NCBI GenBank assembly: GCA_902796035.1
Contig: CADBNR010000039.1
Coordinates: 1-35,905, forward strand
DNA from: an uncultured Bacteroidales bacterium
GTDB taxonomy: Bacteria; Bacteroidota; Bacteroidia; Bacteroidales; Muribaculaceae
Length of the DNA: 35,905 nt
Direction of reading: 5' to 3'
The notes under the pieces are model-generated. The model was not told the origin of the DNA. It worked only from the letters and a program-made list of their open reading frames with translations, and searched no databases. Position numbers and translations under genes: made by a program. Of the stretch, positions 1-35,905 are shown one piece after another. The number at the start of each line of letters is the position of its first letter. Position 1 is the stretch's first letter.

Positions 1-83
1 CGCGAGGCTGCTCCCTCTGAGACCAAATAAATTACCTCGAAAATCCACCGCCCTGACGTTAACAAATTTTGTGGGATGGGGTC

Positions 84-1307
84 TTAGCCATTGCGTTCCT
101 TGATTTTTTCTATCTCGCGCCGGATGCGCGGAGGCAGATCCTTGCAATATTTGTGGCAGGCCATCTCCTTGCTGTACATGCGCGCTATGCAGTAGTTTAC
201 ATGCTCGCAGCCGCAGTTGTGGTTCTCCTCGCTCCGGCGCATCTTGTTCACAAAGTCAGGCTCGGTCAGCAACGCGCGGCCCATCTGCACGAAGTCGAAG
301 CCCTCGTCGTCCAGCACCTTGTTGGCGCCGTCGCGGTCCACCACGCCGCCCACATATATCAGCGGCAGCTTCAGTTCCTTGCGGAACAAACGGGCGTCGT
401 CCAGGAAATAGAGTTCCTTGAACGGCACCGTCGGTATCATGTACTTGCCCACCATCCTGACGCCATACTTCAGCCACAGCTGCTTCATATAGTATGTCAT
501 GGTGTATATGGGCATCTCGCCGCGCATCACATACATAGGCGCCTTGCTCACGAATCCGCCGGACAGCACCATTCCGTGCACACCGGCACGTTCTATCTCC
601 TTGGCCACGGTCAGGCAGTCGTCAATCTCCAGGCCTCCCTTGAAGCCGTCGCGCATGTTGGTCTTCACCACCACGCCCATGTCCGAGCCGGCATGTTTCA
701 TCACCTGCTCCAGACACATATTCATGAAGCGCATACGGTTCTGCAGCGAGCCTCCGAACCCGTCACGGCGGCGGTTGGTGTAAGGCGACAGGAACTGCGA
801 TATCAGGTACCCGTGTCCGGCATGTACCTCGACGCAGTCGAAGCCGGCGTCACGCGCTGTGTCCACGGCCTCGCCGAACTGACGTGCCAGCGTCACAAGC
901 TCGTCCTCGCGCAGACCGCGGCAGAATGTTGGGGAATATAGGTTGAATCCTGTGGAAGCGCCCACGGGCGTGCAGCCGGCCGTGGAACGGTGCGTCATGT
1001 TGCCGCAGTGTCCTATCTGGATGCTGGCCTTGGCCCCCTCGGCGTGGATGTCGTCGGTTATCTTACGCAGTTCCGGCACAATCTCGGGGCGCAGCCACAG
1101 CTGGGTCTTGAACGACAGCGCCGACCGGCAGATGCCGGCGTATGCCAGCGTGGTCATGCCTACGCCCCCACGTGCCACCGACACATGGTAGTCTCTGAGT
1201 TGCTGCGTCGGGCCGTTGTCGCGGCCCATGCCTTCGAACGCTGCGGACCGGATGGTACGGTTCCTCAGCTCCACCGGCCCAAGCCGGCCAGATGTGAAAA
1301 GTTTCAT
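84..1307 (-). CDS. Old Yellow Enzyme family NADH:flavin oxidoreductase, candidate 3-keto-steroid/bile-acid reductase
   Basis: The 407-residue product is a single-domain FMN-dependent TIM-barrel reductase. It begins with the usual GRLGPVELRNRTIRSA segment, carries the OYE signature HAGHGYLISQFLSPYTNRR followed by DGFGGS near residues 160-190, and has the late phosphate-binding segment VGGVVDRDGA with GRALLTEPDF. A Cys-rich tail (CGCEHVNYC, later CHKYC) resembles the 4Fe-4S region of 2,4-dienoyl-CoA reductases, but the second cysteine of the usual pattern appears replaced. The family reduces activated C=C bonds. The gene starts 2 bases after the stop of a 5-alpha-reductase-like gene, so the two are surely co-transcribed; that pairing suggests reduction of 3-oxo-delta-4 steroids or bile acids. 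The substrate is inference. The family call is firm. Confidence 0.9.
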   Translation of the reverse strand: MKLFTSGRLGPVELRNRTIRSAAFEGMGRDNGPTQQLRDYHVSVARGGVGMTTLAYAGICRSALSFKTQLWLRPEIVPELRKITDDIHAEGAKASIQIGHCGNMTHRSTAGCTPVGASTGFNLYSPTFCRGLREDELVTLARQFGEAVDTARDAGFDCVEVHAGHGYLISQFLSPYTNRRRDGFGGSLQNRMRFMNMCLEQVMKHAGSDMGVVVKTNMRDGFKGGLEIDDCLTVAKEIERAGVHGMVLSGGFVSKAPMYVMRGEMPIYTMTYYMKQLWLKYGVRMVGKYMIPTVPFKELYFLDDARLFRKELKLPLIYVGGVVDRDGANKVLDDEGFDFVQMGRALLTEPDFVNKMRRSEENHNCGCEHVNYCIARMYSKEMACHKYCKDLPPRIRREIEKIKERNG

Positions 1308-1309
1308 GA

Positions 1310-2089
1310 TCAGTATATGTACGGTATGATGTAGCGCCGCTTCAGGTTGCGGTACTCATCTCCGAATTCCTTAATGTATCTCTTATGCAGCGACACCGCT
1401 CTGGGCGCCAGGTTGGCGAACGTCCATATCGCGAACGTCTGTCCTCCAAGCGACCATGACAATATGGCATAGCCCGTCCACTCGGTCAGTTCTCCGAAAT
1501 AATTGGCGCCGGTCACATACTTGAACATACCGCCACGGGGGATGTAATGCTTTGTGTCGCCGGGCTTTCTGAGGTGCCGTATGATATAATCCGATGACAG
1601 GTTTATCCACATTCCCGCTAAGAATATCAGCGCGCCGAGGATGAACAGCGGGCTGTAGAGCCATGACACAGGATACGACCCTTCCGGGCTGACATAGAAG
1701 AACCATCCGCCTATCAGATAGCAGTTTATGGTGTTGAATATCATGCCCATCAGGATTATGACCCAGGGCATACGGTTCTTTCCTCTGATCAGCATCGGGA
1801 ATATGAACGAACGTTGGAAATAATGGAGTTCGAACAGCAGGGTCATCACCACAAGCGCCGGCTCTCCCCTGCGCGAGCTGCACAGCCACAGCAGCAGCAT
1901 CACTATGAAGGCCGGAGCCTCCATTATGACCCAGCCTGCCTTATTGTTGATGGCCGGTCCCCATTTCGATGTGTATGCCACGCCGTAGCCTGCCGTGATC
2001 CGGTGCAGACCTATGAACACCACCACGGCCATCGCGATCATCACCGCGCAGACCGTTTTGTAGAAATCGGGCTGAAATAGCGCATACAT
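1310..2089 (-). CDS. steroid 5-alpha-reductase family membrane enzyme
   Basis: The 259-residue, strongly hydrophobic protein has about six membrane segments and matches the 3-oxo-5-alpha-steroid 4-dehydrogenase family in length and in its C-terminal half: IPRGGMFKYVTGANYFGE, then ELTEWTGYAILSWS, then KRYIKEFGDEY and a basic terminus. Members use NADPH to reduce the delta-4 double bond of 3-oxo steroids or related enoyl lipids. It is the first gene of a two-gene operon with the flavin reductase downstream. The start codon lies only four bases after a promoter -7 box, so the mRNA may be leaderless. The true substrate cannot be read from sequence; bile acids, dietary sterols or a fatty enoyl compound are all possible. 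Confidence 0.87.
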   Translation of the reverse strand: MYALFQPDFYKTVCAVMIAMAVVVFIGLHRITAGYGVAYTSKWGPAINNKAGWVIMEAPAFIVMLLLWLCSSRRGEPALVVMTLLFELHYFQRSFIFPMLIRGKNRMPWVIILMGMIFNTINCYLIGGWFFYVSPEGSYPVSWLYSPLFILGALIFLAGMWINLSSDYIIRHLRKPGDTKHYIPRGGMFKYVTGANYFGELTEWTGYAILSWSLGGQTFAIWTFANLAPRAVSLHKRYIKEFGDEYRNLKRRYIIPYIY

Positions 2090-2093
2090 ACCA

Positions 2094-2124
2094 CAAAGTT
2101 AATTTAAAATACTTTAACGGCCAA
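2094..2124 (-). promoter_or_regulatory. Bacteroidota-type promoter for the reductase pair
   Basis: On the minus strand TAACTTTG (2101-2094) fits the TAnnTTTG -7 box, with a TTG -33 element at 2124-2122 and a 20-base spacer. The box is separated from the ATG at 2089 by only TGGT, so transcription should begin at or within a base or two of the start codon. Confidence 0.6.
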
Positions 2125-2172
2125 AAAATTCGTCATTTTTCGGCACAGATTGTTCCATTTGACACATTTTTG

Positions 2173-5100
2173 TCACAACAAGGGAGCCATTGCACCGCGC
2201 AGCCGTTTAGGCAGCTTCCCGCGGTACCGCTGCCATGCCGCCTTGCGGATTTCGGTGCGACGGATGTTGTACCCTCCGCGGGCGCGCAGCTCGGTGGCGC
2301 ATGGATCCGTCAGATGCCGCGACAGTTCCAGCTGAAGGCGTCCTAATTCATGACGCGTGTCCATCACGCTGTCACCGTCGGCCACAAATGGATATGACAG
2401 CGGATTGTCGCCCATCAGTATGTCGGCCTTATACAGCGCCCGGTAAGCCTCCCTGTATTTCCCTTCAGTCATCAGGCTACGGGCCGCCTTTATCAGTGCC
2501 GCGCGCATCTGCCCCACCATCCGGGCCGGGGCCGCGTCCATATACACCTTACGGTCAAGTGCATTCGGAGCCTTCGTCACGTTCACTCCGCGCATCAGCT
2601 CGTCATGACCCGCCGTTCCGGTCATCCGTCCGTAGCGTTCGGCCATCAGCGACAGCGTCAGCATCGCGCTGTCCAGGTGCAGACGCGCCGGCGCCTTGGC
2701 GGCCGAGAACCAGTATATCGGCCTGTCGCCGGCATTGGCGAGCATGTCGAACATTATGAGCTGCGCAAAACGGACGTTGCGCCCCGCACCGGTTTCCGAA
2801 AGTTTTCTCATGTCAAACACTGTGCCGCGATCCATTCCGGGCACACGCATCAGCGCATACCGGGCCGGGAACTCAGGTACTGATCCTGCCTCTCCTGAAT
2901 CCTTAAGCCGTTGCAGCTGTTCGTGTGCGGCCAAGGTATCTCCGTTGTCACTTATCCGCACCTGTGTGAATGCGTCATAGATTATGTCCTCGCGTTTCAG
3001 GGTAGTGTTCACAGGTTTCGATTCACGCCACTGACGCATCATATTTGCCGCATAGCCCGGCAGCCCGAGATAAGACAGGTTCACCACGCGTACGTCCCGG
3101 CGCACTCCCTCCACCTCCTGCGCGTACCATAACGGGAACGTGAAGTTGTCGCCGTCCACGAATATCACGGCATCCCTGTCGAGCGATTCCAGTGTGGTGC
3201 GGGCTATCGTGGCGGCGGCGCGGCGTCCGCTGCGGTCGTGGTCGTCCCAGTTCTCGGTGCACATCCACGCCGGCACCATAAGGGTCAGCGCAAAGGCCCA
3301 GGGCGTCCTGAACATCCGCGCCACCCACAGTGAGCCGTATCCGATCCATATCGCGTACGCCCAGAACGAACCTAAGAATGAATAGTCGCGCTCCCTCGGC
3401 TCGCCGGGACTCTGGTTAAGGTAGATCACTATGGCAATGCCCGTCATCACGAACAGCAACGACGACACGGCCGCAACCTGCCGTCCGCGGTGTCCCGAAC
3501 GCAACAGCCATATCAGGCCTATGATGCCAAGCAGCAACGGGATGCCGAAATATCGGTTGCGTCCCGGATTGGCGGCACCGGCCTCGGCCGGCAGGTAGTC
3601 CTCGGCACCGAGCATCGCATTGTCTATCGGGGCGATTCCGAATATGAAATTGCCGTGCTGCACCTCGCCCTGCGAGGGTATGTCGTTCTGACGGCCCGCG
3701 AAGTTCCACATCAGATAGCGGAAGTACATGTATCCTATCTGATATGTGCCCAACATGCGCAGATGCTGCGCGACGGTAGGTTTGTACGATGTCTTGCGTA
3801 CCCTCTTGCCCGACGCGTCCATCATGACCACGGGGTTGCCGAGCGTGTCAAGTGCTTCCGACACTTCCACCCGCCGCATGGTCGAGGTGTTCATCCCCGC
3901 CCAGTCGGCAAACGACGCAAGGTCCACCGGATTGCGGCTCGTGATGCGCGGCAGGAAGCTGTTCAGCTCGGGCGTATAGATGTTTTTCAGCGCATATCCC
4001 TTGACGATATATCCGGACTTGCCGGACGCGATAAGCCGTGCGTTGGCCGCAGAATCTTCAGGCAGGAGCCTGCCGCGCGTCGTGTTCATACGCGCGCCCG
4101 GCTCGTAGGGCATCAAAAGTTTATGTTTCTTCTCGACGGCATATTTCACATACTCCGGACGTGTGGCTCCGGGCTTCCATTCCTCCTGAAACAGAGGCTT
4201 GCTGTAAGGCGTATATCCATAGAAAAGCGGTGCCGCGCCATATTGCTCGCGGGCCTGATACCGCGCGAACGAGAATGGTTCGCCGGGCATCGCGGAGTTG
4301 GCCGGCGACGGTATGCCGCCGCGTATCGGCACCAACGCGTATGCACCATACCCTATCAGGAACAGGCTGGCCATCCAGAAGGCAAGGTTGAAGCGGCGTA
4401 AGCCCGTTTTTAGTGTCACGGCCATGCCTGCCACTATCAAAACGCCGAGCAACAGCACGAACGCCACCACACCTGACAGCATCGGCATACCGAGCCTGTT
4501 CACAAACAGCAGTTCGAGCCATGCGGCGGCCGAGATACTTTTGGGCATTATCACTATCAGTATCAGTCCGACGCACAGCGCGCCGAGCACAACAATCAGC
4601 AACAACTTCCAAAAACTGCGGATGCCGCGCCTCATGCCCCATATCAGGGCCAATGCGGGAATCGCCAACAGATTCAGCTGATGCACGCCGATGCTGAGTC
4701 CGAACACATAGGCCAACAACACCAACAGCCGGTTGGCGGCGAGATTGTCTTTGGTGAACATCCATTTCACCATCAGCCATACGGTAAGTGCCGTGAAGAA
4801 TATCGACATGGCGTACACTTCGGCTTCCACGGCCGAGTACCATGTGGAATCGCACCATCCGAAGCACAGCGCACCCACCGCAGCCGTGCCGGCGGCTCCC
4901 CATACAGGACGTACACCCGACTCTTTCCGCCGCCTCAGCAGCCACAGCGTCACCTTATACAGCACCGAGGCCAGCAACATCCCGGCCATGGCGGTGAACA
5001 GCCCGCTGGACAGGTTCACGGCGTATGCGGCATGTTCCGGTCCGGACAGCAGCGTCACTATATGCTCCGCCAGCATCCACACCGGATTGCCGGGAGGATG

Positions 5101-5265
5101 CCCTATCTCCAGCAGATATGCCGCCGACACATACTCCGGGCAGTCCCAATAGCTGACGCTGTCGGAAGTGGTGAGCCAATACGTGGCGAGCAGCAGCGCG
5201 AACACCACGCCGCACACCCATCGGTGCATACGTCTTTCTATAATGGATTCAGAGCCCATCGACAA
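2173..5265 (-). CDS. DUF2723 (TMEM260-like) GT-C family membrane glycosyltransferase
   Basis: The 1030-residue protein opens with a membrane segment (about 15-32) and then the acidic first-loop motif SYWDCPEYVSAAYLLEIGHP (Asp41, Glu44) with GNPVW, the hallmark of DUF2723. About ten to twelve hydrophobic segments follow up to roughly residue 660, then a soluble C-terminal part. The family is related to human TMEM260, a protein O-mannosyltransferase, and to lipid-linked sugar transferases of the GT-C fold, so transfer of a sugar to a protein or glycan at the periplasmic face is expected. Its start overlaps the end of the upstream GT4 gene by 17 bases; Met3 and Met13 are alternative starts. The linked GT4 enzyme may build its donor or act on the same glycan. 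The exact reaction is unknown. Confidence 0.85.
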   Translation of the reverse strand: MSMGSESIIERRMHRWVCGVVFALLLATYWLTTSDSVSYWDCPEYVSAAYLLEIGHPPGNPVWMLAEHIVTLLSGPEHAAYAVNLSSGLFTAMAGMLLASVLYKVTLWLLRRRKESGVRPVWGAAGTAAVGALCFGWCDSTWYSAVEAEVYAMSIFFTALTVWLMVKWMFTKDNLAANRLLVLLAYVFGLSIGVHQLNLLAIPALALIWGMRRGIRSFWKLLLIVVLGALCVGLILIVIMPKSISAAAWLELLFVNRLGMPMLSGVVAFVLLLGVLIVAGMAVTLKTGLRRFNLAFWMASLFLIGYGAYALVPIRGGIPSPANSAMPGEPFSFARYQAREQYGAAPLFYGYTPYSKPLFQEEWKPGATRPEYVKYAVEKKHKLLMPYEPGARMNTTRGRLLPEDSAANARLIASGKSGYIVKGYALKNIYTPELNSFLPRITSRNPVDLASFADWAGMNTSTMRRVEVSEALDTLGNPVVMMDASGKRVRKTSYKPTVAQHLRMLGTYQIGYMYFRYLMWNFAGRQNDIPSQGEVQHGNFIFGIAPIDNAMLGAEDYLPAEAGAANPGRNRYFGIPLLLGIIGLIWLLRSGHRGRQVAAVSSLLFVMTGIAIVIYLNQSPGEPRERDYSFLGSFWAYAIWIGYGSLWVARMFRTPWAFALTLMVPAWMCTENWDDHDRSGRRAAATIARTTLESLDRDAVIFVDGDNFTFPLWYAQEVEGVRRDVRVVNLSYLGLPGYAANMMRQWRESKPVNTTLKREDIIYDAFTQVRISDNGDTLAAHEQLQRLKDSGEAGSVPEFPARYALMRVPGMDRGTVFDMRKLSETGAGRNVRFAQLIMFDMLANAGDRPIYWFSAAKAPARLHLDSAMLTLSLMAERYGRMTGTAGHDELMRGVNVTKAPNALDRKVYMDAAPARMVGQMRAALIKAARSLMTEGKYREAYRALYKADILMGDNPLSYPFVADGDSVMDTRHELGRLQLELSRHLTDPCATELRARGGYNIRRTEIRKAAWQRYRGKLPKRLRGAMAPLL

Positions 5266-6361
5266 ATTTACTGTATATACGGTCCAGTTCGGCTATGAAC
5301 TTATTCCAGTCCTGGTTTTCCTCATATCGCCGGCGTGATGCAGTCCCCATCTCGAGTCGCAACTGCGGGTCTTCGGCCAGCCGCTGCATTGCGTCGGCCA
5401 GTCGCGACGAGTCGTTAGGCGGCGCGAATATGGCCGTCACGCCATCGGTCAGGTATTCCGACTGTGCGCCGTTGGGCACGCACACCTGCGGCCGTGCACA
5501 CGCCATGTACCGCAGACTCTCCAGCCCGAAGGCCTCGCGCCGCACCGACGGCTGGACGCCGAAATGGCTTTCGCCTATCAGCAGCAGTATGTCGCCCGGG
5601 GGTATGATCCAGTCAATCTTGTCCATCACACCTCGGGTAATGGCGCGGCGCCGCAGGTCGTCGATATAATCCGGGTCGCCGTATCCGGCTATGCGCAGGC
5701 GCAGCTTTACCCCGCGCCGGGTCAGCACCGACAGTGCGTCTATCACGTTCTCCAGGCCCTTGCCTTCCACGATGGTGCCGTGGCACAAAGCCGTGACGGG
5801 ACCGCGCGGGGGTTCGACCGACGGATTCACGTCGTCGAGGTTCACGCTGTCGTGCAGCATATACATGCGCTCGGCCGGTATGGGCACACGGTTGTCGCGC
5901 CATGTGGACAGAAACGTGTCCTTGGCCGTCTGCGATACGAAGATATGAGCGTTGATTTTATTGTACAGACGTCGGGACAGCCATGTATCGCGACCCGGCG
6001 CCACCGTGTGGCACGTGGCCACCACCAATATGTCGGGGCGGCACACCAATCGCTTGGCCACCAGCACGGTGAAGGCGTCGCAATACCGGTGCACATGCAC
6101 TATCGTTCCTTTGGCGCATTCCTTCAGCATTCGGCCCATGCCCCAGATGGAGCCCATGTCAGTGTATCCTCCGAACAGGATGTGACGCAGCGGTATGCCG
6201 CAGGCGGCGAAGTGGGAATCTACGGCCTTCGCGTCGCGGGTCACGGCCGTCACGGCCCACCCCAACGTGTGATAATGACTGCAGATGTCGAGCGCATACT
6301 GCTCGACACCTCCCCATTTCGTCGATGAGACGATATGTATCAGCTGTCGTTTCGTTTCTAT
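5249..6361 (-). CDS. GT4 family glycosyltransferase with no canonical start codon
   Basis: The frame encodes a GT-B fold glycosyltransferase: an N-terminal Rossmann half with the motif HIVSSTKWGGVEQYALDIC, then ALCHGTIVEGKGLENVIDAL, and a C-terminal donor half with VRREAFGLESLRYMACARPQ and a final Tyr-rich helix. The first ATG/GTG/TTG codon is TTG at 6265, but it would remove the conserved KWGGVEQY acceptor-site segment, which is plainly coded upstream. Between the frame stop at 6365-6367 and that segment only ATA (6361-6359) and CTG (6343-6341) are plausible starts; ATA gives 370 residues and is used here. The gene follows the stop of the upstream dehydrogenase by a few bases and is probably translated by coupling. 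Retaining transfer from a nucleotide sugar is typical of the family; the sugar is unknown. Confidence 0.8.
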   Translation of the reverse strand: METKRQLIHIVSSTKWGGVEQYALDICSHYHTLGWAVTAVTRDAKAVDSHFAACGIPLRHILFGGYTDMGSIWGMGRMLKECAKGTIVHVHRYCDAFTVLVAKRLVCRPDILVVATCHTVAPGRDTWLSRRLYNKINAHIFVSQTAKDTFLSTWRDNRVPIPAERMYMLHDSVNLDDVNPSVEPPRGPVTALCHGTIVEGKGLENVIDALSVLTRRGVKLRLRIAGYGDPDYIDDLRRRAITRGVMDKIDWIIPPGDILLLIGESHFGVQPSVRREAFGLESLRYMACARPQVCVPNGAQSEYLTDGVTAIFAPPNDSSRLADAMQRLAEDPQLRLEMGTASRRRYEENQDWNKFIAELDRIYSKFVDGL

Positions 6362-6367
6362 CTGCTA

Positions 6368-7486
6368 TCAGTTGGTTGTAGAGAGCATCACCCGGATGTC
6401 CACGCTGGGCATCGCCGTGTAGGACCCTATCAGTTTGTCCACCAGTTTGCCCCGGTATGTCACCATGCCGTTCTGCACACCGGCCGTAGTGGCCACCATG
6501 CCGTCCAGACCCTCCTTGATCTTCATCTCCTCGAAGAAATTGATCAGAGGATTCGATATGGCCATGGCCACCGTCCGCGGCACGGACACCGAAGGATGCA
6601 TCTCGTTCAGGTCCAGGACATACACGTTGTCCTTAAGCTGCGACGACAGCACCTGGGGAAACTTGAACTCGAGCGTGGTGCTGCCCAGTATTATCACATC
6701 GGCGGTCTTGACACGGTTGGCGAGCACCCTGGGATGTATCGCCACCAGCTCCACCTGCGGCATCAGGCTGGGACGGATGGTTTCAAGAGCCGACACATCG
6801 TTGTCCATTATCACGCACTTCGCGCCGTTGGCCGCGGCTGCGTTCGCGGCGTGCACACACGCGCTGCTGGAGCCTATCACCATCACCTCGCAGGGATTCA
6901 GACCGGCCACGCCGGCCAGAAGCACACCCTTGCCGCCGCCTAAGTAGCTCAGCGCCTCCTCGGCATACATCACGGCCACGCGGCCGTCTATCTCGTCAAG
7001 GATATTGGCGAAAATCGGTATGTCGTGATGGGAATACATATTGTCCAGACATCCGGTGTCTATGTGCTGCGACAGCAACGCCTTGATGGTCGTCGGCTCG
7101 AACAGGTCGTGGCCCATCATGCACAACAGGGCCGCGCCCTTGATCATTTTCCTGACGTCCTTGGCACGCAGGGGCATGAACGACAGCACGACCGGTTGCT
7201 TCAGAGCCTCGTCGCGGGTCACTATCTTCACGCCATACTCCGCGTACGCGTCGTCGCTGAAGCTGATGTCCACGCCGGCTCCCGCCTCCATCGACACCTG
7301 TATGCCCGACGACGTCAGCATGCCGCAGGCTTCGGGAGTAAGCAACAGCCGCGTCTCGTCCGAGTCCGCGTAGTTGCCTACCATTCCTACATTGATTCGC
7401 GAACGCGATCCTTTTTCAACCTGTTCTTCAAGTTGCGGCTCAAGCGCCGTGCAGGCACCGTCGTTCCCATTATTTGTCGTGCTCAT
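6368..7486 (-). CDS. alanine dehydrogenase/PNT family oxidoreductase, divergent
   Basis: The 372-residue protein spans both domains of the alanine dehydrogenase / transhydrogenase alpha family. The N-terminal domain keeps the Arg of the substrate site in ETRLLLTPE and a His in CMMGHDLFE; the central segment SYLGGGKGVLLAGVAG is typical. However, the NAD-binding glycine cluster is replaced by VIGSSSACVHAANA (about 203-216) where the family has GGGVVG, and the lysine expected in the KVKEP segment is absent (VVLSFMPLRAK). Alanine to pyruvate oxidation is thus a family guess only. It heads an operon with the GT4 and DUF2723 genes and has its own promoter about 65 bases upstream. The first 28 residues are a low-complexity extension. 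Confidence 0.8.
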   Translation of the reverse strand: MSTTNNGNDGACTALEPQLEEQVEKGSRSRINVGMVGNYADSDETRLLLTPEACGMLTSSGIQVSMEAGAGVDISFSDDAYAEYGVKIVTRDEALKQPVVLSFMPLRAKDVRKMIKGAALLCMMGHDLFEPTTIKALLSQHIDTGCLDNMYSHHDIPIFANILDEIDGRVAVMYAEEALSYLGGGKGVLLAGVAGLNPCEVMVIGSSSACVHAANAAAANGAKCVIMDNDVSALETIRPSLMPQVELVAIHPRVLANRVKTADVIILGSTTLEFKFPQVLSSQLKDNVYVLDLNEMHPSVSVPRTVAMAISNPLINFFEEMKIKEGLDGMVATTAGVQNGMVTYRGKLVDKLIGSYTAMPSVDIRVMLSTTN

Positions 7487-7558
7487 GTCTTTCAGTCTTT
7501 AGGGCTTTTCTTTAAGGCATTCCCATAAGCCTCGTCGTGTTAAGGCTTAGTACGGGAG

Positions 7559-7590
7559 CAAAATTAATATTTTTAATCGTCACTTGCAAA
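7559..7590 (-). promoter_or_regulatory. Bacteroidota-type promoter of the dehydrogenase-GT4-DUF2723 operon
   Basis: On the minus strand TAATTTTG (7566-7559) is a -7 box and TTTG (7590-7587) is a -33 element, with 20 bases between them. The predicted start is near 7553, leaving a leader of about 65 bases before the ATG at 7486. It lies in the 135-base gap after aroK. Confidence 0.6.
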
Positions 7591-7621
7591 CGCACGTTCA
7601 AATTGCCGTCGCTACATATTG

Positions 7622-8152
7622 TCATATCTGATACATTTCCAGGAAGCGGGCTACGGTGTTGTCGATCTCGCGGCGGTTCTCCAGCTCGTCGCCGTTGAAA
7701 CGGATTCGGGCCTGAGAATAGAATTGCCGCCGTCCGGCCAGACCGGCATTCACGGCCTCCAACAGCTCCTCGGGTTTCTTGTCGGCCATAAGCGGACGCC
7801 GCACGCGGTTGATTACAAGCCGTTGCACTATACGTTCGGGGGTAGCTTCGAGCCATACCGTCACGCCGCGCTCGTTCATCTTGGCCATGTTGTCGTTGAA
7901 GCAGGGCGTTCCGCCGCCACATGCCACCACCACATCCTCCATATAGGAAATCTCGTCAAGCATACGGCTCTCTATCTCGCGGAAGCCGGCCTCGCCCCGC
8001 TCGGCGAACAGTTCCTTGATGGTCTTGCGGTAACGCTGCTCTATACGGAAGTCCATGTCTATGAATTCGCGGTCTAAAGCACGGGCCAGCGCGCGGCCCA
8101 ACGTAGTCTTGCCACATGCCATATATCCGAGTATGAATACAGGAGGTTTCAT
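7622..8152 (-). CDS. aroK: shikimate kinase
   Basis: This 176-residue P-loop kinase phosphorylates shikimate with ATP in the fifth step of the chorismate pathway, in the cytoplasm. The Walker A loop is GYMACGKT (9-16), the shikimate-binding Asp lies in FIDMDFRIE, the GxxxFRExE element is RGEAGFREIESRML, and the substrate loop is ACGGGTPCFND near residue 80. The lid Arg is in RRPLM. The length is normal for the family. The start codon overlaps the stop of the DUF2752 gene by four bases, so it is translated as the last gene of a CD225-DUF2752-aroK chain, an unusual place for a biosynthetic gene. Confidence 0.95.
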   Translation of the reverse strand: MKPPVFILGYMACGKTTLGRALARALDREFIDMDFRIEQRYRKTIKELFAERGEAGFREIESRMLDEISYMEDVVVACGGGTPCFNDNMAKMNERGVTVWLEATPERIVQRLVINRVRRPLMADKKPEELLEAVNAGLAGRRQFYSQARIRFNGDELENRREIDNTVARFLEMYQI

Positions 8153-8541
8153 ATAAATATCTTGTCAGAGTTGCTTATTATAAACCATATCACAATCGCC
8201 ACTGACACCGCTATAATGACAGGCACGGAATTGAGCCGCGCATACAGCCTCGGCATGCGCGTACGGTTGAATTCGGCGAACGCCCAAAGTGCCATCAGCG
8301 GGAGCAGACATACCACCAAGGCGTTATAGTTCCAGGCATCGGCCACACGACCGTGAAGCAGGGCGTGTATGGCGCGTTGCGAGCCGCATCCGGGGCAGTT
8401 CCAGCCCGTCAGGGCATGAAACATACACTTGGGCATCCACGGCAACTCGGGATCGAATATAGTGTAAAACAAAACAATGACCGTGACTCCCGCAATGAGA
8501 GCCACAGTCAGTATGTTGCGCGATTTCCCGGGACTGCGCAT
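8149..8541 (-). CDS. DUF2752 small membrane protein
   Basis: The 130-residue protein has an N-terminal membrane segment (about 10-28), then the DUF2752 motif TGWNCPGCGSQRAIHALLHG with its paired cysteines (49 and 52), and two further membrane segments near 74-90 and 106-122. Function is unknown; the family often lies beside CD225 or TM2 domain genes in Bacteroidota. The ATG at 8541 shares one base with the stop of the CD225 gene (TGATG), a classic coupling arrangement, and fixes the start even though the frame stays open upstream through the neighbour. The downstream end overlaps aroK by four bases. Confidence 0.85.
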   Translation of the reverse strand: MRSPGKSRNILTVALIAGVTVIVLFYTIFDPELPWMPKCMFHALTGWNCPGCGSQRAIHALLHGRVADAWNYNALVVCLLPLMALWAFAEFNRTRMPRLYARLNSVPVIIAVSVAIVIWFIISNSDKIFI

Positions 8542-9272
8542 CACATCGCGGCGCTCAGGAACATCAGCGGAGTGTACAGCGAATTGGTGATGATGCTCAG
8601 CACAATGGAGGCTATGATCCATATCTGGGCGCGGTTGGAGGCCTTCTCGGCACCGACCTCGTCGCCGACGAAATACCGGCTGCTGACCTGTGTGCTGAAC
8701 ACTATCGCCACGATACCGGCGGGCATACAGCAGAAAATGGTGGCCAGTATGGCCCACAGCAGATATGACTTGGGCATAGGCTTGCGCTCGGCCGGGGTTG
8801 ACGCCTGATTGCCCTGAGACATTCCCGACGGTGCGGGATTGAAGTATGCCGCCTGCGGCTCGGGAGCCCGGGTCTGCGTTTGCGTTTGCGCGGGCTCGTC
8901 GGCATCTGTCGGCATGGGCGGAGGAGTCTGTGCCTTTACAGAAAAATCCTCGCGCAGCGTCTGTGCCCAACGGCGTTCGGGTCCGTATTCGGGACACTCC
9001 ACGTTGAGGCGGCGCGTGGCGTCGGTCACGCTTTCTCCTTCGCTTATGACCATATACGGCACGCCGAATCCTTCCGGAAGGCTCTGCGTGTAGTTCTCAA
9101 GTATCAGGAACTCCACGCCCTCCTGCTTCAGCGCGTCGACCAGACGCTCCGGGTTCATGGCCAGAGGCTCGGGTACCATTCCGATGCGGTAACGGCTGCC
9201 CCTGTTCAGCGTGTCCATCATCTCGGTTGCCACCGGTGCCGACCCGCTCGTCAATATCGCTATCCTTTTCAC
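8541..9272 (-). CDS. CD225/dispanin domain membrane protein with formyltransferase-like N-terminus
   Basis: The 243-residue protein has three parts. Residues 1-110 form a soluble alpha/beta segment beginning MKRIAILTSGSAPVATEMM, which looks like the first half of glycinamide ribonucleotide formyltransferase (PurN) but lacks its catalytic Asn-His-Asp region. Residues 115-165 are a Pro/Gln/Thr-rich linker with a TQTQTQT run. The rest is a CD225 (interferon-induced transmembrane protein-like) module: LLWAILATIFCCMPAGIVAI, the conserved segment with AEKASNRAQIW, and a second membrane helix. The gene is coupled to DUF2752 and lies 15 bases after tyrS (in transcription order). The PurN resemblance is by eye and uncertain; the CD225 call is good. 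Confidence 0.8.
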   Translation of the reverse strand: MKRIAILTSGSAPVATEMMDTLNRGSRYRIGMVPEPLAMNPERLVDALKQEGVEFLILENYTQSLPEGFGVPYMVISEGESVTDATRRLNVECPEYGPERRWAQTLREDFSVKAQTPPPMPTDADEPAQTQTQTRAPEPQAAYFNPAPSGMSQGNQASTPAERKPMPKSYLLWAILATIFCCMPAGIVAIVFSTQVSSRYFVGDEVGAEKASNRAQIWIIASIVLSIITNSLYTPLMFLSAAM

Positions 9273-9287
9273 TCTATTCCTGATTTA

Positions 9288-10580
9288 TTACTCTGCCTTA
9301 AGCAGGTAATGGTTCTTTTTGCCTTTCTGCACGTGTATGTACTTGCCGCCGAGCAGTGCGTCCTTGCCTATCACGGCGTTGGGGTCGGTCACCTTCTCCT
9401 TGTTGACCGACACGCCGCCCTGCTGTATCATCTTGCGCGCCTCGCCCTTGCTGGGGAACACCTGCGACTTGACGGCCACAAGTTCTATCAATGGCACTCC
9501 GGCCTCCAGGTCGCTCAGGGCGATGTCGAACATCGGCACACCCTCGAACACCTCGAGCAGCGTCTTCTCGTCCACATTATGCAGAGCCTCAGCAGCCTTG
9601 GGGCTGAACAGTATCTCGCTGGCTGCCACGGCACTGTTGTATGCCTCCTCGCTGTGCACCATCTCGGTCAGTTCCTTGGCCAGACGCTTCTGCATGGGGC
9701 GCGCACCGGGGTTGGCGGCGTGTTCCTCGGCAAGAGCCTGAATCTCCTCCTGACTCAGGAATGTGAATATCTTCAGGTATTTCTCAGCGTCTTCGTCGCT
9801 GACGTTCAGCCAGAACTGATAGAACTTGTAAGGTGACGTACGCTCGGGGTCAAGCCAGATGTTGCCGCTCTCGGTCTTGCCGAACTTGCCGCCGTCGGCC
9901 TTGGTGATCAGCGGGCAGGTCAGGGCGTAAGCCTCGCCGCCGAGCTTGCGGCGTATCAGCTCCGTACCGGTGGTGATGTTGCCCCACTGGTCCGAACCGC
10001 CGAGCTGCAGACGGCAGTTGCGCTCCTTATACAGCGTGTAATAGTCGAATCCCTGCAGCAGCTGGTAGGTGAACTCGGTGAAGCTCAGTCCGTCGCGAGC
10101 CTCGCCGTTGAGACGTTTCTGCACCGAATCCTTGGCCATCATGTAGTTGACGGTGATATGTTTGCCTATCTCGCGGGCAAAATCCAGGAAAGTCACGTCC
10201 TTGGTCCAGTCGTAGTTGTTCACCATCTCGGCACGGTTGGGCGCCTCGCTGTCGAAGTCCAGGAATTTCTTCAGCTGGTTCTTGATTGCCTCCTGGTTGT
10301 GGCGCAGAGTCTTCTCGTCAAGCAGGTTGCGCTCGGCCGATTTGCCTGAAGGGTCGCCGATCATGCCGGTGGCGCCACCCACCAGTACCAATGGCTTGTG
10401 GCCGCAACGCTGGAAATGACGCAGCATCATCACCCCGCACAGATGGCCGATATGCAGCGAATCCGCCGTCGGATCTATGCCTAAGTATGCGGTGGTCATA
10501 CCTTTTTTCAGTTCTTCGTCAGTACCGGGCATTACTGTGTGTACCATGCCTCGCCATGTCAGTTCCTGTATGAAGTCCAT
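9288..10580 (-). CDS. tyrS: tyrosyl-tRNA synthetase
   Basis: The 430-residue class I synthetase charges tRNA-Tyr in the cytoplasm. It shows [18 protein letters not shown] with the HIGH motif at 43-46, the tyrosine pocket segments [13 protein letters not shown] and [26 protein letters not shown] near 192-205, and the KMSKS equivalent KFGKT at 232-236. The C-terminal S4-like RNA-binding domain ends in [18 protein letters not shown]. Length and domain order are standard for the TyrRS type of Bacteroidota. It sits between the glutaminyl cyclase and CD225 genes with 33-base and 15-base gaps; a separate promoter was not recognised. Confidence 0.97.
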
Positions 10581-10613
10581 TGTCTTATTCTTATGTCGTT
10601 TGTTATTATTCGG

Positions 10614-11651
10614 TTATTTATAAATGAATTGCAGCAGCGACTGACCCACGGCCTTGAGCGTGGTCTTGTCTATGTTGCCGATGTTGTCGCTTACGGTATG
10701 CCATGTCGGATTGAATCCCTGCCTTGGGTCATAGTCGATTATGTCTATGGCCGGCACACCCTGTTCTATCAGCTTCACATGGTCGTCGGTCACCGCGCCG
10801 CCCATGGACTGCGGGAAATACGACGCATATCCGGCCGCGCCGGCCGCCTGACGGAACTGCGTGTTCAGCTCCGGGGCCGCCTGCTGCGAGTAATACTCGT
10901 AGGGGAACTGCGCGTTGCCTCCACCTACCATATCAAGGAGTATCGCCCTGGAGGGTCGCCATCCGTTGGCGTCCATATTGTCGGCGAAATATTTCGCGCC
11001 CATGGCCCAGGAATCCTCCCTGTTGTCCGTGCCGTAATCCTCTGCGTCCACAAATAGGATGTCTATGCCGTAACCGGGATTTTTGATGGCGAGCTGACGG
11101 GCGGTCTCCAGCAATATGGCCACACCACTGGCGCCGTCGTTGGCTCCGTCTATAGGTTGCTTGTGCTTAGATTCATCCGGATCCTGGTCGGCCCAGGGAC
11201 GGGTGTCGTAATGTGCAAGAAGCAACAGCCGTGCCGTTTCCTTTTCCGGATTGAAGCGGGCGAAGATGTTGCGCGAATGCAGCACAGTGCCATCGAAAGC
11301 CGTGGCGTCAAAACGCTGTTCATGTACCTGCGCTCCGCTGCGTTTCAGTTCCGCCACTAACATATCGCCCGTCTTGCGATGCGCCTCACTGTTGGGCACA
11401 CGCGGCCCGAAATCCACCTGACGCTTCAGATAAACGTATGCACTGTCCGCATTGAATTCGGGCACGGATGCTGCCGCGGCATCGGGCGCCGAGCCGTTCA
11501 CCGACCCGGTCGTTGCACCGTCTACCGATCCGGCTGTTCCGGTCGATGCCGTGCCGGCACCGGTCGCGGAACCGTTCCGCGCACCGCCGCACGACACTCC
11601 GGCCGTCAATATCGCCGCCGTCACCACCAATGCTCCGATAATCTTTTGCAT
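10614..11651 (-). CDS. M28-family glutaminyl-peptide cyclotransferase lipoprotein
   Basis: The 345-residue protein has a lipoprotein signal (MQKIIGALVVTAAILTAGVSC, Cys21 the likely lipidated residue) and a 40-residue Gly/Ser/Thr/Ala-rich spacer, then the zinc-dependent cyclase/peptidase fold. Metal-site motifs are LLAHYDTRPWAD, DGANDGASGVAILLE, FVDAEDYG and HTVSDNIGN. Such enzymes convert N-terminal glutamine to pyroglutamate; in type IX-secreting Bacteroidota many exported proteins have Gln after signal cleavage, which suits the T9SS genes elsewhere in this window. An aminopeptidase role cannot be excluded. Its start codon lies four bases from a -7 promoter box. Confidence 0.88.
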   Translation of the reverse strand: MQKIIGALVVTAAILTAGVSCGGARNGSATGAGTASTGTAGSVDGATTGSVNGSAPDAAAASVPEFNADSAYVYLKRQVDFGPRVPNSEAHRKTGDMLVAELKRSGAQVHEQRFDATAFDGTVLHSRNIFARFNPEKETARLLLLAHYDTRPWADQDPDESKHKQPIDGANDGASGVAILLETARQLAIKNPGYGIDILFVDAEDYGTDNREDSWAMGAKYFADNMDANGWRPSRAILLDMVGGGNAQFPYEYYSQQAAPELNTQFRQAAGAAGYASYFPQSMGGAVTDDHVKLIEQGVPAIDIIDYDPRQGFNPTWHTVSDNIGNIDKTTLKAVGQSLLQFIYK

Positions 11652-11655
11652 TCCG

Positions 11656-11686
11656 CAAATTTAACCTTTTTTCCCCAATTCTCAAA
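11656..11686 (-). promoter_or_regulatory. promoter of the glutaminyl cyclase gene, leaderless geometry
   Basis: On the minus strand TAAATTTG (11663-11656) and TTTG (11686-11683) are separated by 19 bases. Only CGGA separates the -7 box from the ATG at 11651, the same four-base distance seen at the 5-alpha-reductase gene, so transcription probably begins at the start codon. Confidence 0.6.
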
Positions 11687-11782
11687 ATCAGACCTTTGCA
11701 CCCCACATGTAACCAAATGCACCCGGAGCGACACGCATTAAACGGAAATAAGCAAAGGTCTCAACAGTGTTTGTATTGAAAT

Positions 11783-13162
11783 TTATTTCGATACAACTAC
11801 ATGAAGCTTAACAGAACTGCCATTATAGTCATAGATGGTAAGATTCCCCTCCTTTTTGATAGTAAACTTATCACCTTTCCTACCAGTCTCTTGAATGCCG
11901 TTCAGATAGTACATACTATTGTAGACCCAAAGATTGCCTGAAGAAACTGCTATCGGATACGATCCGCTCCCCCATGTACCATCAATTCCTTCGTAATAAG
12001 GAGTCCAATAGAATATTCGCATACCCGCATTGGTAAGGAGTCCATCATCGCCAAAGAAATGAATATATTTTTCATTTGAGGAGCTACTGCTGGAGGCATG
12101 TTCACATCCGCTTTGCATTTTGGTAATTTCATAATACCAATGTTGGTCTTTATCCATTATATAATTATCAGCAAAGGGCTTTTCTGTATAATCTTTTGTG
12201 GTTGTTCCCGAAGAATCCATATGATCGAATTCCTCTGTGAGGGTCGATGTGGAATAGCGTAATTTCAAGGTTGAGCCGTATATAGAATACTCGTAATCTG
12301 ATTTCTCGTTACGCCATCCATCCTTATCATAATTGATATGGATTAGATCTTTTTCCGCCTCCCACGTGAATGCAATTCTACGAACACCGTAAGCTTTCCT
12401 TATTCGATTTTCTTCATAATATCCTTTCCCATTGTCAAGGAAATAATATTCCTTTAATCCGTCCTTTAGGATATCACCTGCTTTCCATCTTCCAATCAAC
12501 GGTTTAGAATAATCTGTCTCAACTGGGTCATCGTCTCCTGGATTTTCAGGATCTTCAGGATCATCATCCTCATCGTCTCCGAAGATTGGACCATCTTCAT
12601 TTTTATAGGATTTAAACTGTTCTGCTATTAGGGCTGGCATTGAACTGAGAGATTCGCGCGCAATTCCGACATGAAACTCTTTCTCTCCCCGCGTTATATA
12701 GCATTTGATACCTACGGGATTATTGGCAGTTTTTGACGCGCATACCCATTTCAGAGCATAACATTCTTTTCTTGTTTCTAAACTAATTATTTCCGAAATA
12801 AAGACTCCGCTTCCAATCTTATAAGAGGAAAAGCCGACGTAACCCCAGCCAACAGTGTTTGTTGTCTTTAGCCAATAAACTTTCGTGTAGGCAATTCTAT
12901 CATCTTCTTTGGGATAAATACCGATATACAACGGTCCGGGCATTTCATTGTTTTCATATTCCTTAGGAATTGAAATCTTGAAAAGACCAAATATGTTATT
13001 CTCGTTGGCTTTGGACTCTTCGTTACCATCTTCTCCGACAATCGCATCGTCCTCCTTAGTTTCACCGGTCCCAGTATTATTTGATGATTCGTTATCGGGA
13101 TTTGGCTCGTTATCAGTTGATTTCTCACATGCAAAGCATACCGATAATGCAACGGCTGTCAC
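11783..13162 (-). CDS. surface lipoprotein of unknown function, signal peptide frameshifted
   Basis: The frame from GTG at 13162 gives 459 residues: a hydrophobic start ending in SVCFAC, an acidic Asn/Glu-rich spacer, a beta-rich domain (about 55-195), a second acidic linker (DDEDDDPEDPENPGDDD), and a lipocalin-like beta domain beginning LIGRWKAGD. No known family is recognised. A proper signal peptide start (ATG at 13187, MKKYFF) lies upstream but is out of frame: with seven instead of eight T in the run at 13176-13169 it would read MKKYFFLLVTAVALSVCFAC, a textbook lipoprotein signal. So the gene is either broken, phase-variable, rescued by slippage, or carries a one-base sequence error. Base use is clearly more AT-rich than the flanking genes, which suggests acquisition. 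Confidence 0.7.
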   Translation of the reverse strand: MTAVALSVCFACEKSTDNEPNPDNESSNNTGTGETKEDDAIVGEDGNEESKANENNIFGLFKISIPKEYENNEMPGPLYIGIYPKEDDRIAYTKVYWLKTTNTVGWGYVGFSSYKIGSGVFISEIISLETRKECYALKWVCASKTANNPVGIKCYITRGEKEFHVGIARESLSSMPALIAEQFKSYKNEDGPIFGDDEDDDPEDPENPGDDDPVETDYSKPLIGRWKAGDILKDGLKEYYFLDNGKGYYEENRIRKAYGVRRIAFTWEAEKDLIHINYDKDGWRNEKSDYEYSIYGSTLKLRYSTSTLTEEFDHMDSSGTTTKDYTEKPFADNYIMDKDQHWYYEITKMQSGCEHASSSSSSNEKYIHFFGDDGLLTNAGMRIFYWTPYYEGIDGTWGSGSYPIAVSSGNLWVYNSMYYLNGIQETGRKGDKFTIKKEGNLTIYDYNGSSVKLHVVVSK

Positions 13163-13168
13163 AAGAAG

Positions 13169-13176
13169 AAAAAAAA
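13169..13176 (-). repeat. homopolymer of eight T inside the lipoprotein signal sequence
   Basis: On the coding (minus) strand eight T follow ATGAAAAAGTA. With eight, the ATG frame stops after 20 codons; with seven it joins the 459-residue frame. It is a candidate slipped-strand switch. Confidence 0.6.
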
Positions 13177-13302
13177 TACTTTTTCATGATGGCGTAGTTT
13201 GAATCTATTATATTTCCGCTCCTCAAGCGTAATTACATCTTAATGCACATCGCATTGTGTGGTATATAAGATATATTTACATCTTATGGATGTTAACAAA
13301 AA

Positions 13303-13333
13303 CAAAATTAAAGAAAATAATTCATTTATGCAA
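13303..13333 (-). promoter_or_regulatory. promoter of the frameshifted lipoprotein gene
   Basis: On the minus strand TAATTTTG (13310-13303) with TTG (13333-13331) and a 20-base spacer fit the Bacteroidota promoter. The predicted start near 13297 leaves a leader of about 110 bases, which contains a repeated TTACATCTTA-like motif (near 13232 and 13276). An intact promoter argues that the gene is still expressed. Confidence 0.5.
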
Positions 13334-13382
13334 CATTATGGGGATTCCTCGGCTTCAATTCCTACTCAGGCCATTAATCTTG

Positions 13383-13413
13383 TTGTTTGGTCAAATTATT
13401 TTATGTAAATTTG
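13383..13413 (+). promoter_or_regulatory. promoter of the ATPase gene, -7 box inside the palindrome
   Basis: TTG (13383-13385), a 20-base spacer and TAAATTTG (13406-13413) form a promoter whose -7 box is the left arm of the upstream palindrome. The downstream palindrome has C instead of T at the matching position and lacks the box. Start is expected near 13419, and a GGAG ribosome site is at 13441-13444. Confidence 0.5.
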
Positions 13414-13440
13414 CAGTGGCATTGCAGATTTGCATAAAAT
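13398..13440. repeat. upstream palindrome of the ATPase unit
   Basis: Arms of about 21 bases meet at position 13419. The three non-Watson-Crick positions (13406/13432, 13411/13427, 13416/13422) would be G-U pairs in RNA. The right arm ends just before the GGAG ribosome site of the ATPase gene. Confidence 0.8.
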
Positions 13441-13449
13441 GGAGATTGT

Positions 13450-14604
13450 ATGGATGGGAATTTTATTACAAGGACTATGGCGGAGGCGGTCGTTGAGGCG
13501 GCTCAGTATTTCCCTGTCGTGACGCTGACGGGACCTCGGCAGTCGGGCAAATCGACTCTGCTGAGACATCTGTTCAACGATCTGCCTTATTATTCAATGG
13601 AAGATCTTGACATTAGACAGCTGGCAATTTCCGATCCTCGGGGATTTCTTGCACAATTCCATAACGGTGTCATCATCGACGAAGTGCAGCATGTACCGGA
13701 ACTTCTTTCATATATACAGGGTATTGTCGACGAGAATCCGCATCGCAAATTTTACCTGACAGGTAGTTCTCAGTTTGGATTGCTGCATTCCGTGTCACAG
13801 TCTTTGGCAGGACGTTCCGCAGTATTCGAGCTGTTGCCTCTATCATTGCGGGAGATTGCCGGGCTTGATCAGACGGATTTTGCCAATAACCTGATGTATA
13901 AAGGGTTCTATCCCGCTATCTGGAGCGGCAAGAACTTGCCGAAGTTTCTATATCCTGCTTACGTCAAGACATACATAGAACGTGATGTCCGCAACATATT
14001 GTCAATAAAGGACCTCGACACCTTCCAGCGGTTCATCAAGCTATGTGCCGCTCGCATCGGTAGCATTTTCAATGCTTCGGAACTGTCTAACGAACTTGGA
14101 GTGGCATCGAATACCATCAACTCCTGGCTATCTGTGCTCCAGGCATCGTACATAGTGTATATGCTGCCTCCTTTCTATACGAATACACGCAAACGCCTGA
14201 CGAAAAGCCCGAAACTATATTTCACGGACTGCGGTCTGGCAGCCTGTCTGCTGGATATCGATTCTGCCGACACCATGAACCGCGACAAAATGCGCGGTCA
14301 CCTGTTTGAGAATATGGTGATAATGGATTTTCTAAAGAAAAGGTATAATTCCGGTCAGAACGGCGGATTGTATTTCTACCGCGACTCTAACGGCAATGAG
14401 GTTGATCTGTTGGTAAAAGACGGCAACGGTTATGACTGCTATGAAATCAAGTCATCGTCCACATTCCATCCCGATTTTGCCAAGGGATTGAATAATTTTG
14501 AAAAGACCTTCCCCGAGCTGGTTCACAAGAAGTCCATAATTTATTCAGGTCAGCCCCTCCCCTCCGTCAACAACATCTCCATTATCAATTACCGAGATTG
14601 TTAA
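13450..14604 (+). CDS. AAA_14/DUF4143 ATPase with PD-(D/E)XK-like C-terminus
   Basis: The 384-residue protein has Walker A GPRQSGKS (28-35), Walker B GVIIDEVQ (73-80) and a sensor segment FYLTGSSQ (101-108). DUF4143 follows with YVKTYIERDVRNILSI and a winged-helix-like part (FNASELSNELGVASNTINSW). The C-terminus carries GNEVDLLV (315-322) and YEIKSS (331-336), the D and ExK spacing of restriction-like nucleases. Such ATPases are numerous and scattered in Bacteroidota genomes and their role is unknown. The start is set by GGAG six bases upstream. It is the only plus-strand gene between 84 and 26222 and is bracketed by matching palindromes, so it looks like an insertion. Confidence 0.9.
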   Translation: MDGNFITRTMAEAVVEAAQYFPVVTLTGPRQSGKSTLLRHLFNDLPYYSMEDLDIRQLAISDPRGFLAQFHNGVIIDEVQHVPELLSYIQGIVDENPHRKFYLTGSSQFGLLHSVSQSLAGRSAVFELLPLSLREIAGLDQTDFANNLMYKGFYPAIWSGKNLPKFLYPAYVKTYIERDVRNILSIKDLDTFQRFIKLCAARIGSIFNASELSNELGVASNTINSWLSVLQASYIVYMLPPFYTNTRKRLTKSPKLYFTDCGLAACLLDIDSADTMNRDKMRGHLFENMVIMDFLKKRYNSGQNGGLYFYRDSNGNEVDLLVKDGNGYDCYEIKSSSTFHPDFAKGLNNFEKTFPELVHKKSIIYSGQPLPSVNNISIINYRDC

Positions 14605-14609
14605 TACAT

Positions 14610-14648
14610 TTTATGCAAATTTGCAGCAGCACTGCAAATTTGCATAAA
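14610..14648. repeat. downstream palindrome of the ATPase unit
   Basis: Two perfect 17-base arms (14610-14626 and 14632-14648) flank the loop CAGCA, five bases after the ATPase stop codon. No T-tract follows, so it is not a typical terminator. It is the near-identical partner of the repeat at 13400-13438. Confidence 0.85.
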
Positions 14649-14671
14649 TTATATTCGTATTCTTCGGGATT

Positions 14672-15748
14672 TTAGCGTGCGAAGAGGGCGCGGTGGGCGT
14701 CGGTGGAGTTGCGGATGCCGCTGTATTCTGCTTGCCGGCGAAGCCAGGCGGGGTCGCTGAGCCGGTCGATGAAGGCTTCACGGTCCGGGGAAGCGGCACG
14801 GCAGGTCTGTAAGTCAGAAGGCAGGTCCTGCAGGGCGTCGGGAAAGACCTCGAGGGTCTCGGCAAGGATTAACATGGCCGAGGGATTGCCGGCAAGTGCG
14901 GCGCGCGCAAAATATGCTAAGCTCTTGTCGTGGCTGTACCTTACGCCCACACCTCGGGAATAGGCGTCGCCGAGTAAAGCCATGGCGCGTGCTCCGATGC
15001 CGATAGTGTCGGGGATCTCGGCGGCTCGTTCCAGCAACAACACGCCGGCGCCGGGGGCATAGCCGGTGTAATAACGCAGGCCTAAATTGAAAGCGGAGTC
15101 CTGGGACAGTCGCTGCCAGCGGCGCCCCATCAGTGCGATCAGGCGCGCTTCGGCGTCGCCGAGGCCGCGTTCCAACGCCGCTTCATAATTGGCCGCGGCC
15201 TTCAGCGTGTCGCGCTTCACCCAACGCCCGTCGCGGTACATGTCGCCAAGCATACTGAACGCAGTTGGTATCTGAGCGTTCACTACCTTCTTAAGATAGA
15301 CATACGCGGTGGAATCGGCCATCAGCCGCTCCTTAGGCGTACGGCCGGATACGGTGTCGTTCAACAACAGATATGCCAGATTGCTGACGGCTCTCGGGTC
15401 GCCGGCGTCCGCACTGCGCCGCAACCACATCAAGGAACTGTCACGGTCTACCGGAATCAGTTCACGGTTCCCGACCTCATATCCTTTGCCGTAGAGATAT
15501 CCTAAGTAATTCATGGCCGGTGGAAAGCCGTTCTGGGCGGAACGCTGCATCAATGACAACGCCCTGACCGAATCGGCAGGCACCGAATCCCAGCCTGTCT
15601 CGAGGACGGTGGCAAGACGATACTGCGCCTCCGCGTCGCCGTTCTCGGCGCGCTGCTCAAACTGACGGAACGCCCTGCGTCCCTCAGGCGTGGCCGCGAA
15701 CATCGTGGCCACCATCACCCCCAACAGTATCAGTACCGTCTTCCTCAT
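14672..15748 (-). CDS. secreted Sel1-repeat protein
   Basis: The 358-residue protein begins with a signal peptide (MRKTVLILLGVMVATMFAAT) and then has Sel1-type alpha-helical repeats, for example AENGDAEAQYRLATVLETGW, QNGFPPAMNYLGYLYGKGYE, ADAGDPRAVSNLAYLL, GNPSAMLILAETLE. Such solenoids bind partner proteins and are often periplasmic. The start overlaps the stop of porX by four bases (ATGA), so it is translated with porX and may belong to the same secretion or envelope-signalling system; this link is inference. No enzymatic motif was found. The 3' end lies 24 bases from the downstream palindrome of the ATPase unit. Confidence 0.85.
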   Translation of the reverse strand: MRKTVLILLGVMVATMFAATPEGRRAFRQFEQRAENGDAEAQYRLATVLETGWDSVPADSVRALSLMQRSAQNGFPPAMNYLGYLYGKGYEVGNRELIPVDRDSSLMWLRRSADAGDPRAVSNLAYLLLNDTVSGRTPKERLMADSTAYVYLKKVVNAQIPTAFSMLGDMYRDGRWVKRDTLKAAANYEAALERGLGDAEARLIALMGRRWQRLSQDSAFNLGLRYYTGYAPGAGVLLLERAAEIPDTIGIGARAMALLGDAYSRGVGVRYSHDKSLAYFARAALAGNPSAMLILAETLEVFPDALQDLPSDLQTCRAASPDREAFIDRLSDPAWLRRQAEYSGIRNSTDAHRALFAR

Positions 15749-17286
15749 CCCTCTTTCGGCGTCAGCGTTATCAGCGGCACTATCATCTCCTCCAGCGAGA
15801 TGCCGCCGTGCTGGAACGTCCCGTTGTAATACTGCACGTAGTAGTTGTAGTTGTTGGGATATGAAAAGAAATCCTCGTTGGTGGCGAATATGTATGCACT
15901 TGCGATATTGGGTGCCGGCAGTCCGAAACGTTTCGGGTTCTTGATCTCGTACACCTGCTTGGGATTGTAGCTCAACGTCTTGCCCACCTTGTAGCGAAGG
16001 TTTGTGTTGGTGTTCTTGTCGCCCACCACCTTTATGGGATTCTCAACGCGGATGGTGCCGTGGTCTGTCGTGAGCACCACCTTATAGCCGAACTCGGCCA
16101 GGCGGGCGAAGATGTCGAGCACGCCGGAATGACGGAACCACGACTCCGACAGCGAGCGATAGGCCGCGTCGTTGCTGGCCAGCTCACGGATCATCTTCGA
16201 TTCCGTACGGGCGTGCGACAGCATATCGATGAAGTTCAGCACCACCACCTGCAATGGAATGTCGCGCGTCTTGCCCAGGCGCGCCAGATATTTCTCGCAG
16301 CCGGTGGAATCGTATATCTTGGTGTACGTGAACTTCTCCTTACGGCGGAAGCGGTCCAACTGCGTCTGCACCAGTTCCTGCTCGTGCACGTTCAGGCCTT
16401 CGTCCTCGTCCTCGTCCACCCAGTATTGCGGATACATGGTGGCGATGTCCACGGGCATCAGCCCGGCGAAGATGGCGTTGCGCGCATACTGCGTCGACGT
16501 CGGCAGGATGGTGGTGTACAGATCCTCCGACACGTTGAAATGCTCGGCCAGCATGGGCTGAATGGCCTTCCACTGGTCAAGACGGAAATTGTCTATCAGG
16601 AAGAAACATACCTTCTCCCCCTTGTCAAGCAGCGGAAACACATTGTTCTTGAACAACTTCGGGCTCATCAGCGGGCGGTCTTCGGACGTAACCCAGCTTT
16701 CGTATGTGCGGCGTATGTACTTGCAGAAATTGGAATTGGCGTCACGTTTCTGCATCAGCAGCATCTCGGCCATTGGCGACGACGACTGCGCCAGCTTCAT
16801 CTCCCAGTTGACGAGGCGGCGGTACACTTCCTTCCATTCCTCCAGATCGGAGGCCATATTGATCTGCTGCGACAAATCGCCAAACTCCTGCTGATAGTCG
16901 GACGACGTCTGCTCGGTCACAATCTCGCGGCTGTGCAGGTTCTTCTTGATCGACAGCAGTATCTGGTTGGGGTTTACGGGCTTGATCAGATAGTCGGCGA
17001 TGCGGTTGCCTATTGCCTGGTCCATGATGTTCTCCTCCTCCGACTTGGTGATCATCACCACCGGCAGCTCCGGATGCCGCTCGTTGATGATGTCCAGAGT
17101 CTCCAGGCCGGAGATGCCGGGCATATTCTCGTCCAGCAATATCAGCGAATAGTTGGCATGTTCCAGCGCGTCGAGCGCGTCGCGGCCGTTAGACACGGTG
17201 TCCACGTCATAGCCCTTCGCCTTAAGGAACATGATATGCGGTTTCAGCAGATCTATCTCGTCGTCTGCCCAAAGTATGCGGTTCAT
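15745..17286 (-). CDS. porX: PorX-type response regulator with PglZ domain
   Basis: The 513-residue protein has a receiver domain (1-120) with the acidic pocket WADDE, phospho-acceptor Asp52 in LILLDENMPGISG, the switch Thr in VVMITKSEEEN and Lys in YLIKPVNP. A helical linker (about 125-200) leads to a PglZ domain of the alkaline-phosphatase fold with FFLIDNFRLDQW, LPTSTQYARNAIFAG, FIDMLSHAR and VVLTTDHGTIRV, the expected zinc ligands. PorX controls type IX secretion in Porphyromonas and Flavobacterium, and its PglZ domain is reported to cleave oligonucleotides. Its cognate kinase PorY is not in this window. It lies 3 bases after porW and overlaps the Sel1 gene. Confidence 0.93.
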   Translation of the reverse strand: MNRILWADDEIDLLKPHIMFLKAKGYDVDTVSNGRDALDALEHANYSLILLDENMPGISGLETLDIINERHPELPVVMITKSEEENIMDQAIGNRIADYLIKPVNPNQILLSIKKNLHSREIVTEQTSSDYQQEFGDLSQQINMASDLEEWKEVYRRLVNWEMKLAQSSSPMAEMLLMQKRDANSNFCKYIRRTYESWVTSEDRPLMSPKLFKNNVFPLLDKGEKVCFFLIDNFRLDQWKAIQPMLAEHFNVSEDLYTTILPTSTQYARNAIFAGLMPVDIATMYPQYWVDEDEDEGLNVHEQELVQTQLDRFRRKEKFTYTKIYDSTGCEKYLARLGKTRDIPLQVVVLNFIDMLSHARTESKMIRELASNDAAYRSLSESWFRHSGVLDIFARLAEFGYKVVLTTDHGTIRVENPIKVVGDKNTNTNLRYKVGKTLSYNPKQVYEIKNPKRFGLPAPNIASAYIFATNEDFFSYPNNYNYYVQYYNGTFQHGGISLEEMIVPLITLTPKEG

Positions 17287-17289
17287 AAG

Positions 17290-20121
17290 CTATTCCATTA
17301 AAGATTCCTCGCCTTCTTCGTCGGCTACGGGCGCCTTCAGCGCCGCGTCCTCGGTGTCGGCCACCGTCTTCTCCTCCTCATAGCGGAAGTATTCCTCAAA
17401 TGAACGTCCCTCGCGCAGCAAGAGTTCGAAATTCGGCTTGCTTATCATGATGGGGCGCACGCCGTCCGGCAATTCGAAATGCTTCTCGGCCATCACATTG
17501 CGGTAATGCTCAAGTTGCTTCACGTTGCCGAATCCCTTGATTATGAGCAGTCCGACATTACCGAACGACATCTGTTCCAGGTCGAAGTCGCGCACTACGA
17601 ACGACGAGAAGTTGAACCTCGCCACGTCGTACAGCAGCTGGTTTGCGTTGACCGAATCCTTGGGGAAGGCCAGTACCAAGTATTGCGGCGAATTCGGGTC
17701 GCGCTCGAAGTTGGCCGGCGTACCGTCGGGGTTCGTGCCCACCGAATCGTTGCTGAGCCTCATGGTCCACAGCATTCCGCGCTGGTTCGACATTCCCTTG
17801 TTTGGCTGACGGCCCTGGCGCAGTCCCTTCACTATGCTTCCGGCCATCGGCGTCATGTCGGTGTCGGGCCATTTCTCCAGCAGGTATTCCAGCCGCTCCC
17901 TGAACTTCGGCACGTTGTCCTCCGTCAGATAGCTCAGCGCGTCGATAAACACGAACTTCGGCAATATCTTCGACAGCGGGAAGTCGCGCTCCATCTCGCC
18001 GGTCAGCTCGTGCACGCGGCTGTTGGCGTTCTGCAGATAGGCGTCGTAGGCGTTCTGATATTTCTCCTCCTGCACCTGATTCATGCGGCGAAGGTTGTCG
18101 AAATAATTCGGGTCGAGCATGGCCTGACCGTACGGCGAGTCGGGGAAGTCGGAAAGTATCAGCGCGCGCCATTTCTCGGCCTGCGCCTTGTCGCCGGTGC
18201 GCACTGCCATCAGGTACATGTTGTAGTACACGTCAAGGCGGTAGATATTGTCCGGATAACGCTCCAACAGCCTGTTGAACTCCCTGCGCGATGCCGGGAA
18301 ATCGTCGAGTTTGTCCTTCAGTATCAGGCCCATGTTGTACAGGCCCTCCTGAATCACGTCGTTGCACACCTTTATTTCCTCGGGTGTCTTGGGAATCTGC
18401 GCCAGGTAATACTCCACGTTATGCGGATCGGATGCCGCCTCCTGAGCGGCCTTTTCCTTTTTCTGGTCGTCGGTCATGGCCGTGGTGTCGTTGGGCAATC
18501 CTTCCGAGCCTTCGTTCTGATCCTCATTGTCTTCCGGCTCGTCGAGCGAATAGGTGGTCTTGTTGCGGCGGCGCCAGTCGTCCTCGTTCTTGCGCGCTCC
18601 CCATCGGCGCACGAATTCCGTCTTGCCCTGGTTCTTGGTCATGGTGTTGTAGAAGTACCAGGACTTGTCGGTATTGTTCATTATTCCGGTGGTGGGAGCG
18701 TCGTTGCGCTTGATATTGTCGTCCACGCCCTGATTCTTAGCCAGATATTCCTCTCGTGCGGCATCCTCGGCGGCCTTGCGCTCGCGCTCCTTGAGTTCGT
18801 CCACTATCTTCTGGCACACCTTCCGCTGTTCTTCGGGCGTCATGCGCGACAGAGTCAGCAGCGAGTCCTGCAGATGCACGTTGCCGGCGTATGTGGCCAG
18901 CTCGTCAAGCACGTCGCTCCGCTTCTTCAGCATCTTGTAGTCGGGATACGTCTCGGGCAACTGCGGTATAGCCTCCGAATAACAGGGCTGCGCCTTGACA
19001 TAATCCCCTTGTTTGAAATATATGCCGCCCAACGTGAGCTGGGCCAGTGCCTTGTCGATGCCGTTGCGGGTGGATTTCTCCACGGCCAGGCAATAGTTCT
19101 TCACGGCCTCGGCCGTGTCCTTGCGGCTCAGGTAGAGGTTGCCGATGGCGTAATATATCTGGTCCAGGAATTCGGAGTTACGGGCATAGCGCGTCATGGT
19201 CTTGAGCGATCGCACCTCCCCCTTGATGTTGGTGCCCTGAAACACCTCGCTCTGCTTGATGCGGGCGTTGAATTTGGTGCGGTAGTTGGTCGACGCTCCG
19301 GCTCCGGCCTTCTTGAATGCATTGTAGGCCTCTTTCTTCTTGCCGAGCTGGGTATATGTCTGGCCCAACAGGAACCACAGCCTGTTTTTCTGCGAGCCTT
19401 TGGCATGGCGCGCGGCATATTGCAGCGGCTCCACGGCCTTCTCCCACTGGCGCGTGTGCACGTAATAATCGGCCCACGCCAAGTTGTACAGATTCTTCAG
19501 GTAGCCGTTGGTCAGGCTTTTCTCCTTGACGGGATGCAGGGCGTTTTCCGCCTCGTAGTCCCACCCCATGGCCAGATAACTGAGGGCCATCCACAGCTGC
19601 GCCTCGGTCACGGTGTTGGGCAGCCATGTGAAATGCTTGGAAGTATAGAGGAATGTGGAGGCGGCGCCTAAGAAATCGCCGTCCATATATTGCCCTTTGC
19701 CCATCGTAATCCACGAATTGTGCAGGAAGGGATTGAACTCGTCGCGGGCGCGGAACGCCTTCTCCTTGGGCGTTCCCTTCTTTTTGGGCGGCTTCTTCTT
19801 GATGGAATGCAGCTGTATGGACTTCTGCATCTTCTCGATGGTGCGCTTGAAGGATCCGGTGGGCTGCGGAGCCTTCTTGTCGTTGCGCGCCTCGGCGGGA
19901 TGTATCAGCACGCGCTGCGAGTAGTCGTCCTCGTAGTTAGTGAGCATCTCCTTGAGCTGCTCGTCATAATTGGTCTTGCCGTTGTAGTAGACGTTGTAAC
20001 GTGTGGTGAAGGCCTGCCAGTTGCGCGAGGCGGGGGTGTTGCGGTTTGTGCCGCACGACACAGCGCCGGCCGTAATGGCCGCCGCCAGCATGAATATTGT
20101 CGCTTTTACCCACTTTTTCAC
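17290..20121 (-). CDS. porW: PorW/SprE-type TPR lipoprotein of the type IX secretion system
   Basis: The 943-residue protein has a lipoprotein signal (Cys23 in ITAGAVSCGTNR) and then the family's TRYNVYYNGKTNYDEQL segment, which SprE/PorW proteins share. TPR-like helices run from about residue 130 to 440 and again in 560-700 (for example QWEKAVEPLQYAARHAKG). A Lys-rich stretch (KKKPPKKKGTPKEK) near 110 and an acidic Asn/Asp/Glu linker near 490-560 interrupt them, and a C-terminal alpha/beta domain follows. PorW links outer-membrane and inner-membrane parts of the secretion machine. It precedes porX by 3 bases in one operon. Its start lies 65 bases after lpxL; no promoter box was recognised in that gap. 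Confidence 0.9.
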   Translation of the reverse strand: MKKWVKATIFMLAAAITAGAVSCGTNRNTPASRNWQAFTTRYNVYYNGKTNYDEQLKEMLTNYEDDYSQRVLIHPAEARNDKKAPQPTGSFKRTIEKMQKSIQLHSIKKKPPKKKGTPKEKAFRARDEFNPFLHNSWITMGKGQYMDGDFLGAASTFLYTSKHFTWLPNTVTEAQLWMALSYLAMGWDYEAENALHPVKEKSLTNGYLKNLYNLAWADYYVHTRQWEKAVEPLQYAARHAKGSQKNRLWFLLGQTYTQLGKKKEAYNAFKKAGAGASTNYRTKFNARIKQSEVFQGTNIKGEVRSLKTMTRYARNSEFLDQIYYAIGNLYLSRKDTAEAVKNYCLAVEKSTRNGIDKALAQLTLGGIYFKQGDYVKAQPCYSEAIPQLPETYPDYKMLKKRSDVLDELATYAGNVHLQDSLLTLSRMTPEEQRKVCQKIVDELKERERKAAEDAAREEYLAKNQGVDDNIKRNDAPTTGIMNNTDKSWYFYNTMTKNQGKTEFVRRWGARKNEDDWRRRNKTTYSLDEPEDNEDQNEGSEGLPNDTTAMTDDQKKEKAAQEAASDPHNVEYYLAQIPKTPEEIKVCNDVIQEGLYNMGLILKDKLDDFPASRREFNRLLERYPDNIYRLDVYYNMYLMAVRTGDKAQAEKWRALILSDFPDSPYGQAMLDPNYFDNLRRMNQVQEEKYQNAYDAYLQNANSRVHELTGEMERDFPLSKILPKFVFIDALSYLTEDNVPKFRERLEYLLEKWPDTDMTPMAGSIVKGLRQGRQPNKGMSNQRGMLWTMRLSNDSVGTNPDGTPANFERDPNSPQYLVLAFPKDSVNANQLLYDVARFNFSSFVVRDFDLEQMSFGNVGLLIIKGFGNVKQLEHYRNVMAEKHFELPDGVRPIMISKPNFELLLREGRSFEEYFRYEEEKTVADTEDAALKAPVADEEGEESLME

Positions 20122-20186
20122 CTCTTTAAAACGAAGTTCATCCCCCCGATATTGTCAGATGACGCCTCACAACGCCATTCACCGTG

Positions 20187-21131
20187 TCACAGATGCGCCA
20201 GCATCTCGTCCTTGTGGTCGCCCCAGCGCTCGTAATACTTCTCGCGGGTGTACTTCCAGCGCTTGTGGCTCCACAGATAATACTGCGGTGCCTCGTCGAT
20301 GTTGTCCTGCAGCATTTCGAAGTATCGTCGCGTGATCGAAAAGTCCGGCTCCTTTTTCGGCGTATCCGTAATCGGCACGAACTTCAGCACGTACCGGCCT
20401 CGCTTCGGACGGCTCAGATGGCAATAATACACCTCGGAATCCAGGAACTTCGAGATTCGTTCCGGGCCGGTGAACACCGCCGTATCATGGTTCAGGAAGT
20501 CGACGAACAGATGCGCTTCCCAACCCGGCCGCTGATCGGCAATGAAACCTGTAACCGAAGGCTTGCCGCTGCGCTTGCAATCTATCAGGAAGCGCATTAT
20601 CTCCTTCATCGGCTCGTTGTTGGCATGGAAATGGGTGCGTATTCTGATGAACAGACGGTCCATCGCCTTGTTGTGCAGCGGATGATACACCTGCGCGCAC
20701 ACCGCATCCTTGGGAAAATGCACGGGCAATGACGATACCCATTCCCAGTTGCAGTAATGTCCTAAGAACAGGGTGACGTTGCGCCCCTGCTCCAAAGCGC
20801 GGCTCACCTGTTCCGGGTTCTCCACAACAAGGCGCCTCTTGATAGTGCGCTCGGACATGGTCAGGAGCTTCAGCGTCTCCACGCCATAGTCGGCCAGCCA
20901 GTGATAGAAGCCCTTTTCTATGCGGCGCAGCTCCTTCGTGTTCCTGTCGGGAAACGCCTCCTCTATGTTGCGGCGCACGGTACCCCGGCGGTAATGCACC
21001 ACACTGCGCGCCAGCCATGCCGTGACGTCGGCAAACAGATACAATAACCTTAACGGCAGCAGCGACAGCGGATACACCACGCCGCACAATAATATATAGT
21101 TGATCTTATCCTTGAACCTCAGTTTCATCAC
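20187..21131 (-). CDS. lipid A biosynthesis acyltransferase (LpxL/HtrB family)
   Basis: The 314-residue protein carries an N-terminal membrane segment (about 10-35) and the LPLAT catalytic motif HYCNWEW (His and Glu four residues apart), with FIADQRPGWEAHLFVDFLNH and YCHLSRPKRGRYVLKF as later blocks. Members transfer a secondary acyl chain from acyl-ACP to Kdo-lipid A at the inner face of the inner membrane. The first ATG lies 25 bases inside the end of the upstream ABC-2 permease gene, so it is the last gene of the export operon. Which acyl position is modified cannot be told. Confidence 0.9.
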   Translation of the reverse strand: MMKLRFKDKINYILLCGVVYPLSLLPLRLLYLFADVTAWLARSVVHYRRGTVRRNIEEAFPDRNTKELRRIEKGFYHWLADYGVETLKLLTMSERTIKRRLVVENPEQVSRALEQGRNVTLFLGHYCNWEWVSSLPVHFPKDAVCAQVYHPLHNKAMDRLFIRIRTHFHANNEPMKEIMRFLIDCKRSGKPSVTGFIADQRPGWEAHLFVDFLNHDTAVFTGPERISKFLDSEVYYCHLSRPKRGRYVLKFVPITDTPKKEPDFSITRRYFEMLQDNIDEAPQYYLWSHKRWKYTREKYYERWGDHKDEMLAHL

Positions 21132-22398
21132 GTTCCGTTCGTTGTGACTTAATCTGCGCCACGACTACCGCACGCTGCAGCTCGTGGCGTCTTATCTCGG
21201 GATGCACCACCCATTTCTGGGCGCACCATCCCGCTATCCACCATACAACGGCCAGAATCCACAGATTGATATATTCCGAACCCACCTGCCACAGCCGGGA
21301 GCCGTCGGTGTTCATCTTCACGAATCCTTCCACACCCCATGTCGATGGGAATATCGCGCCGAGCCAACGCCATACCACCGGCATGTCGTAACGCGGCCAG
21401 ATTATGCCCGATATCAGCAGGAACAGCAGCGACGTCACCACCCAGCTCACGAACACCGACTCGCGCTCGGTCACCACGGCCTGGAACACGAAACCCATGC
21501 CGACACAGCCTAATGTCATAGGCAACAGGAACATCAGTTCCTCCAGCACATTCCCGGCCATGGGGAACCGGAATATCATCGGCACATAGTGGATCATGAA
21601 CACACACGGTATGAACATGATGGTCATGTAACACAACGCCTGTCCCAGCATGGTGCCTATGGTTGAGCCCATGTAGTTGTAGGGATTATACAGCGTCATC
21701 CTGGAATTCTCGTGCTTGGCGCCTCCGGCCATTCCAACCACCAATATCAGACACTGCTGCAATATCAGGATAATCACGGCCGGCATGATGAACGAATCGA
21801 AACCGCTCTTGATGTTTCCCAAACTTGCATTCACTATGGGCATCAGGTTGCCGTCGGTGATGGTGCCGACCAAAGGCCCGACACGGTTTATGGTCTCGGT
21901 CATCAGTTCCGATCCCATGTCCTCCATCACGTTTGTCACGGCTATCAGCAGCGACTTATACCTCAACAGCAGGCTCATCTCGCAATACATCACGGCATTG
22001 CCGGTCTCTCCGCGGCCCACCTTGCGCTCAAATCCCTCCGGTATCTCCAGTATGGCGTAACAGTCACCGCGGTTCATGGCCTCGCGGGCTTCGGCCAGAT
22101 CTGTGGCGTAGCCCATGACCCATGCCTGCTCGCAGGCGTCTATCTTGCGCACCATCTCGCGGCTTAGCGGAGTGCGGTCGTGGTCCACCACGATCATCTC
22201 CACCTCGCGCACCACTTCCGGATTGTATATCAGCGAATAGAGCACCGGATACACGAACGGCAGGAAGCCGAAGAACAGCAACAGCCCCTTGTCGTGCAGC
22301 ACCAGCGTGAACTCGTGGGCATACACCCGGAACAGCCGTGTCAGCCACGCCTTGACATGTCCCCACGGACTCCGTTTCTTTCTATTCCGATACCTCAT
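21106..22398 (-). CDS. ABC-2 type transport permease (first of the distal pair)
   Basis: The 430-residue protein has the ABC2_membrane_3 layout: a cytoplasmic start, membrane helix LLFFGFLPFVYPVLYSLIYN, a large periplasmic domain (about 55-215, starting VVREVEMIVVDHDRTPLSRE), and five further helices in the C-terminal half, then a charged tail (KSQRTERDETEVQG). Such proteins form exporter channels driven by a separate ATPase. It starts 3 bases after the other permease and ends inside lpxL. No ATPase gene is present in the operon, so the pair must use one encoded elsewhere or work differently. Substrate is unknown. Confidence 0.88.
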   Translation of the reverse strand: MRYRNRKKRSPWGHVKAWLTRLFRVYAHEFTLVLHDKGLLLFFGFLPFVYPVLYSLIYNPEVVREVEMIVVDHDRTPLSREMVRKIDACEQAWVMGYATDLAEAREAMNRGDCYAILEIPEGFERKVGRGETGNAVMYCEMSLLLRYKSLLIAVTNVMEDMGSELMTETINRVGPLVGTITDGNLMPIVNASLGNIKSGFDSFIMPAVIILILQQCLILVVGMAGGAKHENSRMTLYNPYNYMGSTIGTMLGQALCYMTIMFIPCVFMIHYVPMIFRFPMAGNVLEELMFLLPMTLGCVGMGFVFQAVVTERESVFVSWVVTSLLFLLISGIIWPRYDMPVVWRWLGAIFPSTWGVEGFVKMNTDGSRLWQVGSEYINLWILAVVWWIAGWCAQKWVVHPEIRRHELQRAVVVAQIKSQRTERDETEVQG

Positions 22399-22401
22399 GG
22401 T

Positions 22402-23601
22402 TTAAGGACTATATACAGGTTTCACAAATGCTTTCCTGATGCGGCCCATAAACAATATGGCCAGCACCGGATACACTAAATAGCAGGCAAACCATATCCC
22501 CGAATAGTGGAAGGGCAGTCCGTTCAATGCCGTGTTGGCATATATCAGGAAGTTATAGCGTGCCGGCATCAGATAGCTGAATATGGCCATGCCGCTGTAC
22601 ATGCTCTGCACCGGGAAGGAATAGGCGGCGATCGAGAACGTCAATATACCTGTCAGCGCGCACACCGACAGACTGAACCGCAGATTGGGCAGAATGCCGA
22701 ACACGGCCACGGCAAATGCCTGCGACGCCACCACATACAGCAGCTGCGACAGGGCTATGACCCACCATTGGCCATACATGGGATAGTGGTTGAACCTGAA
22801 CGTCCATGCGGTCAGGAAAAATGCCATCACCCACCATATCACTGTCTGCGGGAACAACTTGCCGAACAATGCCCGGGCTATCGATCCGTGCGCCATCTTC
22901 ATGAGGCGGGGCGACGTGTGGTATTTTACTTCCTGCCCGAGGGCGAACACGGTGCACAGCATTATCATCAGCTGCAGCACTGCGGGCATGAACGAGTTGC
23001 CGAGGTATATGCCGTAGTTCAGCTGCGGATTACCTATACAGCGCGACGTCACGTTGACGGGCATCATCAGCGAAGCGAAGTTCTCAGGATTCTGGCCCAC
23101 GTCCTGCACCACCTCCATGGCCACTCCTGCCTTGGAGTATATCGCCGTGGCCTTGAAGGTCTTGAACAGCAACGTGCCGGGCACGTAGTACGCCATGTTG
23201 GTATAGAACGTGATGGCCGGCTTGCGTCCCGACAGCAGGTCGGACTGGAAGTTTTCCGGAATCATGAAGAATCCGTATATCTTGCCCTCCTGCAGCATCT
23301 GACGCGCCTGGGTATAGGAATTGGGCGTCTCCTTCAGGTCCACCATCTGCATGCCGCTTAAGGTCTGGGTGATGCCGCGCGACAGCTTTGTGCCGTCCTT
23401 GTCGACGATGCCGGCCGGGATGCGCGTGGGCAGTCCTGCGTCAAGCATGGTGCCTATGAACAGGAACATGAACAGCGGCAGCAGGAACAGCCCCACCCAC
23501 ATCAGCGGTCTGCGCGCTATCTGGATCAGGGAGCGTACCATTATTCCCTTCACTGTGTCGGGAATAATCCACACCTTGCTGCCACGGGGTTCCGTTTTCA
23601 T
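22402..23601 (-). CDS. ABC-2 type transport permease (second half of the pair)
   Basis: The 399-residue protein has the same layout as its neighbour: helix LMWVGLFLLPLFMFLFIGTM near 35-55, a periplasmic domain to about residue 200 containing GKIYGFFMIPENFQSDLLSG, and five C-terminal helices. It overlaps the membrane fusion gene by four bases (ATGA). Together the two permeases resemble the YbhR/YbhS type of dimeric exporter that works with a HlyD-type adaptor and TolC-type outer membrane channel, both encoded just upstream. Confidence 0.88.
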   Translation of the reverse strand: MKTEPRGSKVWIIPDTVKGIMVRSLIQIARRPLMWVGLFLLPLFMFLFIGTMLDAGLPTRIPAGIVDKDGTKLSRGITQTLSGMQMVDLKETPNSYTQARQMLQEGKIYGFFMIPENFQSDLLSGRKPAITFYTNMAYYVPGTLLFKTFKATAIYSKAGVAMEVVQDVGQNPENFASLMMPVNVTSRCIGNPQLNYGIYLGNSFMPAVLQLMIMLCTVFALGQEVKYHTSPRLMKMAHGSIARALFGKLFPQTVIWWVMAFFLTAWTFRFNHYPMYGQWWVIALSQLLYVVASQAFAVAVFGILPNLRFSLSVCALTGILTFSIAAYSFPVQSMYSGMAIFSYLMPARYNFLIYANTALNGLPFHYSGIWFACYLVYPVLAILFMGRIRKAFVKPVYSP

Positions 23602-24731
23602 TTCTTACCGTCTTTACCTTCTGCCTTACCGGCCACGCCCTTGTACACCACCGACATTCCGGGACGGAAATTCTCGATGGTCTTCTCGGGGCGTGCCTTG
23701 ATCTGGAACGTGCGGGCGTCATAATCGCCTGTGGCCTTGGTGGCCTGCCAGTTGGCGTATGTACCTAAGTCCTTGATATAGAATACGGTCATTTCCGTAT
23801 TCATGTCCAGAGCGGGAATGAACACCTTGAGTTTTGTGCCAACCTCAATGTCTTTAAGCATTGTCTCGCGCACGTTGAACACGGCCCAGCGGTCGGGCAG
23901 TTGCAGCGTTGCGACGGGCGCGCCCGTGGCTATCAGTTCCGACACGGCGGGATAGATGCTGATGATCTCGCCGTCGAACGGCGCGGTCAAGTACTGGTCC
24001 TCGCGTATGGCCTCCACCTTCTTGGTCGACATCTTGGCCACGGTCACCAGAGCGCTGGCGGTCTCCTTATCTTCGGGCTGTGCCCCGGACTTGGCCAGCT
24101 CATAGCTGGAACGGGCGGCCTCGGCGCCCGATTTCGCCATCTCGTATGCGGCCTTGGCCTCGTCGCGGCGCTGGGCCGACACCACACCCTTGGCATAGAG
24201 CGCCTCCATGCGCCGGTAGGTCTTCTCGGCGATGGTCACGCCGGCCTGGGCCTGCTCCCACACGTCCTTGGCAGCCTGCACTATCTGAACACGTGTGCCC
24301 GCGTCCACTTTCTTACGGCCGGCCGCCGCCACGTCCTCCATGGCCTGCGCCTCGTCATACTGAGCGTCGACCAGAGGCGAGACTATGTGCACCAGCGTGT
24401 CGCCCTTGCGCACCTGCTGACCTTCCTCCACATATATATGAGCCACACGGCCCGGCATCTTGCCCGACACACGAATCTCGGTGGCCTCCCCCTGACCCTG
24501 CACCACGTCGGGGCCGGGCTTGATCACAAGAAAGCCCAGCACCGCAAGCGCCGCAAGTATTATGAGCAGCACCACGATGGTGCTTAACAGGAATCTGTCT
24601 TTTTTGGACACTGCCACCGGATCTTCCTCGCCCATAGGCACTATGCGCACCACGGGCACCTTCTCCGACGTCACGTTGCCGGATGCCGGCGTCATGTTTT
24701 CTCTCTGCTGTGTATTATTGTCTGTTGCCAT
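23598..24731 (-). CDS. HlyD-family membrane fusion protein
   Basis: The 377-residue adaptor has a short cytoplasmic head, one membrane anchor (LLSTIVVLLIILAALAVLGF, about 48-67), a biotinyl-lipoyl-like half (GKMPGRVAHIYVEEGQQVRK), a long helical hairpin (about 125-225, Ala/Lys/Glu-rich) and the second lipoyl half with YLTAPFDGEIISIYPAVSEL, then a beta-barrel domain. It bridges the inner-membrane permeases and the outer-membrane channel. It lies 42 bases after tolC and overlaps the next permease by four bases. Confidence 0.93.
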   Translation of the reverse strand: MATDNNTQQRENMTPASGNVTSEKVPVVRIVPMGEEDPVAVSKKDRFLLSTIVVLLIILAALAVLGFLVIKPGPDVVQGQGEATEIRVSGKMPGRVAHIYVEEGQQVRKGDTLVHIVSPLVDAQYDEAQAMEDVAAAGRKKVDAGTRVQIVQAAKDVWEQAQAGVTIAEKTYRRMEALYAKGVVSAQRRDEAKAAYEMAKSGAEAARSSYELAKSGAQPEDKETASALVTVAKMSTKKVEAIREDQYLTAPFDGEIISIYPAVSELIATGAPVATLQLPDRWAVFNVRETMLKDIEVGTKLKVFIPALDMNTEMTVFYIKDLGTYANWQATKATGDYDARTFQIKARPEKTIENFRPGMSVVYKGVAGKAEGKDGKK

Positions 24732-24773
24732 CTCGCTGTATTTTTCCGTTTCTTAATTACCGGGCATACCGTT

Positions 24774-26222
24774 TTAATTGCCGAGAGTGCCAAGCACCTT
24801 GGCCAGATATACCTCGCACAGGCGCACGCCTATTTCCGCATCTATCTTCTCGGAATTTGCCTGAAGCCAGCCGGTCTGAGCCAGTATCACGTCGTTTGTG
24901 GTCATCACGCCCTCCTTGAAGGCGATGCGCGCGTTGTCCAGGTTCTCCTGCGCGCTGCGCATGTTGGAGCGCGTCATGTCCAGGGTCTTGAACGCCTCCT
25001 TGAACTTGAACCTGGCCTGCGACACCTGAAGCTCCACTTTCTGCTCCATGTCCTCCAGCATCAGCTGCTGGGCGCGCGTGGCGCTCTTGGCCGCCCTGTA
25101 ATGATTGTAGTTGCCCCCCCAGTGCCAGATAGGGATAGTCAGCGCCGCGCCTACCGAGAAACCGCCGCGCACATGCTTGCTGAAGCCGTTGTTAAGGTTA
25201 GGCGTCGAGAATTCATACGCTCCGAACACGCCGACTTTGGGGAGCATCGTGCCCATCACCATCTTCTCGCGTCCTTTCAGCACGTTTATGCCCTGGCGTA
25301 TGGCCTCCAGGTCCTGACGGTTGGCGTACACGTCCTCCAGATTGTATGTATATGCCGGCGGTGTCGACAACACTCCCTCCACCTCGTCGCTCAGCGTGAG
25401 CTGCGTGTCGGCGGGAAGGCCGCACACCTGCGCCAGGTTCATGCGCGCCAGCGTCAGGCCGTCGTTCACCTTGGTCTCCATTATTCGGGCCTCGTTCAGC
25501 TTCACGTCCACGGTCAGCACGTCGCTGCGCGTGGCCACTCCCTCCTCGTACATCGCCTCGACGTTGCGGTGCAGCGTATCCACAAGCTGGACGAAACTCT
25601 CGGCTAATTTCTGCTTGGCGCGCAGCGACACCACCAGCCAGTAAGCCTGGTCCACGGCGTAGGTCACTTCCTGCACCACGGCGTTGCGCCCGGCCACGGC
25701 CGCGCTTTCGGCATACCGGGCTATGTCGTTCAGGGCCTTTATGGTTCCGCCCATGAACACCGGCTGCGTCAACGTCACGGCGCCTGTAAAGATATGGTGC
25801 GTGTCGAAACTCAGCGCGTCCTTGGGTATCACGGCCACTTCCGTCGGAATGTAGCCTCCGCCGTCTGGATTCTTGATCGGATTGCCCGAAGGGTCGGTCA
25901 GTATGTTCCAGTCGAATTTGCCGGTGCCGGGATTGAACGACATGGTGGGAAGCTTGGCGTCCTCGGCCAGCAGGTTGATCTTACGCTGATTGTACATATA
26001 AGCGGCGCTGAAATCGATGCCGGGCAGATACATGGCCTTGGCCGCCTTGCGGTCATAGCCGGTGCCGGTCACCGTCTCCTGCGCTATCGCGATGGTCTTG
26101 TTGTTGCGCAACGCCATGCTGCGGCACGAGTCAAGACTCACCACGCCGCTCTGCGCGCTGACGCCCGCGACACCTGCCGCGGCCATCACTGCAAACAATA
26201 TGGAGCGTCTGTATTTTGCCAT
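24774..26222 (-). CDS. TolC-family outer membrane efflux protein
   Basis: The 482-residue protein has a signal peptide (about 1-23, ending GVSAQS) and two OEP repeats of the TolC fold: SLDSCRSMALRNNKTIAIAQ at the first, then the long coiled helices, and YANRQDLEAIRQGINVLKG followed by FKEGVMTTNDVILAQTGWLQ at the second. It forms the outer-membrane and periplasmic duct. It is first in an operon with HlyD, two permeases and lpxL. The 228-base region upstream separates it from the divergent MATE gene. Confidence 0.93.
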   Translation of the reverse strand: MAKYRRSILFAVMAAAGVAGVSAQSGVVSLDSCRSMALRNNKTIAIAQETVTGTGYDRKAAKAMYLPGIDFSAAYMYNQRKINLLAEDAKLPTMSFNPGTGKFDWNILTDPSGNPIKNPDGGGYIPTEVAVIPKDALSFDTHHIFTGAVTLTQPVFMGGTIKALNDIARYAESAAVAGRNAVVQEVTYAVDQAYWLVVSLRAKQKLAESFVQLVDTLHRNVEAMYEEGVATRSDVLTVDVKLNEARIMETKVNDGLTLARMNLAQVCGLPADTQLTLSDEVEGVLSTPPAYTYNLEDVYANRQDLEAIRQGINVLKGREKMVMGTMLPKVGVFGAYEFSTPNLNNGFSKHVRGGFSVGAALTIPIWHWGGNYNHYRAAKSATRAQQLMLEDMEQKVELQVSQARFKFKEAFKTLDMTRSNMRSAQENLDNARIAFKEGVMTTNDVILAQTGWLQANSEKIDAEIGVRLCEVYLAKVLGTLGN

Positions 26223-26450
26223 AAAGATATAATTCTATTGTGGAATTTATCAGAGCTTTCAATTCTCTGAGAGTTTAACGCAAAAAGATAGCCAAAGAAT
26301 TGACGCGTATCTTAAAATGCGCGTATTTGACCAACAAATGTCCTTTTGGGAGCATAAATTGTCGATTATCAAATAATCGGAGTGGCATTGCCGTTACTCA
26401 ACATACGGAGTTTTTGCCATTTAGGATTCAAGGAGCTACACTGATTATAT
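26223..26450. other. divergent intergenic region between tolC and the MATE gene
   Basis: The 228 bases must hold both promoters. No exact TAnnTTTG box was found for either direction; AGTTTTTG near 26410 is a near match for the plus strand. The stretch is AT-rich with no open frame, RNA gene or strong hairpin recognised. Confidence 0.5.
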
Positions 26451-27806
26451 ATGACCGGATTATTGAAAAAATATAAAGAGGAGTACCGCAAGCTGCTGCA
26501 ACTGGGAGGTCCGATTCTGGTGACACAGCTCAGCGTTATCGTGTTCGCGTTCAGCGACACCATCATGGTGGGGCATTACAGTGTCAATTCACTGGCAGCC
26601 GCCGCGTTCGTCAACAGTCTGTTCCTGGTGCCCAACGTGATGATGATGGGTCTGGCCAGCGGAGTAACGCCGCTGGTCGGGGCGTTGTATTCGCAACAGA
26701 AATACCGCGAGGCCGGCTCGATAACCCGCAGCTCGCTGCAGGTGAACATAGCCATGGCCCTGATCTGCACCGTGATCATGGGCCTAATGTATTTCATTCT
26801 CCCCTATATGGGCCAGGCACCGGAACTGCTGTCGCAGATTCAGTCCTATTATCTGGTGCTGATGCTCATGCCGGTGCCTATGGCCGTTTACAACGTGCTG
26901 GCGCAGAGCTCCAACGGCATCGAATACACCTCCGTGCCCATGTGGGTCACTGTGGGAGGCATCCTGCTCAACATATTCGGCAACTGGGTTCTGATATACG
27001 GCAAATTAGGGTTCCCCGAGATGGGACTGTTAGGCGCTGGTATCGCGACGGTATTCGGGCGCGCAGTGGCCATGGTTGCCATGTGGGCGGCGTTCCGGAA
27101 GCTGCACAGATACCGTGACTATCAGGGAGGGTTCACCGCACGTTGCCGGCGTGGCACCGAGCGAGTCAAGGCGTGGAAGACATCATGGCCGCTGATGCTT
27201 CAGAGCGGCGCCGAGTGTGTGCTGTGGACCGTAGGCGCCGTGGTGGTGGGATGGTTCGGCCCTGTGCAGCTCGCCGCCTATCAGGTGGTGAACACCATCA
27301 GCCAGCTCGGATTCATGGTATTCATGAGCTTCGCCTCGGCCGTGGCCATACGCGTGGCCTATTACGCCGGACTGCGCAACGAGCAGGGAGCCGGCGCCGT
27401 GGCGCGGGCCGGACTGCACATAAACCTTGTGCTGGCCACCATAGCCTCGCTGGTGTTCATTCTCTTTGCCGAACCGCTGATCAACGTATTCATCAACACC
27501 TCGGCCGAAGGCGCGAAGGGAGTGGAAGTGATAGCCAGCGCCACGGCGCTGATACTGCCGCTGGTGGTGTATCAATACTTCGACGCCTCGCAGCTGACGT
27601 TCTGCAACGCCATCCGAGGCACCGGCCAGGTGAAATACCTGCTGTGGATTTCCGTCACGTCCTACATAGCCGTCGGCATTCCGCTGCTGATGCTCTTTGC
27701 AGTCGGCTTCAGCGGCGGCAACCTCGGCGCCTACTGGAGCTTCAACGTCGCCCTGCTCTGCGCCAGCCTGATGTCCCTCCGCTACTTCCGCCGAATCCGC
27801 CTCTGA
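26451..27806 (+). CDS. MATE family multidrug efflux transporter
   Basis: The 451-residue protein has about twelve membrane helices in two related halves. The first begins LLQLGGPILVTQLSVIVFAF with SDTIMVGHYSVNSLAAAAF, the second with SWPLMLQSGAECVLWTVGAV, the usual MATE pattern. It exchanges cationic drugs or metabolites for Na+ or H+ across the inner membrane. It is a single gene, divergent from the TolC export operon and convergent with a truncated regulator gene downstream. NorM-like and DinF-like assignments cannot be separated by eye. Confidence 0.93.
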   Translation: MTGLLKKYKEEYRKLLQLGGPILVTQLSVIVFAFSDTIMVGHYSVNSLAAAAFVNSLFLVPNVMMMGLASGVTPLVGALYSQQKYREAGSITRSSLQVNIAMALICTVIMGLMYFILPYMGQAPELLSQIQSYYLVLMLMPVPMAVYNVLAQSSNGIEYTSVPMWVTVGGILLNIFGNWVLIYGKLGFPEMGLLGAGIATVFGRAVAMVAMWAAFRKLHRYRDYQGGFTARCRRGTERVKAWKTSWPLMLQSGAECVLWTVGAVVVGWFGPVQLAAYQVVNTISQLGFMVFMSFASAVAIRVAYYAGLRNEQGAGAVARAGLHINLVLATIASLVFILFAEPLINVFINTSAEGAKGVEVIASATALILPLVVYQYFDASQLTFCNAIRGTGQVKYLLWISVTSYIAVGIPLLMLFAVGFSGGNLGAYWSFNVALLCASLMSLRYFRRIRL

Positions 27807-27915
27807 AAGCCACATCCGGCCCTTAAACTCCTCAAATTTCCGATATGGTTATTGGTATGTCCCTTTGTAGACTGATTTCGCTTGTGTAATCCCGAACTCG
27901 CGTCATTAATTTATG

Positions 27916-28362
27916 TCATAAAATATGCCATTTACCTCCATTTTTAGGGCCGGAATGATTCACCAGACTATTCATCCTGGATATTTCTCTTTCTATCGTA
28001 CGTGTTGCCACTCCGATTTTATTTGCCATTTCAGACATGCTGATATATGGATTGGCATTTATCAAATCTAAAATCATCTGTTGGCGTGGAGTGATTTTTT
28101 TACCGACATCTTTACCGACATCTTTACCGACATTTTTACCGACATTTTTACCGACATCTGACTTTTCAGCTTCGCGGCTCCGGAGGTCAAAGGTCACTTT
28201 GACTGAATTAATGGTAGTCTCTATGTGCATCGGGCGACCGGTTACTTCTTGCCAACGTTTGAGTTTGCGGAGTCCATAGCCGAGATTCTCCGACAGGTGC
28301 GCCAGACGGAACAGTTTCGCGATTACCGGATTGCGGGGCTGGGATTCAAACGAGCTTTCCAT
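27916..28362 (-). CDS. remnant of a HATPase-type transcriptional regulator with winged helix
   Basis: The 148-residue product corresponds only to the last part of the COG2865-like regulators: the end of the HATPase_c_4 domain (SQPRNPVIAKLFRLAHLSEN then LGYGLRKLKRW), a tetrapeptide repeat linker of five VGK[ND] units, and a winged-helix domain (ITPRQQMILDLINANPYISM, then IGVATRTIEREISRM). Full members are 400-500 residues with an N-terminal AlbA-like domain, which is missing; an in-frame stop lies five codons upstream of the ATG, followed by AT-rich sequence and an oppositely directed promoter. It may be a pseudogene or a small DNA-binding protein. No function is assigned. Confidence 0.65.
   Translation of the reverse strand: MESSFESQPRNPVIAKLFRLAHLSENLGYGLRKLKRWQEVTGRPMHIETTINSVKVTFDLRSREAEKSDVGKNVGKNVGKDVGKDVGKKITPRQQMILDLINANPYISMSEMANKIGVATRTIEREISRMNSLVNHSGPKNGGKWHIL
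28099..28158 (-). repeat. five tandem 12-bp units encoding VGK[ND]
   Basis: Five contiguous copies of TTTACCGACATY (plus strand) code for the linker of the regulator remnant. Copies differ only at the last base. Copy number in 12-bp steps would lengthen the linker without shifting the frame. Confidence 0.9.
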
Positions 28363-28403
28363 TACAGAACAGAGTCAATATAAATTTAATTGTAAAAAAA
28401 AAT

Positions 28404-28435
28404 TGTTGATATATGGAAATTTGTTATTAAATTTG
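28404..28435 (+). promoter_or_regulatory. promoter of the LPS operon leader
   Basis: TTG (28406-28408), a 19-base spacer and TAAATTTG (28428-28435) match the Bacteroidota promoter, with a start expected near 28441. No other such box is seen before waaA, so the operon leader would be about 350 bases long. Confidence 0.6.
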
Positions 28436-28440
28436 CAAAC

Positions 28441-28750
28441 GCATATCGACCACGGAGCCCGATATGGGGCGCGAGGTGGGTAGCAGACATAATAATATAA
28501 AAGCGTTTATCCGACGCTTGTTCTTGACGGATCGAAATCTGGCAGTTTCAAAATCTGAGTCAAGGATGAGTCAACGATAGGCGCCTTCGGGTATGATTGT
28601 CATCTTAGAGCATGCGCTGACGCATCCTCTAAATGATTGCTATATCATACGGCGTGAGGCTCCGCGTTGCTCGTTCTACTCAGATGGGCACATGCCAGAG
28701 CCTCGATCCGTGGAACGGGCAACAGATTCAGGCTCTCACGCTTCTTTTTT
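28441..28750 (+). ncRNA. structured leader or small RNA upstream of waaA
   Basis: The 310 bases follow a promoter and are rich in consistent helices: a long-range closing helix CCACGGA (28450-28456) with TCCGTGG (28707-28713); CATATCG with CGATATG near the 5' end; AAGCG/CGCTT near 28500-28518; CTTGAC/GTCAAG enclosing GAAA/TTTC; GATGA/TCATC capped by CCTTCGGG; an 11-bp hairpin TAGAGCATGCG/CGCATCCTCTA with one mismatch (28607-28632); and GCGTGAG (28652-28658) with CTCACGC (28735-28741) directly followed by TTCTTTTTT, as in an intrinsic terminator. It may be a stand-alone RNA or an attenuating leader of the LPS operon. It lacks tmRNA, RNase P and SRP signatures. No family is assigned. Confidence 0.45.
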
Positions 28751-28789
28751 ATAGCCACCGACTCAGAGAGCTGTCGGTCATACCGTAAT

Positions 28790-30082
28790 ATGCGTTCATT
28801 GCCCCTTTCGCAGAAACTTTTCCGCAACGCCTACGTCAATGTGATGCGTCTGACCGACAGACTTGTCGACGGATACTATCGTCTGGCTGTGGCCAGACCG
28901 AATTCCAAATTCTCTAAATTCGTAATCGGCCGGAAAAATGTCCTGAACGACATACGCAGGAACATCGATATCGATTCTTCGCGCAAAACGGTATGGATCC
29001 ACTCGTCTTCCTTCGGGGAGTTCGCCATAGCGCGGCCTCTTATATCCACACTTGCTGACTGCAACATCGTGATCACATTCTTCTCGCCGTCCGGTTATGA
29101 ACCGACCTCGGGCAGCCATAAGTTTAAAAACACGTTCTATCTCCCGATCGACTCCGCGTCAAATGCAAGTGCTTTCCTTGACATTGTCAAGCCGGACATC
29201 GCGCTGTTCATGGTGTCCGAATTATGGCTCTGCTATATGGAGGAACTGAAGAAAAGGAAAATACCCGCCTTGCTCATCTCAGCCCTGATCAGGGATAATT
29301 CCGTATTCTTCAAGCCATACGGCGCATTGCACCGCTTGATGATAAAGCAATTCTCGCATATAATCTGCCTGAACGACAGATCGGCCGACAATCTGAAGAA
29401 ACTTGGCGTCACATCATATTCCGTAATAGGAGATCCGCTGTTTGACAACGCATACATCAATTCAAGAAAAGAATACTCCAATCCCGTCATCGAACGCTTC
29501 AAGGGCACGGACAGGCTGTTTGTAGCCGGAAGCATCGACACCGACCGGGACCTGAAACTGGTATCGTCGCTCGCCAACACATTCGGCGACACGAAATTCC
29601 TGATTGTCCCCCATACCATCAGCGAGAACGTCCTGAACCGGATCATATCTTCGCTGAACGGCAAGGCGGTGCTATATTCGGAATGCACCGACAATACCGA
29701 TTTTTCCTACGTCCAGACATTGGTGGTAGATTATTTCGGCGACCTCCCCTTATTATACCGCTACGGCACATGGGCATACGTCGGAGGCGGATTCACCCGA
29801 TACCTCCACAGCGTCATCGAGCCGGTGGTGTATGGAATCCCCGTCGCCTTCGGGCCGGACATCAGACGCAAGACCACACCACTGCAACTGATTGATGCAG
29901 GAATCGGCGAGAGTGTCGGCAGTCCGGCGGAAATAAGGAATTGGTTCAGGGCCATCATGCGTGACGACGCACGTCTGTCGGAAATCCGGGAGAAAGCCCG
30001 GGAGTATGTACAGGCAAACTTAGGAGCGTCACTGCATATCGTAAACATCATATCCGGCATACTCGACGCCGACAAATGCTGA
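28790..30082 (+). CDS. waaA: 3-deoxy-D-manno-octulosonic acid (Kdo) transferase
   Basis: Starting at ATG 28790 the protein has 430 residues, the normal WaaA length; the frame is open to 28667 but that extension lies in the structured leader and is not protein-like. An amphipathic N-terminal anchor is followed by VWIHSSSFGEFAIARPL, whose Glu in the GE motif is the general base, and the GT-B donor half has FVAGSIDTDRDL, DYFGDLPLLYRYGTWAYVGG and HSVIEPVVYGIPVAFGP. It transfers Kdo from CMP-Kdo to lipid A precursor at the cytoplasmic membrane face. It is first in a six-gene operon; the next gene makes a CMP-activated sugar, its expected donor. Confidence 0.93.
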   Translation: MRSLPLSQKLFRNAYVNVMRLTDRLVDGYYRLAVARPNSKFSKFVIGRKNVLNDIRRNIDIDSSRKTVWIHSSSFGEFAIARPLISTLADCNIVITFFSPSGYEPTSGSHKFKNTFYLPIDSASNASAFLDIVKPDIALFMVSELWLCYMEELKKRKIPALLISALIRDNSVFFKPYGALHRLMIKQFSHIICLNDRSADNLKKLGVTSYSVIGDPLFDNAYINSRKEYSNPVIERFKGTDRLFVAGSIDTDRDLKLVSSLANTFGDTKFLIVPHTISENVLNRIISSLNGKAVLYSECTDNTDFSYVQTLVVDYFGDLPLLYRYGTWAYVGGGFTRYLHSVIEPVVYGIPVAFGPDIRRKTTPLQLIDAGIGESVGSPAEIRNWFRAIMRDDARLSEIREKAREYVQANLGASLHIVNIISGILDADKC

Positions 30083-30115
30083 ATACTTATTTAATCTCAA
30101 TTAAACAACTGACTT

Positions 30116-30847
30116 ATGAACATATTATGTGTAATCCCGGCCCGGGCGGAGTCATCCCGGTTCTTCGAGAAGCCGCTCGCGCTGATCAAGGGTAAGCCCA
30201 TGCTGCAATGGGTGTACGAACATTGCCGTGAGGTCGAGGCCTTTACAGACGTGGTCGTAGCGACCGACAGCGACAGAATCAAGGATGCGGCCCGGTCTTT
30301 CGGAGCCACTGTGGTAATGACTTCGTCCCGTCACGACACCGCGACCGAACGGCTGTACGAGGTATCGACCAAAATAGACGCCGACCTGTATGTGATGGTG
30401 AACGGCGACGAACCCCTACTGACCAAGGAGGCAATCGTGCAGTGCATTCCCCCGCATATTCCGGCCGGCGAGATATATGTTTCCAATCTGATGACGGATT
30501 TCTCCAATCCCGTCGAGGTGGTTGACTCCACAAACCTGAAAATCGTGACCGCTGCCGACCATCGCTGCCTGTTCATTTCCCGCAGCCCGATTCCCTATCC
30601 CAAAGGGAGTCTGGACGTGATATACCACAAATTCGTAGGCGTCGGAGCGTTCAACCGCGAAGCTCTGGAGTTCTACCACACCACGCCGCGCGGGCCGATA
30701 GAAAAGGTTGAGGAGAACGATTCCTTCCGCTTTCTGGAGAATCACGTTCCCATTTACTATTACAACTGTCATTGCAAGTCCCTGTCTGTCGACACCCGGA
30801 AGGACATCGAGGGCGTGGAGGCATACCTTGATTCAATGGGTCTATAA
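30116..30847 (+). CDS. KdsB-like CMP-sugar synthetase (CMP-Kdo synthetase family), divergent
   Basis: The 243-residue protein has the cytidylyltransferase fold: nucleotide loop VIPARAESSRFFEKPLALIK, GKPMLQWVYEHC, VVATDSDRI, the metal site NGDEPLL, the substrate segment CLFISRSPIPYPKG, and KFVGVGAFNREALEF. Canonical KdsB reads SxRFPGKPL and QGDEP and has GTxR; here the Pro-Gly of the first motif is Phe-Glu, Gln is Asn, and the third is DTATER. It activates an acidic sugar with CTP, probably Kdo or a close relative for WaaA, 33 bases upstream. The deviations raise the possibility of a modified substrate. A ribosome site is not obvious. Confidence 0.85.
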   Translation: MNILCVIPARAESSRFFEKPLALIKGKPMLQWVYEHCREVEAFTDVVVATDSDRIKDAARSFGATVVMTSSRHDTATERLYEVSTKIDADLYVMVNGDEPLLTKEAIVQCIPPHIPAGEIYVSNLMTDFSNPVEVVDSTNLKIVTAADHRCLFISRSPIPYPKGSLDVIYHKFVGVGAFNREALEFYHTTPRGPIEKVEENDSFRFLENHVPIYYYNCHCKSLSVDTRKDIEGVEAYLDSMGL

Positions 30848-30882
30848 GTTTGATTCAACAGGTCGATAAGAGAACGCAAAGC

Positions 30883-31848
30883 ATGACAAATCTCAGAGAG
30901 GGATGGCGACGGGCCCGCTACTATGCTTCGGGATTCATGGAATACCTGCTTCCGGGAGGCATCCTGTCCCGTTTCATAGATTCAGAATTGAGGGAGCTGA
31001 CGCCCCGGCAGAAAGCCGTGGTCGAGGAGCGGGTGGCATATTATGTCCGGCTGCCTCAGGATTGCCCCTTGACGTTTGTCGGCGATTTTGAGATAGACCG
31101 GTTCCGTTTCCCCTGGGACCGGCAGGAAAGGCATTCGGCGTATTTCCTTGACCTGTATCCTTATCTGAGCATTCTTCCCGGTCATTTGCGATTCAATTAT
31201 TTCGCGGGAGACACCGATAAGGAAGCCGTATGTCCCACACTAATCAAATCGCGCCCCGTCGCCGACGGTGCCACGAATTCCGCGATATGCCGCCTCAACA
31301 GCCTGCGACACTTCCGGTTTGTCAAAGACCGGATTCCGTTCGGACAGAAACTCGACATGGCCGTTTCGCGCAACGAGGTCAGGCTGCAGCCGTGGCGAAG
31401 CAAATTACTCGACATGTATTGCGGGCATCCACTGACTGACTTCGGACAGATAAACAGCGACTGCGGTAATCCGGAATGGATACGGCCTTTTATGCCTGTC
31501 ACAGACCAATTGAAATACAAATTCGTGATGTGCATCCGTGGCAACGATGTGGCCACCAACCTCAAATGGGTCATGTCGTCCAATTCCCTGGCCATGATGC
31601 CGAGGCCGACGGTAGAATCATGGTATCAGGAAGGGCTGCTGGAACCAGACGTGCATTATGTGGAAATCAAGGACGACTATTCCGACCTGCCCGACAGAAT
31701 GGAATGGTTCATCTCCCATCCCGAGGATGCGGAATATATCATCCACAATGCCAACCGGTGGGCCGAACGGTTCATGAATCCTCATATCGAACGGTGCGCC
31801 ATGGCTCTGGCAGTCCGCGAATATTTCATACAGACGGGACAGTTATGA
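30883..31848 (+). CDS. GT90 (CAP10/LpsA-like) glycosyltransferase
   Basis: From ATG 30883 the protein has 321 residues; the frame extends to a TTG at 30850, but the ATG is preferred. GT90 marks are LSILPGHLRFNYFAGDTD, TLIKSRPV, RHFRFVKDRIPF, QPWRSKLLDMYCGHP, YKFVMCIRGNDVATNLKWVM, SNSLAMMP and SWYQEGLLEPDVHYV. Related enzymes add xylose or other sugars to LPS core or capsule. The stop overlaps the next gene by four bases. An inverting transfer to the LPS core is inferred from the operon; the sugar is unknown. Confidence 0.88.
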   Translation: MTNLREGWRRARYYASGFMEYLLPGGILSRFIDSELRELTPRQKAVVEERVAYYVRLPQDCPLTFVGDFEIDRFRFPWDRQERHSAYFLDLYPYLSILPGHLRFNYFAGDTDKEAVCPTLIKSRPVADGATNSAICRLNSLRHFRFVKDRIPFGQKLDMAVSRNEVRLQPWRSKLLDMYCGHPLTDFGQINSDCGNPEWIRPFMPVTDQLKYKFVMCIRGNDVATNLKWVMSSNSLAMMPRPTVESWYQEGLLEPDVHYVEIKDDYSDLPDRMEWFISHPEDAEYIIHNANRWAERFMNPHIERCAMALAVREYFIQTGQL

Positions 31849-32858
31849 ACGATACAATATTCATATTGCGGTTCAGTGCGCTCGGAGACGTGGCCATGAC
31901 CATTCCTCCGGTATATGCCGTGGCCAGAGCGAACCCGGCCTGCCGGTTCGTGTATTTCACCAAGGCGGGATTCTCCGGACTGTTTGTCGATGCGCCCTCC
32001 AACCTGAAAGTAATCGGACTGGACGACATAGGGCCACTGCACGTATACCGAAGGCTCCGAAAAGAAATCCGGCTACATAAACCCGCTTTGATCGCCGACT
32101 TACACAACGTATCACGCACCTGGCTCACCGACCTTTATGCCATGCTCCATGGCATAAGGGTAGGATGTGTCAACAAACGACGGCTTTTCAGACATTCCGC
32201 CCTCAAACGGAAGTCGGGCCAACGGAATTTCATAGACAGATACCTGGATGTGTTCACCGAATCAGGTCTGGAGACATCGCGCGCCAACATGGACACATTG
32301 CCGCCTATGGCCTCGCCCCCTGTCCCTATCAGACAGCCGGCCGTAGGCATAGCGCCATTCGCAAGATTCCATACCAAAACCTATCCTCTGGACAAGATGG
32401 AGGAAGTGATAGCATCGCTCACGAAAAACAATGTCAATGTATATCTGTTCGGAGCCGGTGGCAAGGAACAGAAACAGCTTGACGAATGGTCGCACAAATA
32501 TCCCTGTTGCCATTCCATGGCCGGCCGATATACGCTGCAGGAAGAAATGTCCGCAATACAATCACTTCCGTTGATGCTGTCAATGGACTCGGCCAACCAG
32601 CATATCGCGTCGCTCGTCGGCACCAAGGTCATCACGATATGGGGAGCCACTACACCCTTATGCGGCTTCGCGCCGTTCCGGCAATCATCCGACAACAGCA
32701 TCGTGGCCGGCATTCCATGTCAGCCATGCTCAATAGCCGGCTCACGCCTGTGCCCCGAAGGTCACTTCGACTGCATGCATTCCATCGAACCCAATCATAT
32801 AGTAGATAAAATCTTACATGAACTTTCACTTGTCAATAACACTGAGACACGTCAGTAA
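31845..32858 (+). CDS. GT9 heptosyltransferase-family glycosyltransferase
   Basis: The real start is ATG 31845 (337 residues), overlapping the GT90 stop by four bases; the frame is open further upstream within GT90. It starts FILRFSALGDVAMTIP, whose Asp is the catalytic base of GT9, has ADLHNVSRTWL, RFHTKTYPLDKMEEVI, YLFGAGGKEQKQL, and the donor loop MDSANQHIASLVGTKVITIW followed by GATTPLCGFAPF. The Cys-rich C-terminal segment (CQPCSIAGSRLC) is common in Bacteroidota members. It likely extends the inner core of LPS after Kdo addition; heptose as donor is probable but unproven. Its end overlaps the next gene by 41 bases. Confidence 0.92.
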   Translation: MNDTIFILRFSALGDVAMTIPPVYAVARANPACRFVYFTKAGFSGLFVDAPSNLKVIGLDDIGPLHVYRRLRKEIRLHKPALIADLHNVSRTWLTDLYAMLHGIRVGCVNKRRLFRHSALKRKSGQRNFIDRYLDVFTESGLETSRANMDTLPPMASPPVPIRQPAVGIAPFARFHTKTYPLDKMEEVIASLTKNNVNVYLFGAGGKEQKQLDEWSHKYPCCHSMAGRYTLQEEMSAIQSLPLMLSMDSANQHIASLVGTKVITIWGATTPLCGFAPFRQSSDNSIVAGIPCQPCSIAGSRLCPEGHFDCMHSIEPNHIVDKILHELSLVNNTETRQ

Positions 32859-34692
32859 GTGGCTGTATCTGCTGCTTTGCGCATCAGCATATTTCCTTGG
32901 AGTTGCAGCGATATTCCTCCTGATACAGAAGCCTCTGTTTCTGATATTCAGCCTGCCGGACAATGTACAGCTGTCTGCACCGGAAGTGTGGCACATATAC
33001 CGCCACGGCCTGACTCTCGACTTGGCGGCATGCGCCTATCTCTCGGCCATGCCTTTGATTCTGTACATCCTGAGCGTATGGATTCCAAAACTGATGGTCA
33101 ACAGGATATTCGCAGTCTATAACTGCATAATTGCATTTACGCTGGCTCTGCTGATTGTGGCCGACTGCGTGCTGTACACATTCTGGGGATTCAAAATAGA
33201 CTCCACCGTCCTTCTCTATTTAAAAGATCTTGATAAACTCGGACAGAATGTATCATGGGGATATATGGCCGGGGCGATTGCAGCGGTAGCCGTATTGTTT
33301 CTTTTGATATGGTGGTGGCTTAACTTCATTTGCATCAAGGTCGCTGTCCTTACGGCCCGGGAATCATCCTTAAAGTGGAAATGCGTCCAGAGCCTCGAAT
33401 TCGTCATCACCGGCGCCATCCTGTTCATCTTTGCCCGTGGCATCGAGATATGGCCCAAGACACCCGCCAATTCATACTATTCCGAAGTTCAGTGTTTCAA
33501 CCACGCAGCCGTCAATCCGCTGTTCAACTTTATATACAGCCTGTCGTATCAGGGTAAGAATTTTGACGAATTTCAGTTTTTCTACACCGATACGGTCGAA
33601 CGCGACGTACGCGCCTGGTATCCGACACAAAGCACCGACACTGATAAGATTATCAATACCGACCGTCCCGACATCCTGTTGATCACCATCGAAGGAATGG
33701 GAGCATGCTTCATCAAGGAATTAGGCGGTCTTGACGGCGTGACGCCGAATATGGACAGCCTTATCAACGACTCGTACGCATTCACGCAGTGCTACGCCAG
33801 CAGCTTCCGAACCGACCGAGGGTTGGTGGCCATACTGAGCGGTTTCCCCGGGCAGCCCACCACCTCGGCCATGCGGTACCATCACGTGATTCGCGCTCTG
33901 CCCGGCATCGCCCGCTCACTCGCCGACAAAGCCGGCTATTCCACCACCGCCATGTTGGGCGGCGACGCCTCTTTCTTCAATATGGTCGATTATCTGGCGG
34001 CGGTCGGTCATCAAAAGGTAATCGACATCCACGATTTTCCTGATTCCGAGAAAACTACGGAATGGGGTGTTCCTGACCATCTTCTGTTCAAACGCGCGCT
34101 CACGGAACTGAATACTGACCATACTTCTCCCCATTATACCTTTCTGCTGACCCAAAGCTCCCACACACCGTTCGATGTACCATATCATAAACTGAAAGAT
34201 GAAAAACTTAACGCATTCGCGTATACCGACGAATCAATCGGAGAATTTCTAAACGAGTTAAAACGAACGCCGGCATGGGCCAATCTTATGGTGATCATTA
34301 CGGCCGACCATGGCTTCCGTTATGGCGCATTCAGTGACCCTCCCTATCATCACATTCCTTTGCTTGTCACCGGCGGTGCCTTGTCTAAAAAATCCAAGGA
34401 CTCAAGAATAGTATCACAGACCGATATCCCGGCTATGATACTTGGACAGCTCGGATTACCTCACGATGATTTTCAGTTTAGCCGGGACATAATGTCTAAG
34501 AATTATTCATATCCCTTCAGCTTCAGCACTTTCGTCAACGGCTTCACGTTCCGCGACTCCACCGGAGTCACTGTATACGACAATGTGCTGCAGAAAGCCG
34601 TGCATTATCCGGACAGCATACGCATACGCAAGGGCAAGGAGATATTGCAGAACGTATACCGGAATCTTCAAAATATGAATTCGCGCCCATGA
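32818..34692 (+). CDS. LtaS-type alkaline-phosphatase-superfamily transferase (phosphoethanolamine/phosphoglycerol)
   Basis: The 624-residue protein has five membrane helices in the first 215 residues and a periplasmic sulfatase-fold domain. The domain shows ILLITIEGMGACFIKELGG with the metal-binding Glu, the nucleophile Thr332 in SFRTDRGLVAILSGFPG, LGGDASFFNM, QSSHTPFDV and TADHGFRYG (Thr495-Asp497-His498 region). The family moves phosphoglycerol or phosphoethanolamine from phospholipid to glycan. In this operon the acceptor is probably the LPS core. The gene starts within GT9 and ends with a four-base overlap with the GT4 gene. Donor group cannot be told from sequence. Confidence 0.9.
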   Translation: MNFHLSITLRHVSKWLYLLLCASAYFLGVAAIFLLIQKPLFLIFSLPDNVQLSAPEVWHIYRHGLTLDLAACAYLSAMPLILYILSVWIPKLMVNRIFAVYNCIIAFTLALLIVADCVLYTFWGFKIDSTVLLYLKDLDKLGQNVSWGYMAGAIAAVAVLFLLIWWWLNFICIKVAVLTARESSLKWKCVQSLEFVITGAILFIFARGIEIWPKTPANSYYSEVQCFNHAAVNPLFNFIYSLSYQGKNFDEFQFFYTDTVERDVRAWYPTQSTDTDKIINTDRPDILLITIEGMGACFIKELGGLDGVTPNMDSLINDSYAFTQCYASSFRTDRGLVAILSGFPGQPTTSAMRYHHVIRALPGIARSLADKAGYSTTAMLGGDASFFNMVDYLAAVGHQKVIDIHDFPDSEKTTEWGVPDHLLFKRALTELNTDHTSPHYTFLLTQSSHTPFDVPYHKLKDEKLNAFAYTDESIGEFLNELKRTPAWANLMVIITADHGFRYGAFSDPPYHHIPLLVTGGALSKKSKDSRIVSQTDIPAMILGQLGLPHDDFQFSRDIMSKNYSYPFSFSTFVNGFTFRDSTGVTVYDNVLQKAVHYPDSIRIRKGKEILQNVYRNLQNMNSRP

Positions 34693-35780
34693 AAATACTT
34701 CAGATTCTTCCCGGAAAGATATGGGGAGGCGCCGAGCAATATGTGGTGGATTTAGGCAGTGCCCTTGAATCGCACGGCCACCGGGTGACATACGCCTGCA
34801 GGGACGTCCCGGCGGTCACTTCACAACTGCGGGACAGGAACATTGGTTTTAAAACCATTCGCGTTCCCCGCGCATCATTGTTCAATACCGGCCTTATCCT
34901 TCCTGAGCTTGTCGGTGAAGCGGACATTGTGCATGTGCACGACCTGAAGATTGTGCCGGCAGTGGCCCGGACCATATCGAACACCGGAAGCCGGGCACGA
35001 ATAATAATGACCCGGCATGACGCACACCGCAAGACCATTCCGGTATGGCAGCGCAAAGCTTATCAAAAGGTTGCGGCAGTGATTTGCGTGTCCGATTTCG
35101 TGCGCCGCAGATGGCTGAAGGCCAATAAATGGTTCTCTGCTGCAAAATGCGAAGTCGTGCTCAACAGCATTCCGCAACATGAACATGTTACTGTCGAATC
35201 GTTACGCCACCGCTATGACATAGCTGATGGCGAGACATTGCTGATATTCAGCGGACGCGTACGCAAAAGCAAGGGGTGTGCCGTCCTGATGGAAGCATTA
35301 GGCAAACTCCCCGACCTGCGTTGGCATCTTGTCCTTTTAGGTTCGTGCTATCCGAAGGGATATGATATGAAATTAGCCTCTGTTGCGGAAAAGCTGAATA
35401 TCCGCGACCGGGTTCATTTTTACGGTTTCACCTCCCATTCAAGAGACTTGATGAAACAGGCCGATATAGGCGTGGTCCCGTCGGTGTTTAAGGATCCGTG
35501 TCCCCTTTCCAATCTTGAGTTCATGCAGCAGGGAGTCTGCGTGGTGACGACATCGAGCGGAGGGCAGCCCGAATGTATGGAGAGCGGCAAAAGCGGCATT
35601 ATCGTTCCGCCCGACGATGCAGACGCGCTGGCCGAAGCCCTTCGCCGGCTCATCACCGATTCCCTGCTTCGGAACGCTATCGCCACAGCCGGCAGCCGGC
35701 ATTTTAACAACGTGCTGTCTTATTCCCGTTTCATGAATCAGATCGAGAGCATATACCGAACCACTTTGAATCATCACTAA
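34689..35780 (+). CDS. GT4 family glycosyltransferase
   Basis: The 363-residue GT-B enzyme starts MKILQILPGKIWGGAEQYVV, has IVHVHDLKIVPAVARTI, the linker CVSDFVRRRWLK, donor-half segments LLIFSGRVRKSKGCAVLMEA and VHFYGFTSHSRDLMKQADIG, and the E-x7-E region around DPCPLSNLEFMQQGVCVV. It is the last gene of the operon and overlaps the LtaS-type gene by four bases (ATGA). It resembles the GT4 enzyme at 5249-6361 in its first 40 residues, including the GG[AV]EQY motif. Transfer to LPS core is expected; the sugar is unknown. Confidence 0.92.
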   Translation: MKILQILPGKIWGGAEQYVVDLGSALESHGHRVTYACRDVPAVTSQLRDRNIGFKTIRVPRASLFNTGLILPELVGEADIVHVHDLKIVPAVARTISNTGSRARIIMTRHDAHRKTIPVWQRKAYQKVAAVICVSDFVRRRWLKANKWFSAAKCEVVLNSIPQHEHVTVESLRHRYDIADGETLLIFSGRVRKSKGCAVLMEALGKLPDLRWHLVLLGSCYPKGYDMKLASVAEKLNIRDRVHFYGFTSHSRDLMKQADIGVVPSVFKDPCPLSNLEFMQQGVCVVTTSSGGQPECMESGKSGIIVPPDDADALAEALRRLITDSLLRNAIATAGSRHFNNVLSYSRFMNQIESIYRTTLNHH

Positions 35781-35866
35781 CCAATCGTTCCATTAAAGGA
35801 ACTAAATATAAACCTAAACTAAAATATTGCTGTCCGATAAAACTCAGATAGGGCAATAAAGCATAG

Positions 35867-35905
35867 CTCGAACGCTGATTTTACGGTGTTCGAGTCTTCT
35901 TTTTC
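35867..35905 (+). terminator. intrinsic terminator after the LPS operon
   Basis: An 11-bp stem (35867-35877 with 35884-35894, two G-U pairs) begins CTCGAAC and ends GTTCGAG, encloses ATTTTA, and is followed by TCTTCTTTTTC to the window end. It lies 86 bases after the last stop codon. In the gap, ATTGC (35826-35830) and GCAAT flank TGTCCGATAAAACTCAGATA, otherwise nothing is seen. Confidence 0.6.

Follow-up and report, generated by a model that had tools for sequence, protein, structure and literature searches.

A PDC-S01-type ATPase-nuclease gene with a subfamily-specific upstream palindrome appears to behave like a mobile unit

A gene of the type listed as phage-defense candidate PDC-S01 appears to behave like a selfish mobile unit, consisting of one open reading frame (ORF) and a palindrome in front of it. 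The example that led us here lies in a contig of 35,905 nucleotides from an uncultured Bacteroidales bacterium (assembly GCA_902796035.1, contig CADBNR010000039.1), the whole of which we call the window. The association of palindrome and ATPase is real, general, and mobile; the exact palindrome-gene-palindrome cassette proposed in an earlier, sequence-only reading of the window is its minority form. We lean toward the view that this is a selfish nuclease gene that travels with its own promoter-operator palindrome and inserts with long target duplications, as restriction-modification (R-M) genes do.

Table 1. Features of the window at and around the ATPase gene
Feature	Position	Strand	Remarks
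Upstream 39-bp palindrome (dyad)	13400..13438	+	Ends 11 bp 5' of the ATG; includes TAAATTTG
AAA_14/DUF4143 gene, 384 aa	13450..14604	+	Profile matches; PADLOC PDC-S01
Second palindrome copy	14610..14648	+	5 bp past the stop codon; C replaces T at the promoter-box position
Sel1-like repeat gene, right flank	14672..15748	-	Label by reading
Peptidase-like gene, left host flank	10614..11651	-	M28 label by reading
Lipoprotein-like ORF, flanked by the peptidase gene and the left palindrome	11783..13162	-	ORF reading

In the window, the two palindromes bracket the ATPase gene at the coordinates first read from the sequence (Table 1), sharing 34 of 39 positions, with transitions at all five differences. 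The distance given for the right copy was correct, and that for the left copy, read as 9 bases, had to be amended. Self-complementarity, with the center base excluded, is 32/38 on the left and 34/38 on the right. Half-site matches with at most two mismatches number four in the window against 0.10 expected, and at least four were found in 0 of 100 shuffles. A genome search found the strict palindrome once in the window's own genome and the half-site AATTTGCATAAA only inside the right palindrome. Other than the palindromes, no repeat turned up at distances of up to 700 bp from the gene. As judged from the ORF list rather than computed, the ATPase gene is the sole plausible plus-strand gene between positions 84 and 26222, in agreement with its description as a single plus-strand gene in a minus-strand block. 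TTAT, which had been read as a repeat flanking the unit, does stand outside both window palindromes, but can be dismissed as a target duplication: it does not border the palindrome pairs at L024, L040, and L170 on the outside, so that the window alone among four pairs has it, and it carries no weight because it occurs five times in the 237 bp of left flank at 30% GC.

The sister genome G290 carries at the same site a single palindrome, without the ATPase gene and without the lipoprotein-like ORF, between the Sel1-like flank, which abuts it, and the peptidase-like gene; the right flank thus adjoins a palindrome both in the window and in G290. The Sel1-like gene (E ≤ 1e-60) is present in 20 of 111 genus genomes, own included. 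Only one comparison is possible at this site, because among the 20 loci (1.5 kb fetched) the peptidase neighbor is kept only in the window's own genome and G290. What G290 shows is a site with one palindrome and no gene, and not the empty site with a single TTAT that had been suggested as a check. The second palindrome of the window would be a duplicated target or, alternatively, what is left of a neighboring unit. At all 20 loci, the Sel1-like gene is adjacent to the gene for PorX, a response regulator of type 9 secretion, found in the window at 15745-17286 on the minus strand (NCBIfam, E = 2e-242).

The predicted protein matches the Pfam families DUF4143 (E = 1.4e-48, 165.1 bits, cut-off 28.1), AAA_14 (E = 9.8e-29, 100.4 bits, cut-off 27), and AAA_22 only, with no Y1-type or tyrosine-transposase domain among its Pfam families; NCBIfam gave no family for it. 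Its domain layout comprises an AAA+ domain and winged helix at about residues 1 to 269 and a PD-(D/E)XK nuclease at about 270 to 384. In PD-(D/E)XK nucleases, the catalytic residues follow the order E...D...ExK. This order is found here, and E287, E317, D319, E332, and K334 do not vary among the 49 aligned homologues, which upholds the nuclease-like motif noticed at the protein end, and the protein conforms to the PD-(D/E)XK fold. Overall, it is an ATPase of the SSO1545-like AAA+/winged-helix kind with a PD-(D/E)XK nuclease fused to it. Archaeal SSO1545-type AAA+/winged-helix ATPases (PDB 2fna, 2qen) match over residues 1 to 269 only, the C-terminal nuclease being an extra of the window protein. 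A PDB sequence search with alignment A1 gave five P-loop matches, the best of which was RecA (E = 1.3e-4). The best match to PDC-S01 in PADLOC was to model PDLC04790 (E = 5.9e-97). The same genome holds 10 DUF4143 matches, nine of them above the profile cut-off, and nine other DUF4143 genes (L002 and eight more) also match PDC-S01 models.

An upstream palindrome is a feature of the wider family, with a sequence that varies between subfamilies and an architecture that remains constant. The sample was drawn from 345 genomes (74 matches listed, 71 examined including L002, giving 69 genes) and 111 genus genomes (45 listed, 31 examined, 29 of them new), mostly fragmented assemblies; the 98 genes formed 62 clusters. 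At a strict score of 10, an upstream dyad was found in 36 of 62 clusters versus 5 of 327 control genes. In the 26 clusters below this score, many of those listed have imperfect dyads and some have none. The 40 clusters that score at least 8 have a median dyad span of 37 bp, and 37 of the 40 are odd-centered. Within the window's own genome, the nearest paralogue, L002, has a strong dyad of different sequence on both sides; upstream scores reach 14 at L005, 10 at L006, and 12 at L008, and are 5 in five other DUF4143 genes (the 95% point of the null being 8). In a tree of 113 proteins, labeled by us, one Bacteroidales clade has the window-type palindrome in 14 of 15 rows, the fifteenth (L164) having only 11 bp of upstream sequence, and a further seven rows outside this main clade carry it. 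Tandem upstream palindromes occur at L018, L023, L025, and L046, with starts 61 to 73 bp apart, and at wider spacing at L002.

Behind the gene, the picture differs from the general cassette first envisaged. Downstream dyads are no commoner than in controls (7 of 62 clusters versus 36 of 327), and a matching copy directly behind the stop codon is present in 10 of 115 rows: L002, the window itself (L068), L119, L167, L168, L169, L170, L183, L024, and L040. The 115 rows are the 98 genes plus 17 loci from the pattern scan below, with overlaps such as L027/L163 kept; L088, L120, L039, and L041 offer too little sequence 3' of the gene. At L079/L083, a downstream palindrome copy lies farther off, within a repeat of 159 bp. 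Most relatives are thus without the downstream copy, the very finding that had been named as speaking against the cassette.

A core pattern of the window-type palindrome, scanned for in one genome per species across 84,980 species, occurred in 34 stretches, mostly of Bacteroidota and also of Patescibacteria, Margulisiibacteriota, Gammaproteobacteria, and Anaerolineae. In 17 of the 34, a homologous ATPase (36 to 75% identity) adjoins the palindrome, which lies at its 5' end, separated from the start used by 0 to 88 bp or else running over it; two upstream palindromes are present in 4 of these 17. Copies past the stop were seen at L024, L040, and the window, and for L039 and L041, whose genes are truncated, a downstream copy would fall outside the available sequence. 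The remaining 17 stretches have a solitary palindrome with no adjoining ATPase, although at L022 a distant ATPase homologue lies about 4 kb off. With L022 left out, the solitary palindromes lie mostly between unrelated genes in the loci read, about 13 of the 16, and ATPase fragments remain in 2 of the 16 searched (L026, L033). The search proposed in the sequence-only reading thus gave a divided answer: the ATPase adjoins half of the palindromes and is absent from the other half, yet the palindrome is not widespread within genomes, being present as one copy in 21 of 23 genomes and as two in 2 of 23. One of the two double-copy genomes contains L017, where identical palindromes at 1232-1270 and 4600-4638, 3.37 kb apart and with identical 7-bp outer flanks, bracket an 830-aa non-ATPase gene; a strict palindrome-ATPase link is disfavored because of this pair.

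One scan of viral contigs gave no palindrome stretches. Phage records with a protein match number 18, and the two best (56.4% and 55.6% identity), which are unverified, unannotated scaffolds, have the upstream palindrome. Plasmid homologues (E ≤ 1e-5) were found in 575 of 72,556 records; among a further four plasmid homologues, no palindrome was found in those of Shinella and Ruminococcus. The plasmid homologues L274, L275, and L276 adjoin parA-like, repA, or mob genes, and strong palindromes precede the gene in two of these three. On the Emticicia plasmid pEMTOL02 (L267), the ATPase gene (1498-2664), with a palindrome that ends at the ATG, lies on the opposite strand between the gene for L-ribulose-5-phosphate 4-epimerase and araA, as if one gene had been inserted into an arabinose operon.

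That gene and palindrome move together is well supported by comparison of relatives. Among 125 gene pairs (at least 80% nucleotide identity, at least 300 bp of flank), 97 had neither flank in common, 16 one flank, and 12 both. In the 97 pairs, which derive from 29 genes, mostly of family f18, and are not independent, homology starts at a median of 45 bp 5' of the ATG, the palindrome edge lying at a median of 39 bp, and ends at a median of 8 bp before the stop codon. Orthologous flanks would have been recognized, because pairs such as L079/L083, L081/L091, and L091/L092 keep both at 88 to 98% identity. Between L168 and L170, the common segment runs from palindrome to palindrome, and homology is lost no more than about 25 bp beyond them. 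L002 shares the unit, including the first 29 bp after the downstream palindrome, with a 92% identical relative in G290, where the left flank is a contig end. The flanks of L078, L100, and L102 are mosaic, the left from one relative and the right from another, as if copies were recombining with one another. The relocated segment is the palindrome and one ORF, without a methyltransferase gene.

Empty sites exist as well, and together with the 97 pairs they bear out the proposal that gene and palindrome move as a unit. The ppx gene is present in 55 of 61 genomes of one f18 genus. Of the 30 loci retrieved among these 55, 16 have ppx directly next to its convergent neighbor, 4 have an ATPase inside the retrieved flank, and 10 are arranged otherwise. 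Where the unit is inserted (L081, L091, L092), 35 to 50 bp of the ppx end stand on both sides, with mismatches. The ppx site of G484 (L286) shows a degenerate dyad followed by an ATG, the gene being absent, and another ATPase lies 1.8 kb beyond. In the window's own genus (30 of 52 and 30 of 38 matching genomes fetched), G343, G350, and G297 have a 442-aa gene next to one that is DUF2461-like (labels by reading). The end of the 442-aa gene carries palindrome-gene-palindrome in G302 and G316 and a solitary palindrome in G273, and in G309 the unit lies where the DUF2461-like gene ends. Comparison of L202 (856-1535) with L171 places a gene pair of G273 beside its solitary palindrome, seemingly at the site of the G343 ATPase; we take the pair to be nucleotidyltransferase-like and HEPN-like.

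Part of the family has direct repeats flanking the gene. Repeats scoring at least 16 lie across the ATPase gene in 20 of 111 loci, or 18 of 109 without doubles, versus 2 of 310 control genes (p about 1e-9). A recount of the control genes alone, without seed skipping, gave 3 of 310, namely L017 (the palindrome pair), L037 (beside ATPase genes), and L297; among f18 control genes, 1 of 58 has a direct repeat. In the opposite orientation, 8 of 111 loci score equally high, because palindromes must score so. The 18 cases comprise six palindromes, the flank plus palindrome of L079, and 11 other sequences, and these 11 alone exceed the 2 of 310 controls (p about 1e-5). Repeat lengths range from 22 to 558 bp, the 558-bp one at 87% identity. 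For the 11 non-palindromic repeats, seven of which belong to f18, the right repeat starts 0 to 51 bp past the stop codon in seven and 80 to 284 bp past it in four, and the left repeat ends 97 to 532 bp 5' of the ATG. Since the distances from the gene vary, some of them may be later duplications. At L079/L083, one site seen in two genomes, the repeat on both sides of the gene is 159 bp of flank plus palindrome.

The unit, as we see it, consists of one gene and the palindrome in front of it, the product being an AAA+ ATPase with winged helix and PD-(D/E)XK nuclease. The palindrome, at or overlapping the start region, is most likely a promoter-operator recognized by the gene's own winged-helix protein, so that the gene would be autoregulated. 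The unit would enter intergenic or gene-end sites and spread as a selfish nuclease gene, with insertion leaving a long, variable target duplication in part of the cases; when the gene is lost, the palindrome could stay behind as a scar. In the window, the unit sits between the Sel1-like and peptidase-like genes, with the second palindrome behind it. Binding of the protein to the palindrome, repression of its own gene, and initiation of insertion by its own nuclease are what we infer from this arrangement, and the gene may be selfish rather than useful to its host. A bolder version, which we hold only tentatively, is an undescribed class of transposable element, the AAA+/winged-helix/PD-(D/E)XK protein of which would recognize its own dyad and insert dyad and ORF elsewhere, the right end being set near the stop codon and the left end varying, and the duplicated target would span tens to hundreds of base pairs.

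Promoters of Bacteroidota have a -7 box with the consensus TAnnTTTG, which TAAATTTG resembles in the sense direction. At the position concerned, the inner or only upstream copies of the window-type set have T in 14 and C in 4, and the outer or downstream copies T in none and C in 7 (p = 7e-4; counts made by hand, on rows that are not fully independent). The dyads contain 88 mismatches (20 GT, 10 AC, 58 other), mostly transversions, as expected for protein-bound duplex DNA. The simplest reading of the palindrome is an operator to which the winged helix would bind. Action as an RNA hairpin in the 5' leader of the transcript, which would account for a palindrome directly 5' of the ATG and for the G-T mismatches on the sense strand of the window's left copy, is very improbable: 58 of the 88 mismatches are neither G-T nor A-C, unlike those of an RNA stem, the excess of G-T over A-C is not significant (p = 0.10), and the dyad is without a loop, with an odd center in 37 of 40. 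It is rather unlikely, if less so by far, that the palindrome is an operator only and that the gene was moved passively by plasmids, homologous recombination, or other elements, the palindrome being shared since genes that lack their promoter-operator would not be retained. The upstream position as a rule and the rarity of downstream copies, the promoter-box-like T confined to inner or only upstream copies, the transversion-rich mismatches, and the homologues on plasmid records all agree with passive movement, but it leaves unexplained the matching post-stop copies in 10 of 115 rows and the direct repeats at 18 of 109 genes versus 2 to 3 of 310 controls.

Two further readings give the palindrome a part in insertion itself, and we think each improbable. 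Were the unit a true transposon with the two palindromes as its ends, as first modeled from the window, the same palindrome on both sides in ten rows, the homology of L168 and L170 that stops close outside both palindromes, and the identical pair around another gene at L017 would all be expected. Matching ends are found in 10 of 115 rows and not at every copy, however; most copies, many of them clearly relocated, have the upstream palindrome only, homology between one-palindrome copies ends near the stop codon, and in place of a constant short target duplication there are repeats of 22 to 558 bp, with TTAT in the window only. Alternatively, solitary palindromes could be target sites, the gene inserting beside one and duplicating it. 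The single palindrome of G290 where the window carries the unit, the repeat of flank and palindrome on both sides at L079/L083, and the 17 solitary stretches of 34 point that way, but at one copy in 21 of 23 genomes the palindrome is too rare to serve scattered sites, and clear remnants occur among the solitary copies (L026, L033, L286).

The selfish nuclease gene that we favor has partial counterparts among known systems. Single genes beside short palindromes that also occur alone are known from REP sequences and their RAYT transposases, and the unit resembles them in both respects. It differs in having no tyrosine-transposase domain and a palindrome found once in 21 of 23 genomes and twice in 2, copy numbers at which a REP-like repeat family is rejected. 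Insertion of R-M genes with a long target duplication was reportedly described by Nobusato et al. in 2000. The accessible part of one source states that R-M genes generate long, variable target duplications on insertion (PMC3031569). The likeness lies in a nuclease gene at scattered sites with such duplications in part of the copies; long, variable direct repeats of the R-M type are seen in the family and not at the window copy. In contrast to R-M systems, the relocated unit is without a methyltransferase gene, an AAA+/winged-helix ATPase is fused to the nuclease, and the palindrome stands before the ATG. Operators of C-proteins and toxin-antitoxin systems, as the accessible part of another source describes them, lie before the gene of a self-controlling DNA-binding protein (PMC3874152). 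The arrangement inferred here is similar, but the one protein is the nuclease itself, and palindrome copies or remnants also occur elsewhere.

The family as such is already known. The window protein and the nine other DUF4143 genes of its genome match models of the phage-defense candidate PDC-S01, which, in the available parts of the respective sources, ranks as the fourth most common defense across prokaryotes (PMC12988326) and as the most frequent individual defense locus of rumen genomes, with 10,358 occurrences (PMC13356809). Neither the palindrome nor a mobile unit is mentioned in the accessible parts of this literature. Within the open-access literature, we found no description of the mobility of the family or of its subfamily-specific palindrome, both of which are apparently new. 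Most defense candidates such as PDC-S01 still await validation, and if these genes are mobile units with their own recognition palindrome, their place in defense catalogues may reflect mobility and not immunity. Should they form the undescribed class of transposable element, the top single-gene "defense" locus of some microbiomes would be a selfish element. The palindrome also supplies a predicted DNA target for each subfamily, on which binding and cutting are open to direct test. Elsewhere in the window, a short ORF at 27916-28362 on the minus strand contains VGKNVGKDVGK repeats and, by reading only, resembles the C-terminal piece of a larger regulator.
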